DNA of 64,000 bases from Sutcliffiella horikoshii DSM 8719 (GTDB lineage: Bacteria > Bacillota > Bacilli > Bacillales > Bacillaceae_I): contig LQXN01000061.1 of assembly GCA_001648575.1 (NCBI GenBank), positions 1-64,000 of the forward strand. The letters run 5' to 3'. Below the pieces are notes generated by a model. The model did no database searches. It was not told the origin of the DNA and saw only the letters and a program-made list of their open reading frames with translations. This document shows, one piece after another, positions 1-64,000 of the stretch; the stretch's first letter is position 1, and every line of letters starts with the position of its first letter. A program made the position numbers and the translations under genes.

Positions 1-356
<356 letters not shown>

Positions 357-451
357 AGAGTCTGAGCTTTTGCTCAAAATTTGCTAGCTTGTGTTACTTA
401 AATCATTTGTCAATCCCTTAGGATCAACGTTTTGACGCTGTTGTTTTGTTT

Positions 452-466
452 AGTTTTCAAAGAACT
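452..466 (-). promoter_or_regulatory. rrn leader antitermination boxA-like motif
   Basis: On the minus strand the leader upstream of 16S contains TTCTTTGAAAACTAAACAAA, the boxA-type element typical of Bacillus rRNA leaders, which binds NusB/NusE (S10) so that RNA polymerase reads through the untranslated operon. It sits between the promoter and the 16S 5' end. Confidence 0.7.
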
Positions 467-498
467 CTTTTTCGTCGTTCTCTCGAAGCGACTTTATT

Positions 499-528
499 AT
501 CTTACCACATACTTCCGAATCAAGTCAA
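499..528 (-). promoter_or_regulatory. rrn operon sigma-A promoter (P2-like)
   Basis: Minus strand: -35 TTGACT at 523-528, an 18-bp spacer, and -10 TAAGAT at 499-504. Transcription would start near 492 and run through boxA into 16S. A second promoter further upstream (a TTGTCA at 574-579) is possible, but I see no convincing -10 for it. Confidence 0.6.
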
Positions 529-633
529 TAACTTTTTTCGAAAAGTTATTTACAACATGTAATCGGTCGTTTGTGACAACGAAATATAATATACCATTTC
601 TTTAATAGGTAAGTCAATGAGAAAATAAAAAAA

Positions 634-653
634 CCTCCTTTGTTTTAGGAAGG
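634..653 (-). terminator. intrinsic terminator downstream of bofA, split by repeat R1
   Basis: On the minus strand CCTTCCT, a short loop and AGGAGG are followed by seven T (626-633 on the plus strand). The repeat element R1 lies between this hairpin and bofA. A degenerate second copy of the stem (CCTCCTAAAGCGAGG on the minus strand, about 867-881) sits on the bofA side of the element. Confidence 0.5.
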
Positions 654-868
654 CCACTGAAAAAGTACATTATTCTAATGATTTGGCTAATACCGCTGTT
701 GATTTCCACAAAAGGCTGCGCTTTCCGCGGGGCGACCTTGAGCCTCCTCGGGCTGCGCCCTGCGGGGTCTCAAGATTGTCGCTATCCCCCCGCAGGAGTC
801 TTCACCTTTTGCTCCAATCAACAGCTAGAAATCATTAGGGTGATAAGTTATTGGGTTTATCAGTGGCC
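652..868. repeat. R1 palindromic repeat element, copy 1
   Basis: A 217-bp element bounded by inverted ends GGCCACTG (652) and CAGTGGCC (861-868). Inside are inverted arms CGCTGTTGATT and AATCAACAGC around a GC-rich core (CGGGGCGACCTTGAGCC, CTCAAGATTGTCGC). It has the same layout as the 210-bp copy at 50381-50590. It codes for no recognisable protein; open frames across it are chance. The structure suggests a small non-autonomous mobile element or a large RNA hairpin. Confidence 0.8.
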
Positions 869-903
869 TCGCTTTAGGAGGACTCTTGAAACTGGCTATC
901 TTC

Positions 904-1167
904 TTATATTATATACTTTTGGATGATTACTAATGAGATGACACCGGGTATCCCGAGCAGGCCGGATATCGTTGCTGTTGCAGGGTTGATCGGTACGTGT
1001 ATCCCCATTGAGTTTCCAAAGGCATTTAGAAAGAACAAAAATAGTGCACCTATCATAACTTTTATAAGTGTTTGTCCAGCAAAACGCAACGGCTTGATTG
1101 GCGTTCCTACTATTAATACAAGCAAGATCAACCCGGTCAATATTCCTATTACCAGTAACGGTTCCAT
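904..1167 (-). CDS. bofA: BofA, inhibitor of pro-sigma-K processing
   Basis: An 87-residue integral membrane protein, the normal length for BofA. In sporulating Bacillus it sits in the mother-cell membrane around the forespore and, with SpoIVFA, holds the protease SpoIVFB inactive until the forespore signals, which times sigma-K activation. Two hydrophobic segments are visible (about residues 5-22 and 33-50), and the conserved tail has the family's NPxTA...GxxGIPG pattern around residues 62-75. The start is supported by a strong AGGAGG about 8 bases upstream on the minus strand. The gene lies between yaaL and the rRNA operon exactly as in B. subtilis, and its terminator has been invaded by repeat R1. 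Confidence 0.92.
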   Translation of the reverse strand: MEPLLVIGILTGLILLVLIVGTPIKPLRFAGQTLIKVMIGALFLFFLNAFGNSMGIHVPINPATATISGLLGIPGVISLVIIQKYII

Positions 1168-1199
1168 TTTCTTTCCTCCTCTTGCCAGCTTGTACTAAA

Positions 1200-1545
1200 C
1201 TATATGAAGGATTTTTGTATTTCAGAACTGATTACTCTCTATTACGGAGGCTCTTTTCTAAAGGCTGTTTTCGTATACTTTGTTGCTTCTTCGTATTTTC
1301 CAATCAACCCGATATACTCCTTACTGTCGTGCTCTTTTCACTGTTGTCTAAGAATACTGCTTGCAAATTCAAGACTATGTATACAATGAAAAGTCCAAAT
1401 GCCGACTTTTCATCCATAAATAGCAACAATCTTTAAGAAAAGAGCCTTTCTAAAAGAACCATAAGGAATACTTCGAAATTGGACTTTTCACCGCTTACAC
1501 GGCCTTAAAGTTGCAAGTAGTATTTTTACTTGCATAAAGCATTTC
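1200..1545. other. bofA-yaaL intergenic region with degenerate repeats
   Basis: About 350 bases without a convincing gene. GGCTCTTTTCT (about 1250-1260) recurs inverted as AGAAAAGAGCC (about 1438-1448), and an AAGTCCAA...GACTTTTC segment near 1391-1410 recurs as TTGGACTTTTCACC near 1478-1495. It looks like a decayed dispersed repeat rather than a gene. I find no supported promoter or RNA gene here. Confidence 0.3.
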
Positions 1546-1548
1546 AAA

Positions 1549-1583
1549 AAAAAAGCAGCCGAGGCGTTATCCTCAGCTACTTT
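1549..1583 (-). terminator. terminator of yaaL (recR operon end)
   Basis: Minus strand: GTAGCTGAGG, loop ATAACG, CCTCGGCTGC, then nine T. The stem overlaps the TAG stop codon of yaaL, so the operon ends immediately after the last gene. Confidence 0.85.
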
Positions 1584-1786
1584 TTCATACGTGTACGGAC
1601 TTCCCTTAACAGGAAAAGATATTTTGCTTCTGCCAACTTCAATTGACAGATCACCTCTTCTGAGGGGTCGACACTTTTATCGACTAGACTCTTTTGCTTT
1701 GCCCAACGGTTCTTACATTCTTCTGTTGTATCCATCAATTTGGCATCGAACTGTTTTTTTAAGCGGTCTTTTTTTCGAAAGAACAT
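1577..1786 (-). CDS. yaaL: YaaL family protein (DUF2508)
   Basis: A 69-residue charged protein of unknown function matching the YaaL/DUF2508 family by the motif KSVxPSEEVICQLKxxEAKYxFLL in its second half. An upstream TTG would add eight residues, but that codon lies in the sequence that acts as ribosome binding site (AAAGGGG), so I choose the ATG that gives MFFRKK, as in B. subtilis. The protein is predicted mostly helical. It is the last gene downstream of dnaX-ebfC-recR, the order found in B. subtilis. No biochemical role is known to me. Confidence 0.85.
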   Translation of the reverse strand: MFFRKKDRLKKQFDAKLMDTTEECKNRWAKQKSLVDKSVDPSEEVICQLKLAEAKYLFLLREVRTRMKK

Positions 1787-1854
1787 TGGTTGTGTTAACC
1801 CCTTTAACAATTTAAGTCATTGACTAAACCCTGAATATCGCAGGGGTAGGGAAA

Positions 1855-2451
1855 TTAGATTTCCCTTCTCCCTTCCAGTGCTTTGGATAGTGTTACTTCA
1901 TCTGCATATTCTAGGTCCCCGCCTACAGGAAGTCCATGAGCAATACGGGTCATTTTTATCCCGGATGGCTTTAAGAGCCTTGAGATATACATGGCTGTCG
2001 CTTCCCCTTCTATATTGGGGTTGGTAGCAAGAATAAGCTCCTGCACCTCATCATCCTGCAGACGTTTGATAAGTTCCGGAATCTTGATATCTTCCGGACC
2101 GATGCCATCCATCGGGGAAATTGCCCCATGCAAGACATGGTAGAGTCCGTTATAATCCCTCATTTTCTCCATTGCAATCACATCTTTGGTTTCCTGCACA
2201 ATACATATAATTGTTCTATCTCTTCTATTATCCTCGCAAATATAGCAAGGGTCCTTATCGGTGATATGTCCGCACACGGAGCAATAGGAAAGGTTCCTTT
2301 TTGCATTTACGAGTGCTTTTGCGAAATCCAGTACGGTATCTTCTTTCATGTTAAGTATGAAAAAAGCCAGACGAGCGGCCGTTTTCGGGCCGATACCTGG
2401 CAATTTCATAAAGCTGTCGATCAGCTTTGATATAGGCTCAGGATAGTGCAT
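1855..2451 (-). CDS. recR: Recombination mediator RecR
   Basis: A 198-residue protein of standard RecR length. RecR forms a ring clamp and with RecO loads RecA on single-stranded gaps. Visible are the N-terminal helix-hairpin-helix ([15 protein letters not shown], residues 18-32), a four-cysteine zinc finger (CSVCG...CYIC, about residues 57-72) and the Toprim domain with the E/D-containing core and [13 protein letters not shown] motif (about residues 143-155). It lies 10 bases after ebfC in the dnaX-ebfC-recR cluster, so it is co-transcribed with the clamp-loader gene. Confidence 0.97.
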
Positions 2452-2461
2452 AAAGGTCCTC

Positions 2462-2791
2462 CTAGAAAAGTCCTGGCATGTTCATTCCTTTAGTGAATTG
2501 ACCCATAGTTTCATTTGTCAGCTCATCCATTTTCTTAAGGGCATCGTTAGTCGCTGCCAGCATCAAGTCTTGTAGCATTTCGATATCTTCAGGGTCTACC
2601 ACTTCTTCTTTAATATTCACTTCGATGATTTCCTTCTGGCCATTCACAACAACTGTTACCATACCGCCGCCAGCAGTACCTTCCATTGTTTTTTCTGCCA
2701 GTTCCTCTTGTGCTTTCGCCATATCCTTTTGCATTTTTTGCATTTGTTTCATCATTTTTTGCATGTTACCCATTCCGCCGCCACGCATCAT
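2462..2791 (-). CDS. ebfC: YbaB/EbfC nucleoid-associated protein (YaaK)
   Basis: A 109-residue DNA-binding protein of the YbaB/EbfC family, a tweezer-shaped dimer that binds DNA with little sequence preference. The N-terminus is Met/Gly-rich ([18 protein letters not shown]), then a long helix ([17 protein letters not shown]), the beta-rich centre [15 protein letters not shown], and the C-terminal [20 protein letters not shown] helix. The AGGAGG site precedes the start. Known context: the family is nearly always encoded between dnaX and recR, as here. Confidence 0.95.
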
Positions 2792-2825
2792 AATAAATTC
2801 CTCCTAGTATCTTCATTATTGTTTT

Positions 2826-4520
2826 TCATTCTTTAATTTCCACAAGGTCAGGACCGACGAGTTTTTTCGCTTCCTCGATGAAGGGGTCATCCTTTGCCTC
2901 GTCGCCTTCTTCATCATTTTTTTGTCCGCGAATGAATCCTTCTCTTATCTTCAGCCATTCCTCTTCCGGAACGGCCAGCATATCATAAGACTTTCCGGTA
3001 AGCTCAAGGATGATTTGTTCCAGGTTCTGCTTGACCGGTTCGTCGGATGCCATCTTGCAATGTATTTCATATTTAAACTTTAACACAAAAGCACTGCTTG
3101 CTGCAGCTACAGGTTCACTGTCTGTCAACAATGCCGCATGGGATACTTTGTTCTGCTTGCGAAGTGTTTCTAGTAATTGAGCCCAGCTGCCTTTGATGCC
3201 CTCTAATTCCCCTCTTGTTGCATGCTTGAGGACTTCCTGAATCCGGCCTGTTGCAGGCTTGAATCCATTTCGGGCTCCTCCGCCGCTTCTTGCAGGCGAT
3301 TTGCTTGGTGCATTGGCCTTGGTTGTACCGCCTGCGTTTCCTGCTGCAAGCTCCTTCAATTTACTTTCCAGCATGGTGACTTTCTTTTGCAGTAGATTTA
3401 CCTGATCTTGGTTTGCTGCTTCCTGAGCCGATGCTTCAAGCTGACATAGCTTGACGATTGCCACTTCAAGATAGATCCTAGGATGATTTGTCCACTTCAT
3501 TTCCTGCTGGCTTTTGTTTAAGATATCGATTGTTTCATAAATGGTCTCTGCCGGGATTTCCTCGGCAAACTGGTGAAATGCCTCGTCCACCTGGACCCTG
3601 TCCAATATCTTTTCCAGTTTCGGCGCCGTTTTATATAGGAGCATATCACGGTAATAGAAGATAAGGTCCTCTAGGAATCTCGCCGGATCCTTTCCTGATT
3701 GGAACACTTGATGTAGGGAATCCAGTGCCTCGGCTACATTTTTATGATGCAGGCCATGTACGATATCTGTCATGAAGGTTTGGGAAACAGAACCTGTTAT
3801 GGCAAGGGCATCCGCAACTGTCAAATTGCCGTCGCTAAAAGAGATGGCCTGGTCCATAAGGCTGAGGGCATCCCGCATGCCACCCTCTGCTGCACGAGCA
3901 ATGACTGCCAGGGCCTTTGGCTCAGCTTCTATCCCTTGGGCCTCTAGTACAGTTGAGAGCCTGCCGACAATCGACTCCCCTGTGATCCTTTTAAAATCAA
4001 AGCGCTGACAACGCGAGATGATCGTTAAAGGGATCTTATGCGGCTCGGTTGTCGCCAAAATAAAAATAACATGTTTCGGAGGTTCTTCAAGCGTCTTTAG
4101 TAACGCATTAAATGCTCCGATCGAAAGCATATGTACTTCATCTATAATGTAAACTTTGTATTTCACGGAACTTGGAGCGTATTTGACTTTGTCGCGGATA
4201 TCACGGATTTCGTCGACCCCATTGTTGGATGCCGCATCGATTTCGATGACATCGGAAATCGAACCGTCTGTAATCCCCTTACAGGAAGGGCATTCATTGC
4301 AAGGCTCCGCCACCGGTGCATGTTCACAGTTCACTGCTTTTGCTAGTATTTTTGCCGCACTTGTTTTTCCTGTTCCTCTTGGACCGGAGAACAAGTAGGC
4401 ATGGGAAAACTTCTGTTGAAGCAGGGCGTTTTGTAAGGTTTTGGTTATATGTTCCTGTCCCACAACATCAGCAAAAAGCTGCGGTCGAAAAACACGGTAT
4501 AAAGCTTGATATGCCACCAA
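2826..4520 (-). CDS. dnaX: DNA polymerase III subunits gamma/tau
   Basis: A 564-residue clamp-loader ATPase; B. subtilis DnaX is nearly the same length. It loads the beta sliding clamp and tethers polymerases at the replication fork. The Walker A GPRGTGKT is at about residues 46-53, the zinc-binding CNECPSCKG set around residue 77, Walker B IIDEVHML near residue 127, and sensor/SRC motif ISRCQRF near residue 170. The C-terminal third is the variable tau tail with a low-complexity linker (about 400-425). The first codon is TTG or the following GTG, behind GGAGGG. It heads the dnaX-ebfC-recR-yaaL operon. Confidence 0.96.
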   Translation of the reverse strand: MVAYQALYRVFRPQLFADVVGQEHITKTLQNALLQQKFSHAYLFSGPRGTGKTSAAKILAKAVNCEHAPVAEPCNECPSCKGITDGSISDVIEIDAASNNGVDEIRDIRDKVKYAPSSVKYKVYIIDEVHMLSIGAFNALLKTLEEPPKHVIFILATTEPHKIPLTIISRCQRFDFKRITGESIVGRLSTVLEAQGIEAEPKALAVIARAAEGGMRDALSLMDQAISFSDGNLTVADALAITGSVSQTFMTDIVHGLHHKNVAEALDSLHQVFQSGKDPARFLEDLIFYYRDMLLYKTAPKLEKILDRVQVDEAFHQFAEEIPAETIYETIDILNKSQQEMKWTNHPRIYLEVAIVKLCQLEASAQEAANQDQVNLLQKKVTMLESKLKELAAGNAGGTTKANAPSKSPARSGGGARNGFKPATGRIQEVLKHATRGELEGIKGSWAQLLETLRKQNKVSHAALLTDSEPVAAASSAFVLKFKYEIHCKMASDEPVKQNLEQIILELTGKSYDMLAVPEEEWLKIREGFIRGQKNDEEGDEAKDDPFIEEAKKLVGPDLVEIKE

Positions 4521-4631
4521 TATGCCCTCCTTCTTTTTTATCCTCTTCCATTATACCGTATGGCCTTGGTAAAATAAAATGTTTGTTCCAGGTCATCGTT
4601 ATTAATTCGTTGTATAGTTTGACCGTTTCTA

Positions 4632-4746
4632 TTCGCTGCAGTCACTCGCTTTCCGCGGGGCGACCTTGAGCCTCCTCGGGCTACACCCTGCGGGGTCTCA
4701 ACCTACCCCTACCTCCGCCGGAGTCGAGTGCTTTCCGCTCGTCATA
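4632..4746. repeat. R-type GC-rich repeat core with different arms
   Basis: About 115 bases sharing the GC-rich core of element R1 (TTTCCGCGGGGCGACCTTGA, GAGCCTCCTCGG, CGGGGTCTCAA) but with other flanking arms: CACTCGCTTTCCG on the left and CGGAGTCGAGTG on the right, which pair with each other. No GGCCACTG ends are present. It lies directly downstream (minus direction) of the SRP RNA terminator and upstream of dnaX. Confidence 0.7.
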
Positions 4747-4753
4747 TATCCAT

Positions 4754-4790
4754 GAAAAAACCCACCCTAGAAACTAGGATGGGTTTGATG
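4754..4790 (-). terminator. terminator of SRP RNA gene scr
   Basis: Minus strand: AAACCCATCCTAG, loop TTT, CTAGGGTGGG, then six T. It is a strong Rho-independent terminator immediately after the SRP RNA. Confidence 0.9.
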
Positions 4791-4799
4791 ACTTTTATT

Positions 4800-5069
4800 A
4801 AACTGCCGTGCACCTTCCGTCGATTAGTTACCATAAGCGTTACTCAAGCAGTTAGCTCGACCCAGGCAACCCTGCGGCACATGAGAGAGTCCGCTTAATG
4901 CTGCTTCCTTCCGGACCTGACATGGTTCACGGGTTCCCATTGCGCAGGACCCAGGTGTCAACACCACTTACTTGAGGCAGACCCTACAGTCTACTAACCT
5001 CGAGAAGGGATTCAGCCTCGCTAGAGCGGATTGCGAGTACAGGGCACCGCTACCTCCCCGCTTAGCACG
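4800..5069 (-). ncRNA. scr: Signal recognition particle RNA (large, Bacillus type)
   Basis: The minus strand carries a roughly 270-base RNA nearly identical in layout to B. subtilis scRNA. The 5' Alu part has GGGGAGGTAGCGGTGCCCTG and ACTCGCAATCCGCTC. The SRP54-binding helix 8 has CCATGTCAGGTCCGGAAGGA and AGCAGCATTAAG. The 3' arm GCCGCAGGGTTGCCTGGGTC pairs back. It binds Ffh (and the histone-like HBsu at the Alu domain in Bacillus) for membrane targeting of proteins. Ends are estimated by homology (within about 5 bases). The position between dnaX and tadA is conserved. Confidence 0.95.
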
Positions 5070-5168
5070 ACAAAATTAAAACCATAAGTTGGTTGCGTCA
5101 TTAACTCGACGCATAATTTAGTATAAAGGGTAATGGCTAAAAAAGCAACCATCTGCATCTGTAAATAT

Positions 5169-5672
<504 letters not shown>

Positions 5673-5738
5673 CTATAATTACCTTGTTTATATTCTCGGC
5701 CTCTTATCCATAGACTAACCTTATTGAGGTGATAAAAC

Positions 5739-6293
5739 ATGATGGAGCAATCCGCTTTACTTATAATAGATATTATCAATGATTTTCAATTTAAGCACGG
5801 AAAAGCTTTAGCTGAAAAAACCTACGCAATCTGCCCTAATATTGTAAAACTGAAAGAAACCATGCAAAAAAAACATATGCCTATTATCTATATCAATGAC
5901 CATTATGACCTTTGGCAAGCCGATTACAATAAAATAATGGATAATTGCCGTAATTCCCTTAGTGCGTCAATCATTGAGGCACTAAGTCCTGAGGATGAGG
6001 ATTTTTTCCTGATAAAGCCTAAGCACTCCGCATTTTTTGGCACAGCCCTTCATACCCTGCTTTCACAGTTGAAGGTCAAAAACCTCATTCTTACCGGGAT
6101 AGCCGGTAATATTTGCGTATTGTTCACAGCCAATGATGCGTATATGCGCGAATACGGTCTCTCTATTCCAAATGATGCAATTGCTTCTGCAGATGATCAG
6201 GATAATGCGTATGCCTTACGGATGATGGAAAATGTACTTAAAGCAGATGTACGTTCAACTGAAATGTTACTTTCCGGCCTATTTAGTTTGTAG
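5739..6293 (+). CDS. yaaI: Isochorismatase-family cysteine hydrolase (YaaI)
   Basis: A 184-residue alpha/beta hydrolase of the isochorismatase-like fold. The catalytic triad pattern is present: Asp in ALLIIDIINDF (residues 6-16), Lys in LIKPKHSAFFGTAL (about 90-100), and Cys in TGIAGNICVLFTA (about residue 126). The physiological substrate of YaaI is unknown to me; relatives act on amides such as nicotinamide or ureidoacrylate. GAGGTGAT lies 5-12 bases upstream of tandem ATG codons. It is divergent from tadA, and the same neighbour set occurs in B. subtilis. Confidence 0.88.
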   Translation: MMEQSALLIIDIINDFQFKHGKALAEKTYAICPNIVKLKETMQKKHMPIIYINDHYDLWQADYNKIMDNCRNSLSASIIEALSPEDEDFFLIKPKHSAFFGTALHTLLSQLKVKNLILTGIAGNICVLFTANDAYMREYGLSIPNDAIASADDQDNAYALRMMENVLKADVRSTEMLLSGLFSL

Positions 6294-6313
6294 CATGAAC
6301 CCTATCACTCCCT

Positions 6314-6321
6314 CATACATT
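6314..6321 (+). promoter_or_regulatory. possible sigma-E (sporulation) -10 element for sleL
   Basis: CATACATT at 6314-6321 fits the -10 element CATACANT recognised by mother-cell sigma-E, 32 bases upstream of sleL. The -35 region at the expected spacing (about 6294-6300, GCATGAA) is only a weak fit. yaaH is sigma-E dependent in B. subtilis, which favours the reading; it is still an inference. Confidence 0.4.
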
Positions 6322-6352
6322 GATAAAGGAGAATGAATAGGAGGGACGAACC

Positions 6353-7663
6353 ATGCAAATTCATGTCGTAAGGCAAGGACAGACATTAACAGGAATTGCG
6401 CAGGCATATGCCACCACCCCTGCTGACATAATTGAAGCCAATGATCTTCCCAACCCTGATCAGTTGGTGGTTGGCCAGGCGTTGGTCATCCCTATAGTTG
6501 GCCGCTTTTATTTTGTCCAACAGGGAGACAGTATTTTTTCCATCGCAAGAAGATTCAACACGACACCCGAACGTTTAATAGAGGTCAATCAATTGAACCC
6601 CGCCACACCACTGCGTGTAGGCTTAAGGCTTTATATTCCACCACAGCCGAAGCGGGAAGCAGAAGTAATTGCGTATGTAGAGCCACGGGGGGACACGGTA
6701 TCTGAGGAGCTGCAGCAGAGTTCCAGGAACGCAGCCCCTTATTTGACGTACCTTGCTCCCTTCAGCTTCCAGGTTCTGCGGGATGGATCACTGAAGGAAC
6801 CCCCACTCACCAACCTTCCACAAATCGCAACACAAAACAATGTGATTCTTATGATGGTACTTACCAATCTAGAGAATGACGCATTTAGTGACGAACTTGG
6901 AAGAATCATTTTGACAGACATGGATGTTCAGAATAAATTTCTGGATAATATAGTGGCCACTGCGAAAAAATACAATTTCAAAGATATCCATTTTGATTTT
7001 GAGTATTTGCGTCCTGCTGATAGGGAAGCCTATAATACATTCCTTCGCAAGGCAAGGGACCGGTTCAAGCAGGAAGGCTGGCTCATTTCCACCGCCCTCG
7101 CCCCCAAAACAAGTGCCGACCAGCAAGGGAAATGGTATGAGGCTCATGACTATAGGGCGCATGGGGAAATTGTCGACTTTGTTGTCATCATGACCTATGA
7201 GTGGGGCTATAGCGGCGGCCCGGCAATGGCTGTGTCACCGATCGGACCGGTACGGGAAGTATTGGAATATGCCATCACAGAAATGCCAAGCGAGAAGATC
7301 ATGATGGGACAGAACCTTTACGGGTATGACTGGACGCTCCCCTTCACACCGGGTGGTGAGTTTGCCAAAGCAATCAGTCCGCAAGCGGCCATCCAACTTG
7401 CAGCAGACAATAATGTCGCCATCCAATATGACGTAGAAGCCCAGGCCCCACACTTCAATTACTTCAAAGACGGCAAGGAACATGAAGTCTGGTTTGAAGA
7501 TGCAAGATCCATTCAGGCAAAATTTGACCTTATCAAAGAATTGAATCTCAGGGGAATCAGCTATTGGAAATTGGGCCTTCCTTTCCCTCAGAATTGGCTA
7601 TTGATCCCCGAAAATTTCAATGTTGTCAAAAACCCAACCGAGCGTCTCTATTATTCTTACTGA
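6353..7663 (+). CDS. sleL: Spore cortex-lytic N-acetylglucosaminidase SleL/YaaH
   Basis: A 436-residue spore protein made of two LysM peptidoglycan-binding modules (residues about 2-46 with HVVRQGQTLTGIAQAY and about 50-95 with YFVQQGDSIFSIARRF) and a GH18 glycosidase domain (about 110-430). The GH18 active-site strand is IHFDFEYL (about residue 219), with the catalytic Glu after the conserved Asp. Family role: hydrolysis of cortex fragments containing muramic lactam during germination. No signal peptide is seen, which fits mother-cell expression and coat assembly. GGAGGG precedes the ATG. It is followed by its own terminator. Confidence 0.93.
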   Translation: MQIHVVRQGQTLTGIAQAYATTPADIIEANDLPNPDQLVVGQALVIPIVGRFYFVQQGDSIFSIARRFNTTPERLIEVNQLNPATPLRVGLRLYIPPQPKREAEVIAYVEPRGDTVSEELQQSSRNAAPYLTYLAPFSFQVLRDGSLKEPPLTNLPQIATQNNVILMMVLTNLENDAFSDELGRIILTDMDVQNKFLDNIVATAKKYNFKDIHFDFEYLRPADREAYNTFLRKARDRFKQEGWLISTALAPKTSADQQGKWYEAHDYRAHGEIVDFVVIMTYEWGYSGGPAMAVSPIGPVREVLEYAITEMPSEKIMMGQNLYGYDWTLPFTPGGEFAKAISPQAAIQLAADNNVAIQYDVEAQAPHFNYFKDGKEHEVWFEDARSIQAKFDLIKELNLRGISYWKLGLPFPQNWLLIPENFNVVKNPTERLYYSY

Positions 7664-7689
7664 AGACTGAGAAACCTCAGTCTTTTTTT
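7663..7689 (+). terminator. terminator of sleL
   Basis: AAGACTGAG, loop AAAC, CTCAGTCTT, then T-rich tail; it begins right at the sleL stop codon. Confidence 0.9.
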
Positions 7690-7808
7690 ACGGTAGAAAA
7701 CGACATATTTCTCGAAAATTCTTCCGCCACATCCCAATTTCTATGATAGAATGATAATTGTCTGTCAAAATATTGATTTTGCTTACGCTTGTAAAGGGGG
7801 GCATCCTG

Positions 7809-8447
7809 GTGCACGCAACACCATTCATAACAGTAGAGGGACCTATTGGGGTAGGGAAAACCTCGCTCGCGAAAAAAATCGCAGAGGAATTCCAATACCA
7901 CTTATTAAAAGAAATAGTAGATGAAAATCCTTTTCTTGGAAAGTTTTACGAGAACATTGACGAGTGGAGCTTTCAAACGGAAATGTTTTTCCTTTGCAAT
8001 AGATTCAAACAGCTTGAAGATATCGACCAACACTATTTACAGAAACAAACACCCGTGGTGGCGGACTACCATATCTTAAAGAATCTCATTTTCGCTAAAA
8101 GGACGTTAAAGGACATGCAGTATGATAAATACTTGCAGATCTACGACATCCTCACAAGCGATATGCCAAAACCGAATGTCATCATTTATTTGAATGCTAG
8201 TCTGGACACGCTATTGAATAGAATTGAAATGCGTGGCCGTGACATAGAAAAGAAAATTGATCCTCTCTATTTGCAACAGCTTAGCCTTGATTACGATCAA
8301 GAAATGGATCGCCTCGAAGAACAATATCCCTCTTTGCCTATCCTGCGCTTTAACGGAGACGATGTTGATTTCGTACAACGAGAAGAAGACCTTCAACGTA
8401 TCTTCCAACAATTGAAGGATATCTTGCAAAAAGGAGTTAACGTGTAA
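7809..8447 (+). CDS. dgk: Deoxyguanosine kinase
   Basis: A 212-residue deoxynucleoside kinase of the dNK/thymidine-kinase-2 fold, phosphorylating deoxyguanosine for salvage. The P-loop GPIGVGKTSLAKK is at residues 11-23, the DRx-like lid segment RGRDIEKK near residue 155, and the substrate-site WSFQTEMFF near residue 54. I start at GTG 7809 (VHATPFITVEG...), because AAAGGGGGG sits 8 bases upstream; the longer frame from a TTG at 7758 has no binding site and no homologous extension. The stop overlaps the start of dck by one base, so the two kinases are translationally coupled. Confidence 0.93.
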   Translation: MHATPFITVEGPIGVGKTSLAKKIAEEFQYHLLKEIVDENPFLGKFYENIDEWSFQTEMFFLCNRFKQLEDIDQHYLQKQTPVVADYHILKNLIFAKRTLKDMQYDKYLQIYDILTSDMPKPNVIIYLNASLDTLLNRIEMRGRDIEKKIDPLYLQQLSLDYDQEMDRLEEQYPSLPILRFNGDDVDFVQREEDLQRIFQQLKDILQKGVNV

Positions 8448-9115
8448 TGAACTTACGTCAAAAATACGGCATTCCCTCCAATGCAGTCATTACGATTGCA
8501 GGAACGGTGGGAGTCGGTAAATCCACTATGACGAATGCCTTGGCAGATGCCCTTGGTTTTCGTACATCATTTGAAAAAGTAGATACAAACCCATATCTAG
8601 ATAAGTTCTATGCCGATTTTGAAAGATGGAGCTTCCATTTGCAGATCTACTTCCTTGCTGAGCGTTTCAAAGACCAGAAGAAAATCTTTGAATATGGCGG
8701 CGGGTTCATTCAAGATAGATCCATTTATGAAGACACTGGTATCTTTGCCAATATGCATTATGAAAAAGGGACGATGACACAGGTCGACTATGACACATAC
8801 ACAAGCTTGTTTGAAGCGATGGTCATGACACCATACTTCCCACACCCAGATCTATTGATTTATCTTGAAGGAAGCTTGGACGATATCCTTGGCCGCATCC
8901 AAGAACGCGGACGCCCGATGGAACAGCAGACGCCGATCTCCTACTGGGAAGAAATGCATGAACGGTACGAGAAATGGATCAACAATTTCCACGCATGCCC
9001 TGTCCTGCGATTAAACATCAATGAATACGATGTACTGAGAAATTCCGATTCAGTCGAACCGATCATCGAAAAAATCTCCCATCACATGAAACAATCACAA
9101 TTGCTGAAAAAATAG
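8447..9115 (+). CDS. dck: Deoxyadenosine/deoxycytidine kinase
   Basis: A 222-residue paralogue of the preceding gene, phosphorylating deoxyadenosine and deoxycytidine. It has P-loop GTVGVGKSTMTNAL (residues 19-32), ERF and DRSIYEDTGIFA (about 95-106) in the substrate site and the lid RGRPMEQ (about 155-161). The start ATG overlaps the TAA of dgk (TAATG), with GGAG in the end of dgk as its binding site. Together they form a two-gene purine/pyrimidine deoxynucleoside salvage operon, as in B. subtilis (yaaG-yaaF). Confidence 0.95.
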   Translation: MNLRQKYGIPSNAVITIAGTVGVGKSTMTNALADALGFRTSFEKVDTNPYLDKFYADFERWSFHLQIYFLAERFKDQKKIFEYGGGFIQDRSIYEDTGIFANMHYEKGTMTQVDYDTYTSLFEAMVMTPYFPHPDLLIYLEGSLDDILGRIQERGRPMEQQTPISYWEEMHERYEKWINNFHACPVLRLNINEYDVLRNSDSVEPIIEKISHHMKQSQLLKK

Positions 9116-9128
9116 TATGTAAGTAATG

Positions 9129-9161
9129 AAAAGACCTGGCATTGTTTCCAGGTCTTTTTTT
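9129..9161 (+). terminator. terminator of dgk-dck
   Basis: AAAGACCTGG, loop CATTGTTT, CCAGGTCTTT with T-run, 14 bases after the dck stop. Confidence 0.92.
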
Positions 9162-9196
9162 AGATCTTTTCGCTAGTGGATAGCAAGAAATGGAAT

Positions 9197-9231
9197 CAAA
9201 AAAATAAGCCGCCCAATTGGGCGGCTTATTC
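9197..9231 (-). terminator. terminator downstream of tRNA-Ser
   Basis: Perfect palindrome AATAAGCCGCCC / GGGCGGCTTATT at 9203-9230. On the minus strand it is followed by a T-run, so it ends the serS/tRNA-Ser transcription unit. Confidence 0.85.
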
Positions 9232-9345
9232 ATTGTCGTAAGATGACGTCGCTTCATCCTGACAATAAAAAAGTCGTTACTTCTCCATAATGTAACGAAC
9301 ATCTCCATATTTATGCGCTATAGGAAAATCTTTTTTAAAAATCAA

Positions 9346-9438
9346 TGGCGGAGGAAGAGGGATTCGAACCCCCGCGGGCTTTGACACCCCTGTCGGTTTT
9401 CAAGACCGATCCCTTCAGCCGGACTTGGGTATTCCTCC
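9346..9438 (-). tRNA. tRNA-Ser(UGA)
   Basis: A 93-base class II tRNA on the minus strand with encoded CCA. The acceptor stem GGAGGAA pairs with TTCCTCC. The anticodon loop CTTGAAA gives anticodon UGA. A long variable arm (CAGGGGTGTCAAAGCCCGCGG region) and the T-arm GGTTCGAATCC are present. Placement directly downstream of serS is conserved with the B. subtilis trnSL-Ser1 locus. Confidence 0.97.
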
Positions 9439-9534
9439 GTATCGACAAAAAGTAATATATCATATATTCAAAAAGGATGTCAACAGGATAAAAGAGAAGG
9501 ATAGGAATTTTTCCTCCCATCCTCCCATTGTTCA

Positions 9535-10827
<1,293 letters not shown>

Positions 10828-10849
10828 TTATTTGTCGTATCTGTGAAAC

Positions 10850-10882
10850 GCCGCTGTTGATTTCCGCAGGAATCTTGAGAAC
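10850..10882. repeat. short R1 remnant between T-box and serS
   Basis: CCGCTGTTGATTTCCGCAGG is identical to the left inner arm of R1 (with CAGG from the right core) and is followed by AATCTTGAGA, which is also R1 sequence. It looks like a collapsed, internally deleted R1 copy lodged in the serS 5' untranslated region between the T-box terminator and the ribosome binding site. Confidence 0.5.
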
Positions 10883-10883
10883 A

Positions 10884-11151
10884 CAAAAAACCCCCGTCCC
10901 CTAATAGGGACGAGAGTTAAATTCCCGTGTTGCCACCCTTGTTGAAAAAGACAATACGCCTTTTCCCACTTCATTCGATAACGGTAATAATCTTACCGAT
11001 TTGACTTACTATGCCGGCTAGGGGCAATTCGGCCAAGTGCTCAAGGATGGATTCACAAGTGTCATACATCGGTTCTCACCAACCACCGACTCTCTAAGAG
11101 TATGTGCAACCTGCTACTTTTTCCTATCAACGCTTTAACAATATTTTCTTA
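10884..11151 (-). promoter_or_regulatory. T-box riboswitch leader of serS
   Basis: The minus strand holds a complete T-box leader. The conserved T-box AAGGGTGGCAACACG (10926-10940) pairs with uncharged tRNA acceptor end. A terminator stem CGTCCC...GGGACG with GGGGG and six T lies at 10884-10916. A long specifier stem lies upstream with AGAACCGATG and GTGAATCC near 11040-11075 (a serine UCC specifier is plausible). Uncharged tRNA-Ser would stabilise the antiterminator and switch on serS. The 5' end is taken from the promoter at 11158-11186. Confidence 0.93.
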
Positions 11152-11157
11152 TTAGAT

Positions 11158-11186
11158 AATCTACTACAAGTTTCCCGTACTTGCAA
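11158..11186 (-). promoter_or_regulatory. sigma-A promoter of serS leader
   Basis: Minus strand: -35 TTGCAA at 11181-11186, 17-bp spacer, -10 TAGATT at 11158-11163, placing the start near 11151 at the head of the T-box. Confidence 0.65.
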
Positions 11187-11203
11187 TAGTTTTATACCCA
11201 AAT

Positions 11204-11779
11204 TTATTTCGATTCTTTCACCATATTGACGAAATACTGTGTAATTCGATGGTCATCCGTCAATTCTGGATGGAATGAACAGCCTAGGAACTGTCCTTGC
11301 CGGGCAGCTACGATCCGTCCGTTATGCTTGCAAAGTACTTCAACATCTTCTCCCACTTCCACAATATGCGGGGCACGGATGAATACACCGACGAAATCTT
11401 CTGCAATCCCTGCAATATCAAGTTCCGCTTCAAAGCTGTCCACCTGGCGGCCAAAAGAATTTCGTTCTACTTTGGCATCCATGAATGCTAAGTGCGGTTC
11501 TTCATAACCGACAATCTCATCTGCGATCAGGATAAGTCCTGCACAAGTACCAAAAACAGGTTTTTGGCTGGCACCGAACTCACGGAGCGGCTCCATGAAA
11601 GAATATTTATCGATCAGTCGGCGCATGGTGGTGCTTTCGCCTCCTGGAATGATCAATCCGTCTATTTCATCAAGCTGTTCCGCTCTTTTCACCACTACTG
11701 CTTCTGCTCCAGATGCTTCGATGGACCTTACATGCTCCCGAACTGCACCTTGAAGTCCCAAGACTCCGACTTTCACCAT
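11204..11779 (-). CDS. pdxT: Pyridoxal 5'-phosphate synthase glutaminase subunit PdxT
   Basis: A 191-residue class I-like glutaminase that hydrolyses glutamine and channels ammonia to PdxS in the deoxyxylulose-independent vitamin B6 pathway. It has the oxyanion segment PGGESTTM (about residues 45-52), the nucleophile Cys in FGTCAGLIL (about residue 78), and the His/Glu of the triad in SFHPELTDD (about 168-176). GGAG precedes the ATG. It follows pdxS by 18 bases on the same strand and is surely co-transcribed. Confidence 0.97.
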
Positions 11780-11797
11780 ACGTTAAAACTCCTTTAC

Positions 11798-12685
11798 TTA
11801 CCAGCCACGCTCTTGCATGCGATTTTCAGGTAATAATGTAGAGATTTCGATGCCCTTCATTGCTGTTCCCAATCCTTTAGAAAGGCTAGCAATCAATTCA
11901 TAATCCTCATAATGAGTAGTCGCTTCTACGATTGCACGAGCAAATTTCGCTGGGTTTTCTGATTTGAAGATACCAGATCCAACAAATACACCATCAGAGC
12001 CTAATTGCATCATCAATGCTGCATCAGCTGGAGTCGCAATTCCGCCCGCTGCGAAGTTAACGACTGGAAGTTTGCCATGACGTTTGATTTCTAGCAGCAA
12101 TTCAAATGGAGCTCCCAATAGTTTCGCTTCTGTCATCAACTCATCTTCGTTCATTCCTACAACCTTGCGAACCTGTGCGTTCACTTTACGGATGTGGCGA
12201 ACAGCTTCTACGATGTTCCCTGTTCCAGGCTCACCTTTTGTACGAAGCATGGAAGCACCTTCACCGATACGGCGTGCAGCTTCACCTAAATCACGGCAAC
12301 CACATACGAAAGGTACTTTGTATTGGCGCTTGTCCAAGTGGTATTCTTCATCAGCTGGAGTCAATACTTCACTCTCATCGATGTAATCCACACCCATTGC
12401 TTCCAATACACGAGCTTCTACGATATGACCGATACGAGCTTTTGCCATTACCGGGATGGAGACAGCTTTCATAACCTCTTCTACGATTGTAGGGTCTGCC
12501 ATGCGGGCAACTCCGCCAGCAGCACGGATATCAGCAGGAACACGCTCTAAAGCCATTACTGCAACCGCACCAGCTTCTTCAGCGATTCTTGCCTGCTCTG
12601 CATTGACAACGTCCATGATGACGCCGCCTTTTTGCATTTCCGCCATTCCACGTTTTACACGATCTGTACCTGTTTGATGTGTCAT
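11798..12685 (-). CDS. pdxS: Pyridoxal 5'-phosphate synthase subunit PdxS
   Basis: A 295-residue TIM-barrel synthase that builds PLP from ribose 5-phosphate, glyceraldehyde 3-phosphate and ammonia supplied by PdxT. Visible landmarks are [20 protein letters not shown] at the N-terminus (residues 5-24, with the catalytic Asp), RMADP, the Lys in MAKARIGH (about residue 82), the second Lys in [11 protein letters not shown] (about 150), and the phosphate site [12 protein letters not shown] (about 230-241). The ATG has a GGGGG binding site. The family is extremely conserved, so identification is secure. Confidence 0.98.
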
Positions 12686-12910
12686 CGATAAGTCCCCCTA
12701 TATGTATAAAATATTTTTTCATAAAATGGAACATGTCCATATAATTTACTAACACGTTCTTTATTTTACCTTAAATTTTAGAAAAATCCTAATAAAAAAT
12801 CGAAAGTTCTGCTTGCCACTATTTAGAAAGATTCGGTTTTTCTGGTCCTTCTTCTCTCATGTGGCATAGTATATCCTTACTAAAGCAGAATACACCAAAC
12901 TTTAGATAGA

Positions 12911-12955
12911 CAAAATGCCCGGAAGGCCCTTTATGATAAAGGACTTCCAAGCACT
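12911..12955 (-). terminator. terminator of dacA
   Basis: Minus strand: GGAAGTCCTTTA, loop, TAAAGGGCCTTCC followed by a modest T-run (CATTTTG), 20 bases after the dacA stop. The rest of the 289-base dacA-pdxS gap is AT-rich and should hold the pdxS promoter, for which I see no clear consensus. Confidence 0.6.
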
Positions 12956-12974
12956 TCATGACAAGTATCTTTAT

Positions 12975-14333
12975 TTAAAATAGACCTTTTACCGCCCCTA
13001 CAACTGTGGACCATAGATCTGCAAAGAATCCGCCTACCGCACGCATAGATAGTACGAACCAGTTAGCCTTATCGACGCCTTCTTTTGTAACAAGATCCAC
13101 TTTTGAACCCTGTTGGTCAAACAAGTAGCCTAAGTCTTCTTCTTCACCAGTGTATTCGACAGTCATATGACCTACTGTTGTACCTTCTTCAAAAGGAGCT
13201 GTGATGGCATCTTCTGAAACCACATTATCATCATACACATAAAGTGGTTCAAAGCTTTCCTCTTCTCCTCGTTTCATCAATACCTTCAATGCTTCACTTG
13301 TTTCAACTTCTACTTGCTTTTCTTTACCCTTCACTACTTTCAAATTGGAGTTTTCATCAATCTGATAGTTGGCAGGATAAATTTCTTTAACAGAGTAGTT
13401 GGCAAAACCGTAATCAAACAATTTTCTGGTTTCTGCAAAACGAGCAGTGTCTTGAGGTTGTCCGTTGGCATTTTTAGCATCCATTACCACGGAAATAAAT
13501 CTCATTCCGTCTTTTTCAATCGTTCCGGTAAAATTATAACCGGCAAAATCGGTGAAACCTGTCTTTAACCCATCTACGCCTTCATACTCGGAAATAAGAC
13601 CTGGAAGCATCCAGTTCCAGTTGGACATATCGATTTCATCGTCTGTACCTTCTCTGAATTTCTTTTTCGGAATGCTTGCCGTTTCTAAGATCTCAGGAAA
13701 GTCGTTTAATAAGTGGTAGGCAAGTTTCGCTGTCGCACGGGCAGACATGACATTTTCTTCATCTGCACTCGTTCCATCTGGGTGCATACCGTAAAGGTCG
13801 GCATTATTCAAACCAGTGGAGTTAACAAATTTATAATCTTCAAGACCTAATTCCTCGGCCTTTTCATTCATCATCTTAACAAATTCCGCTTCCGTACCGG
13901 CTACCATTTCTGCAAGAGCAATGGTTGCTCCATTAGCAGAATAAATAGCCATCGCTTCGTAAAGCTCCTGTGCATTGTAAGTCCCATCTCTTCTAAGCGG
14001 AACATTGGAAAGGCTGCGATCATGGGAGATCGTCCAAACATATTCATTCACATTGTATTGATCCTCGAGTGAAAGCTTCCCTTCACTGATCGCTTCTAAG
14101 ATTAAGTACTCACTCATCATTTTAGTCATACTGGCGATTCCAAGAATGGAATCGATGTTCTTTTGGTAAATGATCTTTCCTGTGCTTTGTTCAAGAAGTA
14201 ATGCAGCCTCTGCATTTATATCCAAGTGGGGGTTATTTCCCTCCGCTTTTACATCTTGTATCGAGAAAATGGTTGTCAGCATCGCAATGGTTAGTAAACT
14301 AGCAATAACACGTTGAAAGTTTTTCTTTGTCAC
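12975..14333 (-). CDS. dacA: D-alanyl-D-alanine carboxypeptidase (PBP5)
   Basis: A 452-residue low-molecular-mass penicillin-binding protein that trims the terminal D-Ala of peptidoglycan stem peptides. It has a signal peptide (residues 1-30, cleaved after VKA), the active-site tetrad SMTK (about residue 68), SAN (about 132), KTG (about 262), the PBP5 C-terminal beta domain, and a terminal amphipathic membrane-anchoring helix (last about 20 residues). It lies downstream of guaB as in B. subtilis, with a terminator between them indicating separate expression. Confidence 0.96.
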   Translation of the reverse strand: MTKKNFQRVIASLLTIAMLTTIFSIQDVKAEGNNPHLDINAEAALLLEQSTGKIIYQKNIDSILGIASMTKMMSEYLILEAISEGKLSLEDQYNVNEYVWTISHDRSLSNVPLRRDGTYNAQELYEAMAIYSANGATIALAEMVAGTEAEFVKMMNEKAEELGLEDYKFVNSTGLNNADLYGMHPDGTSADEENVMSARATAKLAYHLLNDFPEILETASIPKKKFREGTDDEIDMSNWNWMLPGLISEYEGVDGLKTGFTDFAGYNFTGTIEKDGMRFISVVMDAKNANGQPQDTARFAETRKLFDYGFANYSVKEIYPANYQIDENSNLKVVKGKEKQVEVETSEALKVLMKRGEEESFEPLYVYDDNVVSEDAITAPFEEGTTVGHMTVEYTGEEEDLGYLFDQQGSKVDLVTKEGVDKANWFVLSMRAVGGFFADLWSTVVGAVKGLF

Positions 14334-14390
14334 AATTAAGTACCCTCCACATAATTTTTCACATAGTCGTTATTTTATCACACTATGTCC

Positions 14391-14430
14391 AAAAAAAATA
14401 GACAGAGAAAGACTACTTCTTCCCCTGTCC
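14391..14430 (-). terminator. terminator of guaB
   Basis: Minus strand: GGACAGGGGAAGA, loop AGTAG, TCTTTCTCTGTCT, then A and eight T, between guaB and dacA. Confidence 0.75.
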
Positions 14431-14461
14431 TTATATAAGTCTTAAAGCCTATGCATTGTTA

Positions 14462-15973
<1,512 letters not shown>

Positions 15974-16065
15974 TCAACTGGACAAAATACTGTCAAGGAC
16001 AGAAACATAAGTTTATTTTTTCAAATTATTCAAACTATATCTAGTTAAACAAGGACGTGGACTAA

Positions 16066-17037
16066 TTGACAGCTTCCTTCTCACACTTATTTTACCCATT
16101 TCAATCTGTGGAAACCGCGCAGAAATTATTAAAGGCGAGTTATCAAAAGCAGCAAATAGAACAGTATGAACAAAAGAGCTACCATAATTCATATAGCTTT
16201 ATCTACTATGTGGAGCATGGGCTGACATATCTTCAACAAGCGAATTCTACCCCCACGTCCATCAAACCTGTTCTTATGTTTTATGGCATGGTCCAATTGA
16301 TCAAAGCCTGCTTGTTAACAGTCGATCCTTCCTATCCAGAATCCACTTCCGTACTAGCTCACGGAGTCTCTACAAGAAAGCGGAAAAAACAAAGCTACGA
16401 ATTCATACAAGATGAAGTGAAAGTTCAGAAAAACGGACTCTTTTCGCACTTTAGCGACAAAATGTTCCATGTGAAACAAATAGAGGGTACAAAGTATTCC
16501 ATGAGGGATTTACTTTTCTCCATTCCTGAGCTAGAAACAACCATTAAAATAACAAAAAATAAAGCCCCATTCCTTTTTGTCGGAAAGGTAACAGATGAGT
16601 TTGTAAAGGTCCCACTAACTATTCTCGATGATTACAAAATGACAAAAGATCGCTTCGTCCAATATTTTATAAAACAAGCGCCCTATAATTTAGATTCTGC
16701 GACAGACAAATACCTTCAGTTTAAAAGAGTGGAGAACCCTGTTGCGAATGTAAATTACTCACCTTTATTATACAACCATCAAAAAGACACCCTGTACATT
16801 CCTAGGAGAAAGGAACAGCTAACCTTTTTCCCGGAAATACTCTCGCATTACCTGCTTTTATATAACCTTAGCATGATTTGCCGTTATGAAACAGAATGGT
16901 GGGGAGAATTGCTTCATACCTTTAACAGCAGCGACCTTTCCCTCATCAACCAGTTTCTTGATGTGGCGTTTTTGAAAATACCTTATTATTTGCATGGATA
17001 CCTTTTGAATACGCTCGGTATCGATAGCGAGGCATAG
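16066..17037 (+). CDS. yaaC: YaaC family protein
   Basis: A 323-residue protein of the YaaC family (function unknown). Recognition rests on position (divergent from guaB, as in B. subtilis), length and the family features SFIYYVEHG near residue 45 and PVLMFYGMVQLIKACLL near residue 70. There is no signal peptide; the composition is rich in Lys, Tyr and Phe. The start is a TTG behind AAGGACGTGG; no nearby ATG fits. In B. subtilis the next genes would be an rRNA operon and gyrA, which are missing here. Confidence 0.75.
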   Translation: MTASFSHLFYPFQSVETAQKLLKASYQKQQIEQYEQKSYHNSYSFIYYVEHGLTYLQQANSTPTSIKPVLMFYGMVQLIKACLLTVDPSYPESTSVLAHGVSTRKRKKQSYEFIQDEVKVQKNGLFSHFSDKMFHVKQIEGTKYSMRDLLFSIPELETTIKITKNKAPFLFVGKVTDEFVKVPLTILDDYKMTKDRFVQYFIKQAPYNLDSATDKYLQFKRVENPVANVNYSPLLYNHQKDTLYIPRRKEQLTFFPEILSHYLLLYNLSMICRYETEWWGELLHTFNSSDLSLINQFLDVAFLKIPYYLHGYLLNTLGIDSEA

Positions 17038-17178
17038 GGGGCACAAGCTCGGCATAGGGGGGCCTGCTTGCTTGTTCCTCTCATGGGAAGAGGTGAGGAC
17101 GATCGTGGTATCGTGATGTGAGAAACTATGGAGATAGGTCTTCAAGGAGGGGATGAGGCCTTTGGGGTGGATAAATCA

Positions 17179-17262
17179 TCTCTAAATGGTCTTCATACCC
17201 CTGATGAAGATATTTTCGACGTAAAATCCAGCTCTAAATTGTCTTCATAACTCTGATGAAGG
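17179..17262. repeat. approx. 53-bp imperfect tandem duplication
   Basis: CTCTAAATGGTCTTCATACC, then CCTGATGAAG, at about 17181-17209 recurs at about 17234-17261 with a few changes (CTCTAAATTGTCTTCATAAC, TCTGATGAAG). Each copy contains a CTTCAT / ATGAAG mini-hairpin. It is non-coding. Confidence 0.5.
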
Positions 17263-17307
17263 GCTTAATTACTATAAATCGTTGCTATAGCTTCGGCCGG
17301 CTTTCAT

Positions 17308-17377
17308 TTTATAAGCGAACTTTTCAGTTTATAAGCCAAGTTTTGATTTTATAAGCCAACTTTCAGTTTTATAAGTC
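17308..17377. repeat. 20-bp tandem repeat array, left of IS256 element
   Basis: Three full units and a partial of period exactly 20: TTTATAAGCGAACTTTTCAG, TTTATAAGCCAAGTTTTGAT, TTTATAAGCCAACTTTCAGT, TTTATAAGTC. The same unit in reverse complement forms the array at 18881-18977 on the other side of the insertion sequence. Confidence 0.85.
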
Positions 17378-18842
17378 AAGTCCTTAATATTGTGTAAAAT
17401 TCCTTTCATGTGTTTTCAACTGTTAATAGGATGTATCGGTTATTCTCCTCACATTTTTTGAGCGAAACTTCCATGATTTTATCTTTTCATTGCCAGGGTG
17501 GGCTGTCAAAGGCTCCTCACTTTGACAGCTCATTCTGGCAATGAAACAATACATGATGGAAGTTCACGCAAACAATAGAGATTAAATGCTAAAGGCCTTT
17601 CTTTTAGCGTAAACTGTTTGTTGATAATGAAGTAAGACAGCTCCCACTAAACGAAAAGCTGATTGGGTGTTAGGGAAAATTCGTATCACTCTTTCTCTTC
17701 TACGAACCTCCTGGTTTAACCTTTCTAAACAATTTGTACTCCTAATATGAGGACGTATGTTTTGAGGGTATTCCATATATTGAATGGTATCTTCAAAACC
17801 TTCATCAAGAACTTTTAATGCTTTTTCGTATCTTGGGTTCTCAGCAAATTGGCTCATAAGTTCCTCTTTGAAATTTCTCATATCTTCAATGGTTACAGCT
17901 TCAAAAATACGCTTAATCATCGTTCTAATTTCTACAGCATCTTTTTTAGGAAGTTTCTCAAAAATATTTCGTTTGAAGTGTACGTTACATCTTTGCCAGC
18001 TAGTGCCAATAAATTCTCGTTGAATGGCTTTTTGTAGACCTTGATGAGCGTCAGAGACAACGAGCTTAGGAGACTGAAGTCCACGTGATTTAAGTTGTTG
18101 GAAAAAGCGACTCCAACTGTCATAGTTCTCGACATGATCAACTTGAAGACCAAGAATCTCACGTTTATTTTCTTCAGTCAGAGCTGTGGCAATATAGATA
18201 GCTTTGGAGACGACACGATGGTGCTCACGCACCTTAGTATACATAGCATCCACAAAAATAAAAGGGTAGTAAGCGTCATTAAGTGGCCTCTTTGCCCAAT
18301 CATTAACGATAGGGTCTAGTTTTTGGGTAAGAGAAGATACAAACGATTTTGAAACATTCTCTCCACAAAGCTGTTCTACAATATGGGTGACCTTACGAGT
18401 AGATACACCGTTTATCACCATTTCTACCATAGAGAGGACGAAGGCTTGGTCACAACGTGAGTATTTTTCAAAAACGGAAGGTGAAAATTCCCCATTTCGA
18501 GTGCGAGGTACTTTAAGCTTTAGTTTCCCGATACTCATAGTGAAATCACGTTCATAGTAGCCATTACGATAATCTAGACGCTCAGAAGAGCGCTCATAAG
18601 CAGCAGCATGTAAGTATTCATCTCTTTCTTTTTCCATATATTCATTTAGCACCAGAACAATGGCAGATCTAATTACTGCTTCCATATTAGAATTAATTAC
18701 TGCATCTTTTAAAAGGTCGATATCTAGGTTAAACTGTAATTGAGTCATTCTTATTCCTCTTCTCATTGTTTATCGTCGTTGAAAACAGTGTTGACAAGAA
18801 GGAATAAAATGACTCTTTCTTTTTACACAATTATATGGACTT
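17378..18842 (-). mobile_element. IS256-family insertion sequence
   Basis: About 1.46 kb with imperfect terminal inverted repeats: the left end AAGTCCTTAATATTGTGTAA (17378 on) matches the right end AAGTCCATATAATTGTGTAA (reverse strand, from 18842) with three mismatches, then AA. It encloses one intact transposase. I could not find a clean 8-bp target duplication, so the exact ends are uncertain by several bases or the flanks have been rearranged. Confidence 0.75.
17582..18748 (-). CDS. IS256-family (mutator type) transposase
   Basis: A 388-residue DDE transposase, apparently intact. The acidic triad is visible as FVDAMYTKVR (Asp about 165), LVVSDAHQGLQ (Asp about 231) and STNCLERLNQEVRRR (Glu about 340), with the family's RNGYYERDF block near residue 62 and the GVSTRKVTHIVE helix near residue 114. 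I start at the ATG giving MTQLQF because AGAGGAA is 6 bases upstream; six more residues are possible. Lengths and motifs are normal, so the element may still be active. Confidence 0.93.
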   Translation of the reverse strand: MTQLQFNLDIDLLKDAVINSNMEAVIRSAIVLVLNEYMEKERDEYLHAAAYERSSERLDYRNGYYERDFTMSIGKLKLKVPRTRNGEFSPSVFEKYSRCDQAFVLSMVEMVINGVSTRKVTHIVEQLCGENVSKSFVSSLTQKLDPIVNDWAKRPLNDAYYPFIFVDAMYTKVREHHRVVSKAIYIATALTEENKREILGLQVDHVENYDSWSRFFQQLKSRGLQSPKLVVSDAHQGLQKAIQREFIGTSWQRCNVHFKRNIFEKLPKKDAVEIRTMIKRIFEAVTIEDMRNFKEELMSQFAENPRYEKALKVLDEGFEDTIQYMEYPQNIRPHIRSTNCLERLNQEVRRRERVIRIFPNTQSAFRLVGAVLLHYQQTVYAKRKAFSI

Positions 18843-18880
18843 AATCTGGACTTAAGTCGAATGGCATTTATATGGGGCAA

Positions 18881-18977
18881 AGTGGCTTATAAAAAGAAAA
18901 GTTGGCTTATAAAATTCAAAAGTGGCTTACAAAATTGAAAGTTGGCTTATAAAAACTAAAAGTGGCTTATATATGAC
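18881..18977. repeat. 20-bp tandem repeat array, right of IS256 element
   Basis: TGGCTTAT begins at 18883, 18903, 18923, 18943 and 18963, an exact 20-bp period, with variable bases between (for example TGGCTTATAAAATTCAAAAG). The unit is the reverse complement of the array at 17308-17377, so the two arrays form a large inverted repeat around the insertion sequence. Confidence 0.88.
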
Positions 18978-19088
18978 TAGAGGATGGGATAGAACCCAAT
19001 ATATAAACGAAAAATCAACCTTTAAAAAGGTCGAAGCTTTACTTGTCCCTAAAGCTTTGCTAGATTTGGGGTAAAAGGAGGCACAGCC

Positions 19089-19691
19089 ATGACAAAAGTA
19101 CAATCCAACTACGATCAGCAATTCAACATCAAGACCTCCGATATTCAGATGGGGATCCACCGCTCCTATACCTATCACCGATATGAGCCGACCCCTTACG
19201 CGGCGCTTGACCGGCTTATGGAAAGCTATAAGATTCAGCCCCATGACCATGTGGTGGACTACGGTTGCGGCAAAGGAAGGTTGAATTTTTATTTGGCCAA
19301 TCGCTTCGGTGCTAGGGTGACGGGAATCGAGATGAATGAAACATTTTATGAGGACTGTCTCCTAAACATGAAATCATATCAGGGGAAAAACCTTCATACT
19401 ATTGAATTTGCCCAAACGTTTGCAGAGGCTTATGAAGTCCCGCACACTGCCAACCGTTTCTATTTCTTCAATCCGTTCACCATTGATATTTTCAGGACGG
19501 TCTTGAACAATATTCTTCTATCTGTTGAGCAATCATACCGCGCGGTGGAGATCATTCTTTATTATCCGGCACCGGACTATGTGTTTTTCCTCGAGAATCA
19601 TTCTATGTTCCGCCTGAAGCTTGAGGTCACATTGGATGAGTATGAGAGGAATCTGAACGAGAGATTTTTGGTGTATGAGCTTGCTTTTTGA
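19089..19691 (+). CDS. Class I SAM-dependent methyltransferase, substrate unknown
   Basis: A 200-residue protein. The SAM-binding motif I VVDYGCGKGRLNFYLA is at about residues 55-70, the acidic end of motif II VTGIEMNE at about 76-83, and motif IV-like RFYFFNPF at about residues 121-128 (NPF in place of the common NPPF/DPPY). The N-terminus (GIHRSYTYHRYEPTPY) precedes a helix. GGAGG precedes the ATG. The NPF tetrad resembles N-methyltransferases, but I cannot assign nucleic acid, protein or small-molecule specificity. It stands alone between the IS256 element and the GIY-YIG nuclease gene. Confidence 0.8.
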   Translation: MTKVQSNYDQQFNIKTSDIQMGIHRSYTYHRYEPTPYAALDRLMESYKIQPHDHVVDYGCGKGRLNFYLANRFGARVTGIEMNETFYEDCLLNMKSYQGKNLHTIEFAQTFAEAYEVPHTANRFYFFNPFTIDIFRTVLNNILLSVEQSYRAVEIILYYPAPDYVFFLENHSMFRLKLEVTLDEYERNLNERFLVYELAF

Positions 19692-19878
19692 TTGGCTTTT
19701 TTCGTAAACAGTGAACTACCTTTGAAAAATCTAGAAGCCGATTTTTCCTTTAGAACAGCAGCACTCTATGATTAATCAGTCCGAATGATAGAGGGAGCCA
19801 AACCCAATCTGATAAGGGTTCACAAAAGTTGTCCTATTTTCATATAAATATAGAAATGCTATTCTACTAAATACTCTA

Positions 19879-20943
19879 CTAAATTAAACTTTCTAGGATC
19901 CCTTCCAACCTATCCAATTCTTCATTGGATACCATCATATATTTGCACTTGCCGCTCCGCAGGTAACTATAGATGATTTGCGCCTTATCGATTTCATAGC
20001 GGCTGACCTGTTGTTCAAGTGCTTGGGAATCTAGAATATTTCCACCCAACCAACCAGATATCTGTGATTCTATGTTTGTAAGCACACTTTTCGAACTGAT
20101 ATCCTCCAGCTCAAGCACCTCACTGAAAAGCACATCCGTCCTCCTGATTAAAAAGAGCTTCACTTTTTCTTCATCAAGCTTTTCTGCCACTAGCATAACA
20201 TGGTTGCCTTCGGTGAAATCCATCACTTCCTCTTTTTGCAAAAGAGATTGTAAGGATTGGATGTAGTTCCGGTATTGGGCTGCGCGTTCAAAGGCAAGGG
20301 CTTCTGCATGCCGTTTCATTTGATCTTGCATATCTTCGAGAAGCCTCGAATCCGTTCCGTTAAGGAGGGAGACAAACTGTTCCACTATTGTGTTGTATTC
20401 TCCGACCGCCTTGCCGCCAAGGCAGATCCCACGGCACAGGCCAAGGGAATAGTTCAGGCAGGGGGAGCCGTTAATGGCAGGGTTGGAGCATTGGAGGAGG
20501 TAAACATCCTTCAGCCCGAGGATGGCCCGGCTGATCGTTTTTTTGCTTGTATAAGGTCCGAAGCTGAAGCCGTCTTTCCCTCGCAGGGGCTGGGTGGACA
20601 TGCGGATCCGGTAGAGCCTGCCCACTTTGCGGATTGTCAGGTAGAGGAAGGCTTCTGGTGTTTTCATCTGACGATTATATTGGGGACGGATTTCCTGGAT
20701 GAGCTGCCACTCAAGCAGAAAGGCTTCAAATTCTGTGTCGGTCTCGACCGTCTCAAGATCGCGGATATGTTTGACGAGTTTTCTGACCTTTGGCGTGTGG
20801 GTGGTTGTACTTCTAAAATAGGATTGCACCCGATGCCGCAACCGTTTGGATTTTCCGACATAGATGACTTGGCCAGCGGAGTCTTTCATCAGGTAGACCC
20901 CAGGCGCAGCGGGGAGCTCTTTAACTTTTTGAGAAAGACTCAT
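19879..20943 (-). CDS. UvrC/Cho-like GIY-YIG nuclease lacking the RNase H-like half
   Basis: A 354-residue protein, against about 600 for UvrC. It has a GIY-YIG domain (PGVYLMKD..., VIYVGKSKRLRHRVQSYF, catalytic Glu in FLLEWQLI, about residues 14-90), a middle region with four cysteines (QCSN...PCLNYSLGLCRGIC, about 152-174), and a UVR-like helix pair (about 200-232). It then ends without the helix-hairpin-helix and 5'-incision endonuclease domains. This matches the layout of E. coli Cho, which makes the 3' incision in nucleotide excision repair. AGGAGA favours the second ATG (20943). It is divergent from the coiled-coil/McrBC-like operon. Confidence 0.82.
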   Translation of the reverse strand: MSLSQKVKELPAAPGVYLMKDSAGQVIYVGKSKRLRHRVQSYFRSTTTHTPKVRKLVKHIRDLETVETDTEFEAFLLEWQLIQEIRPQYNRQMKTPEAFLYLTIRKVGRLYRIRMSTQPLRGKDGFSFGPYTSKKTISRAILGLKDVYLLQCSNPAINGSPCLNYSLGLCRGICLGGKAVGEYNTIVEQFVSLLNGTDSRLLEDMQDQMKRHAEALAFERAAQYRNYIQSLQSLLQKEEVMDFTEGNHVMLVAEKLDEEKVKLFLIRRTDVLFSEVLELEDISSKSVLTNIESQISGWLGGNILDSQALEQQVSRYEIDKAQIIYSYLRSGKCKYMMVSNEELDRLEGILESLI

Positions 20944-20993
20944 GGTCATTCTCCTCTCTAGGAATAAAGTTCTATGTTTAAATTTTCATAACC

Positions 20994-21022
20994 TTACAAA
21001 AATGGTAATGTTCCTGTAGAAT
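20994..21022 (+). promoter_or_regulatory. sigma-A promoter of the coiled-coil/McrBC-like operon
   Basis: -35 TTACAA (20994-20999), 17-bp spacer, -10 TAGAAT (21017-21022), with start near 21029, 65 bases before the first gene. TGGTAAT (21003-21009) and ATTACCA (21046-21052) form an inverted repeat spanning the promoter and could be an operator. Confidence 0.45.
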
Positions 21023-21093
21023 GAAAAGGGTATTTACCTAATAGATTACCAAAGAAAATAAGGGATGAACAACAATTAAAGGGGGTCATTGCA

Positions 21094-22179
21094 TTGAGCA
21101 GAGAAACGTGGAAAAAAGTATTCAGTACGATTCCGGATATGGAGCTGGTGAAACTGGTCGAAATTTGGTCGATTCAGGTAAAAGGCTTCCGTACCATCAA
21201 TCAGGAAAATATCAAAAAGGCAAGGGCGTTGGTCGTCGGAGAGGCGTTGAAGCCGCGGAATCTGAAGATGATTAAAGCCTATTATACGATAACGGACGAA
21301 GAGGCAGATGAACCTGATGGAAATAAGGAAGAGATCACACTTGAAGCATTGTTGGATATATATGAGGAGGGCAAAGAGCTGCATCTCATTTTAGGGGGGC
21401 TTTATGCAAGCGAGGAAGAGGAGATGGAGAAGCTTGCAGAGGAGTTTGAGAATGCGTTGTTGGAAAAATATAAGACAAGTGACTTGGGCAGTCTGATAGA
21501 TAAAGAGAATGAGAATGAGAAAGTCGTTCCTGAGCCTAAAGGGATGAAAGAAAAAGCCGGCCCATCTGAATGGGAGAAAAAGTGGAATAAATCAGAAGAG
21601 AAAAATAAGGATCTTCGCACGAAGGTAAGTGAGTGGGAGAAGCAGTATTCCCAGTTGAAGCAACAGCTGAAGGATGAAAAGCAGGCAATGCTGAGTGAAA
21701 AGCAAAAGCTTCAGCAGGAGCTTGGAGTGGAGCGGTCCCAGCATCGGGAAACGATGGAAAATAACGAAAAGACCTATGAGGAAAACAAACATCTGAAAGC
21801 GGAAAATGCCAAGCTTAAGGCGGACAACTCGCACCTGAATGCATTGCTTCTTAAGCACCAGCAGGAAGTGGCCTTCACCAATCAGGATGAAAACCAATCA
21901 AAACAACACGGTGAAGCAGATAAAAAACAAGTACTGCTTGTGGGTAATCCTAAAAATAAATTAACGGAAAATTCAGCAAACCATACATTTCAGGTGTTGG
22001 AACTGAAGGATATACCTATTGCGCTTGAGGAAGGACAGTTGGAAAAGTTCGATGAGATCTGGGTGATGACATACCTTGTTCCACCACAAATGAGGAAAAA
22101 AATAAAGCGTATGACCCAAAAGGATATTATGGAATTTACTGATTTTCCGACAATGAAACGTTATATAGAGAAAGGGTGA
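21094..22179 (+). CDS. Coiled-coil protein, first gene of McrBC-like operon
   Basis: A 361-residue protein I do not recognise as a named family. Residues 1-130 are a compact acidic/helical N-terminal domain. About 145-265 is a strongly charged coiled coil (EWEKKWNKSEEKNKDLRTKV, later KLQQELGVERSQ, NKHLKAENAKLKADNSHLNA, with a leucine heptad). About 285-361 is a small alpha/beta domain beginning KQVLLVGNP and containing FDEIWVMTYLVPPQMRKKIK. The start is TTG behind AAAGGGGG. It lies 7 bases before the AAA+ gene, so the two are co-expressed. The arrangement recalls coiled-coil specificity partners of McrBC-type systems; the function is inferred only. Confidence 0.75.
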   Translation: MSRETWKKVFSTIPDMELVKLVEIWSIQVKGFRTINQENIKKARALVVGEALKPRNLKMIKAYYTITDEEADEPDGNKEEITLEALLDIYEEGKELHLILGGLYASEEEEMEKLAEEFENALLEKYKTSDLGSLIDKENENEKVVPEPKGMKEKAGPSEWEKKWNKSEEKNKDLRTKVSEWEKQYSQLKQQLKDEKQAMLSEKQKLQQELGVERSQHRETMENNEKTYEENKHLKAENAKLKADNSHLNALLLKHQQEVAFTNQDENQSKQHGEADKKQVLLVGNPKNKLTENSANHTFQVLELKDIPIALEEGQLEKFDEIWVMTYLVPPQMRKKIKRMTQKDIMEFTDFPTMKRYIEKG

Positions 22180-22186
22180 TGAATAA

Positions 22187-24214
22187 ATGAACAAGGTTTG
22201 GGAAAATGACCTGGTTGGAGTGCTTGCGGATGTTGATCAAAGCGAGCTGATCTACAGGGATACAATTCTGATAAATAAACAAGACAGCCTGCAATTTTTT
22301 GTGCGGATTATTTCGCAGCCTGCTGATAGTTTTCCGAATGTGAAGGCTGTAACGGGGTTTTATTCTGATTTGGAAAAATGGGGTTTTGAAGACGACTACT
22401 TGCAACCGGAATTTATCCGTAAAGAAAAGTTGCGGGAATGGCTTGCCGATAGATTGTTGATTTTTAAAGTCGAAAAGCGAATCCGTTACAACCATGAAGA
22501 AGTCTACAACATGTTCCAGGTTCGGGTGATGCCTAAGCTTCCTAGTTATAACAAGGACTTGAAGCTTATCCCTGTTCCAATCTTCAGCCAACAGGTAAAT
22601 GGGTTGGAAAAGGACGAGTTCGTCACTCGCCTTGCTTTGAAGAAATTCGTTGGGCGGGTAGAGGAGGTTTCCCATGAGGAAAATGATACACCGCCGGTTG
22701 TGCTGTGGAGGGAGGAAGCGGAAGAGGAAGAGCGCTTCTTTTTGTTCGGGATGTTTGAAAAGCATCAATATGCACATGGCGGCTTCAGTCTGGAAGTACG
22801 GGACAATTTAAAAAGCCTCGAGTTAGTGGAGGATTGGCTGGATGAATGCTACCTGACAGATGAAAGCCCAAATGTGGCTTTTGTGCCAATTGAGCTTTAC
22901 CAAAGGCTTCTCGAGTTAGTGGAAGATGCAGAACTTGTTACCATGAACCAGGAAAGTAAGGAAGATCATGAGGTCTCAGAGAAGTCTCTTCATACTGGGG
23001 AGAGTAATATTATCCTGGATTTAAAAGCCAAGCCGGGGGTTTCTGTTTCGGTATTGGAAAAACCTGCAGGGATGGATCTATCAGGTTTTTCCCTTATCCC
23101 GGAAGTGAACGAAAAGGAGCAAGAGTTCCTTGAACTCCTATATAGCCACACACAGGATGCGGGGTTGATTTACCGCAAAGAGAACCTGATCAACTTCCAC
23201 ACTTCGATGAAGTCATCTTCGCTTGTCATTTTATCGGGGATGAGCGGTACAGGGAAAACTAAACTGGTGGAGCTGTACAGTCAGTCCCTAGGATTAAAAG
23301 GAGAGCAGCTGACGGTCATTCCCGTGAGTCCTTCCTGGACATCTGATTCTGATCTTATCGGATATGCGGATACCCTGAACATGGTGTACCGCCCTGGTGA
23401 CTCCGGTCTGATCAATGCGCTGCGCAAGGCGGAGGATGATAAAGATAAGCTTTATATCATTTGTTTTGATGAAATGAACTTGGCACGGGTGGAGCATTAT
23501 TTTTCTCAGTTCTTATCCATATTAGAGATGGATCATGGGAAACGGGTGTTGCGATTATATAACGATGACCTGGAGAGCAGACTTTACAATTCAGCGCAAT
23601 ATCCGCCGACCATTGTCATCCGTGAAAATGTTATGTTTGTAGGAACGGTCAACATGGATGAATCCACCTATCATTTTTCCGATAAGGTTTTGGACCGTGC
23701 CAATGTATTGTCCCTCGATGTGATGCCGTTCTATCAAATGAAGCAGCTTCCGGAAAAGAAAAAGGGGATGGTGGCCAGAGCGGATGAGGTTGATTTTGAA
23801 ACCTTTGAGTCTTTTCAATACAAGAATCGCAGTCTGAATCTCCATGATGATGAGCTTGCGCTGTTATGGGAAATCCATCAACTGATGCAGGACGTGAATA
23901 AGCAGGTCGGTGTGGGACCCCGCATAGTGAAGCAGATCGATCAGTATTTAGGGAATCTGCCGGTACAAAACTATATTTTACGGGAGGATGCCTTTGACCT
24001 GCAGATGGTCCAACGTATCCTGACGAAGGTAAGGGGGTCGGAAGATCAATTGCGGGATCTTTTGGGGCGCTATAACCGGGAAAAAGATATCGTGGAAAGC
24101 AGCCAGCTGATCCGGTTATTTGACCGCTACTCCCATGTTTCCGCCTTCAGAGAAAGCAGGCATGCCGTAAAACAAAAAGCGAAAGAGCTGAAATATAATG
24201 GATACTCCATGTAG
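22187..24214 (+). CDS. McrB-like AAA+ NTPase
   Basis: A 675-residue protein. The N-terminal half (1-320) matches nothing I know and probably carries target recognition. The C-terminal half is an McrB/MoxR-clade AAA+ domain: Walker A GMSGTGKTKL (about 349-358), Walker B IICFDEMNLARVEHY (about 424-438), and sensor-1 region FVGTVNMDESTYHFSDKVLD (about 483-502). E. coli McrB has an NTAD motif for GTP use at the last site; here it reads NMDE, so nucleotide preference may differ. AAAGGGTGATG precedes the ATG. It overlaps the nuclease gene by 17 bases, indicating a stoichiometric complex with it. Confidence 0.85.
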   Translation: MNKVWENDLVGVLADVDQSELIYRDTILINKQDSLQFFVRIISQPADSFPNVKAVTGFYSDLEKWGFEDDYLQPEFIRKEKLREWLADRLLIFKVEKRIRYNHEEVYNMFQVRVMPKLPSYNKDLKLIPVPIFSQQVNGLEKDEFVTRLALKKFVGRVEEVSHEENDTPPVVLWREEAEEEERFFLFGMFEKHQYAHGGFSLEVRDNLKSLELVEDWLDECYLTDESPNVAFVPIELYQRLLELVEDAELVTMNQESKEDHEVSEKSLHTGESNIILDLKAKPGVSVSVLEKPAGMDLSGFSLIPEVNEKEQEFLELLYSHTQDAGLIYRKENLINFHTSMKSSSLVILSGMSGTGKTKLVELYSQSLGLKGEQLTVIPVSPSWTSDSDLIGYADTLNMVYRPGDSGLINALRKAEDDKDKLYIICFDEMNLARVEHYFSQFLSILEMDHGKRVLRLYNDDLESRLYNSAQYPPTIVIRENVMFVGTVNMDESTYHFSDKVLDRANVLSLDVMPFYQMKQLPEKKKGMVARADEVDFETFESFQYKNRSLNLHDDELALLWEIHQLMQDVNKQVGVGPRIVKQIDQYLGNLPVQNYILREDAFDLQMVQRILTKVRGSEDQLRDLLGRYNREKDIVESSQLIRLFDRYSHVSAFRESRHAVKQKAKELKYNGYSM

Positions 24215-26135
24215 CACCAAGTCTTTCTCTGTTGTTTTTACGCATATCTTTCAGAATGGCACAAGGGAGGAAACAGAGGTTGCAAGCTTTGTGGAGCACC
24301 TGTCAGACTGGGATGAAAAAATGCACAGTTACACGGAACTCAGGGAGAATGTAAATCTTGAGTTGAGTTTTCGCTGTGAGGATGCAGGTGCAAGATGTTA
24401 TATGGATGGATTTGACGGGCTTATGGATGGCCGGTTGATGATGGATCATGAAAATGAGGAAAATTATCTTGGATGCAATGGACAGGTGACACTTTATAAG
24501 CACTCCACATCAGACAACTATTATCCTTATATTCCAGGACTGTATAGCTTGCGTGTGGAAACGTCTGACGGGAGGACTTTTTATACTCTGGTGAAGGTCA
24601 TTTCCAACAGGTTGTTCGGCGATCAGTTGGAAAGGATGAGGACCGAGGTTGAAGAAAAGCTGAAGGGTGCAGCCTTGGAAGTTATACGGAAGCAGCACAG
24701 CCCAAAAAGCTTGGAGGCGCTGCGGATCAATCCGGTGCTGTTCCGGCAATACCAAGTCTTGCAGCATTATTTTGCCGATATTTATGCCATTGTTTCGGAT
24801 TTGGCGCAAAAGGTGAGGTCGTCCGTTGCAAAGGAATATCAAATGGAATCTGCTGATAAGCCTGCACATGTGGATGTGGTCTCCATCCAACACCGCCTGA
24901 AGCGTCCGGACACGATGAATCTGGTGAAATCGGTGCAAAAGCGGATCAATTATGACCTGCCGGAAAACCAGATGCTGAAGGCCATTTTGGAAAAGTGGAT
25001 AAGGCTCCTGCAGGAATTTGTGGAAACGATGGACAGGACCATCAAAGGTTTGACTGTAAAAAACAGCAAGGACTATTCCTTTTCCATCTCGCTGCCACTG
25101 GAAAGAAAGCGACGGTTGGTGGAAGAGCTGAAGGAATACAGGGGCAAGGCGATGCGCATGAATGGTGCGCTGAGTCTTGTGAAAACAAGTCATTGGTATC
25201 AGGAGGTTTCCTACAGGAAGGCCTTATCTGTTCCAAATGTAATGTTTGTGGATGTACGGTACAGAAAACTTTATCAAATCGACCAGGCGCTTGATGGGGA
25301 TGAGCTTCCTGTACATACCGCACTCGGGCAACAATGGAAGCGGACGGCTCAGCTTTATGAAATCTGGGGCTGGCTGCAGGTGGTCGCGGTTGTGGAGGAT
25401 CTGGGTGGATTTTTAAGGGGACCGGATATGAAACCTGATGACCAAGATGGAGAAGGCAAATCAAATGGAAATGGGAATGAAAGTGACAGTAGTGCTAAAA
25501 AGCAGATGAGACTTGGTGATAGGCTTGTTCAAGGATGGAGTTGGGCTGAAAGAGGCAACGGGGAGAGAGTGGGAGACAGGTTGGTCCGAGGTTCTGGACT
25601 CTTTGGACGGGGAAGGTCAACTGATGATAAAGATGTGCCAACTGCAAAGGACAACATGATTATCTTTACTTTTGGGGAAGCACGCGTGCATATTACGTAT
25701 GACGGGACAATCCCCGGCAACCCGGAAGTGACCGAAAAGTTCGGAGTCCCTATTTACACGACAGGGACGAATAACAATCCCGATGTAAGGCTGGACTTGT
25801 TCAAGCGGGAGGTCTATATCGGCACCATCATGATTGATATGAAATACCGCAAGAAACATGCCCTGACAGACTCGATGCGTCAGCTGACAAGCTATGCGGA
25901 CAATGTAAGGTCGCCATATATTTATAGTAAAAAACGTTGGCAAAAGTACCGCCCCGTTCATCAGGTACTTGTTCTGTATCCGGAAAAGCATGGAGGAATG
26001 GAGGTAGATGAACTTGACGGCAGAAGCATCAGCCTCGTTCCCTTGACTCCCGCCGAAGACAAGACCGTTTTCCAGAAGACCCTCCGCCGCCTTGTGGAGG
26101 AAATGCTGCAGGAGGCGGTAGAGGAAGGAATCTGA
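24198..26135 (+). CDS. McrC-like nuclease with DUF2357-type N-terminal region
   Basis: A 645-residue partner of the preceding AAA+ protein. The N-terminal and middle parts are helical and fit the DUF2357 region found in long McrC homologues (for example YYPYIPGLYSLRVE near 115, PENQMLKAILEKWIRLLQEF near 260). A charged Gly/Ser linker (about 418-480) leads into a PD-(D/E)xK nuclease core at about 500-580, whose active-site strand pair reads VRLDLFKR then GTIMIDMKYRKKH (Asp and Lys as catalytic residues). The first codon overlaps the end of the AAA+ gene. Predicted role: DNA or RNA cleavage driven by the AAA+ motor. Confidence 0.83.
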   Translation: MDTPCSTKSFSVVFTHIFQNGTREETEVASFVEHLSDWDEKMHSYTELRENVNLELSFRCEDAGARCYMDGFDGLMDGRLMMDHENEENYLGCNGQVTLYKHSTSDNYYPYIPGLYSLRVETSDGRTFYTLVKVISNRLFGDQLERMRTEVEEKLKGAALEVIRKQHSPKSLEALRINPVLFRQYQVLQHYFADIYAIVSDLAQKVRSSVAKEYQMESADKPAHVDVVSIQHRLKRPDTMNLVKSVQKRINYDLPENQMLKAILEKWIRLLQEFVETMDRTIKGLTVKNSKDYSFSISLPLERKRRLVEELKEYRGKAMRMNGALSLVKTSHWYQEVSYRKALSVPNVMFVDVRYRKLYQIDQALDGDELPVHTALGQQWKRTAQLYEIWGWLQVVAVVEDLGGFLRGPDMKPDDQDGEGKSNGNGNESDSSAKKQMRLGDRLVQGWSWAERGNGERVGDRLVRGSGLFGRGRSTDDKDVPTAKDNMIIFTFGEARVHITYDGTIPGNPEVTEKFGVPIYTTGTNNNPDVRLDLFKREVYIGTIMIDMKYRKKHALTDSMRQLTSYADNVRSPYIYSKKRWQKYRPVHQVLVLYPEKHGGMEVDELDGRSISLVPLTPAEDKTVFQKTLRRLVEEMLQEAVEEGI

Positions 26136-26216
26136 TGGATAAAGGGTGATCGGATAAGAATAATGAAAATTTACTGTGTTCAGATGCAAAGAGGCTGGAC
26201 AAAACTAGATAATAAT

Positions 26217-26255
26217 GCGGCGCTGAGGAAAAAGTTTTCTTTCTTCAGCGCCGCT
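26217..26255 (+). terminator. terminator of the McrBC-like operon (bidirectional)
   Basis: GCGGCGCTGAGGAAAAAG, short loop, CTTTCTTCAGCGCCGC, then TATTGTTT. It is flanked by GAGGCTGGACAAAACTAG (26191 on) and ATTGTCTAGCCT (26279-26290), which are themselves inverted. The GAGGCTGGACA block looks like a dispersed Firmicutes repeat. It may also serve the convergent diguanylate cyclase gene. Confidence 0.8.
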
Positions 26256-26283
26256 ATTGTTTAATTTACTTATAAAATATTGT

Positions 26284-27873
26284 CTAGCCTATGACCTCGA
26301 AATCATGCTTATAAAGTTCCACATAGTTTCTCCCTTTCCTTTTAGCACTATAAAGGGCTTGGTCCGCCTCTCTCATTAGTGTCTGCAAGGTCTGACTAGC
26401 ATCTCCATTATCGGTTGAGGTCGATGATATCCCGAAGCTTGAGGAAACACGTATATCTACTTGGTCATAAGGCATGACCGTCTGGAATATCTTCATACGA
26501 ATTACTTGAGCAAGCTCATATGCGGCGATTAAAGAGGTATTTGGCAAGCATATGATAAATTCCTCCCCGCCATACCGCCCCATGATGTCATCGGTTCGAA
26601 GGCTGTCCTTTACTACTCTTGAAATACCGGTTAACACCATATCTCCCACTTCATGCCCAAATGTATCATTCACCTGTTTGAAATGATCGATATCAAACAT
26701 GATGATAGAAACATTCCCCCCATTCAAGATGAGGGACTCAATGGTCCTTTCGGATTCCTGCATAAAGAAGTTACGATTATATACTTGTGTCAATCCGTCC
26801 ATACTGGCGAGGATTTCCAACTTCTCCTGCAAATTAACTCGTTCTGTCACATCAACAAAAGTAATGATTTTTCCTATATCATAATTGTTTTTATTTCTTA
26901 CAGTCGAAAACCGAATATTATAGAAGGCATTTTTCCCGGCTTTGCAGCATTTATAATCGCATTCCTTTTCAAGTAATATTATTTCGGCAAGCAGGCCTGT
27001 TCGATCTACTACATCAAAGATGGATTTTCCGATCACTTGCGCGTTTAATGTTGGAATGGCTTCGAGCAAAGCACTGTTATAATCGACGATCCTATCATTT
27101 TGATTTAATACCACGACTCCATCTTTCATGTTTTCAAATACTGTATCCCTGGCAATGGGGGTCACATTAAACATTTGATAGGATAAGAGTGCCGCGCCAT
27201 GGAAGATAAAGGAGACACTCATCGAGACCGGGCCTAGATCAAGACCATATGGACTCATACCGTTGATATAAAAATAGTTTGCTATGATTGGAAAAATGAT
27301 GCCTGCCACCATCAATATGATTTGCATGCGGAACTGAAATAATTTTGTTTTCTTCAATTGCATCAGTAAAGTAATTACCCCGCTCATTAAGCACAAAAAT
27401 AGAAAGATTGAATGAACGTAAAACCAAGGGCCATGCTCTAACATTAAGATAGGGTATGGACTGTCGTTATTGATTTGGATTGATTTGTAATATAGATGAT
27501 GGAGTTCATTTGTGCCATGCATGAAGATAGTGACAATAGGAAAGGAGAATAAGACATAGTAGAGCCATTGTTTCGGCTTTTGTCCAACATACTCTATGCA
27601 CATCAATAGGACGAACGCAGGAATAAACGGCATGAAAAGATACTCTACATTCAACCAGAATTTCATTTGCTCAAGTGAAGTGCTGGCTAGTTCAAAGGCA
27701 TATGAAAATGTGAAAACAGCTGAAAATAATGTTACTAACATAAACAGTCTTGCACCGGGAGCATCCTTAAGCCTGAAATACGAAAAAAAACTTAATAAGG
27801 AGCTTAGAAGCCCTGCTATTATAACGATCAATATGTATACGATTAATTCATTAGGCATGACTTCCAACTCCAT
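26284..27873 (-). CDS. Membrane-bound diguanylate cyclase (7TM-PAS-GGDEF)
   Basis: A 529-residue protein. Residues about 10-230 contain seven hydrophobic segments like the histidine-kinase N-terminal 7TM sensor module. A PAS domain follows (about 240-350, FENMKDGVVVLNQNDRIVDYN ... ITFVDVTER), then a GGDEF domain (about 360-525) with the start motif DGLTQVYNRNFF, the substrate Asp in MFDIDHFKQVND and the signature GGEEF. It should synthesise cyclic di-GMP in response to a membrane or ligand cue. The start could also be the ATG five codons later. It is monocistronic, convergent with the nuclease operon. Confidence 0.92.
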   Translation of the reverse strand: MELEVMPNELIVYILIVIIAGLLSSLLSFFSYFRLKDAPGARLFMLVTLFSAVFTFSYAFELASTSLEQMKFWLNVEYLFMPFIPAFVLLMCIEYVGQKPKQWLYYVLFSFPIVTIFMHGTNELHHLYYKSIQINNDSPYPILMLEHGPWFYVHSIFLFLCLMSGVITLLMQLKKTKLFQFRMQIILMVAGIIFPIIANYFYINGMSPYGLDLGPVSMSVSFIFHGAALLSYQMFNVTPIARDTVFENMKDGVVVLNQNDRIVDYNSALLEAIPTLNAQVIGKSIFDVVDRTGLLAEIILLEKECDYKCCKAGKNAFYNIRFSTVRNKNNYDIGKIITFVDVTERVNLQEKLEILASMDGLTQVYNRNFFMQESERTIESLILNGGNVSIIMFDIDHFKQVNDTFGHEVGDMVLTGISRVVKDSLRTDDIMGRYGGEEFIICLPNTSLIAAYELAQVIRMKIFQTVMPYDQVDIRVSSSFGISSTSTDNGDASQTLQTLMREADQALYSAKRKGRNYVELYKHDFEVIG

Positions 27874-27954
27874 AGATTCCTAAAATTATTTGTTTCTACC
27901 ATTATATAGTGGTTGATGAAATTCTGACCAGACCCATTCTACTTAATGGCCATT

Positions 27955-28001
27955 TAAAAAGGCCCAATGGAAACCGACACTTGTTCCTCAGGGCCTTTTG
28001 T
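27955..28001 (-). terminator. terminator of natR-natK
   Basis: Minus strand: AAAAGGCCC, long loop containing GAA/TTC pairing, GGGCCTTTTT, downstream of the natK stop. Confidence 0.6.
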
Positions 28002-28032
28002 ATTTTAGTAACTTATAGGGGTGGTGGGAAGC

Positions 28033-29013
28033 CTACCTGATCGCCGGCACCTTAATTTTAACCGTGAATTCTTCGTTTTTATACACAAAGTCAAGGAAGC
28101 CTTGATTCTCTTCCACGATATCCTTAATTATTTTTGTCCCTAAACCCTCGTGACTTCCGCCTTTTGTTGTATGGCCGTATGAATGGAAAAGTGAGTCCAA
28201 TACATTGGCAGGAACAGGCAGGGAATTATTTTTGCAGATGAGCATATATAGGCCGCTGCGTTTAGAAAACTGTAATGTCAGCGTGGCTTGGGTGTTTCGC
28301 TCGCGCTGCCATTCTTCACACGCATCAAGACTGTTGCTTAAAAGGTTGCCAAGGAGCCCGACCATCTTCTGATCTGCAATCGGTAACGTAGAAAGCGGCA
28401 AATCGAGATCATAAACGACACTGACCCCTGAGGCTTTTCCACGACGGTACATTTGATGGAGTATACCTGCCACCACGCCGCGCTCTCCTTTAATAGAGTA
28501 GTTCGTCTCTTCGTAGTTTTCTACCAAAGTATCCAGGTATAGTTTGGCTTCTTCCGGTCTTTTGTCCTCAAGCATGAAGTGGACGGCTGATACATGCTTG
28601 AGAAAATCATGCCGCTCGCTTCTGACGATGCGGAAGGTTTCATTTATATGCACCGACTGCTCCTCATGCTGTGCGATGTCCCTTTTTAGCTGAGTGATTT
28701 GGCGTCCAATCCGCAAACGTACATATTCGATGCCAACATACACGCCCATTACCACAACCGAAAACCAAATGTGGAGTGGAAAGGCTAGAGAGACTATGAC
28801 CAGGAGCAATTGTACAACTGCCAGGACACTATTGATTGTTTTGCCTAAACTATTGATTTCGACGATGATTTTCCTCTGAAAATAAAAAGAAACGGTACCT
28901 GAGACCAATAGGCTCCAATGGAAAGGCACCCATTCACCGGTAATTGCGTGCAAATGTAAAAACAGGAGCGCTCCAAGCGCCAACCAGTATATGGAGGAAG
29001 TTCTCAACATCAT
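28033..29013 (-). CDS. natK: Sensor histidine kinase NatK-like
   Basis: A 326-residue kinase. Three to four hydrophobic segments are in the first 100 residues, followed by a cytoplasmic Spo0B/AgrC-type dimerisation helix with the phospho-acceptor His in RSERHDFLKHV (about residue 135) and an HATPase with N-box LLGNLLSNSLDACEE (about 222-236) and GLGTKIIKDIVE (G-box, about 293). LytTR-partner kinases have this build. It follows natR by 91 bases. Assignment to NatK comes from the whole natRK-natAB neighbourhood, known in B. subtilis to control Na+ efflux, more than from the sequence itself. Confidence 0.8.
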   Translation of the reverse strand: MMLRTSSIYWLALGALLFLHLHAITGEWVPFHWSLLVSGTVSFYFQRKIIVEINSLGKTINSVLAVVQLLLVIVSLAFPLHIWFSVVVMGVYVGIEYVRLRIGRQITQLKRDIAQHEEQSVHINETFRIVRSERHDFLKHVSAVHFMLEDKRPEEAKLYLDTLVENYEETNYSIKGERGVVAGILHQMYRRGKASGVSVVYDLDLPLSTLPIADQKMVGLLGNLLSNSLDACEEWQRERNTQATLTLQFSKRSGLYMLICKNNSLPVPANVLDSLFHSYGHTTKGGSHEGLGTKIIKDIVEENQGFLDFVYKNEEFTVKIKVPAIR

Positions 29014-29104
29014 TCATTCCTTTTTAGAAAGCGGATTTCGTAAATCTTGTTGCTTTTTTGTCATCTTATTTCAATGGTTCTATAAAGTATGAGCAATTTA
29101 CCTT

Positions 29105-29803
29105 TTAAAAGTAGTTTTCTTGCAGGAAGTCCACCTTTTCTTTTGTTATCATCGCCTGCTCCTCCATGCCTTCAAATGTGACGATATAGGAGTTCTTCGC
29201 ATAGAGGGAGAAGTTTTTCACATGATGTATGTTTATGATGAAGGAACGGTGAGAACGGAGGAAATCACGTTCTCGCAGTTCCCCTTCCAGCTCATTCAAT
29301 GTTTGATAGGTTTTAATTGGGCCGCTTTTTGTAAAGATGGTGGTGGAGCGACCAGACCGCTCGATAAAGACGATATCCTTCTTCTGGACAATATGGATGT
29401 CGTTTTTTTGCTTAAGGTAAAGCCGGCCGGCAATATCAGCAGACTTGTTTTTCTCAAGCAGCCTTTCAATACTTTTGACAAGCCTGTCCTTTGGATATGG
29501 CTTCATGATGTAGTCATGCACATTCAGCTCAAAGGCATGCACCGCATAACCGCTCGTTCCGGTTACAAAGATGACGGAGATATTCAATGCATGTGAGTGG
29601 ATGATGTCTGCAAGCTCATAGCCTGAGAGATTCGGCATTTCAATGTCTGCGATTAACAGGTCTACCTCTTCTTTTTTTATATGTTCATAGGCTTCTTCGG
29701 CAGATTGGGTGGAAAAGACGATCTCCACATTCGGCATGCCTGTTACGATGCCGTTAAGTTTATCCAAATCTATGTATCTGTCATCTACAAGACCAACCCT
29801 CAT
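29105..29803 (-). CDS. natR: LytTR response regulator NatR-like
   Basis: A 232-residue regulator. The receiver domain has the acidic pocket DDR (residues 7-9), phospho-acceptor Asp in LLIADIEMP (about 54), Thr in VTGTSG and Lys in MKPYP (about 102-106). A LytTR DNA-binding domain follows (about 130-230, IVFIERSGRSTTIFTKSG, FLRSHRSFIINI). I start at MRVGLVDD (29803) with AGGTGAGG 8 bases upstream; a 12-residue extension is open but unlike family members. It is divergent from natAB, and the intergenic region carries two direct repeats that fit a LytTR site. Confidence 0.86.
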   Translation of the reverse strand: MRVGLVDDRYIDLDKLNGIVTGMPNVEIVFSTQSAEEAYEHIKKEEVDLLIADIEMPNLSGYELADIIHSHALNISVIFVTGTSGYAVHAFELNVHDYIMKPYPKDRLVKSIERLLEKNKSADIAGRLYLKQKNDIHIVQKKDIVFIERSGRSTTIFTKSGPIKTYQTLNELEGELRERDFLRSHRSFIINIHHVKNFSLYAKNSYIVTFEGMEEQAMITKEKVDFLQENYF

Positions 29804-29890
29804 TGTTTTCGCCTCACCTTGTTGTATATTGCATCCCATTTCAAGGGTATTTGCCTTTATTTTACCATTAAAAAGTGCAGAATAGTCATT

Positions 29891-29921
29891 TTCGCGACAT
29901 CAAATGGAATATTCGCGACAT
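29891..29921 (+). promoter_or_regulatory. putative NatR binding site upstream of natA
   Basis: Perfect 10-bp direct repeats TTCGCGACAT at 29891-29900 and 29912-29921, 21 bp apart (two helical turns), in the natR-natA divergent region. LytTR regulators bind paired direct repeats with about this spacing, so this is the likely activator site for natAB. Confidence 0.6.
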
Positions 29922-29989
29922 AACTAGAGATTCACTCGAAGAATCTTTGTATGATGAAAACAAGAAATCAAACAGACGGGGTGAGGAAC

Positions 29990-30742
29990 ATGATTGAAAT
30001 CAACCAAGTGACAAAGAAGTTCCAGGATAAGAAGGTGTATGTGACGGCGGTTAAGCATGTGACATTTACTGTTAATGCAGGACAGGTGGTTGGCCTGCTT
30101 GGTGAAAACGGCGCAGGGAAAACGACGCTTCTGCGGTCGATCGCAACTCTTTTGACGCCGACAGATGGTTCCATCAAAGTTGGTGGGTTCGATACAGTGA
30201 AGAACCCAGATGCCATCAAAAGAAAAATCGGAGTACTTTTCGGTGGAGAAACAGGTTTATACGACCGACTGACTGCCAGGGAGAACCTGGAATACTTTGC
30301 AACCTTATATGGCTTGAGCAAGCATGAGACAAAGGTGCGGATTGACGAATTGGCTAAAATGTTCGGAATGAAAGATTATATGAATCGGAAGGTCGGGGGA
30401 TTTTCAAAAGGGATGCGTCAAAAAGTGGCCATCGCCCGCACGCTGATCCATAACCCGGACATCATCCTCTTCGATGAACCGACAACAGGATTGGATATCA
30501 CGTCTTCCAACGTATTCCGCCAGCTGGTCCATCAGCTGAAGCGTGATGGGAAAACGATCATCTTCTCGAGTCACATCATGGAAGAGGTCAGCCTGTTGTG
30601 CGACTCGGTGGCGATGATGCATAAAGGCGAGCTTGTCCATCATGGTTCATTGGAAGATTTGTATAAATCAGAAGGTTCTAGGGATCTTAATTACATTTTC
30701 ATGAGCAAACTTGTAAGGGGGAATGAGCACTATGCTTCGTAA
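29990..30742 (+). CDS. natA: Na+ efflux ABC transporter, ATP-binding subunit NatA
   Basis: A 250-residue ABC ATPase: Walker A GENGAGKTT (about residues 36-44), signature FSKGMRQKVAIA (about 133-144), Walker B IILFDEPTTGLD (about 156-167) and H-loop SSHIMEE (about 190). With NatB it exports sodium in B. subtilis. I start at MIEINQ (29990), with GTGAGG just upstream, and not 13 codons earlier where no binding site is seen. It ends overlapping the start region of natB. Confidence 0.86.
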   Translation: MIEINQVTKKFQDKKVYVTAVKHVTFTVNAGQVVGLLGENGAGKTTLLRSIATLLTPTDGSIKVGGFDTVKNPDAIKRKIGVLFGGETGLYDRLTARENLEYFATLYGLSKHETKVRIDELAKMFGMKDYMNRKVGGFSKGMRQKVAIARTLIHNPDIILFDEPTTGLDITSSNVFRQLVHQLKRDGKTIIFSSHIMEEVSLLCDSVAMMHKGELVHHGSLEDLYKSEGSRDLNYIFMSKLVRGNEHYAS

Positions 30743-31889
30743 AATATATTTTAAAGAAATGAAAGATTCGTTCCGAGATAAACGCACACTACTATTAACA
30801 GTGTTATTGCCGATTGTGATGATGACAGGGCTTGTATTATTTTATGAAAGCATGCTGTCTGATGGGGACGGGGAAGTCTTTACGCTTGCTGTGAATGAGT
30901 CCTTCGGAGTTCAGGAAGAAGCATTGTTTGTTGGAGTAGATAATATTGAATTTGTAAAAGCTGCCGACCCTGAAGCTGTGGTAGGTGATGGGGATGCCCA
31001 GGCGGCATTGATAATGGAAAGTGGATTTATGGAGAAAGTAGAGAATGGGGAAGCGGCTGGTGTGACGCTTGTAGGAAACTCATTCAGTCAAAACTCCTCC
31101 ATTCTGATGGGGCAGGTTACAGCTGCCCTAGGAAACTATGAAAAAGTTGTGATTGCAGATCGTTTGGAGGCACAGGGAACACCTCAAGAGCTTGTTCAAC
31201 CTTTTACAATTGAGCAAAAAGAACTGACAGAAGAGACAGCAGGAATCAATATGATCGCGATGCTCGTGCCGATGATTCTTGCGCTTGCAATCGGGATTGG
31301 CGCAACCCCATCCTCTTCTGATCTATTTGCAGGTGAAAAAGAGAAGAAGACAATGGAAGCATTATTGATGACACCAGTGAATCGCTTGACCCTACTATTT
31401 GCAAAATGGTTGACGATATCAACCATTGGGGCACTGACTGGAATGATAACATTGATTGTTGTTGCGATGGAGATAACCTTCTTGACCGAGAACATGAAAA
31501 ATGCCATTTCATTTGGTGAGAATGTGTATCTTGTCGTTGGGTTTGCCCTACTTGTTTCCATTGTCTATGCAATGTTCATTGCTACCTTGTTAATGATTAC
31601 AAGCATCATGGCGAAAACGGTAAAAGAATCCCAAAGCTATGGTACACCAATCCTGATGGTTGCAGTATTCCCAATAATGATTATCTCAGGAATCGGAATC
31701 AATGAACTGACAGTGCAACATTTTGCAATTCCAATAATGAACATCTTTACAATCCTAAAAGAACTAAGCTTCGGCATCATCAACTACGAACACCTTGCCA
31801 TCATGATCGGAAGCAACCTGCTCTGCATCATCGTAGCATTTGTTATAGCGAGAATCATGTTCTTGAAAGATAAATGGGTGATGAACTGA
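30732..31889 (+). CDS. natB: Na+ efflux ABC transporter, permease subunit NatB
   Basis: A 385-residue ABC-2 type permease with one N-terminal membrane helix (about residues 18-38), an extracellular loop of about 140 residues, then five helices (about 180-380) including the block with SDLFAGEKEKKTMEALLMTP, typical of the NatB/CcmB-like class. Of two in-frame ATGs the second (30732) fits the AAGGGGG site by spacing; the first at 30723 is nearly on top of it. The coding region overlaps natA and is translationally coupled. Confidence 0.85.
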   Translation: MLRKIYFKEMKDSFRDKRTLLLTVLLPIVMMTGLVLFYESMLSDGDGEVFTLAVNESFGVQEEALFVGVDNIEFVKAADPEAVVGDGDAQAALIMESGFMEKVENGEAAGVTLVGNSFSQNSSILMGQVTAALGNYEKVVIADRLEAQGTPQELVQPFTIEQKELTEETAGINMIAMLVPMILALAIGIGATPSSSDLFAGEKEKKTMEALLMTPVNRLTLLFAKWLTISTIGALTGMITLIVVAMEITFLTENMKNAISFGENVYLVVGFALLVSIVYAMFIATLLMITSIMAKTVKESQSYGTPILMVAVFPIMIISGIGINELTVQHFAIPIMNIFTILKELSFGIINYEHLAIMIGSNLLCIIVAFVIARIMFLKDKWVMN

Positions 31890-31944
31890 TTTTGAGGTGG
31901 GAGGCAGCGGGTGGCGGTGCTGCTGAGCTTTAAAGTGGTGAAGA

Positions 31945-31956
31945 GGGGTCTGACCC
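31945..31956. repeat. dispersed palindrome GGGGTCTGACCC
   Basis: One of four copies in the window (also 37798, 60324, 60367). This one is followed by TCAGTGAGTTAAAGCGGTAA, very similar to the sequence after the 60324 copy. It sits just downstream of natB. Confidence 0.7.
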
Positions 31957-31979
31957 TCAGTGAGTTAAAGCGGTAAAGT

Positions 31980-32015
31980 AAGAGCTCTCTTTTTAGAAGG
32001 GGGCTCTATTTTTTT
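31980..32015 (+). terminator. terminator of natAB
   Basis: AAGAGCTCTCTTTTTAGAAG, GGGGCTCT then T-run; homologous to the terminator after mtlD at 37833, as part of a longer duplicated segment. Confidence 0.65.
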
Positions 32016-32024
32016 GGTGGTGGT

Positions 32025-32240
32025 GGGGGAGTTAGGTTGGGGGAGATTTTGGTTGCTGGTCGGGGGTGTCGGGTTGTGACGGATGTTGTCGTTTGGCATG
32101 TATTGGGGGGAGTTTGGAAAGTATTTGGGCTTAAACGGACAGTAAATTTGATTTTTGGAAAGTATTTGGCCGCGAACGGAAAGTAAATGCCTCCGTTTGG
32201 AAAGTAAACTCAGAAATTACCCCTACCTGTATGGGTATCC
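32025..32240. repeat. 215-bp direct repeat, copy upstream of mtl operon
   Basis: Nearly identical (about four substitutions by eye) to 37922-38136. It contains GGTTGCTGGTCGGGGGTGTC and, in its second half, an approximately 21-bp periodic array: GGAAAGT or GGACAGT at 32116, 32137, 32157, 32178 and 32199. It is non-coding. The two copies enclose the mannitol operon. Confidence 0.9.
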
Positions 32241-32393
32241 CATTGCTTGCTTAAATCATTCCGCAACAAAACCCAATCATGTTAACTCAACACCCCAACA
32301 TCCAGCACTTTTCACGCAGTATTCCACCCATTAATTTAATTATGTCAACAATAAGTTTGCCAAATGGGTCTTTAGTAACAATGGATTGTTGGA

Positions 32394-32407
32394 TGAAACC
32401 GCTTTAT
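32394..32407 (+). promoter_or_regulatory. possible CcpA cre site upstream of mtlA
   Basis: TGAAACCGCTTTAT matches the cre consensus TGWAANCGNTNWCA at 12 of 14 positions. TTATCATA (32404-32411) and TATGATAA are inverted around 32420 and might be an MtlR operator. Known biology (CcpA repression and MtlR activation of mtl) supports this; the match is imperfect. Confidence 0.4.
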
Positions 32408-32448
32408 CATAAAGTTAAGCAATAATTATATGATAAGGGGGCATTAAA

Positions 32449-33873
32449 ATGAGCTCTGAGACAAAATCATCTTCTAACTTCAAAGTGAAAATACAGCGTT
32501 TTGGTAGTCATCTTAGTGGAATGATCATGCCGAATATTGGGGCGTTCATCGCATGGGGACTTATAACTGCATTATTTATACCAACCGGCTGGTGGCCGAA
32601 CGAGGAATTGGCGAAACTTGTGGATCCAATGATCCTTTTCTTGTTGCCGATCTTGATCGGTTTTACGGGAGGACGCCTTGTTTATGACATCCGCGGTGGG
32701 GTTGTCGGAGCAACTGCGACCATGGGGGTTATCGTCGGAGCGGATATTCCGATGTTCCTTGGTGCGATGGTGATGGGTCCGCTTGGTGGATATGCGATCA
32801 AGAAGTTTGACCAAGCGATTGATGGGAAGGTAAGACAAGGTTTTGAAATGCTTGTGAACAACTTTTCTGCCGGGATTATTGCCGGTATCCTTACGATCAT
32901 CGGGTTCAAAGGTATCGGCCCGATTGTCTTAACACTGAACAAGACGTTAGCTGCCGGAGTGGAAACGCTAGTACAGGCGAACCTGCTTCCGCTTGCAAGT
33001 ATCATTATCGAGCCTGCGAAAGTACTTTTCTTAAACAATGCGATAAACCACGGGATCTTAGGTCCGATTGGAATTGAACAGGCCGCACGTGAAGGGATGT
33101 CCATCTTATTCCTTCTTGAAGCGAACCCTGGGCCAGGTCTTGGAATCTTGTTGGCATTTGTTTTCTTTGGGAAAGGCATGGCCAAACAATCCGCTTCAGG
33201 TGCAACGGTCATCCACTTCTTTGGTGGTATCCATGAAATCTACTTCCCGTATATCCTGATGAAGCCTGCGCTAATACTGGCAGCAATCGGTGGGGGAGCA
33301 GCTGGTGTATTCACACTTCTATTGTTTAACGGAGGACTGGTTGCAGCACCATCGCCTGGTAGTATTTTTGCAGTCGCTGCAATGGCGCCAAGAGGCGGGT
33401 TCCTAGCTGTCATGGCTGGTGTGCTTGTAGCTGCTACTGTTTCCTTCTTGATTGCATCTGTCATTTTAAAAGGTTCTAAAGCAACTGACGATGACTTGGC
33501 AAAAGCAACAGAAAAGACTTCTGCATTAAAAGGAAAAGAAAGCAGAGCGAGCTCTCTGATTGTAAAAGAAGAGGAAGCCCCTGCTACAGTGGAAGAAAAA
33601 GAATTAAACAAAATCATCTTTGCGTGTGATGCAGGAATGGGTTCTAGTGCCATGGGTGCATCCATAATGAAGAATAAAGTGAAAAAAGCAGGATTGTCGA
33701 TTGATGTGGCAAACTCCTCCATCAGTAACATCCCAATGGACGCTGACATCGTCATTACTCATAAGGATCTGACAGACCGTGCGAAAGCGAAGCATCCTGA
33801 TGCGGCTCATATTTCTGTTGAGAACTTCCTGAACAGCCCTAAATATGATGAGCTTATTGAAAAACTGAAATAA
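32449..33873 (+). CDS. mtlA: Mannitol PTS permease, EIICB component
   Basis: A 474-residue membrane permease that imports and phosphorylates mannitol. The EIIC domain (about residues 15-345) has eight or more hydrophobic segments and the conserved GGIHEIYFPYILMKP (about 262-276). After a charged linker (about 345-385), the EIIB domain has the phosphorylated Cys in IIFACDAGMGSSAMGAS (about residue 394). There is no fused EIIA; that part is MtlF downstream. A GGGGGC site precedes the ATG. A terminator separates it from mtlR, giving lower expression of the regulator. Confidence 0.95.
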   Translation: MSSETKSSSNFKVKIQRFGSHLSGMIMPNIGAFIAWGLITALFIPTGWWPNEELAKLVDPMILFLLPILIGFTGGRLVYDIRGGVVGATATMGVIVGADIPMFLGAMVMGPLGGYAIKKFDQAIDGKVRQGFEMLVNNFSAGIIAGILTIIGFKGIGPIVLTLNKTLAAGVETLVQANLLPLASIIIEPAKVLFLNNAINHGILGPIGIEQAAREGMSILFLLEANPGPGLGILLAFVFFGKGMAKQSASGATVIHFFGGIHEIYFPYILMKPALILAAIGGGAAGVFTLLLFNGGLVAAPSPGSIFAVAAMAPRGGFLAVMAGVLVAATVSFLIASVILKGSKATDDDLAKATEKTSALKGKESRASSLIVKEEEAPATVEEKELNKIIFACDAGMGSSAMGASIMKNKVKKAGLSIDVANSSISNIPMDADIVITHKDLTDRAKAKHPDAAHISVENFLNSPKYDELIEKLK

Positions 33874-33879
33874 TTATAA

Positions 33880-33918
33880 AAAAGAAGGAATAGAGTGATG
33901 ACTCTCTCCTTCTTTTTT
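33880..33918 (+). terminator. terminator after mtlA
   Basis: AAGAAGGAATAGAGT, loop, ACTCTCTCCTTCTT then T-run; an attenuating terminator between mtlA and mtlR. Confidence 0.85.
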
Positions 33919-34088
33919 GCATATCGGATTGGGAAAGTGAAAAGTTGCCGTTATTAACTTTTGTCAACAATGAACCTGACGAATCCTTATTTTCCTTTCG
34001 TTGAATCAATAAAATAGGTGATTTATGATGAAACTATAAGCATAGTATTTAAATCTTGTCACCATCCAAGGGTAATGGAGTGAGAGCT

Positions 34089-36221
34089 ATGTATGTTACC
34101 GCAAGAGAGCGACAGATCCTGGAGATTCTTTTATCAACGGACAAAGAATTGACAGTCGGTGATCTGGCAAACGAAATACATGTAAGTACCCGAACCATCC
34201 ATCGTGATCTGAAGGAAGTTGAGGGAACCTTAGCACAGTTTCAATTATCATTAATAAAAAAATCAGGTGTGGGTGTCCAGATAATCGGGGAACAAGAAAA
34301 TATAGAACATTTAAAGCTCTTTCTTTTTAATGTGGATCATAATCAGTACACCGCGGAAGAAAGGCAGACCATCATTTTATGTGCATTGTTGGAATCGGTT
34401 GAACCGGTCAAGCTGATTGCGCTGGCAAATGATTTGAATGTCACAATTGCGACGGTAAGTAATGATCTTAATAAAGTGGAGGAGCGGTTGAATCAATTTC
34501 CCAATCTGTCACTGATTCGCAAAAGAGGTTATGGGGTGCAGATCGAAGGCGATGAGAATGCCAAACGCAAAGCGATGAGCAAGGTAATCGCTGAGAATGT
34601 CGATGAATATGAGCTGCTGAGCCTTATAAAAGAGAGTATCCAAAAGAAAAGCAAGCAGTCATCAGATCCGATATCAGAGCGATTGCTCGGCCTTGTGGAG
34701 AAGAAGAATCTGCATATTGTAGAGCGGACTGTGGATGAAATGAACAAGGAGCTTCCTTATTCCATCGCGGACAGTGCATATATGGGGCTTGTTGTCCACC
34801 TGGCATTGGCGATGGAGCGGATCATGCGCGGGGAGAATATCACAATCGATCAGAGCTACCTTTCCGAACTCGAAGGGACGCCTGAATACATGATTGCCAA
34901 AAAAATCATTGAGAAGCTGGAAAAAGTATATCAAACAGAAATTCCGGTTGCGGAAATTGGCTACATCACCATGCATTTAAGAGGAGCAAAGTTAAGGCAG
35001 GACAAGGAATATTTTGCAGAAGAAGCTGGAATGCAGGATGCGTTAAAAGCTAAGCATCTCATCCGGTATGTAGAAAAAAGGATTCACCAGAATCTATCAG
35101 ACAACCCTTCTTTATTGCAAGGACTTGTTGCCCACCTTGGCCCGGCATTATTCCGCATCAAGCAAAACATGGGTATAACGAATCCGCTCCTAGCAAGGAT
35201 CAAGACAGAATATGCAGAGTTGTTTTTGATTATAAAAGAAGGGGTCGAGGTGACATTTCCTGATCTTTCTGTTCCGGATGAAGAGGTGGGTTTTCTAGTC
35301 ATGCACTTTGGATCTGTCCTGTTGAACATCCACCAAGGCAGTCCTCTTCACGCTCTTGTCGTTTGTTCCACAGGCATCGGAACCTCAAAAATGCTGGCGA
35401 CAAGGCTGCAAAAAGAAATTCCAGAGATAAAGGTGTGTCAGAATGTATCCCTGTTTGAGTTAAATCAGTTGAATCACGAAAACTATGACTTAATCATTTC
35501 GACGATAAGGTTGCCTGATTTCAACAGGGAATATTTCATCGTCAATCCGATTCTAACCGAAGAAGAAGTAGACAAAATCAAACAGTTTATTTATAAGCAG
35601 CATAAAAGTAAGTTAATAGAAATAAAGGGGAATCAAGGACTAGAAGCTGCCTCTTATTATTCAGAACTTCCTAAAGAAGCAGTGGCGGAAAATCTGGAAA
35701 AAATCTCCCTTTATTCAAAAACAGTTTCCACCTTGTTGAAGGGCTTTATTTTTAAAAAGGGGGAAGATGGTGATTCCATTCGGAGTGCACTGCAGAATCT
35801 GTGCATGGAATTGCGACATATGGAGCAGCTTTCGAATGCGCAACAGGTTCTCCAAGACCTTTTTGCGAGGGAAAAGCTTGGCGGACTTGGGATACCGGGT
35901 ACAAAGCTTGCATTGTTCCACGCGAAAAGCGAGGCTGTTAAACAACCATCTTTCTCTATTTTCAAGCTGAACCATCCAAGTCCTACTACAGGTATGGATC
36001 AACTGCCAATGGAAGTAGAATCGGTCTTGCTCCTTCTTGCTCCTTCTGAGGTGGAAAAGGAGAGTTTGGAAGTATTGAGTCATATCAGTGCTTCCATTAT
36101 AGAGGATGAACGAAGCGTAGCTAGATTTGAATCAGGGGACGAGATTGCGATCGGGAAGCATCTCGCCGCAACACTGAATCACTATTTTAACGAAAAATTA
36201 TCAGAATTAAGGAGTGTTTGA
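34089..36221 (+). CDS. mtlR: Mannitol operon transcriptional activator MtlR
   Basis: A 710-residue PTS-controlled activator. In order: DeoR/HTH_11 domain with TVGDLANEIHVSTRTIHRDL (about 21-40), second HTH (Mga-like, about 90-150), PRD1 (about 180-290), PRD2 (about 295-400), EIIB-Gat-like domain with Cys in VVCSTGIGTSKMLA (about 420), and an EIIA-like C-terminal domain (about 560-710). HPr and EII phosphorylation sets its activity. I start at MYVTARER (34089), where GGAGTGAG is well placed; the frame opens 11 codons earlier at a TTG without a site. It is 3 bases upstream of mtlF. Confidence 0.94.
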   Translation: MYVTARERQILEILLSTDKELTVGDLANEIHVSTRTIHRDLKEVEGTLAQFQLSLIKKSGVGVQIIGEQENIEHLKLFLFNVDHNQYTAEERQTIILCALLESVEPVKLIALANDLNVTIATVSNDLNKVEERLNQFPNLSLIRKRGYGVQIEGDENAKRKAMSKVIAENVDEYELLSLIKESIQKKSKQSSDPISERLLGLVEKKNLHIVERTVDEMNKELPYSIADSAYMGLVVHLALAMERIMRGENITIDQSYLSELEGTPEYMIAKKIIEKLEKVYQTEIPVAEIGYITMHLRGAKLRQDKEYFAEEAGMQDALKAKHLIRYVEKRIHQNLSDNPSLLQGLVAHLGPALFRIKQNMGITNPLLARIKTEYAELFLIIKEGVEVTFPDLSVPDEEVGFLVMHFGSVLLNIHQGSPLHALVVCSTGIGTSKMLATRLQKEIPEIKVCQNVSLFELNQLNHENYDLIISTIRLPDFNREYFIVNPILTEEEVDKIKQFIYKQHKSKLIEIKGNQGLEAASYYSELPKEAVAENLEKISLYSKTVSTLLKGFIFKKGEDGDSIRSALQNLCMELRHMEQLSNAQQVLQDLFAREKLGGLGIPGTKLALFHAKSEAVKQPSFSIFKLNHPSPTTGMDQLPMEVESVLLLLAPSEVEKESLEVLSHISASIIEDERSVARFESGDEIAIGKHLAATLNHYFNEKLSELRSV

Positions 36222-36224
36222 ATC

Positions 36225-36662
36225 ATGACTTTACCAATCTTAGCAAAAGAAAACATTTTATTGAATACATCTGTGGGAACAAAAGAGGAAGCCATCAAGA
36301 AGACAGGACAATTGCTAGTGGACCGCGGTTATGTAGAAGCGGCCTATATAGAAAAAATGTTAGAGCGTGAGGAATTGACATCCACATACATGGGTAACTT
36401 CGTCGCGATCCCGCACGGTACGGAGGATGCCAAGAAAGCGGTGAAAGAATCCGGCATCGCTATCCTGCAAGTTCCAGATGGTGTGGAATTTGGTGCAGGC
36501 AATGAAGTGAAATTATTGATTGGTATTGCAGGGAAAGGCGATGAACACTTGGAAATCCTTTCGCAAATTGCGATTGTCTGCTCTGAAGAAGAAAATGTTC
36601 AGCAGATTGTGAAGGCAACATCTGCTGAAGAGATCCTTGAGCTGTTTGAAGGAGTCCAATAA
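36225..36662 (+). CDS. mtlF: Mannitol-specific PTS EIIA component
   Basis: A 145-residue cytoplasmic phosphocarrier passing phosphate from HPr to the EIIB domain of MtlA. The EIIA-fructose/mannitol motif with active-site His is GNFVAIPHGTEDAKKAV (His about residue 65), and the C-terminal KGDEHLEILSQIA is the family pattern. The start is 3 bases after mtlR and its stop 1 base before mtlD, a tightly packed operon. Confidence 0.95.
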   Translation: MTLPILAKENILLNTSVGTKEEAIKKTGQLLVDRGYVEAAYIEKMLEREELTSTYMGNFVAIPHGTEDAKKAVKESGIAILQVPDGVEFGAGNEVKLLIGIAGKGDEHLEILSQIAIVCSEEENVQQIVKATSAEEILELFEGVQ

Positions 36663-36663
36663 C

Positions 36664-37806
36664 ATGAAGGCACTACATTATGGTGCCGGCAATATCGGCA
36701 GGGGTTTTATCGGAGCATTGCTTTACCAGGCAGGCTATGCCACAACTTTCGTGGATGTAAACAGTGAGATAGTGGATTTGATCAATGAGAAAAAAGAGTA
36801 TCGAGTGATACTAGCTGATAAGACAAAGGATGAGTTGATTGTACGTAATGTGTCAGCCATCAACAGCATGGAAAAACCTGAGGAATTAAAAGCGGCAATT
36901 ATGGAGGCGGATATTATTACTACCGCAGTCGGTCCATCCATCCTGCCGATCATTGCGAAGTCACTTGTTAGTGGATTGCGTAAACGTGTGGAAATCAACA
37001 AAGCGCCGTTGAACATCATAGCATGTGAAAACCTTATTGGCGGAAGCTCCTTGTTGAAACAGCATGTATATGAAGGTCTTGCTCCGGAAGAAGTCGTGTT
37101 ATTCGATGAACTGTTCGCCTTCCCAGATGCTGCGGTCGACCGGATTGTACCAAATCAAACAAAAGCTGACAAGTTGATGGTCACAGTAGAACCATACTAT
37201 GAGTGGGTAGTGGATGAGTCTGCACTTGTCGGAGAAACTCCAGCTATTGAAGGGGTCACCTTTGTTCCTGATTTGACACCATATATTGAACGCAAGCTGT
37301 TCACGGTGAATACAGGTCATGCCACCGTTGCCTATTTAGGGAATCAGAAGGGCTACAAAACGATAGACGAATCCTTGACAGATGAAAAGGTCCGCGAAAT
37401 AGCCGAGTCCGCATTAAAGGAAACGGGAATGGTCCTTGTCGGAAAATATGGCTTCGATAAAAAAGAACATGAGGCATATATCTCCAAGATCCTCTCCAGG
37501 TTTGAAAACACCTATATTACGGATGATGTCACAAGGGTAGGGCGAGCTCCATTAAGAAAGCTTGGCGGGAACGACCGCCTAATCGGACCGGCAAAACAAT
37601 ACCTGGAACTATTCGGTCACCCACCAACAAACCTGATAAAAGCAATCGCAGCAGCAATCACCTACGACATCCCAGAAGATGAAGAAGCACAGACAATCCA
37701 ACAACTAATCCGTCAAAAAGGCCTGCAACAAGCCATCACAGAAATAACCGGACTTGAAATGGGTAATCCTATAGCGGAGGAGATTGTGAATGAAGTAGGG
37801 GTCTGA
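36664..37806 (+). CDS. mtlD: Mannitol-1-phosphate 5-dehydrogenase
   Basis: A 380-residue NAD-dependent polyol dehydrogenase oxidising mannitol 1-phosphate to fructose 6-phosphate. The N-terminal Rossmann motif is HYGAGNIGRGFIG (residues 4-16), and the catalytic-site block KLFTVNTGHATVAYLG (Lys/Asn/His, about 208-223) is typical of the family. I start at MKALHYG (36664), behind GGAGTCC, since the upstream codons overlap mtlF. Its final codons and TGA stop lie inside the dispersed palindrome GGGGTCTGACCC, so the C-terminus has been shaped by that repeat. Confidence 0.95.
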   Translation: MKALHYGAGNIGRGFIGALLYQAGYATTFVDVNSEIVDLINEKKEYRVILADKTKDELIVRNVSAINSMEKPEELKAAIMEADIITTAVGPSILPIIAKSLVSGLRKRVEINKAPLNIIACENLIGGSSLLKQHVYEGLAPEEVVLFDELFAFPDAAVDRIVPNQTKADKLMVTVEPYYEWVVDESALVGETPAIEGVTFVPDLTPYIERKLFTVNTGHATVAYLGNQKGYKTIDESLTDEKVREIAESALKETGMVLVGKYGFDKKEHEAYISKILSRFENTYITDDVTRVGRAPLRKLGGNDRLIGPAKQYLELFGHPPTNLIKAIAAAITYDIPEDEEAQTIQQLIRQKGLQQAITEITGLEMGNPIAEEIVNEVGV

Positions 37807-37809
37807 CCC
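37798..37809. repeat. dispersed palindrome GGGGTCTGACCC over the mtlD stop
   Basis: The palindrome provides the last sense codons (GGG GTC) and stop TGA of mtlD. The sequence after it (GTTAATGCGTTAAAGTAAGA) resembles that after the 31945 copy. Confidence 0.7.
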
Positions 37810-37832
37810 GCTGTGCGTTAATGCGTTAAAGT

Positions 37833-37865
37833 AAGAGCCTCTTTTTTAGAAAGGGGCTCTTTTTA
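37833..37865 (+). terminator. terminator of mtl operon
   Basis: AAGAGCCTCTTTTTTAG, then AAAGGGGCTCTTTTT. It is related to the natAB terminator at 31980, consistent with duplication of the whole flanking segment. Confidence 0.75.
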
Positions 37866-37921
37866 TGTTTGGTGGAGTGCTAGTAGGGAAGGGGCTGCTT
37901 ACTTAGTAGGGTGGGGGTGGG

Positions 37922-38136
37922 GTGGAGTTAGGTTGGGGGAGATTTTGGTTGCTGGTCGGGGGTGTCGGGTTGTGACGAATGTTGTCGTTTGGCATGTATT
38001 GGGGGGAGCTTGGAAAGTATTTGGGCTTGAACGGACAGTAAATTTGATTTTTGGAAAGTATTTGGCCGCGAACGGAAAGTAAATGCCTCCGTTTGGAAAG
38101 TAAACTCAGAAATTACCCCTACCTGTACGGGTATCC
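37922..38136. repeat. 215-bp direct repeat, copy downstream of mtl operon
   Basis: Second copy of the repeat at 32025-32240, same orientation, offset 5896 bp, with roughly four mismatches. It contains the same 21-bp-phased GGAAAGT array. About 175 bases then separate it from the PH-domain gene, with no feature I can name. Confidence 0.9.
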
Positions 38137-38313
38137 AAAGTGCGGGATGCCCCAAGTCACCCCTCAAGACAGTCAATCCACCAATTTTTCCACAAATAAC
38201 TGCATCCACAGGCAGGATTCAATCGAACATTTGTTTAATTCTATCAATATCGAGGGGCAAATCAACCAAAAAATCCTTCGCCAATTAATATTCAAACCCA
38301 AGGAGGAAGATAC

Positions 38314-38676
38314 ATGGCAGTCAACACACTTATGACATGGACATTCATGTCGGAAACGGCGATCACTAAAGATATAGAGGATATTTTGATTGAGGGAGAA
38401 ACAGCAGAGATAGCCTATAAGACCATTCGGGATGTGGCGGTTGTCACGAATAAGCGAATTATCATTGCAGATCGTCAGGGCCTTACTGGCAAAAAGGTAG
38501 AGATGTATACGATCCCCTTCAAGTCAATTGTAATGTTCTCTTCGGAAAATGGCGGCATGCTTGATGCCAATGCGGAATTGGAGCTGTGGACAAAGGCGGG
38601 TACCTTTAAATTGAACATCAACAAGAAAGTGGATATCCGCAAGCTCGATCGTTTGATAGCCCAACAAATTTTATAA
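38314..38676 (+). CDS. Bacterial PH domain protein
   Basis: A 120-residue cytosolic protein with the bacterial pleckstrin-homology (bPH_1) pattern: EIAYKTIRDVAVVTNKRIII (about residues 38-57), then TGKKVEMYTIPFKSIVMF (about 62-80) and a C-terminal helix DIRKLDRLIAQQIL. Such proteins occur widely in Bacillus (YvbH-like) with unknown function, perhaps in membrane stress. AAGGAGG precedes the ATG. It is monocistronic. Confidence 0.8.
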   Translation: MAVNTLMTWTFMSETAITKDIEDILIEGETAEIAYKTIRDVAVVTNKRIIIADRQGLTGKKVEMYTIPFKSIVMFSSENGGMLDANAELELWTKAGTFKLNINKKVDIRKLDRLIAQQIL

Positions 38677-38774
38677 TCCGTTTTCCCCTATTCAATAACA
38701 ACATGAACATGCACCTCCCCACCCTATCCTTGCATAGGCTATTAGGCAGAAGTCTAGTTAGGGGAGGTTTTTTT

Positions 38775-39848
38775 ATGTATTCACATCAGAATTTCGGGCA
38801 GAATCCATATGCTTATAGGCAAACGCCAGCAGATGAGCGGTTGATTTATGTCTATCCACGCCCACGGCCATATTATCCTTATCATTATCCATATTACCCA
38901 GCTCCGGCCCCATATATTTATCCATACTATTATCCACGCCCACGTCCATATCCATATTATCGAACCGATGAAAACGAGATGAGGGCCAGTTGGCGGGAGT
39001 GGGAGGACCTTGGTTCGCCATTGCTTGGGATGAAAGGTGCACCGGCTGTTTCTTCTTGGTCTGCCAATCGTCTGGACACCTTTGTTCGCGGGGAAGACAA
39101 CCGGATGTGGCAAAAGTTTTGGAATGGCAGGCGCTGGAGTCGTTGGAATGATCTTGGGGCGCCGCGGGGCGGTCTGAGAAGTTCACCGGCTGCTGTATCA
39201 TGGGGACCTAATCGGATCGATACGTTCGCACGCGGTGCAAATGACGGCCTGTGGCATAAATGGTGGGATGGGCAGCGTTGGAGCCAGTGGGAGGACCTGG
39301 GTTCCCCGCGCGGAGGATTTAAAGGGTCTCCTGCAGTCGCATCTTGGTCTGCCAACCGTTTAGACTGCTTTGTCCAAGGGATGGACAATAATTTGTGGCA
39401 CAAATGGTGGGACGGAGCCCGTTGGAGTCAATGGGAGAATCTTGGATCCCCGCGTGGAGGGCTTACCGGTGGGCCGGGAGCTGTATCATGGGGGCCTAAT
39501 AGAATTGACTGTTTCGTTCGCGGCATGAACGAGCGCATGTGGCATAAATGGTGGGACGGAAATAGCTGGAGTCGCTGGGAAGACCTTGGCACACCAAGAG
39601 GTGGATTTGAAGGAGCGCCTGCCGCAGCTTCGTGGGGACTGAACCGGATTGATGTTTTTGTAAAAGGGGACGACAACCGTTTGTGGCAAAAATATTGGAA
39701 TGGTCAACGCTGGAGTCAATGGGGCAACCTCGGTGCACCGAGAGGCGGCGTGCAATCACATCCAGCTGCTGTGTCATGGGGACCTAACCGAGTGGATACG
39801 TTTGTAAGAGGAAACAACAAGAAAATGTGGCACAAATGGTATGGATAA
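38775..39848 (+). CDS. Tyr/Pro-rich protein with DUF346 (PLL-like) lectin propeller
   Basis: A 357-residue protein. Residues about 18-65 are almost only Tyr, Pro, Arg and His (YVYPRPRPYYPYHYPYYP and similar). Residues about 75-357 are six repeats of 47-48 residues with the pattern W-S-x-W-x-x-L-G, then S-W-x-x-N-R-x-D-x-F-x-R-G, then L-W-H-K-W-W-D-G. This is the DUF346 repeat of beta-propeller lectins such as Photorhabdus PLL. There is no signal peptide. I start at MYSHQNF with GGGGAGG upstream, excluding a 24-codon extension. The tyrosine-rich head suggests a spore-surface or cross-linked role (inference). Confidence 0.82.
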   Translation: MYSHQNFGQNPYAYRQTPADERLIYVYPRPRPYYPYHYPYYPAPAPYIYPYYYPRPRPYPYYRTDENEMRASWREWEDLGSPLLGMKGAPAVSSWSANRLDTFVRGEDNRMWQKFWNGRRWSRWNDLGAPRGGLRSSPAAVSWGPNRIDTFARGANDGLWHKWWDGQRWSQWEDLGSPRGGFKGSPAVASWSANRLDCFVQGMDNNLWHKWWDGARWSQWENLGSPRGGLTGGPGAVSWGPNRIDCFVRGMNERMWHKWWDGNSWSRWEDLGTPRGGFEGAPAAASWGLNRIDVFVKGDDNRLWQKYWNGQRWSQWGNLGAPRGGVQSHPAAVSWGPNRVDTFVRGNNKKMWHKWYG

Positions 39849-39884
39849 GTCAGAATATTATTGAAATTAGATTATGCTAAGTAT

Positions 39885-39928
39885 AAACTGGTAATACCAA
39901 ACATAAATTTGGTATTACCAGTTTTTTA
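39885..39928 (+). promoter_or_regulatory. hairpin terminator carrying two FadR-type operator sequences
   Basis: AAACTGGTAATACCAA (39885-39900) and its mirror TTGGTATTACCAGTTT (39909-39924), then TTTT. As RNA it is a terminator for the propeller gene. As DNA each arm contains TGGTAATACCA, a perfect fit to the FadR-subfamily GntR operator TNGTNNNACNA, and AACTGGT resembles the E. coli FadR half-site. It lies 35 bases upstream of the fadR-like gene, so autoregulation is likely. Confidence 0.6.
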
Positions 39929-39962
39929 TTTTTTGAAAACCTATTAAGTGAGGTCCTACCCT

Positions 39963-40640
39963 ATGAAAGCATCCGACAAAGTAGAAAAACAATTTATCCG
40001 AAAAGTACTTCAAGGTGACTATCCTCCAAGTACTCAGATTCCTTCAGAGCGGGAACTTGCTGCAGAGTTTGAAGTGGGGCGGCCGGTTGTACGGGAAGTT
40101 CTTCAAAGGCTGGAACGTGATGGTTGGCTGACTATCCGCCAAAATCAGCGCGCCACAGTGAACGATTATTGGAAGGAAGGAAACCTCATGACGATTGTTC
40201 ATATTTTGAACGAAGAGGACACGATCCCACAGGAGTTCATCATCCACCTACTGGAGCTTCGAAAAGACCTTTCCCCATCCTATGTGAAAGGGGCGGTGTC
40301 CCATAGACCGTTAGAAGTTATTTCTCTATTAAAAGAAAGCGAGCTGGTGGCGGATGAACCGCAAGCTTTCGCTGAATATGATTGGGCTCTTCAGCGTGGT
40401 CTGGCTGCAGCTGCGCCGAACCCTATCTACCTTTTGATCCTGAACAGCTTTCAGCACCTTTATATTAAAATGGCAACCTACTATTTCACAGACTCCGCAT
40501 ACCGGATTGCCTCCAGGAGCTATTACGGGAAGTTGATGGGAGCAGCACTGGAACAAGACGGTGCAAAAGCCGAAAAGCTTGTGAAAGAGATGATGGAGCA
40601 AAGTATCCAGATGTGGCAGGAGCAAACAGAAGTAAAATAA
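39963..40640 (+). CDS. GntR-family regulator resembling E. coli FadR
   Basis: A 225-residue regulator: winged helix (IPSERELAAEFEVGRPVVRE, about 30-49; VLQRLERDGWLTIRQ, about 50-64) and an all-helical effector domain. The match to E. coli FadR extends through both domains: VNDYWKEGN versus its VNNFWETSG, and NPIYLLILNSFQHLYIK with YYFTDSAYRIASRSYYGKL in the acyl-CoA-binding part. That points to a long-chain acyl-CoA-responsive repressor/activator of lipid genes, not the TetR-type FadR of B. subtilis. The ATG at 39963 follows GTGAGG; a GTG five codons earlier is part of that site. The downstream hydroxylase gene is its likely target. Confidence 0.85.
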   Translation: MKASDKVEKQFIRKVLQGDYPPSTQIPSERELAAEFEVGRPVVREVLQRLERDGWLTIRQNQRATVNDYWKEGNLMTIVHILNEEDTIPQEFIIHLLELRKDLSPSYVKGAVSHRPLEVISLLKESELVADEPQAFAEYDWALQRGLAAAAPNPIYLLILNSFQHLYIKMATYYFTDSAYRIASRSYYGKLMGAALEQDGAKAEKLVKEMMEQSIQMWQEQTEVK

Positions 40641-40662
40641 AGTAAAAAAGGGGAGTAGTCAG

Positions 40663-41274
40663 ATGAAAGGGTATTACAGAGAATTCTTTTTGTTTCCGGA
40701 CATAAGTGTGGTGGTGGTGTTGATTCTTACGAGTATTGGCATGTTGATCTGGAATGGGTTAACATGGGGAGCCTTTGGGATGTTTGCTTTAGGGATGCTG
40801 GTTTTCATGTTCAGTGAATACCTCACCCACCGTTTTGTTTTCCATCTGAAACCACCAAAAAGTCCATTTTTATTAAAAATGTTAAAACGACTGCATTATG
40901 ATCACCATACACACCCAAATGAATTGCATTTATTATTTTTGCCACTCTGGTACAGTTTGCCGAATCTATCGGTGCTGGCTTTGATTTTTTATTTGATTGC
41001 AGGTAGCTGGTGGCTCACGCTTGCGTTTGCGGGCGGATTGATGACGATGCTATTTCTCTATGAATGGAAGCATTATGTTGCGCACCGTCCGATCAAGCCG
41101 CGTACCAGGTTTGGAAAATGGGTCAAGAAAACCCATATTCTTCACCATTTTAAGAATGAAAACTTTTGGTATGGAGTGTCCACACCTTTTGTGGATGTAT
41201 TGTTTGGAACGCTGAAAAATGAGAAAGATGTGGAAACGAGCAAGACAGCGAAGGATTTGGAAAATAGGGTATGA
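40663..41274 (+). CDS. Fatty acid hydroxylase / sterol desaturase superfamily protein
   Basis: A 203-residue integral membrane di-iron oxygenase. Three to four hydrophobic segments (about 10-50, 100-135) and the histidine clusters of the superfamily: HRFVFH (about 57-62), HYDHHTHPNE (about 79-88), HYVAHR (about 128-133) and HILHHF (about 152-157). It should hydroxylate or desaturate a fatty acyl or carotenoid-type substrate; the exact one is unknown. It begins 22 bases after the FadR-like gene with GGGGAG, so they form an operon, supporting a lipid substrate. Confidence 0.83.
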   Translation: MKGYYREFFLFPDISVVVVLILTSIGMLIWNGLTWGAFGMFALGMLVFMFSEYLTHRFVFHLKPPKSPFLLKMLKRLHYDHHTHPNELHLLFLPLWYSLPNLSVLALIFYLIAGSWWLTLAFAGGLMTMLFLYEWKHYVAHRPIKPRTRFGKWVKKTHILHHFKNENFWYGVSTPFVDVLFGTLKNEKDVETSKTAKDLENRV

Positions 41275-41280
41275 TTGTAA

Positions 41281-41318
41281 GCCCGGGAGGCCGTGATGGC
41301 TTTCCGGGTATTTTTTAA
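41281..41318 (+). terminator. terminator of the fadR-like operon
   Basis: CCCGGGAGGCC, loop GTGAT, GGCTTTCCGGG, then TATTTTTT. Confidence 0.85.
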
Positions 41319-41381
41319 GCGATTGGGGGAGATGGAGATGCTTGGTCGATCTGGTGTTCCTAGTAGGGTGCAATGGCGATT

Positions 41382-41519
41382 GGCACGAACTACAAGCGTT
41401 TCGGCACGAACTCCGAGCGTTTCCGCACGAACTCCGAGCGTTTCGGCACGAACTCCGAGCGTTTCCGCACGAACTCCGAGCGTTTCCGCACGAACTCCAA
41501 GCGTTTCGGCACCAACTCT
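41382..41519. repeat. 21-bp tandem repeat array (6.6 copies)
   Basis: Units of exactly 21 bp start at 41382, 41403, 41424, 41445, 41466 and 41487 with a partial at 41508. The consensus is SGCACGAACTCCGAGCGTTTC (S alternating G/C, first unit CTACAAG variant). Open frames through it give seven-residue repeats, but there is no ribosome binding site, so I treat it as non-coding. The surrounding 41320-41780 holds no gene. Confidence 0.92.
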
Positions 41520-41782
41520 CCCAAAATTTTAGATTTCCTGCCATAAAAAGTGAACACTACCCATTTTTCCACCATGCAAAACAAGGAAACCGTAGCATCG
41601 CCAACCTATCTATAGAAATCCTCCCCCTGCCATAGGTGAATGGCTTAAAAAGTATCATATCCCCCAATACACAGGAATACCGGTCCTTGGCGCTTTTTCC
41701 AATCTATTAGTATTGTGGTTTAATTAATAGGCATTGTAGGGAATAGATTTAAAGAATTTAAGATGAGGGATGTTGATGCTTT

Positions 41783-43288
41783 ATGGACAGGTCGGTTTTT
41801 AAGATTTCGGTAGGTATTGCTATTGTATTTGTTTTGATTGGTGTGTTGATTCCAGAGCAGTTAGGTAGTGCGATGGAAGTTGCCCAGAGTTTTGTTTTAG
41901 AAACGTTTGGTTGGTTTTATCAGTTAGTAGCCACTTTTTTCCTCTTGTTTGCCGCTTATATGATCTTCAGTAAATATGGAAAAATCAAACTTGGAAAAAA
42001 AGATGATAAGCCTGAATACAGTCGCCCGACATGGTTTGCGATGCTATTTTCTGCTGGTATGGGTATCGGGTTGCTTTTTTATGGAGTATCGGAACCGATT
42101 TCTCATTTTGCCACACCGCCTCTTGGTGAGGGGAGCACGGAGCAGTCTGCCATTTTGGGGTTAAGATATACTTGGCTGCATTGGGGACTTCATGCATGGG
42201 CCATTTATGCAATAGTTGCGATGGCGCTTGCTTATCAAAAGTTTAAGCATAATGCACCTGGATTGATGAGTGCTACATTGCGTCCTGTACTTGGTGAAAA
42301 GGTGAAAGGCCCGATTGGAAAAACGATTGATGTCGTTGCGGTATTTGCCACATTGTTCGGGGTTGCAGCATCCCTTGGGTTGGGGGCGCAACAGATTAAT
42401 GCTGGATTGGAATACTTAGTTGGCATTCCGAATAATTTTACGGTACAGTTTGTCATCATGGCTGTCATCACCGTACTTTTCATCATTTCAGCAACTACAG
42501 GAATATCAAAGGGGATAAAATATTTAAGTAATATCAATATGTCAATTGCAGTGGTCCTGTTTTTTGCGATGTTGATTTTAGGGCCTACTCTTTTCCTATT
42601 GAATATGTTTACTACTACACTTGGAAGCTATGCGCAAAATGTGTTGTTGATGGGATTGAGATTATCCCCGTTTGATGCGACGGAGGCTGGATGGACACAA
42701 GGTTGGACGGTCTTTTATTGGGCATGGTGGATTTCTTGGACACCGTTTGTCGGGATGTTCATTGCCCGTGTTTCAAAAGGCCGTACCATCAGGGAGTTCA
42801 CGATTGCCGTCCTGCTTGTGCCGAGTCTTGTCTGTGCAATGTGGTTTACAGTGTTTGGCGGGACAGGTATCTATCTGGAGTTTGTACAAGGATTGAATGT
42901 ATCTGACCAGAGCCTTGAAACGGCATTATTCTATGTGTACCAACAGTTGCCATTCGGGGCATTGTTATCCGTCTTGACGGTTGGACTTATCACGACCTTT
43001 TTCGTTACTTCTGCTGATTCTGCGACATTTGTGCTTGGCATGCAGACAACGGGTGGTAAATTGAATCCCCCGAATAAGATCAAGATTATCTGGGGTCTCA
43101 TTTTGGTGGCGGCTACATTGGTGTTGATGGTGTCAGGCGGTCTGGCTGGACTGCAGACGGCTATCATTGTTAGTGCCCTGCCCCTCACCTTTATTGTCCT
43201 TGTGATGTGCTATGGACTTGTCAAAGATTTAGACAAAGAGTGGAAAGCAGAGAAAAATAATTCAAAGCCAGTAAAAAAAGCAAGCTGA
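41783..43288 (+). CDS. BCCT-family glycine betaine/choline-type transporter
   Basis: A 501-residue secondary transporter with twelve hydrophobic segments. The family marks are GMGIGLLFYGVSEPISHF (about 86-103), the aromatic substrate box WTVFYWAWWISWTPFVGMF (about 308-326) and RVSKGRTIREF (about 329-339). Na+-coupled uptake of betaine or a related osmolyte is expected (OpuD-like); exact specificity cannot be read. The short charged tail is Lys-rich. A GAGGGATG site lies about 11 bases upstream. It is monocistronic with its own terminator. Confidence 0.9.
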   Translation: MDRSVFKISVGIAIVFVLIGVLIPEQLGSAMEVAQSFVLETFGWFYQLVATFFLLFAAYMIFSKYGKIKLGKKDDKPEYSRPTWFAMLFSAGMGIGLLFYGVSEPISHFATPPLGEGSTEQSAILGLRYTWLHWGLHAWAIYAIVAMALAYQKFKHNAPGLMSATLRPVLGEKVKGPIGKTIDVVAVFATLFGVAASLGLGAQQINAGLEYLVGIPNNFTVQFVIMAVITVLFIISATTGISKGIKYLSNINMSIAVVLFFAMLILGPTLFLLNMFTTTLGSYAQNVLLMGLRLSPFDATEAGWTQGWTVFYWAWWISWTPFVGMFIARVSKGRTIREFTIAVLLVPSLVCAMWFTVFGGTGIYLEFVQGLNVSDQSLETALFYVYQQLPFGALLSVLTVGLITTFFVTSADSATFVLGMQTTGGKLNPPNKIKIIWGLILVAATLVLMVSGGLAGLQTAIIVSALPLTFIVLVMCYGLVKDLDKEWKAEKNNSKPVKKAS

Positions 43289-43333
43289 TAGGAAGGTCTG
43301 CCCGAAGTTTTGGGGCAGACCTATTATTTTTTT
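43289..43333 (+). terminator. terminator of BCCT transporter
   Basis: AGGTCTGCCC, loop, GGGGCAGACCT, then TATTATTTTTTT. Confidence 0.9.
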
Positions 43334-43495
43334 GTGATGCAGTTAACACCCACGCTCCCTGCCGCGCTAAAGGAATCAGAATCACCTACAATAACATTTT
43401 CAAACTCACCTGAACCTAAAATCAAATGTAAATCTTTTTATAATATTCTGAAAATGCCAGTGTTTTCATACCTTGTTGAAAATTTGTCCAAAATA

Positions 43496-43538
43496 TGAAA
43501 ACGTTTTTATGGTAAATAGAAAGTTTTTTCTGTATAAT
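43496..43538 (+). promoter_or_regulatory. odhAB promoter with CcpA cre site
   Basis: cre TGAAAACGTTTTTA at 43496-43509 (13 of 14 to the consensus) lies just upstream of -10 TATAAT at 43533-43538; the -35 is poor. Binding of CcpA-HPr(Ser-P) here would block initiation, giving glucose repression of 2-oxoglutarate dehydrogenase. A leader of about 150 bases follows before odhA. Confidence 0.65.
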
Positions 43539-43696
43539 TTAGGTGTGAAAGTAATAGGTAAGGGTATAGGAGTTGTAAATGGGACTGCACCGGTGAAATC
43601 CAGCTAGTAGACAATACAACGATTAACCTGAGCCTTTATATACGAATCTAGAGGCATTTTTAAAAACGTCACAGCCTAAGATGGGGGCATGTAGGA

Positions 43697-46573
43697 ATGA
43701 GTAAGGTCGAAGTTGAACAAATATGGGAGCGCTTTTATGGCCCGAATATGGGTTATGTGTATGACATGTATGAAAAGTATCAACAAGATCCGGAATCAGT
43801 AGACGGATCTATTCGTGCGCTATTTGAGGAACTGGGTCCACCGCCTGGAATGGATTCCATTTCCAATTCGGATGAAAGAGCGGCAAGCGGAGGGGGCAGT
43901 ACGCAAGCAGTGCCTCAAACGGCGATCAAAAAAGTCATCGCTGCAAATAAGCTATTGCGCAATATCCGCGAGCTCGGGCACCTGGCTGCAAACATCAATC
44001 CTATGCACAAGGAGCCACTTGATGATGTCGGTTTCCTTGATGTTGAGACATATGGATTGAGCAAACAGGACCTTGTACAAATCCCGGTTGACCTGGTGTG
44101 GGAAGCTGCGCCTGAGGCGATTTCCAATGCATGGGAAGCTTATGAGCACCTTAAACGTATTTATACAGGGACGATTGCTTACGAATTTGGTCATATTCAT
44201 GATGAGGACGAGCAGACGTGGTTGAATTCTTATATTGAGAATACAAGAATTGAGCGTCCGTTCACTAAAGAACAACGAGTGGAACTGCTTGAAAGATTGA
44301 TTGCTGTAGACGGCTTTGAAAAGTTTTTACATAAAACATTCGTAGGCCAGAAACGATTCTCGATCGAAGGGTTGGACATGCTTGTACCGATGTTCGACAA
44401 GCTGATTCAGTCCGGCTGTGAGGATGGAACAAAGAATATCAGCATCGGGATGGCACACCGTGGCCGTCTGAACGTACTTGCACATGTACTTGGAAAACCG
44501 TACGAGCTGATTTTCTCTGAATTCCATCATTCTCCGAATAAGGAGCTGGTACCTTCTGAAGGTTCCCGCGGCATCAATTTTGGATGGTCTGGGGATGTAA
44601 AATATCACATGGGTGCAGACCGCAAAGTGACGGGGGAGAAGGAACAGGTAGTACGCATCAACCTTGCGCACAACCCGAGTCATCTTGAGTTTGTAAATCC
44701 TGTGGTCCAAGGGGTGGCGAGAGCTTCCCAGGAAGACCGTTCTGAAAAAGGATATCCAAAGCAGAATAAGCAGTCTTCCTTCAGCGTCCTTGTTCATGGG
44801 GATGCGGCCTTCCCTGGTGAAGGTGTGGTAGCGGAAACATTGAACCTGACAAAGCTGAAAGGTTACGCTACAGGCGGTACGATCCATATCATCGCAAACA
44901 ACTTGCTTGGATTTACAACAAACTTTGGGGATTCCCGTTCCACTAAATATGCGAGTGACCTAGCAAAAGGATACGAAATCCCGGTTCTTCACGTGAACGC
45001 GGATGATCCGGAAAGCTGTCTGGCTGTCATGGTATTTGCATATGAATACCGCAAGAAGTTCGAGAAAGATATTGTGATTGATCTCATCGGCTACCGTCGT
45101 TTCGGGCACAATGAAATGGATGATGCCAATGTGACGCAACCACTTTTATATGAAAAAATAAACAACCACCCGGTTATCGCTGAAAAGTACGGAAAAGAGC
45201 TGGTTAACAGAGGCATCCTTTCTGATGAAGAAGTGACGGGTAAAAAGACTGAATTCATGCAAAAGCTGCAAAGTATTTTTGATGAACTTCGCAATCAGGA
45301 CGAAGGCAATGTGAAAATTAAACAGGTGCCAAAGCCAATCAGTGATCAAGTTCCTGAACTTGAAACAGCTGTGCCGGTAGACTTATTGAAATCCATCAAC
45401 AGCAACCTGGTGAAGTTCTCGGAGAAATTCACTGTTTATCCGAAGCTTGGCCGTATTTTGAAAAAACGTGAGAGCCTTCTTTCCAAAGACAACAAAGTGG
45501 ATTGGTCCTTAGGGGAGACCCTTGCTTTTGCGACAATACTTGCTGATGGCACGCCAATCCGCCTGACAGGGCAAGACAGTGAGCGCGGGACGTTCTCACA
45601 CCGTCATCTTGTTTTACATGATAATAAAACAGGAGAGCGCTTTATTCCGTTGCATGAGCTACCGGAAGCAAAAGCTTCTCTATCTTTGTATAACAGTCCG
45701 CTTTCTGAAACGGCAGTTCTTGGTTTTGATTACGGATACAGCGTCCAATCACCAGAATCCTTAGTGATCTGGGAAGCGCAGTTTGGTGATTTTGTGAATG
45801 TGGCGCAAGTGATCATCGACCAATTCATTGCATCCGGACGAGCGAAATGGGGCCAAAAATCCAGTCTGGTAATGCTTTTACCGCACGGTTATGAAGGGCA
45901 AGGTCCAGAGCACTCCAGTGGTCGTGTGGAGCGTTTCTTGAACTCTGCTGCGGAAAATAACTGGATTGTTGCGAATGTGACAAGTGCGGCGCAGTATTTC
46001 CACCTTCTAAGAAGACAGGCAAAACTGACAACTAAAGAGGATGCAAGACCCCTTATCGTCATGACGCCGAAGAGCTTATTGCGTAACTCGATGACTGTTT
46101 CTGAGGTATCTGAGTTGACCGATGGCAAGTTCAATCTTCTAGTGGAAGAAAAACGTACAGGGCAAAATAAGGACCAAGTGAAACGCCTTGCTTTATGTAC
46201 AGGTAAAGTGGCGATTGACCTTGCTGCAAAAATTGATGAAATGGGCAGTGACGAGGTGGAATCCCTTCATATCGCACGTGTCGAGCAGCTATATCCATTC
46301 CCTCATAAGGAAGTGGAAGAGCTTGCCGCTCAATTCCCTAACCTGGAAGAAATCGTTTGGGTCCAGGAAGAGCCGAAAAACATGGGAGCATGGCCGGTTG
46401 TTAAAGCTAATCTTCATGAAATAGCGACAGACGGCATCTCTGTGGACTATATTGGACGTCCGAAACGCTCCAGTCCTGCAACAGGAGAGCCGCATATTCA
46501 TAAACAAGAACAAGCATGGATCGTGGAAGATACAGTGAATGTAGACAAAGGGCATGGAGGGGAAAACAAATGA
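43697..46573 (+). CDS. odhA: 2-oxoglutarate dehydrogenase E1 component
   Basis: A 958-residue thiamine-diphosphate enzyme that decarboxylates 2-oxoglutarate and transfers the succinyl group to OdhB in the TCA cycle. The N-terminal helix begins with [16 protein letters not shown]. The E1 core starts with the [10 protein letters not shown] motif (about 255) and ThDP-binding [18 protein letters not shown] (about 367-384) with the GN-type block [12 protein letters not shown]. Transketolase-like Pyr domain about 590-790, and a conserved C-terminal end with [14 protein letters not shown] lies upstream of the ATG. Its TGA overlaps the ATG of odhB. Confidence 0.96.
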
Positions 46574-47847
46574 TCGAAATTAAAGTGCCAGAACTAGCAG
46601 AATCAATCACAGAAGGTACGATAGCAGAGTGGACAGTGAAAACGGGTGACGCGATTGAAAAAGGAGAGACCATCGCAGAGCTTGAAACAGATAAGGTAAA
46701 CGTAGAAATTAAAAGTGACTTCAGCGGAGTGATCCAGGAGCTTTTGGCAGAACCGGGTGACAATGTTGTTGTTGGTCAGGTTATTGCAAAGCTTGGTGAG
46801 GAAGGGGCAAATGCAGCATCTGAAGCGGCTCCAAAAGAAGAAGCACCAAAAGCAGAGGAGGCGCCTAAAGCTGAACCTGCTAAGGAAACGGCACCAACTG
46901 AAGCGCCAGCCGCAGAGGAGAAGAAAGCAAGCAAATCAAGAACGGTAGCTTCTCCGGCAGCACGCAAAAAAGCAAGAGAGCTTGGCATCGATCTTGATGA
47001 AGTTTCCTTCCGTGACCCAATGGGCCGCGTTCGCGTGGAAGATGTGGAAGCACACAGCCTATCTAAAAATACACCTAAAGCAGCTGAAAAACCTGCTGCA
47101 ACGCCATCCAAGCCTGCAGCAGCCGCTCCTGCCCAGGAAGACGGACGTGTAGAACGCATCAAAATGAGCAGAAGACGTCAAACGATTGCGAAGCGTCTAG
47201 TTGAAGCACAACACACAGCAGCGATGCTTACAACGTTCAACGAAGTGGACATGACGGCCGTGATGGACGTACGTAACCGCCGTAAAGATGCCTTCCTTAA
47301 AAAGAATGGCGTGAAACTTGGATTTATGTCCTTCTTTACAAAGGCTGTAATCGGAGCGCTTAAATCTTTCCCATTACTAAATGCGGAAATCCAAGGCGAT
47401 GAAATCCTTTTAAAGAAGTTTTATGACATCGGAGTAGCGGTATCAACGGATGAAGGCCTAGTAGTGCCGGTTGTCCGCGATGCAGACAAGCTAAGCTTTG
47501 CCGGTATCGAGAAAGAAATCGGTGATCTTGGTAAAAAAGCCCGCGACAATTCATTAGGACTTAAAGACCTTCAAGGTGGGACATTCACGATTACAAATGG
47601 TGGGATCTTCGGTTCTCTTTATTCCACTCCAATCTTGAACACACCACAGGTTGGTATCCTTGGAATGCACACGATTCAACGTCGTCCGGTAGTTGTGGAC
47701 TCTAACGATACAGTAGAAGTAAGACCGATGATGTACATCGCACTTTCCTATGACCACCGTATTGTCGATGGAAAAGATGCAGTACAATTCTTAGTAAGAG
47801 TGAAGCAATTGCTTGAAGACCCAGAAGACTTGTTACTAGAAGGTTGA
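46570..47847 (+). CDS. odhB: Dihydrolipoamide succinyltransferase (E2)
   Basis: A 425-residue E2: lipoyl domain with modified Lys in ETDKVNVE (about residue 43), an Ala/Pro/Glu-rich linker (about 78-120), a peripheral subunit-binding domain with [17 protein letters not shown] (about 125-141), a second Pro/Ala linker, and a catalytic domain ending in the [13 protein letters not shown] active-site motif (His about 397). The ATG at 46570 overlaps the odhA stop, with GGAGGGG upstream; an 18-codon frame extension inside odhA is not used. A terminator follows. Confidence 0.96.
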
Positions 47848-47852
47848 TTGAA

Positions 47853-47887
47853 TTGGAGGACTTATCATGATGATAGGTCCTCTTTTT
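47853..47887 (+). terminator. terminator of odhAB
   Basis: GGAGGACTTATCAT, GATGATAGGTCCTC then T-run, directly after odhB. Confidence 0.88.
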
Positions 47888-48018
47888 ATGTGCATTCCTA
47901 AAAATGGAAAGTGTTTTTACAAAGAATATTGTCGGAATACTAGCAATTCTGAGAAAATATGCAGTATAATCTGTTTATAAAGAGACAGAGTATTTAAGTC
48001 ACACGAGGGGGAAACAAA

Positions 48019-48654
48019 ATGAAAAAATACCTATCACTCCTTTTCATAGGATTATTGGTTGTGGTAATGGCAGCATGTTCAGCAGATGACAAGGAAACGA
48101 CGGAAGCAAATGAAGAAGGTTTTGCAGAAGAAAAGGATGCTGGTGAAGAAGAAGAGAGTTTAATCCCAGTTGGCGAAACAGCTGAAACAGAGGGCGGAAG
48201 TTTTACATACCATGCCAGGAACAGCAGGCTGAAGCCGATTGAAACAGATTCCTTCTCCATCAATGTGGACAAAGTATCCGTCATGAGCGGGAAGCTTGCA
48301 GGTGGATTTAAGGATTACTTAGGACAGGATGAAATTGAATATATTCAATTCGATATCGAAGTGGAGAACAAAACATCTGACGCATTGAATTTCGAAGCGT
48401 ATCAAGCAAGCATTGTAACCAATACAGGTGAAGAAATCGATGCACCAGACTCCCGCTTGACGACCAAGAGTGAAGATACCGGTGAACTTAATGAAAAATT
48501 CACTGGCGGGGAGAAGAAACAAGGGGCTATCTTTTTCTTATTAGAAGAGACGAAAGCGGAAGATGTGGAATGGGTGCAAATCAATATGAAAGCACCTGTA
48601 GATGAGAACGACGAGAAGGTCGGGGAAGATATCAATATCAAGGTTAAGCTATAA
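48019..48654 (+). CDS. Lipoprotein with DUF4352-like domain
   Basis: A 211-residue secreted lipoprotein. The type II signal peptide has lipobox VMAAC (Cys about residue 20) after a hydrophobic core. A Glu/Asp-rich linker (about 22-55) follows, then a beta-sandwich-like domain (about 60-211) whose pattern (FSINVDKVSV..., YIQFDIEVENKTSDALNF, GEKKQGAIFFLLEE) resembles DUF4352/immunoprotective-type extracellular domains. Function unknown. GAGGGGG precedes the ATG. It is monocistronic with a terminator. Confidence 0.8.
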   Translation: MKKYLSLLFIGLLVVVMAACSADDKETTEANEEGFAEEKDAGEEEESLIPVGETAETEGGSFTYHARNSRLKPIETDSFSINVDKVSVMSGKLAGGFKDYLGQDEIEYIQFDIEVENKTSDALNFEAYQASIVTNTGEEIDAPDSRLTTKSEDTGELNEKFTGGEKKQGAIFFLLEETKAEDVEWVQINMKAPVDENDEKVGEDINIKVKL

Positions 48655-48665
48655 TTTCTAAGTTT

Positions 48666-48700
48666 GAAAAAAGGACAGGGGTGACTCTCTGTCTTTTTTT
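48666..48700 (+). terminator. terminator of the lipoprotein gene
   Basis: AAAAAAGGACAG, loop GGGTGACTCT, CTGTCTTTTTTT. Confidence 0.8.
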
Positions 48701-48747
48701 GCCGAATAGGCAGGATAGATGTTCACTCTAAGAAGGAGGTTTTTATT

Positions 48748-49743
48748 GTGATTAAAACTGCACTGCTAAGCAAATGGCATGTTCATGCACAAGAATATGC
48801 AGAAGAAGCGATCCAGAACGAACATATTACTCTCACACACGTGTGGGATGAGCAAAAGGAGAGAGGGAAAGCCTGGGCAGAGGAGCTCGGTCTCACCTTT
48901 GAAGAAGAGATTGACAATATATTTAGCAACCCTGAAATCGATGCGGTAATTGTCGCTTCTCCGACAAGCATGCATAAAGAGATCATCAATAAAGCTGCCC
49001 GGAACGGCAAGCATATCTTCACAGAAAAGGTGCTTGCAGAAACTGAAGCAGATGCCGCAGCCATTCTCCAAGAGGTAGAGAAGCATGGGGTTAAACTGAT
49101 GATATCTTTGCCTCGTTTATCAGCTGACTATTACCTATACGCGCAACAAGTTGTCGACAAAGGATTATTGGGAAGGCTTACTACCATTCGATGCCGTCTT
49201 TCACATAATGGATCTGTTCCGACAAAACAGCACCCTGATGGTTGGCTGCCAAAGCACTTTTATGATAAAGAACTATGTGGAGGCGGTGCATTCATTGATC
49301 TTGGAGCACATCCCATCTACCTTACAAACCGTCTTGGCGGAAAAGCAAAATCTGTAACTGCACGCTTCAACCAGACATATGGGCATGAGGTAGATGATAA
49401 CGCAGTTGTAATTGTCGAGTATCAATCAGGTGCGCTTGGCATCTTGGAAACCGGATTTGTCTCTACCGGTAGCCCATTTCAATTAGAAGTATATGGGACG
49501 GAGGGAACTTTGATGATAGAAGATGGTGCCATTCGAATCAAAAGTATAAACCTTGAAAATGGCTGGCATTCCCCATCTGCAGCCGAACTCCCTACGAATG
49601 CACCATCTGCAATGTCGCAATGGGTCTTAGAAATCAAAACAGGCGAAAAAGCGGATATAACACACCACGACGCATACCTGCTCACCTTGATTAATGATGT
49701 TGCCCGTCGTTCCAATGAAGAGGGACGGAGGATCGAGATATAA
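48748..49743 (+). CDS. Gfo/Idh/MocA-family oxidoreductase
   Basis: A 331-residue NAD(P)-dependent dehydrogenase. The N-terminal Rossmann fold includes VIVASPTSMHKEIINKAARN (about 69-88), and the family's EKP-type catalytic Lys motif reads TEKVLAET (about 92-99, EKV in place of EKP). The C-terminal alpha/beta domain has GGGAFIDLGAHPIYL (about 187-201), with Asp/His that face the substrate in relatives. The substrate, probably a sugar or inositol derivative, cannot be told. The start is GTG behind AAGGAGG. Confidence 0.85.
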   Translation: MIKTALLSKWHVHAQEYAEEAIQNEHITLTHVWDEQKERGKAWAEELGLTFEEEIDNIFSNPEIDAVIVASPTSMHKEIINKAARNGKHIFTEKVLAETEADAAAILQEVEKHGVKLMISLPRLSADYYLYAQQVVDKGLLGRLTTIRCRLSHNGSVPTKQHPDGWLPKHFYDKELCGGGAFIDLGAHPIYLTNRLGGKAKSVTARFNQTYGHEVDDNAVVIVEYQSGALGILETGFVSTGSPFQLEVYGTEGTLMIEDGAIRIKSINLENGWHSPSAAELPTNAPSAMSQWVLEIKTGEKADITHHDAYLLTLINDVARRSNEEGRRIEI

Positions 49744-49773
49744 ATATACATAAAATTGAAAGGTTGGACACAA

Positions 49774-50226
49774 TTGAAACATGTAGAAATTAAAGTCATC
49801 CCATTCGAAGCCAAATATGCCGAACAAACAGTCATTATGTGGCGTGATAGTAAATACGAGGCTATCGGTCAAAGAGAATTGCATAGCTTTGAAAGCCATG
49901 TCAATTTTCTCAATCATATCCTATCCAAGGACTTTACCGTTGAACTGGCGACTGTTGGTGAAAAAGTGGTCGGGATGATTGCGTATAATAGGTCACAAAT
50001 AGATCAGTTATATATTCATAACGGATATCAAAATGCTGGTATAGGTAGAAAGTTACTTGAGAGAGCTAAAGTTCAATCAAATGGAGCTTTGACGTTATTC
50101 ACTTTTGAGGTGAATGAAAATGCCCAACGATTTTATGAGAAGCATGGTTTCGTCATTATTGGCAGAGGAAGTGATAATGAAGAAAATCTTCCGGATATTC
50201 AATATGAATGGAAGGAAATTGATTGA
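49774..50226 (+). CDS. GNAT-family N-acetyltransferase
   Basis: A 150-residue acetyltransferase. The acetyl-CoA-binding loop motif A is YIHNGYQNAGIGRKLLERA (Q-x-x-G-x-G/A, about residues 84-102), followed by TLFTFEVNENAQRFYEKHGFV (motif B, about 110-130). The substrate is unknown. I favour the TTG at 49774, since AAAGG lies at usable distance; a TTG six codons earlier has no site. It starts 30 bases after the oxidoreductase and may be co-transcribed with it. Confidence 0.82.
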   Translation: MKHVEIKVIPFEAKYAEQTVIMWRDSKYEAIGQRELHSFESHVNFLNHILSKDFTVELATVGEKVVGMIAYNRSQIDQLYIHNGYQNAGIGRKLLERAKVQSNGALTLFTFEVNENAQRFYEKHGFVIIGRGSDNEENLPDIQYEWKEID

Positions 50227-50237
50227 TTTTTTTGGAC

Positions 50238-50268
50238 GAAAAACGGCCAGATTAATTTCTGGCCGCTT
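50238..50268 (-). terminator. outer copy of SET-gene terminator hairpin
   Basis: A 31-bp sequence with stem CGGCCAG / CTGGCCG; on the minus strand it is followed by TTTTTC. It is identical to 50676-50706. This copy is separated from the SET-domain gene by the R2/R1 repeat insertion. Confidence 0.85.
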
Positions 50269-50675
50269 AGACTGTTGACAAACTAGAATTAGTTCAGTTA
50301 TCAGTTGGAACACGGTTGATCTCCGTTGCAGGAGCCTCGCTTTCCAGCGGGCGGTCCGTAAGCCTCCTCACTCCGCCTGAGGCCACCGAAAAAGTACAAT
50401 ATTTTAGTTATCTGTTTCATACCGCTGTTGATTTCCGCAACCGGCTTCGCTTTCCGCGGGGCGACCTTGAGCCTCCTCACTTCGTTGCGGGGTCTCAAGA
50501 TTGTCGCTATCCTCCCGCAGGAGTCTACGCCTATTGCTCCAATCAACAGCTAGGATTCTAAAAAGATTATTAATTGAATTTTCAGTGGCCATGTATACGG
50601 CATGGGGGCTTGCATGTCTCTTTTGCCCTCTTAAGGCTACATACTTTCACTGAGAAGATGAAATAGTATACAAAT
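50269..50675. repeat. R2 palindromic repeat element interrupted by R1
   Basis: Left R2 part 50269-50380 (TGTTGACAAACT end, GGTTGATC arm, TTTCCAGCGGGCGGTCCGTA core) and right part 50591-50675 (diverged: TTGCATGTCTCTTTTGCCC, ends near TAGTATACAA). With the R1 insert removed, R2 would be about 197 bp, close to the intact 210-bp copy at 51241-51450. It is flanked by identical 31-bp terminator hairpins. Confidence 0.75.
50381..50590. repeat. R1 palindromic repeat element, copy 2, nested in R2
   Basis: A 210-bp element with ends GGCCACCGAAAAAGTACA and TTTTCAGTGGCC, inner arms CGCTGTTGATT / AATCAACAGC and the core CGGGGCGACCTTGAGCC. It is homologous along its length to the copy at 652-868 and inserted in the middle of an R2 element. 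Confidence 0.85.
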
Positions 50676-50706
50676 GAAAAACGGCCAGATTAATTTCTGG
50701 CCGCTT
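50676..50706 (-). terminator. gene-proximal copy of SET-gene terminator hairpin
   Basis: 31 bp identical to 50238-50268, 10 bases after the stop of the SET-domain gene on the minus strand, followed by TTTTTC. Confidence 0.88.
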
Positions 50707-50716
50707 TCGTTTTAGG

Positions 50717-51112
50717 TTATTTTTTTTCTTCTTCCTCTTCCATATTGAACCAAAGGGGGTCCATTTCATCGACATCGCCGTTATAGTTGATGAGGATTTC
50801 TTCACCTGCTTTGATGTCCTTATAGGCAAAAAAGTCAAAGACATGCTCATCAAAGTTGATTTCATATCTGGCATTGGGTTCATAGGAATGGTTGAAAAGC
50901 ATGCCATAGCCGAGCAAGATTGCCGTATGATTGATGCCGTATTCGAACGCATAGTCCGCTAATAATGTTTTTTCGATGTGTTCGTGCTGTTCATTCGGAT
51001 AGGATATTACTGGTGCGGAATGAAATTGTGCTCCAGCTTTTATATCCTCAGTTGCAAATACGCCTCTATTGAATTCTCCGTCACTGACTGGAGAGCTTTT
51101 TACTTCGATCAT
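50717..51112 (-). CDS. SET-domain protein
   Basis: A 131-residue stand-alone SET fold. The N-terminal strand region is GVFATEDIKAGAQFHSAPVI; the signature block GYGMLFNHSYEPNARYEI (about 76-93) includes the NHS and PN residues that form the SAM pseudoknot; and AYKDIKAGEEILINYNG (about 103-119) has the catalytic-region GEE and Tyr. The tail is a run of Glu/Lys. SET proteins usually methylate lysines, but the target here is unknown and such short bacterial members are uncharacterised to my knowledge. I start at ATG 51112 behind GAAGGTGATG. Confidence 0.8.
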   Translation of the reverse strand: MIEVKSSPVSDGEFNRGVFATEDIKAGAQFHSAPVISYPNEQHEHIEKTLLADYAFEYGINHTAILLGYGMLFNHSYEPNARYEINFDEHVFDFFAYKDIKAGEEILINYNGDVDEMDPLWFNMEEEEEKK

Positions 51113-51207
51113 GGTCATCACCTTCACGTTTCCGAAAAATTTCCTGACCTATTAAGGGTGCCACTTTCTGTAACGGATTGCAACTGGTTAGTTTAAACAA
51201 TTGAAAA

Positions 51208-51240
51208 AAGCACTCTCATTTATGAATGATGAGAGTGCTT
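51208..51240 (-). terminator. outer copy of terminator hairpin (with T-run)
   Basis: 33-bp hairpin (AAGCACTCTCATT / ATGAGAGTGCTT); on the minus strand it is followed by TTTTTTC. It is identical to 51451-51483, from which it is separated by one R2 element. Confidence 0.85.
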
Positions 51241-51450
51241 CAGCTTGTAGACAAACTATAAATAAGTTAAGTTATCTGTTGGAACAGTTGATCTTCGTTG
51301 CAGGAGCTACGCTTTCCAGCGGGCGGTCCGTAAGCCTCCTCGGCTTCGCCTACGGGGTCTTACATGTCCCTTCCTCCCGCGGGAGTCTACGCTCCTTCCA
51401 CTGCGATCAACTAGGAAATTTCATTATTTTAACCTTCGTCTACACACTGA
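51241..51450. repeat. R2 palindromic repeat element, intact copy
   Basis: A 210-bp element. The ends TTGTAGACAAACTA (left) and TGTGTAGACGAAGG (right, reverse strand) are inverted. The inner arms AGTTGATC / GATCAACT enclose a GC-rich core (TTTCCAGCGGGCGGTCCGTA, CTACGGGGTCTTACATG, CCTCCCGCGGGAGTCTACG). It is flanked on both sides by the same 33-bp terminator hairpin. It has no coding capacity that I believe. Confidence 0.82.
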
Positions 51451-51483
51451 AAGCACTCTCATTTATGAATGATGAGAGTGCTT
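51451..51483 (-). terminator. gene-proximal copy of terminator hairpin
   Basis: 33 bp identical to 51208-51240, 4 bases downstream of the stop of the 51487-51834 gene on the minus strand, but followed only by TTCAG, so its T-run has been lost to the element. Confidence 0.85.
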
Positions 51484-51486
51484 CTG

Positions 51487-51834
51487 TTATATTCCGATAA
51501 AGAAGTATTGCTTTTTAGAGCGGTCAAATTGCGTAACTTGTTTTGTATAGTCAGTCCAGAATGCCTTTTGCATCCTATGGTCGGTATCACTTTTTATTTT
51601 CTGCTCAATCTCCAGCATAAGATCTCGAGCGGTTTCCACAGGTATGTGGAAATGCTTGGCTGCCTGTACATATGGATGATTCGCCACAAGTAAATCAAAA
51701 TATTGATCAGGGGTTTCAGACTGATCTATATACGCACATTCCACGTCCTGAACAATATTGTAGAAAAGCTGTTGTTCAGGGGGGAGTTTCGCCAGACTGC
51801 ATTTGGTAAGGTATCTATATAAGCCTTCTTTCAT
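51487..51834 (-). CDS. Conserved hypothetical protein
   Basis: A 115-residue mostly helical soluble protein I do not recognise. It is moderately charged; the central part reads like YVQAAKHFHIPVETARDLMLEIE in two segments (about 57-80), which could be a helix-turn-helix-like pair, and the C-terminus ends KKQYFFIGI. There is no signal peptide or membrane segment. The ATG at 51834 has GAGGTG 6 bases upstream. It lies between the R2 element and rpsN, transcribed with neither. Function unassigned. Confidence 0.6.
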   Translation of the reverse strand: MKEGLYRYLTKCSLAKLPPEQQLFYNIVQDVECAYIDQSETPDQYFDLLVANHPYVQAAKHFHIPVETARDLMLEIEQKIKSDTDHRMQKAFWTDYTKQVTQFDRSKKQYFFIGI

Positions 51835-51898
51835 TAAAAACACCTCAATACCTGATTTCTATTATTATATACTTTGAGAAGCGGTGGAAGTTGCTTTT

Positions 51899-52168
51899 TT
51901 ACCAACTTGCTTTCTTTACACCTGGTACCTGGCCTTTGTGCGCAAATTCCCTGAATGCAATACGGGACATTTTGAATTTACGAATATAACCTCTTGGTCT
52001 GCCAGTCACCTCGCAACGGTTTTTCAAGCGTGTGGGAGAAGAGTCCCGAGGCAATTTGCGGAGTCCTTCAATATCCCCTTTCGCTTTTAGTTCCCTGCGA
52101 ATCTCTGCATACTGCTCAACAAGTTGCTGACGCTTTCTTTCTTTTGCTACCTTAGATTTTTTAGCCAT
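51899..52168 (-). CDS. rpsN: Ribosomal protein S14, zinc-independent paralogue
   Basis: An 89-residue S14 of the long, cysteine-poor type (only one Cys, in [15 protein letters not shown] about residues 51-65), in contrast to the 61-residue zinc-ribbon S14 of the main ribosomal operon. It corresponds to B. subtilis YhzA, which replaces zinc-S14 in the small subunit when zinc is scarce. [18 protein letters not shown] at the start and the C-terminal KASW are typical. The AGGAGA site precedes the ATG, and a Zur-type box lies at about the promoter. Confidence 0.93.
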
Positions 52169-52189
52169 TTATAGTTCTCTCCTTTTTTA

Positions 52190-52213
52190 TGATAATAGTA
52201 ATCGTTACGATTT
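52190..52213 (-). promoter_or_regulatory. Zur box upstream of rpsN
   Basis: Minus strand AAATCGTAACGATTACTATT; the 15-bp core TCGTAACGATTACTA (52196-52210) matches the B. subtilis Zur consensus TCGTAATNATTACGA at all but two of its fixed positions. It implies derepression of this S14 copy under zinc limitation. Confidence 0.7.
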
Positions 52214-52313
52214 ATTAAAACATATTTTGCTTTGGAGTTCAATAAAAAAGTAGGGCAGGCGAAACTTTCTCTTGCTTATCGGGTAGGTAAAGTCAATGAG
52301 TCCATAAAATAAT

Positions 52314-52344
52314 TTGTACTCGGCCTATGTCAGAATGGTATAAT
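52314..52344 (+). promoter_or_regulatory. probable promoter of pssA
   Basis: Extended -10 TGGTATAAT (TATAAT at 52339-52344) with TTGTAC at 52314-52319; the 19-bp spacer is long, so the extended -10 probably matters more. Confidence 0.45.
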
Positions 52345-52418
52345 TAAAAAAGGCTATTTTCATTTAGGGGGACACCCCATTACATATGACTTATCTATTG
52401 ACGGAGTGATGATTATTT

Positions 52419-53132
52419 ATGCAAATGCGGACGCGTCTTATTAAAAGCATCCCCAACATGTTCACACTGGGGAATTTATTTTGCGGTTTCTTATCGATCG
52501 GCTTTGCCGCAAATGGACAATATAGTAATGCTGCGATATTAATACTAATTGGAATGATGCTAGACAGCATGGATGGCCGTCTTGCAAGAATGCTGAATGC
52601 AGATGGGGAGCTTGGGAAAGAACTTGACTCTTTGGCTGATGTTGTCACTTTTGGTGTGGCGCCTTCCTTCCTCATTTATTACACTTACTTTTTTCAGTTC
52701 GGCATTCTTGGTATGGCCATAGCTGGATTGTTCCCGTTATTTGGTGCATATAGATTGGCACGTTTTAATATCAGTACGACCAAATCTTCCGGAAAATATT
52801 TTACCGGAGTCCCGATTACAGCTGCAGGTGGAATCCTGGCACTATTGACTCTTTTCGGAAACTTGATTCCACAGATTGTGACAACGGTCATTTTTACAGC
52901 TTTTTGTTTCCTTATGGTCAGCAAAATAAAGATCCCGAGCTTCAAGGATGTTCCTCTTCCTAAATACGGAACGATCGTCACGCTGTTTTTAGGAGCTTCT
53001 TTATTTATGATCTACAAGGGGACCTATGCCCAGTACCCTTATTTGATTTATATCGCCATTCCATTGTATATCGCTTATCTCGCATATAAATTTGTAAAAG
53101 TGCGTGGCAAAAATAGGCGTGAGACGGACTGA
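52419..53132 (+). CDS. pssA: CDP-diacylglycerol-serine O-phosphatidyltransferase
   Basis: A 237-residue membrane enzyme making phosphatidylserine from CDP-diacylglycerol and serine, the precursor of phosphatidylethanolamine. The CDP-alcohol phosphotransferase motif is complete: LDSMDGRLARMLNADGELGK...LDSLADVV (Asp residues at about 49, 52, 70, 74; written here in parts). Six or more hydrophobic segments follow, and the C-terminus is basic. GGAGTG lies upstream of the ATG. No psd gene follows, unlike B. subtilis, where pssA-ybfM-psd are clustered. Confidence 0.92.
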   Translation: MQMRTRLIKSIPNMFTLGNLFCGFLSIGFAANGQYSNAAILILIGMMLDSMDGRLARMLNADGELGKELDSLADVVTFGVAPSFLIYYTYFFQFGILGMAIAGLFPLFGAYRLARFNISTTKSSGKYFTGVPITAAGGILALLTLFGNLIPQIVTTVIFTAFCFLMVSKIKIPSFKDVPLPKYGTIVTLFLGASLFMIYKGTYAQYPYLIYIAIPLYIAYLAYKFVKVRGKNRRETD

Positions 53133-53141
53133 GAAGGATTT

Positions 53142-53178
53142 AAAGACTTACCTTTTAATAAGGGTAGGTCTTTTTTTT
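53142..53178 (+). terminator. terminator of pssA
   Basis: AAGACTTACC, loop, GGTAGGTCTT and a T-run. Confidence 0.88.
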
Positions 53179-53246
53179 CGGTATATTTAAGGCGGTCATC
53201 ATTTTGTATATAGGAGTATGGGTACTATTTAATTATAGAAATCTTC

Positions 53247-53277
53247 TTGAACTTTACGTTAACGTCAATGGTAAACT
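53247..53277 (+). promoter_or_regulatory. MerR-type promoter with 19-bp spacer and central dyad
   Basis: -35 TTGAAC (53247-53252), a 19-bp spacer and -10 TAAACT (53272-53277). The spacer holds the near-perfect dyad TTTACGTTAACGTCAA. Overlong spacers with a dyad are the hallmark of promoters that MerR proteins activate by DNA untwisting. The motif resembles, from memory, LiuR operators of branched-chain acyl-CoA catabolism. Confidence 0.65.
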
Positions 53278-53314
53278 GTAACTATCTAAGTATTCAGAAA
53301 AGGAATGGCGCAGG

Positions 53315-53701
53315 ATGTATACCATCTCACAACTGGCTAAGGAATTTGATATTTCTACAAGAACTGTCCGCTATTATGAAGAGCTTGGCCTTCTTGAACC
53401 ATCTCGTTCAGAAGGAAATCAGCGTCTCTTTTCCAAAAGGGAGTATGCTCGCTTGAAGTTGATTTCAAGGGGGAAGCGCTATGGGTTTCAGCTTGATGAA
53501 ATAAAAGAGATGGTCACCTTGTTTGATAAAGACCGTACCGGATCAAAGCAACTTGAGAGAACCATTGAATATGGTTCACAAAAAATAGCGGAAGTGGAGA
53601 AGCGGATCTTGGAATTAACAGAGCTGAAAGAGGAAATGGAGGAGCTTCTCATAGATTTCCAAAAAAGACTTGGAGGGGAAAAGCATGGCAGTGATACGTA
53701 A
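53315..53701 (+). CDS. MerR-family transcriptional regulator (LiuR-like)
   Basis: A 128-residue regulator. The MerR winged helix is YTISQLAKEFDISTRTVRYY (residues 2-21) with the wing EGNQRLFSKREYARLKLI (about 33-50), followed by a long coiled-coil dimerisation helix (about 75-120). There is no cysteine-based metal site, so it is not a metal sensor; the neighbour suggests an acyl-CoA-type effector. It overlaps the acyl-CoA dehydrogenase gene by 17 bases, so the two are co-translated, and the upstream 19-bp-spacer promoter should be its own target. Confidence 0.88.
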   Translation: MYTISQLAKEFDISTRTVRYYEELGLLEPSRSEGNQRLFSKREYARLKLISRGKRYGFQLDEIKEMVTLFDKDRTGSKQLERTIEYGSQKIAEVEKRILELTELKEEMEELLIDFQKRLGGEKHGSDT

Positions 53702-55391
53702 TTTCTTCAACGAGGATAAGCATTTGCAACAGGTTCTTAAAAAGCATTTGGAGCCGGATTTTTACGAGTGGGCAGAGAGGGAGCTCACGGAGTTTGGTGA
53801 GAGGTGTGCAAATGAAATCGATGAGCGAGCCGTGCACACTGATCGGGAAGGCCAGCCGAAGCTCATAAAATTCAATAAGATGGGAGAGGACATCTCAGAG
53901 GTTTGGGTGAACGAGGGCTACAAAAAGACCGTAGAGGAGACTTATAATCGGGGAATTGTTGGCTATGTTCATAAGGAAATTCCAGATCTCGGGCGAAAAG
54001 GAAACTACCTTTATTCCTATGCGCAGGGCTATCTGCTTTCCCAATCAGAACCAGGTTTTTACTGTCCTGTGACGTTAACCATGGCAACCGCTTATTTGCT
54101 AGAACATTATGCTGACCAGCATGTTAAGGAAAGATTCCTTCCGCATGTCATTTCAACGGGTGAAATAGAGCTCTTCGAGGGAGCGACATTCCTGACAGAG
54201 CGACAGGGCGGTTCTGATGTTGGTGCTAATGAGACGAAGGCGATACCTAATTCGGACGGCCGCACTTATCTTTTGACAGGGGAGAAGTATTTTGCCTCCA
54301 ATGCTGGCCAGTGCGGGGTTGCAATGGTGCTTGCGAGGATGGAAGGGGCGTCCAAGGGGACGAAGGGTCTCAGTTTGTTTGCCGTCCCTTGGAAGAAAGA
54401 AGATGGTAGCGGTAAGTTGAATGGCATAGAAATTAGGCGCTTGAAGGATAAACTTGGCGTCCGGGCAGTGCCTTCGGCGGAAGTGTTGTTTGATGATGCC
54501 GAGGGCTACCTTGTAGGGGAGCCGTCCAAAGGGATCTATTATATGATGGAAGCGTTGAATCTGTCCCGGGTCTGCAATGCGATTGCGTCGATCGGGATTA
54601 TGCAAAGGGCTTATTCTGAAGCACGGAATTATGCGATCAGCCGTGTGACATTCGGCGATCAGTTGATTAATTTTCCGATGAATCGTGAATCCTTGGTTGA
54701 TATGGCTGTAAAGCAAGAAGTGGAAACGAGTGCATGTTTTGAGCTTGTGTCATTGTTTGACCGGGTGATGCGGAAAGCGGAAGAGATTTCAGAAGAAGAA
54801 GTTGTCTTGAACCGATTGTTGATTGCCCTTTTGAAAAAAGAAACCGCAGAGCAATCCGTGCACTTTTCTCATGAAGCAATCGAAATCCATGGAGGAAATG
54901 GATTTATTGAGGATTTTGTGACGCCGAGGCTACTGCGCGATGCCCAGGTGTTGACTGTTTGGGAAGGAACAGCAAATATCCTTGGGATGGAAGTGCTGAG
55001 GTTGATGGGTCGGTTCAAGGTACAGCGTATTTTCATAGATTCTATGAGGAATAGGTTGTCCGCTATGGCATCATTGGACATATCCTTTAAAGAACCGGTT
55101 GAAAAGGCTTTGGTGAGTCTGCAGGAGCTTTGTGATTTTACAAGCAGCTGTTGCGCTGACCTTCAGACTGTTTACTCCAAAAAGATTGCCAGTTTGATGG
55201 TGAAGATTTTTGAAAGCGTAGTAGCTTTGGAGGGTGCTTATACTGGGGATGCCCGTGAAAAAGCGAAGGCGGAGTTGTTTCTGCAAGTGACATGGATGGA
55301 ATCTGATCTTTGGTTTGATAAGGAAAATAAGAAACTGAAATACTTCGATTTGATTGTGAACTGGGAAGTGAGCACGGTTGGAGTGGAGTGA
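53685..55391 (+). CDS. Acyl-CoA dehydrogenase family protein (AidB-like)
   Basis: A 568-residue flavoprotein, longer than ordinary acyl-CoA dehydrogenases (about 380). FAD/substrate segments are TERQGGSDVGANET (about 167-180), YLLTGEKYFASNAGQC (about 191-206), RLKDKLGVRAVPSAEV (about 253-268), ISRVTFGDQLI (about 315) and EIHGGNGFIEDF plus VWEGTANILGM (about 397-435, which carries the catalytic Glu-like region). The C-terminal helical extension (about 445-568) is that of the AidB/isovaleryl-CoA-like group. I start at MAVIRN (53685) behind GGAGGGG. It is probably MerR-regulated. Confidence 0.88.
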   Translation: MAVIRNFFNEDKHLQQVLKKHLEPDFYEWAERELTEFGERCANEIDERAVHTDREGQPKLIKFNKMGEDISEVWVNEGYKKTVEETYNRGIVGYVHKEIPDLGRKGNYLYSYAQGYLLSQSEPGFYCPVTLTMATAYLLEHYADQHVKERFLPHVISTGEIELFEGATFLTERQGGSDVGANETKAIPNSDGRTYLLTGEKYFASNAGQCGVAMVLARMEGASKGTKGLSLFAVPWKKEDGSGKLNGIEIRRLKDKLGVRAVPSAEVLFDDAEGYLVGEPSKGIYYMMEALNLSRVCNAIASIGIMQRAYSEARNYAISRVTFGDQLINFPMNRESLVDMAVKQEVETSACFELVSLFDRVMRKAEEISEEEVVLNRLLIALLKKETAEQSVHFSHEAIEIHGGNGFIEDFVTPRLLRDAQVLTVWEGTANILGMEVLRLMGRFKVQRIFIDSMRNRLSAMASLDISFKEPVEKALVSLQELCDFTSSCCADLQTVYSKKIASLMVKIFESVVALEGAYTGDAREKAKAELFLQVTWMESDLWFDKENKKLKYFDLIVNWEVSTVGVE

Positions 55392-55395
55392 TGAT

Positions 55396-55428
55396 AAAAC
55401 AGGCAGCCACTAAAAGGCTGCCTGTTCA
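55396..55428. terminator. bidirectional terminator between acyl-CoA dehydrogenase and cstA
   Basis: AACAGGCAGCC, loop ACTAAAA, GGCTGCCTGTT, between two convergent genes; both sides are AT-rich but T-runs are short. Confidence 0.75.
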
Positions 55429-55437
55429 TTTCCAGCT

Positions 55438-56874
55438 TTATGCCACATGTTTTTCCGCACTGTCAGAATTTGCTTTGCGTTGTTTCACCACTCGGCTCAC
55501 AAACCAACCAAGTACGACCAAGGTTAATATGGATCCGAGAATCATGGAAATATTATAGTCCATTCCCAGTCCTTCTGGTGCGTAGAAAATATACGTACAA
55601 ACGACGCCTGTCATGAAAAGTGCTGGAACGCTTGCGATCCAATGGAATTTCTGTTCTTTTAGAAGGTACATAGCTGCCGTCCAGAGCATCACGGTTGCTA
55701 CAAGCTGGTTGGTCCAGCCGACATATCTCCAAAGGAATGTATAGTCGATGGTTGCCAGGTAAAGGGCTGGTGCTGCAAGTAACAATGTGACCAACAGGAC
55801 TTTTACCTTCCCTTCCATGTTAAAGAACTTGGAGAATACTTCTGTCAAAATCATACGAGAGGAACGAAGTGCTGTATCCCCCGTAGTGATCGGCAGGATG
55901 ATGACTCCTAGAATTGCAAGGATCCCACCGAGCGTTCCCAGTAGAGAAATAGAAATCTCATTGACCACATAGGATGGTCCACCAATTGCAAGCGCCTCTT
56001 GGAGTCCGCCTGTTCCGTTGAAGAATGTCATGCCTGCTGCAGCCCATACAAGCGCAATCATACCTTCTGTGACCATTGCCCCGTAGAAGATCTTCCGGCC
56101 ATGTGATTCCTTTTTCATTGTGCAGGCGACAATCGGACTTTGTGTACAGTGAAAGCCGGAAATCGCCCCGCAAGAGATGGTGACCATCAACAGCGGCCAG
56201 ATTGGTAGTTCCTGAGGATGCAAGTTTGCGAATGTCAGGTTCGGAATCTGTTTATCTGTGAATAATAATGCAATGGCAATCGATACTGCCATGAAAAGCA
56301 GGATTGCGCCAAGCAAAGGATATATTTTACCGATTACTCGATTGACCGGTAATAGAGTAGCCAATAAAAAATACCCGAAAATCAATAGCAATGCCATCAT
56401 GAAGCTAAGTGGAGTAAGTTGTGCTATCAATTGGGCAGGACCGGCTGTAAAGGCAGCTGCCACTAAAACCATCAGTACAAGGGAAACGACATAAATACAT
56501 GATTTCACGACATTCCCTAAATATTTTCCTACAATGGCCGGGTACTGTGCCCCGTTGTTACGTAAAGAGAGCATTCCTGAAAAGTAATCATGGACCGCAC
56601 CTGCAAAAATACAACCGACAACAATCCAGATAAATGCGACCGGGCCATATAATGCACCAAGCACAGCCCCGTAAATGGGTCCCAAACCGGCGATATTCAA
56701 TAGCTGGATCAGGTTTCCTTTCCACCATGGCATGGGAACGAAATCGAAGTTGTCCCTTTTGGTATACGCAGGAGTAGGATTCTGATCATTAATCACAAAA
56801 ACTCGTTCAACGAATTTAGAATAAAAGATATAACCTAATACTAGAAATATAAGTGCTCCAAAAAATGTGATCAT
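55438..56874 (-). CDS. cstA: Carbon starvation protein CstA (peptide/pyruvate transporter family)
   Basis: A 478-residue multi-pass membrane protein (about 13-16 hydrophobic segments). It has the N-terminal CstA signature: DFVPMPWWKGNLIQLLNIAG (about 45-64) followed by GLGPIYGAVLGALYGP, and GAVHDYFSGMLSLRNNG near residue 100. CstA proteins import peptides or pyruvate under starvation. I start at MITFFG (56874), with AGGAGG 8 bases upstream, and discard a 39-codon extension that runs through the promoter. A cre-like site lies upstream. Confidence 0.93.
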   Translation of the reverse strand: MITFFGALIFLVLGYIFYSKFVERVFVINDQNPTPAYTKRDNFDFVPMPWWKGNLIQLLNIAGLGPIYGAVLGALYGPVAFIWIVVGCIFAGAVHDYFSGMLSLRNNGAQYPAIVGKYLGNVVKSCIYVVSLVLMVLVAAAFTAGPAQLIAQLTPLSFMMALLLIFGYFLLATLLPVNRVIGKIYPLLGAILLFMAVSIAIALLFTDKQIPNLTFANLHPQELPIWPLLMVTISCGAISGFHCTQSPIVACTMKKESHGRKIFYGAMVTEGMIALVWAAAGMTFFNGTGGLQEALAIGGPSYVVNEISISLLGTLGGILAILGVIILPITTGDTALRSSRMILTEVFSKFFNMEGKVKVLLVTLLLAAPALYLATIDYTFLWRYVGWTNQLVATVMLWTAAMYLLKEQKFHWIASVPALFMTGVVCTYIFYAPEGLGMDYNISMILGSILTLVVLGWFVSRVVKQRKANSDSAEKHVA

Positions 56875-56976
56875 GCTGTTCTCCTCCTGTTGTGTGAAAA
56901 TTATAATTTCAAACATTCTATCATGTTTAAGGTGAAAAACAACAGACTTATCAGAAAAATTAAAACTTTTTGTTAA

Positions 56977-56990
56977 ATAAACCGTTTTCA
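56977..56990 (-). promoter_or_regulatory. cre-like site upstream of cstA
   Basis: Minus strand TGAAAACGGTTTAT fits the CcpA consensus at 12 of 14 positions, about 100 bases before the cstA start; it would fit carbon repression of a starvation gene. Confidence 0.5.
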
Positions 56991-57073
56991 TGTCGGATTA
57001 TTGGTTTTTTTAGGGAGATAAAGCTATTATGTGATATGCTAAAGATTATATTGAAATGAAGAGAAGTGATTTT

Positions 57074-57304
57074 ATGTATTTATCCATAAAAGAGACAGCA
57101 GAATACCTTTCCTGTTCGGAAGCGTATGTCAAAACGCTGATTCAACAGAAAAAAATACGTGCATTATTCGATGGTGAGGATTACTTGGTCAACAAAGACC
57201 AGTTCACCACACACATAAAACAAATGGAGAAATACAAGGAACTGGTTGAAGAGGTCCGAAATGAACCGATTCCAGAGGATATCGATATTAAAGATGAAGA
57301 CTGA
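57074..57304 (+). CDS. Excisionase/MerR-type helix-turn-helix protein
   Basis: A 76-residue small DNA-binding protein. The winged-helix pattern MYLSIKETAEYLSCSEAYVK (residues 1-20), then LIQQKKIRALFDGEDYLVNKDQF, is that of the excisionase (HTH_17) family, which also has many non-phage members in Bacillus. The tail is acidic (IPEDIDIKDED). No integrase or phage gene is near, so a regulatory role is more likely than excision. I start at the ATG 57074 (GAAGTGATTT upstream); a frame six codons longer exists. Confidence 0.78.
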   Translation: MYLSIKETAEYLSCSEAYVKTLIQQKKIRALFDGEDYLVNKDQFTTHIKQMEKYKELVEEVRNEPIPEDIDIKDED

Positions 57305-57331
57305 AGGCACCTGATTTGGTGCTTTTTTACG
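57304..57331 (+). terminator. terminator of the helix-turn-helix gene
   Basis: AAGGCACC, loop TGATTT, GGTGCTTTTTT. Confidence 0.85.
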
Positions 57332-57468
57332 TACTTCTTGACTAAGAGGTATTAAGTGTTTAAACTTTTAAACATAACAACTCTAGTTAAAACTTGTCTA
57401 TTGTATTCTATTTGTAAGACAATAGAAATAACTTAATCTGAATCCATGTGTAAGAGGAGGAATCTTAT

Positions 57469-58866
57469 ATGACGACGTCTACATCCAATATAAATGAAAC
57501 AGTGGAAAGGCTTTTGAGCAACCATAAAAATTATTTTGCCAAAGGGGAAACGAAGGATATTGATTTTCGCCTGCAACAGCTTGCAACACTGAAAAAAGCA
57601 GTCCAGCAATATGAACAAGAATTGATGGATGCCTTGAAAAAAGATATGGGGAAATCCATTTTTGAAGCGTATGGATCAGAAGTTGGCTATATTTACGATA
57701 GCATCGGCTTTTTTTTAAAGAACCTGAAGAATTGGGCTAAAGTCAAAAAGGTGAAAACACCATTAGTTCATGCTGGGTCAAAAAGTCTAATATACTCACA
57801 GCCTTACGGGACAGTATTGATTGTCGGACCTTTCAATTATCCGGTTCAGCTGGTGTTAGAACCTCTGATTGGAGCAATTGCTGCAGGAAACTGCGCTGTC
57901 ATCAAGCCTTCGGAATTCACACCGAATGTCTCTAAGGTGCTAGTGAAAATGATCGGCGAATACTTTGATGAAGAGTACATCAGTATTGTCGAGGGAGCGA
58001 AGGAAGAGACTTCCGCTCTGATTCATGCACCGTTTGATTATATCTTTTTTACCGGCAGTGTGGAGGTAGGAAAAATAGTCATGCAGGCTGCAGCCAAACG
58101 TCTTGTGCCAGTTACACTTGAGCTTGGCGGTAAGAGTCCTTGTATCGTCCATAAAGATGCCAATGTCGAGGTTGCTGCCCAGCGGATTGCATGGGGTAAA
58201 TTTATGAATGCAGGGCAAACGTGTGTAGCCCCCGATTACATTCTTGTCCATGAAAGTGTGAGGGAGAAACTGGTCTCAGCTCTAAAAAAGACACTCCAAG
58301 ACTTTTATGGAGAAGATCCAGAGCAAAGCAATGATTATGGCCGAGTGGTAAACGCGCGTCAGTTTGACCGTCTCGTTTCATTGGTTGATCACGAAAAAGT
58401 GGTGACCGGGGGCAATGGGAACCGTGAAACGCTGTATATGGAACCGACTGTTATGGATGGTGTTGCCTGGGAGGACTCCGTTATGCAGGAGGAGATTTTC
58501 GGTCCCATTTTGCCTGTGCTGTCGTTCAATGAACTTGAGGATGCGATGAAACAGATCAATGACCGCCCGAAGCCGCTTGCATTATATGTATTTACGGAAA
58601 ATAAAGAGGTGGAAGAGCTCGTGATTGGAGGCACTTCTTTTGGGGGAGGTTGTGTGAATGATACTGTTACGCACTTAACAAACCCATATCTGCCTTTTGG
58701 AGGGGTTGGAACCTCCGGGATCGGTTCCTATCATGGTAAGGACAGCTTTGAGACCTTTTCCCATAAAAAAAGCGTGCTGAAGAAAAGCACCAAATTCAAT
58801 TTAAGTTTTCTGTATCCTCCATATTCCGAGAAAAGTATCAAGCTGTTGAAGAAGTTCATGAAATAG
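57469..58866 (+). CDS. Aldehyde dehydrogenase, class 3-like (YwdH type)
   Basis: A 465-residue NAD(P)-dependent aldehyde dehydrogenase of the short class 3 type, with no N-terminal extension. It has cofactor segment GPFNYPVQLVLEPLIGAIAAGN (in two parts, about 120-141), FFTGSVEVGKIV (about 192-203), the general base Glu in LELGGKSP (about 221) and the catalytic Cys in NAGQTCVAPDY (about 255). A hydrophobic C-terminus (FLYPPYSEKSIKLLKKFMK) may be membrane-associated, as in fatty-aldehyde dehydrogenases. AGAGGAGG precedes the ATG. Confidence 0.92.
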   Translation: MTTSTSNINETVERLLSNHKNYFAKGETKDIDFRLQQLATLKKAVQQYEQELMDALKKDMGKSIFEAYGSEVGYIYDSIGFFLKNLKNWAKVKKVKTPLVHAGSKSLIYSQPYGTVLIVGPFNYPVQLVLEPLIGAIAAGNCAVIKPSEFTPNVSKVLVKMIGEYFDEEYISIVEGAKEETSALIHAPFDYIFFTGSVEVGKIVMQAAAKRLVPVTLELGGKSPCIVHKDANVEVAAQRIAWGKFMNAGQTCVAPDYILVHESVREKLVSALKKTLQDFYGEDPEQSNDYGRVVNARQFDRLVSLVDHEKVVTGGNGNRETLYMEPTVMDGVAWEDSVMQEEIFGPILPVLSFNELEDAMKQINDRPKPLALYVFTENKEVEELVIGGTSFGGGCVNDTVTHLTNPYLPFGGVGTSGIGSYHGKDSFETFSHKKSVLKKSTKFNLSFLYPPYSEKSIKLLKKFMK

Positions 58867-58964
58867 GAGCCGGCTTGAGTTAGGAAGTTCTTAACATTTC
58901 TTTTTATTCGTCTTCTGTGTTAATATTTAGATAGACGAAATATATATAGCGATAAACGGCCTTT

Positions 58965-59006
58965 GGGGGAATGAATCTTCGTTTGTGGAGATTCATTTTC
59001 CTTTTT
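58965..59006 (+). terminator. hairpin in the leader of the MFS gene
   Basis: GGGGGAATGAATCT, loop TCGTTTGTGG, AGATTCATTTTCC then TTTTT. It is a terminator-shaped hairpin 98 bases after the aldehyde dehydrogenase and 55 bases before the MFS gene. It may end the former or attenuate the latter; I know no riboswitch with this sequence. Confidence 0.6.
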
Positions 59007-59060
59007 CAGCTTGTTTGAAAAGAAAGTGGCATGTCGTGTTTATTATAGGAGAGTGTAAGA

Positions 59061-60269
59061 ATGGTACCAATACAGAAAAAAGAAGTGCTATGGACTAAAT
59101 CTTTCATCATGTTGATGGTGGGTAACCTGTTTGTGTTCATGTCCTTTCAAATGTTAATTCCCACCTTGCCGCCATATATTAAATCATTAGGGGCTTCCGG
59201 CCTTGAAATAGGGCTGGTTACTGCTTTGTTTTCCATTGGTGCTGTATTGAGCAGGCCTTTTATTGGTTACATGCTCGAGTATAGGGCGCGTAAGCCCCTT
59301 GTGTTGATTGGTGCTTTGGCATTGCTTGCAGTGACAGTGATATACCCATTGTCACAGATTGTTGTCATATTCCTCATGTTTCGATTTGTTCATGGATTGG
59401 CCTGGGGTTGGTCGACAACTGTCAACGGAACGGCCGCTGTAGATGTCATCCCGCGCTCCCGCTTAGGGGAAGGGATGGGTTATTATGGATTATCCATTAC
59501 ACTTGGGATGATTGTTGCGCCGAGTCTGGGAATCTACCTTTATCAGGTAACGGAGTTTTCAAACCTGATTATCGTATCAGCAGTCTTAGGGGCAATTGCA
59601 TTAGGCTTGCTGGCGATTGTTCATTACCAGACGCCAGATTCTGTTGAGAATACGAAAAAAGAGGATTTGAAGTTTTCTTATTTCGGATCGCTTGTTGAAA
59701 AAAGCAGCTGGTATCCGGCATTCATCACATTGATTGCCACGTTCGGATATGGGACAATCGTGACGTTCATCGTTATTTTTGGAGAAGAGAGAGGGATCGA
59801 TCAAATATTCCTTTTCTACCTTGTGAATGCGATCATGGCTTCCTTGTCACGCCCTGTAGCAGGTAAATGGTTTGATAACCACGGCCCGAGGGGATTGGTG
59901 CTATTATGCATGTTCCTTTCCTTCATTGGGATGTGGGTGCTTTCTTTTGCTCATTCCAATCTATTGATTGTCGTGGCAGGTGCTTTGTTCGGGGTAGGTT
60001 TCGGTTCCTTGATACCGACCTTGCAATCATGGACATTATCCAAGACACCAGATAACCGTCGTGGAGTGGCGAACGGAATGTTCTTCTCCTCCATTGACCT
60101 CGGGATCGGACTGAGCGGCATCATATTCGGCGTCCTCGCCCAATACGTCCAAATCGCCGTCCTCTTCCAAATCTCCAGCATCTTCATGCTCATCGCCATG
60201 GCCTTCGCCTGGATCGAAGGAAGACGAAGAAAACGAGAAGCCCTCGAACAAATGAGAAAAGGCGCTTAG
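59061..60269 (+). CDS. MFS transporter (drug/metabolite efflux type)
   Basis: A 402-residue major-facilitator protein with twelve hydrophobic segments in two halves of six. The loop 2-3 motif A is degenerate (GYMLEYRARKPLVLIG, about 73-88), motif C-like GMIVAPSLGIYLYQ is in helix 5 (about 153-166, typical of proton-driven exporters), and NHGPRGLVLLC is the second-half loop (about 272). The substrate is unknown. The C-terminus is short and basic (GRRRKREALEQMRKGA). GGAGAG precedes the ATG. Confidence 0.86.
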   Translation: MVPIQKKEVLWTKSFIMLMVGNLFVFMSFQMLIPTLPPYIKSLGASGLEIGLVTALFSIGAVLSRPFIGYMLEYRARKPLVLIGALALLAVTVIYPLSQIVVIFLMFRFVHGLAWGWSTTVNGTAAVDVIPRSRLGEGMGYYGLSITLGMIVAPSLGIYLYQVTEFSNLIIVSAVLGAIALGLLAIVHYQTPDSVENTKKEDLKFSYFGSLVEKSSWYPAFITLIATFGYGTIVTFIVIFGEERGIDQIFLFYLVNAIMASLSRPVAGKWFDNHGPRGLVLLCMFLSFIGMWVLSFAHSNLLIVVAGALFGVGFGSLIPTLQSWTLSKTPDNRRGVANGMFFSSIDLGIGLSGIIFGVLAQYVQIAVLFQISSIFMLIAMAFAWIEGRRRKREALEQMRKGA

Positions 60270-60323
60270 AGATTCATCATGGGGGGCGAGCCTCATGGCA
60301 TTAATGTGGTAAAGGGATGAAGA

Positions 60324-60379
60324 GGGGTCTGACCCTCACAACGTTAAAGCGGTAAAGAGCTAAAAAGGGGTCTGACCCC
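60324..60379. repeat. two copies of dispersed palindrome GGGGTCTGACCC
   Basis: Copies at 60324-60335 and 60367-60379, 43 bp apart, between the MFS gene and the terminator. The first is followed by ACGTTAAAGCGGTAAAGAGC, matching the sequence after the 31945 copy. Confidence 0.75.
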
Positions 60380-60380
60380 T

Positions 60381-60423
60381 AAAAAAGCGTAACCGCCTGC
60401 TTCCGCAGGGGTTACGCTTTTTT
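60381..60423. terminator. bidirectional terminator between MFS gene and ywbE
   Basis: AAAAAAGCGTAACC, CCTGC, loop TTC, GCAGG, GGTTACGCTTTTTT; it serves both converging genes. Confidence 0.92.
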
Positions 60424-60428
60424 GTTTT

Positions 60429-60623
60429 TTATTTGTCTATTTCTTTGACCCGGCCGACTTGGCCGTCTTGGAGGCGGACTTTTATGCCGTGGGGGTGGTT
60501 TGGTGATTTGGTCAGGATGTCTTTGACAATTCCGCTTGTCAGTTTTCCTGTGCGCTGGTCTTGTTTGAGTACTATTTTTACTGGTAGGCCAATAGTAATA
60601 TCCGACCGCTTTTGTCCATTCAT
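60429..60623 (-). CDS. ywbE: YwbE family protein (DUF2196)
   Basis: A 64-residue basic protein of the YwbE/DUF2196 family, recognised by SDITIGLPVKIVLKQDQRTG (about 7-26) and LTSGIVKDILTKSPNHPHGI followed by KVRLQDGQVGRVKEI. The fold is probably a small beta barrel (KOW/SH3-like), perhaps nucleic-acid binding; no function is established to my knowledge. I start at the ATG 60623 (GGAGGATT upstream) and reject an 84-codon frame extension, which is low-quality AT-rich sequence. Confidence 0.9.
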   Translation of the reverse strand: MNGQKRSDITIGLPVKIVLKQDQRTGKLTSGIVKDILTKSPNHPHGIKVRLQDGQVGRVKEIDK

Positions 60624-60855
60624 GTTTTGGAATCCTCCAGATTCTGTATTTACTATATGATTATTATAACATATAGTGAGCACAAACACTTCAAGACCCC
60701 ACAAGTGGCGATATATTAGTGTTCTCAGTAACGACCAGAAAAAATATTTTATTAGAATATTATTGAAAAAATAGAGTTTTTTCGCTATTTTTAAAGTAGA
60801 ACTAATTTTATTAAAGCAGAGGACTAAATGGCTGCTAGGGGCAGGAGGAACTAGT

Positions 60856-62256
60856 TTGCACACAGACATTTTCAAACAGATTTTCTATCAAAGCAACATT
60901 GCGCAACTAATTTACTCAGAAAACAATAAAGTGTTGGAAGGCAATCAAGCGTTCTATGATTTTATTGGCTTCTCCAAAGATGATTGTCCGCTGGAGATAC
61001 TGAAAGAATTGATCAGATCAATACCAGATGACGGGACAGAAATGAAACGGAAGTTCTGTACAAGCAAGGGAACAGAAAAGATTGCTAAGATTACAAAGAG
61101 TGAATTGCAACCCGCGAAAGAATCCCCATTGCATCATATACAGATGATAGATATCACAGATAGTACGAAGAATGAACGGATGTACCGCCTCATTGCGGAG
61201 AACTCATTGGATGTCATTAATATTCATCGTCTTGACGGCTGCTATCTATACGTTTCCCCTTCTATCAAGGAAGCATCAGGCTACGAGCCTCGGGATATGC
61301 TCGGAAAATATCCAAATGACTACATCCATGAAGAGGACATTCCCCATTGCAATGAGAAGCATATAGAACTTATGGCTCATAAAGGGCCGGTAATGATGAC
61401 CTATCGGACGAAGAGAAACGATGGAAGCTATTTTTGGATGGAATCCGCAGTAAAACCCATTTTAGATGCAGAAACAGGGGAGATCCAAGAAATCATATCC
61501 ATATCTAGAAATATTGAGAATAGGATCATAGCCAACGAACTCATGGAGAAGTCAGAGAAGCTTGCAGTCATTGGGAGAATGGCGGCTGCAGTTGCCCATG
61601 AGATCCGGAATCCTTTAACCCCTATCAAAGGCTTCATCCAGATTTTCCAAGCAACAAAAGAATATAATGAAAAATATGGAAAAGTTATATTATCTGAGTT
61701 GGAAAGATTGGAAAATATCATTTCGGAGTTCTTGAATATGGCCAAGCCCCACCATGAGAAGGTAGAAAAAATAAACCTTTCCAAAACGCTTGAAAATGTC
61801 ATTCAGTTAATGGGAAGTCAAGCGGCAATAGAAAATAAAAGTATCGGTTTCGTCTATGATCAAGATCAGGATTATGAGGTTATGGGTGACATTTCCTCAT
61901 TAAAACAGGTATTCATTAATGTGGTGCAGAATGCATTGGATGCGATTGAAAAGAATACAGGATCAGTTACGATCTCCATCGAGAATGTGGAAGAAGGGCA
62001 TGTTTGTATCCTGGTGAAGGATAATGGGCCAGGTATTGAGAAAGATAGACTGGCGATATTGGGTGAACCTTTCTACTCAACGAAGGAAAAAGGAATCGGT
62101 CTTGGTCTAATGACAAGCTACAAAATAATTGAAAATCATAAAGGACAAATCCGATTTTCTAGCGAGCTTGGAAATGGAACGGAAGTCTATATCTGTCTAT
62201 CGAAAACCGGGGATACTCCTGTTGTTTGCAGCCCCCGCATTTACACAATTGAATGA
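60856..62256 (+). CDS. PAS-domain sensor histidine kinase, sporulation-kinase-like
   Basis: A 466-residue soluble kinase. Two PAS domains (about 5-105 and 115-230, the second with RLDGCYLYVSPSIKEASGYE and a PAC tail FWMESAVKPILDAETG) are followed by HisKA with the phosphorylated His in AVAHEIRNPLTPIKGF (about 251) and HATPase with N-box NVVQNALDAIEK (about 355), DNGPGI and GIGLGLMTSYKIIE. This is the build of Bacillus KinA/KinE-type kinases that feed the Spo0 phosphorelay; the sensed signal is unknown. The TTG start follows GGAGGAA. No response regulator is adjacent, as usual for that group. Confidence 0.88.
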   Translation: MHTDIFKQIFYQSNIAQLIYSENNKVLEGNQAFYDFIGFSKDDCPLEILKELIRSIPDDGTEMKRKFCTSKGTEKIAKITKSELQPAKESPLHHIQMIDITDSTKNERMYRLIAENSLDVINIHRLDGCYLYVSPSIKEASGYEPRDMLGKYPNDYIHEEDIPHCNEKHIELMAHKGPVMMTYRTKRNDGSYFWMESAVKPILDAETGEIQEIISISRNIENRIIANELMEKSEKLAVIGRMAAAVAHEIRNPLTPIKGFIQIFQATKEYNEKYGKVILSELERLENIISEFLNMAKPHHEKVEKINLSKTLENVIQLMGSQAAIENKSIGFVYDQDQDYEVMGDISSLKQVFINVVQNALDAIEKNTGSVTISIENVEEGHVCILVKDNGPGIEKDRLAILGEPFYSTKEKGIGLGLMTSYKIIENHKGQIRFSSELGNGTEVYICLSKTGDTPVVCSPRIYTIE

Positions 62257-62270
62257 GGGGGCTTTTGTTT
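62229..62270 (+). terminator. terminator overlapping the kinase gene end
   Basis: AGCCCCC (62229), loop with the stop codon inside, GGGGGCTTTTGTTT. Confidence 0.75.
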
Positions 62271-62284
62271 AACCACGTAATTAC

Positions 62285-63235
62285 TTAGAACGCCATCTCT
62301 TCCATCACTTCAAGCAGCAAATCAGGGCGGTTGGTCAGGATCCCGTCTGCCCCCCTCTCAAGGAGATAACGCATCGTCTCCTTGTCATCGATGGTCCAGT
62401 ATTGCATCTGAACGCCACTGCGCTTTGCATCGTTGATAAGACGCTGGTTGGTCAGGTCAAAAATGCTTTCCTGTAGTGGTACCTGAAAGGCATCGACCTC
62501 GGGCTTATAGAGGTTGCGGACGAATAGCTTGTGGAAAAGGACGAACCTGGTAATCTCCTGTCTGCCTCCTACAAGGGCGACTCTTCCTTCTGTGAAACTA
62601 TTGAATGTATTCAAAATCTCCTGATCGAAGGAGGCGACCAACAAGCTATCCTCCCTATTATATTGAACAGCCAACTCCCAAAGCTTTCTTGCAATCTCTT
62701 CAATCTTTTCGGGAGGGTTGGTATCTTTGATTTCTATTTCAATGCGTGTGTCTGGGAAAGCCCTGAACATTTCCTCCACTGTCGGAATGGTCACGCCTTT
62801 GCCTCGAAAGCTCTTGTTGCCTTCCAAATCTATAAAATGATACCCTGCATCGAGCCGTTGTATTTCCTCTAAGGTCAGGTCTGCGACTAAGCCTGTACCG
62901 TCGGTTGTGCGGTCGACTGTCGGATCATGAATGGCAATAAGCTGACCGTCTTTTGTAATATGTATATCCGTCTCCAAAACGTCCACTCCCATATTCACTG
63001 CCTGTTCAAAAGCTATCATGGTGTTCGATGGAGCAAGATGTTCACCGCCTTGATGAGCAATGACAAGGGGAAGTCCTCCATTTTCGAAGAAAGGTTTAAT
63101 CGTTTGTTTTGGTGCTGGTAAAAAGGTGAATATAAGTCCAAGTGTGCCGAGGGTCCCGGCAATTGTCCCGAGTACCAACCACCCTTTTCTTTTCTTGCGG
63201 GGTTTCTTTTGTGAAGGAATACTAATTTCAGCCAT
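62285..63235 (-). CDS. Membrane-anchored glycerophosphodiester phosphodiesterase
   Basis: A 316-residue GDPD-family enzyme hydrolysing glycerophosphodiesters to glycerol 3-phosphate. A basic N-terminus and one membrane helix (about residues 18-40) anchor it with the domain outside. The catalytic block starts VIAHQGGEHLAPSNTMIAFE (about 58-77; His, Gly-Glu and the SNT variant of PENT), then DVLETDIHITKDGQLIAIHD (about 84-103; the metal Glu/Asp and second His), and ELEIEIKD-like RIEIEIKDTN. HQGG in place of HRGG is a small variation. It is monocistronic. Confidence 0.92.
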   Translation of the reverse strand: MAEISIPSQKKPRKKRKGWLVLGTIAGTLGTLGLIFTFLPAPKQTIKPFFENGGLPLVIAHQGGEHLAPSNTMIAFEQAVNMGVDVLETDIHITKDGQLIAIHDPTVDRTTDGTGLVADLTLEEIQRLDAGYHFIDLEGNKSFRGKGVTIPTVEEMFRAFPDTRIEIEIKDTNPPEKIEEIARKLWELAVQYNREDSLLVASFDQEILNTFNSFTEGRVALVGGRQEITRFVLFHKLFVRNLYKPEVDAFQVPLQESIFDLTNQRLINDAKRSGVQMQYWTIDDKETMRYLLERGADGILTNRPDLLLEVMEEMAF

Positions 63236-63298
63236 GTGTGAAAATACCTCGCTCTCTTGTAAACTCCTATCTCTTAAATTATAGAATAATTGGAAAAT

Positions 63299-63337
63299 AA
63301 AGAAAGAGGGTAGCCAAATATTTTTGGCTACCCTTAA
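63299..63337. terminator. bidirectional terminator between GDPD leader and HpaB-like gene
   Basis: AAGAGGGTAGCCAAA, loop TATT, TTTGGCTACCCTT with AT-rich flanks. It lies downstream of the HpaB-like gene on the minus strand. Confidence 0.85.
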
Positions 63338-63345
63338 ATACTTAT

Positions 63346-64000
63346 TTATTTAACTTCCAACCCCAGGTCCCTTGCCACGTCATCCACCAGTTCTTTTCGG
63401 TCGTATTCATGATAAAGTCCCATTGCCAACCGTGTCGGACAGCCAAAGAAAAACCGTTCATATAAGTTCTGCCTGGACCCAAATGCGCTCATGCTGACAT
63501 CCCATGCAAGTCGGAACAGCTTGATGCGCGTGTGTGCATCTGTAGTGGCTGATTGCATGTATTGATCTATGTCAGGCCGTATCGGCGATTCCAAATCATT
63601 TTCTGTTGGAATGGACACCAGTCCGCTTGCTCCAAGAAGTTGAAGAATCTCTATGAATCTTGGGTATACCTTTGGAAATTGAGCGATAGCGACGGAAAGA
63701 GGGGTCACATCCGGAACCATCGTCCCGTGCTTATCCGGTTTGGCATTAATCTCAGATGCTAGAAGCAAAGCTTTGTGACTTTCGACCGCTATGATGATTT
63801 CGCTGATCTTTTCTTTTACATGCCCGTACTCACCGATGGCGATGGTGTTCACCAATAATTGTGCCACTCCCAGGATGAATTCCGCCTTCATCACCTGTCT
63901 GGAAACTACCTGATGGGTGACAAGGGGTTTGAAATTGCTTATGGAATAAAGGTTATTTGCCACTTCAATATTTTCTGAAACAAACACGCGATCCCATGGA
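63346..64000 (-). CDS. HpaB-type flavin-dependent hydroxylase, C-terminal part (partial)
   Basis: The reading frame enters at the window edge (WDRVFVSENIEVANN immediately inside), so only the last about 218 residues are seen. The pattern matches 4-hydroxyphenylacetate 3-monooxygenase oxygenase components: WDRVFV, then GVAQLLVNTIAIGEYGHVKEKI, SHKALLLASE, and the C-terminal RIKLFRLAWDVSMSAFGSRQ with LYERFFFGCP. These enzymes use reduced FAD to hydroxylate phenols. An apparent GTG start at 63987 is internal to the true gene. Confidence 0.88.
   Translation of the reverse strand, partial: PWDRVFVSENIEVANNLYSISNFKPLVTHQVVSRQVMKAEFILGVAQLLVNTIAIGEYGHVKEKISEIIIAVESHKALLLASEINAKPDKHGTMVPDVTPLSVAIAQFPKVYPRFIEILQLLGASGLVSIPTENDLESPIRPDIDQYMQSATTDAHTRIKLFRLAWDVSMSAFGSRQNLYERFFFGCPTRLAMGLYHEYDRKELVDDVARDLGLEVK

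What the first reader, a model, noticed from the sequence alone, without database searches (positions are those of the whole stretch)
21094..26135. Three-gene coiled-coil / McrB-like AAA+ / McrC-like (DUF2357) nuclease operon
Seen: three genes in a row with a 7-base gap then a 17-base overlap, encoding a 361-residue coiled-coil protein with N- and C-terminal domains, a 675-residue protein with Walker A GMSGTGKT, Walker B CFDEMNLARVEHY and the sensor NMDESTYHFSDKVLDRA, and a 645-residue protein ending in a PD-(D/E)xK core (IDMKYRKKH). Known: McrB/McrC pairs are type IV restriction systems, and DUF2357 occurs in long McrC homologues; coiled-coil proteins next to McrBC homologues have been proposed as RNA- or modified-DNA-targeting immune systems. 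Inference: this is a non-classical McrBC relative. The NTAD motif of McrB is replaced by NMDE, the McrB N-terminal 320 residues and both ends of the coiled-coil protein match nothing I recognise, and the locus lies next to an insertion sequence at a synteny break. Target and nucleotide used are open questions.
Basis: partly seen in the sequence, partly recalled or inferred. Interest (0 to 1): 0.82.

Follow-up and report, generated by a model that had tools for sequence, protein, structure and literature searches.

The report
Three-gene McrBC-like bacterial defence operon
This is a three-gene, defence-like bacterial operon of a kind already described from sequence (a Type I-B CoCoNuT), but here it has become a settled part of the chromosome in one genus, and its last two genes share a 17-base overlap that was found at every junction examined.

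Summary
In detail: three intact genes at 21094-22179, 22187-24214 and 24198-26135, with a 7-base gap and a 17-base overlap. 'Non-classical McrBC relative' is right, but the kind is in print: gene order, NxD-E signature (NMDE), a separate coiled-coil protein and a DUF2357 protein with intact PD-(D/E)xK match the Type I-B CoCoNuT (CnuA/CnuB/CnuC) of Bell et al. 2024. Its CSD, PYD/CARD and REC domains could not be confirmed here; the Ig-like one was not tested.

New here: (1) the trio holds one chromosomal site in 12 of 16 genomes of the genus under purifying selection; two relatives show the empty site and carry distant copies elsewhere; in the phylum it is patchy and also plasmid-borne. (2) The cnuC ATG lies exactly 17 nt before the end of cnuB in 38 of 38 junctions, whereas the cnuA-cnuB junction varies. 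cnuB codons just upstream are chosen to read as a Shine-Dalgarno sequence (GAG 20 of 21, expected 7.4, P=3.5e-9), pointing to built-in translational coupling. (3) The CnuA end domain shows no receiver-type phosphoacceptor aspartate. Defence function is inferred, not shown.

The parts
21078..21085 (+). Ribosome-binding sequence AAAGGGGG before the TTG start of cnuA
   Evidence: sequence
21094..22179 (+). cnuA: coiled-coil protein, 361 aa
21094..21246 (+). CnuA N-terminal helical module with a G-F motif shared by most distant homologues (published analogue: PYD/CARD-like; not confirmed)
   Evidence: AF2 pLDDT under 50
21568..21882 (+). CnuA coiled coil, residues 159-263
   Evidence: one long helix, pLDDT about 88-92 over most of it
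21931..22173 (+). CnuA C-terminal alpha/beta domain, residues 280-360, four strands; Thr326 follows the third strand
22187..24214 (+). cnuB: NxD-type McrB-like AAA+ protein, 675 aa
22187..22936 (+). CnuB N-terminal module (about residues 1-250), conserved in the family; fold not resolved
   Evidence: model pLDDT 48
23237..23260 (+). Walker A GMSGTGKT
23456..23485 (+). Walker B IICFDEMNLA
23651..23662 (+). NMDE = NxD-E signature (N, D, E invariant in 18 of 18 aligned proteins)
24182..24187 (+). Shine-Dalgarno-like AAAGAG formed by conserved Lys-Glu codons of cnuB, 10 nt before the cnuC ATG
24198..24214 (+). 17-nt overlap of cnuB and cnuC
   Evidence: 31 of 31 loci and 7 of 7 annotated plasmid copies
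24198..26135 (+). cnuC: DUF2357 + PD-(D/E)xK nuclease, 645 aa
24537..25037 (+). DUF2357 match (residues 114-280)
25407..25631 (+). Expanded Gly/Arg/Asp-rich linker between DUF2357 and nuclease (about residues 404-478)
25779..25847 (+). Nuclease core PDVRLD...IDMKY (residues 528-550)
26217..26254 (+). Terminator-like 15-bp stem after cnuC (the scan as a whole found 6 sites, 4.8 expected; this is the longest stem)

Best explanation
A Type I-B CoCoNuT: one operon for CnuA (coiled-coil sensor/scaffold), CnuB (NxD-type McrB-like AAA+ NTPase with an N-terminal recognition module) and CnuC (DUF2357 stimulator with an active-looking PD-(D/E)xK nuclease). Most likely mechanism: CnuB rings load on a foreign or modified nucleic acid through their N-terminal module; CnuC docks by DUF2357, stimulates NTP hydrolysis and cuts; CnuA clusters or gates the complex through its coiled coil and end domains. 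CnuC translation is tied to CnuB by a fixed 17-nt overlap with a Shine-Dalgarno sequence written in cnuB codons, which would hold the two subunits at a set ratio and keep free nuclease low. Shown here: gene anatomy, motifs, operon conservation, fixed overlap and codon signature, purifying selection, mobility elsewhere. Inferred: defence role, target (RNA or DNA), nucleotide used, complex architecture, coupling in vivo.
For: AAA_5, DUF2357 and PDDEXK_7 hits; E. coli McrB structures among the best PDB sequence hits of a CnuB profile. NxD-E invariant in 18 of 18. PD...(D/E)xK in 36 of 36 CnuC (32 by pattern; the other 4 in an alignment). CnuA-like gene or its pieces upstream in 11 of the 12 loci taken from the phylum scan, 7 by profile match and 4 by position and sequence pattern, L092 without; a gene of fitting size upstream in 7 of 7 intact plasmid copies (sequence seen for 3). 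Published definition of Type I-B (sections read). Defence company elsewhere: Mokosh/Iet-like (L026) and Wadjet III (L047); CRISPR I-C (L087) and a defence-type helicase (L090); on plasmids HsdR, Abi, HsdS and ABC-three-component genes. IS-bracketed copy on a lactococcal plasmid. Coupling.
Against: In this genus the locus behaves like core genome (fixed site, dN/dS like its flanks), and ten flanking proteins scanned with PADLOC gave only partial or generic matches (methyltransferase, ABC ATPase and three weak ones), no recognisable system. The CSD, YTH, PYD/CARD and REC-like domains that help define Type I-B were not confirmed. L092 and L029 have cnuB-cnuC without a CnuA gene beside them. The CnuB model is too poor to use. 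No published Type I-B reference sequence was at hand for a tree. Defence-gene company was scored on loci picked by eye, with no control rate; one of the five (L089) had none.
Confidence: 0.77

Rival explanations
1. A CoCoNuT-derived operon now doing a resident job (stress or nucleic-acid quality control) in this genus, no longer or not mainly anti-phage.
For: Same site in 12 of 16 genomes, the GIY-YIG gene divergently upstream in 12 of 12; dN/dS like flanking genes; Bell et al. [quoted passage not shown]
Against: No match in G014 (99% complete) or G010 (80% complete), and empty site in G005, the sister of carrier G009; patchy in the phylum and plasmid-borne; catalytic motifs kept.
Confidence: 0.2
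2. An ordinary DNA-cutting Type IV restriction system for modified phage DNA, with CnuA only an accessory.
For: Nuclease motif intact in 36 of 36; an N-terminal module on CnuB in the place of a specificity domain.
Against: NxD instead of NxxD; a conserved coiled-coil partner; E. coli mcrB-mcrC overlap by 1 nt, not 17; the published group is argued to act on RNA.
Confidence: 0.35
3. The constant 17-nt overlap is only inherited, not selected for coupling.
For: All copies share ancestry; once a start codon lies inside an upstream gene it is hard to move.
Against: The cnuA-cnuB junction of the same loci takes 15 values in 34 loci (starts partly my longest-ORF choices, and -4 is commonest, 14 of 34); CnuB proteins are down to 26% identical; synonymous choice at the Shine-Dalgarno codons departs strongly from each gene's own usage.
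Confidence: 0.2

Closest known systems
Type I-B CoCoNuT (CnuA/CnuB/CnuC), Bell et al. 2024, PMC11090510
   Same: Gene order, separate coiled-coil protein, NxD-E GTPase, DUF2357 + intact PD-(D/E)xK, Bacillota
   Different: CSD/YTH, PYD/CARD and REC domains not confirmed and Ig not tested here; the words Sutcliffiella, Shine-Dalgarno and translational coupling do not occur in the paper's main text, and its two mentions of overlapping frames concern other genes
Canonical McrBC of E. coli K-12
   Same: AAA+ motor plus nuclease partner; McrB among the best PDB sequence hits
   Different: NxxD signature (stated); no coiled-coil gene beside it and a 1-nt overlap
Second NxD McrBC in the same genome (G000:C3, L045: 855 aa + 815 aa)
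   Same: NMDE signature, DUF2357, PDDEXK_7
   Different: MrcB_N domain, 29-nt overlap; no CnuA-like gene noted directly upstream
Type I-B CoCoNuT of Staphylococcus aureus JSNZ, PMC12554148
   Same: Three-gene system classed as Type I-B
   Different: Lies on a CC88-specific island; no functional test in the passages seen

Membership tests
Type I-B CoCoNuT | Three genes in order: separate coiled-coil CnuA, CnuB, CnuC | tested here: met
Type I-B CoCoNuT | NxD (usually followed by E/D) in the GTPase | tested here: met
   NMDE; N, D, E invariant in 18 of 18
Type I-B CoCoNuT | CnuC = DUF2357 + PD-(D/E)xK with catalytic residues | tested here: met
Type I-B CoCoNuT | No coiled coil fused to CnuB | tested here: inconclusive
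   no long helix in the model, but mean pLDDT is 48
Type I-B CoCoNuT | CSD-like OB-fold (often YTH-like domain) at the CnuB N-terminus | tested here: inconclusive
   none for the window protein at E<=1; none among the 25 of 42 families shown for 18 members; hhalign against the genome's CSDs prob under 1%, low power
Type I-B CoCoNuT | PYD/CARD-like domain at the CnuA N-terminus | tested here: inconclusive
   helical, pLDDT mostly under 50
Type I-B CoCoNuT | REC domain at the CnuA C-terminus | tested here: inconclusive
   four-stranded alpha/beta model; the 50 fold rows shown name no REC; hhalign to 16 REC domains prob 0.1%; phosphoacceptor Asp missing by eye
Type I-B CoCoNuT | Ig-like N-terminal domain in CnuC | not tested
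Type I-B CoCoNuT | GTPase falls in the Type I-B clade | not testable with these tools
   published reference sequences not held
Canonical McrBC | NxxD signature | tested here: not met
   NxD
General housekeeping genes | Present in nearly all relatives | tested here: not met
   14 of 16 in the genus (12 at the site), but 13 of 398 with a strong match in the phylum sample

The most novel reading that the evidence does not exclude
In this CoCoNuT branch the motor-nuclease ratio is hard-wired in the gene sequence: cnuC can start only inside cnuB, at one fixed place 17 nt from its end, from a Shine-Dalgarno site spelled by cnuB's own conserved Lys/Arg-Glu codons, so that nuclease is made only behind a finished motor. 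CnuA is not a phosphorylated two-component receiver but an unphosphorylated sensor/scaffold. In Sutcliffiella such a system has passed from mobile defence to core genome.
Probability: 0.4. Interest if true: 0.55.

Novelty: new member of a known kind. Interest (0 to 1): 0.42.

Why it matters
CoCoNuTs are predicted from sequence; in the listings and passages seen no experiment on a Type I-B member appeared. This locus is compact and intact, and close relatives offer natural trio-less sites for comparison. The fixed overlap gives a marker for finding and delimiting these systems in unannotated DNA, and a direct test of how cells keep a nuclease partner in check. The missing phosphoacceptor, if borne out, argues against the published suggestion that histidine kinases control CnuA, at least in this branch.

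Tried and rejected
Structure of CnuB: AF2 from 8 sequences gave mean pLDDT 48; not searched against folds. CnuA: mean 63; the VIA search listed helical proteins, ribosomal chains and a designed Rossmann 2x2 fold, best Z 5.4; no receiver domain appears in the 50 rows shown, which excludes nothing. PDB profile searches: CnuC hit only a designed claudin, taken as chance; CnuA C-terminal domain nothing significant. The CnuB profile also hit UvrA through the P-loop.

CSD and REC profile tests negative but weak; one search was a control pairing, also negative. PADLOC PDC-M26A hits CnuB (2e-48) but also the other NxD McrB of the genome (4e-52), so it only marks the NTPase; CnuC hit no PADLOC model at E<=1. 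Viral-contig scans gave one trio (L056; L098 is the same contig) and three partial CnuB relatives (L099-L101) that I did not examine. Phage records: two partial hits. Defence-island reading of the window locus: rejected, no recognisable system among ten flanking proteins. IS-caused insertion of the trio: rejected, the transposase gene is not in the roughly 20-kb stretches around the other 11 core-site copies. The histidine kinase/LytTR pair downstream (28033-29839) as a partner of CnuA: not favoured, since it also sits at the empty sites.

The first codon count looked one codon off and returned 0 of 0; corrected. The first tree run failed on a thread option, rerun. The second CnuA C-terminal alignment (A12) was too divergent to use. 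The literature searches listed no paper on coupling of mcrB and mcrC that I recognised from titles; in the one listed I saw passages only, and they concern other restriction genes.
Full report
WHAT IS THERE. Protein B has AAA_5 (1.2e-7); protein C has DUF2357 (33.0 bits, over its cut-off) and a sub-threshold PDDEXK_7 (20.0 against 22.1 bits). A profile of 18 B proteins finds E. coli McrB structures (6hz4, 6ut6, 7vsr) among its best PDB sequence hits, beside UvrA P-loop matches. N489, D491 and E492 are invariant in 18 of 18. The PD...(D/E)xK motif of C is kept in 36 of 36 copies looked at, 32 by pattern and 4 by alignment; the incomplete or broken C of L091 and L094 was not counted.

WHAT KIND IT IS. 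Bell et al. 2024 (PMC11090510; sections 6, 7 and 8 read; passages; word search) describe an NxD clade of McrB GTPases, NxD usually followed by E or D, and within it Type I-B CoCoNuTs: a separate coiled-coil CnuA (PYD/CARD-like N-terminus, REC C-terminus), CnuB without a fused coiled coil (CSD, often YTH-like), and CnuC (Ig-like, DUF2357, PD-(D/E)xK), mainly in Bacillota. Gene order and the testable motifs match. Not confirmed here: CSD, PYD/CARD and REC; Ig-like not tested. The published reference proteins were not available, so placement by tree is open. A Type I-B system is also reported from S. aureus JSNZ, without a functional test in the passages seen. Literature searches showed no experiment on a Type I-B member in their listings; most subscription papers are not covered.

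WHERE IT SITS. The genus is Sutcliffiella by the titles of matching named records. In its 16 genomes each of the three proteins has a match in 14. In 12 the trio has the same place: divergent GIY-YIG/UVR gene upstream in 12 of 12, the histidine-kinase gene downstream in 10 of 12, in some with other genes between (exceptions G007 and G008). G004 and G005 have the kinase and GIY-YIG genes side by side with no trio between and hold distant trios elsewhere (L026, L027). G014 and G010 (80% complete) have no match. A tree of four flank proteins (14 genomes; G007 and G008 not included; one protein missing for G002) puts G005 beside carrier G009 (support 100), so the simplest history is one gain in the ancestor of that clade and one loss in G005; rooting on G004/G010/G014 is my assumption. 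dN/dS over pairs with finite dS: A 0.08-0.15, B 0.04-0.05, C 0.05-0.09; three flank genes 0.04-0.19 (several dS above 1, so rough). The transposase gene at 17582-18766 lies beyond two genes and is not in the stretches around the other 11 core-site copies, so the synteny break is not at the trio. Ten flanking proteins show no recognisable defence system; the downstream neighbours include a sensor kinase, a LytTR response regulator and an ABC transporter.

MOBILITY AND COMPANY ELSEWHERE. In 398 genomes drawn from the phylum, 41 match a CnuC profile at E<=1e-3 and 13 (own included) at E<=1e-30. Of the 12 other strong loci, 11 have a CnuA-like gene or its pieces upstream (7 by profile, 4 by position and pattern); L092 does not, nor does L029 from the relatives search; L087 and L094 have broken frames. 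Plasmids: 268 records match CnuB, 4 over at least 80% of it, all four Bacillota; eight regions were opened: seven intact trios and one broken by insertion sequences (E. faecium). On lactococcal p275A the trio lies between two ISS1S copies. Annotated restriction, Abi or ABC-three-component genes lie near it in four of the eight. Selected neighbours of five trio loci, picked by eye, were scanned with PADLOC: L026 Mokosh/IetA-like and L047 Wadjet III, L087 CRISPR I-C and L090 a defence-type helicase, L089 none. Suggestive only; no control rate was measured.

FIXED OVERLAP. In 31 of 31 loci an ATG in the cnuC frame lies exactly 17 nt before the end of cnuB (in 7 of them, L025, L029, L030, L092, L094, L096 and L097, another possible start also lies nearby). 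In 7 of 7 intact plasmid copies the deposited annotation gives the same 17 nt. Many of the 31 are close relatives; the 23 loci are more diverse. Controls: the cnuA-cnuB junction takes 15 values in 34 loci (most starts there are my first-start choices, so the largest overlaps may be overstated, and -4 is commonest, 14 of 34); E. coli mcrB-mcrC overlap by 1 nt; the other NxD pair of this genome by 29 nt. Upstream of the ATG the conserved Lys/Arg-Glu of cnuB mostly spells AAAGAG, AAGGAG or AGGGAG. Where Glu is present its codon is GAG in 20 of 21 loci (expected 7.4 from each gene's own usage, P=3.5e-9); six other conserved Glu columns give P from 0.013 to 1. Where Arg precedes it, the codon is AGG in 6 of 7 (P=6e-6). 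Two of 23 loci have Gln or Asp in place of Glu. The P values treat loci as independent, which shared ancestry weakens. This is best read as selection for a Shine-Dalgarno site for cnuC inside cnuB. Coupling itself was not measured. Bell et al. mention overlapping frames twice, for other genes, and the terms Shine-Dalgarno and translational coupling do not occur in that main text.

CnuA END DOMAIN. The model shows one long helix (159-263) and a four-stranded alpha/beta end (280-360; block pLDDT 51-83). The residue after the third strand, where receiver domains carry the phosphorylated Asp (recalled; conserved Asp seen), is Thr326 here. By eye, among 17 CnuA C-termini an Asp stands there in one (L028) and a Glu in one (L026); only the window protein has a modelled strand, so the register in the divergent copies is uncertain. 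hhalign to 16 receiver domains of this genome gives prob 0.1%. The fold may still be receiver-like; phosphorylation at that Asp looks unlikely in this branch.

MECHANISM. By analogy with McrBC (recalled): CnuB is the NTP-driven ring with a recognition module, CnuC the stimulator and nuclease, CnuA the scaffold or sensor. Target (RNA, modified DNA or both) is open. The fixed overlap would keep CnuC at or below CnuB. Main rival: a resident, non-phage role in this genus.

VERDICT. A new member of a known kind for which I saw no experiment, with two added facts that can be tested at once (built-in coupling; fixation in a genus).

Noticed in passing
24198-26135 (residues about 404-478): The linker between DUF2357 and nuclease is about 75 residues, Gly/Arg/Asp-rich with a repeated GDRLV; it is also long in L015-L017 but short in the other core-site copies, to judge by protein length (578-582 aa) and alignment.
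   Followed up: partly
L045 8392-13378 (G000:C3); also L046, L048, L049, L050: A second NxD McrBC pair (855 + 815-816 aa; MrcB_N, DUF2357, PDDEXK_7 in L045), alike in five genomes; flanks partly shared between L045 and L046 and otherwise different, so probably mobile. In L045 a NERD-UvrD gene and a PDC-M33A-type gene lie close by.
   Followed up: partly
17582-18766: Mutator-type (IS256 by recall) transposase gene between yaaC and the methyltransferase gene; marks a rearrangement seen only in the window genome among the 12 core-site loci.
   Followed up: partly
26284-27873: A 7TM-PAS-GGDEF gene lies between the trio and the histidine-kinase gene in the window genome; no match to it shows in the stretches of the other 11 core-site loci.
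   Followed up: no
19879-20949: GIY-YIG + UVR-motif protein, divergent from the trio, also present at 49-66% identity in relatives without the trio at this site (G004, G005, G010), so independent of it; G014 shows only a weaker match to a longer frame.
   Followed up: partly
28033-29839: Sensor kinase (HATPase_c_5) and LytTR response regulator beside the trio; Bell et al. note two-component genes in operons of some NxD McrB systems, but here the pair is on the opposite strand and also present at the empty sites.
   Followed up: partly
L056 4940-10041: A coiled-coil gene, CnuB and CnuC followed by a short MazG-like gene (recalled resemblance) on a 120-kb IMG/VR contig; whether the contig is a virus was not checked.
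   Followed up: no
L108 4641-11652: Trio bracketed by two ISS1S (IS6) copies on Lactococcus lactis plasmid p275A, with a putative abortive-infection gene nearby.
   Followed up: no
L115 843-13794: Priestia plasmid trio in a region with a HEPN-domain gene, a diadenylate cyclase and a nucleotidyltransferase gene.
   Followed up: no
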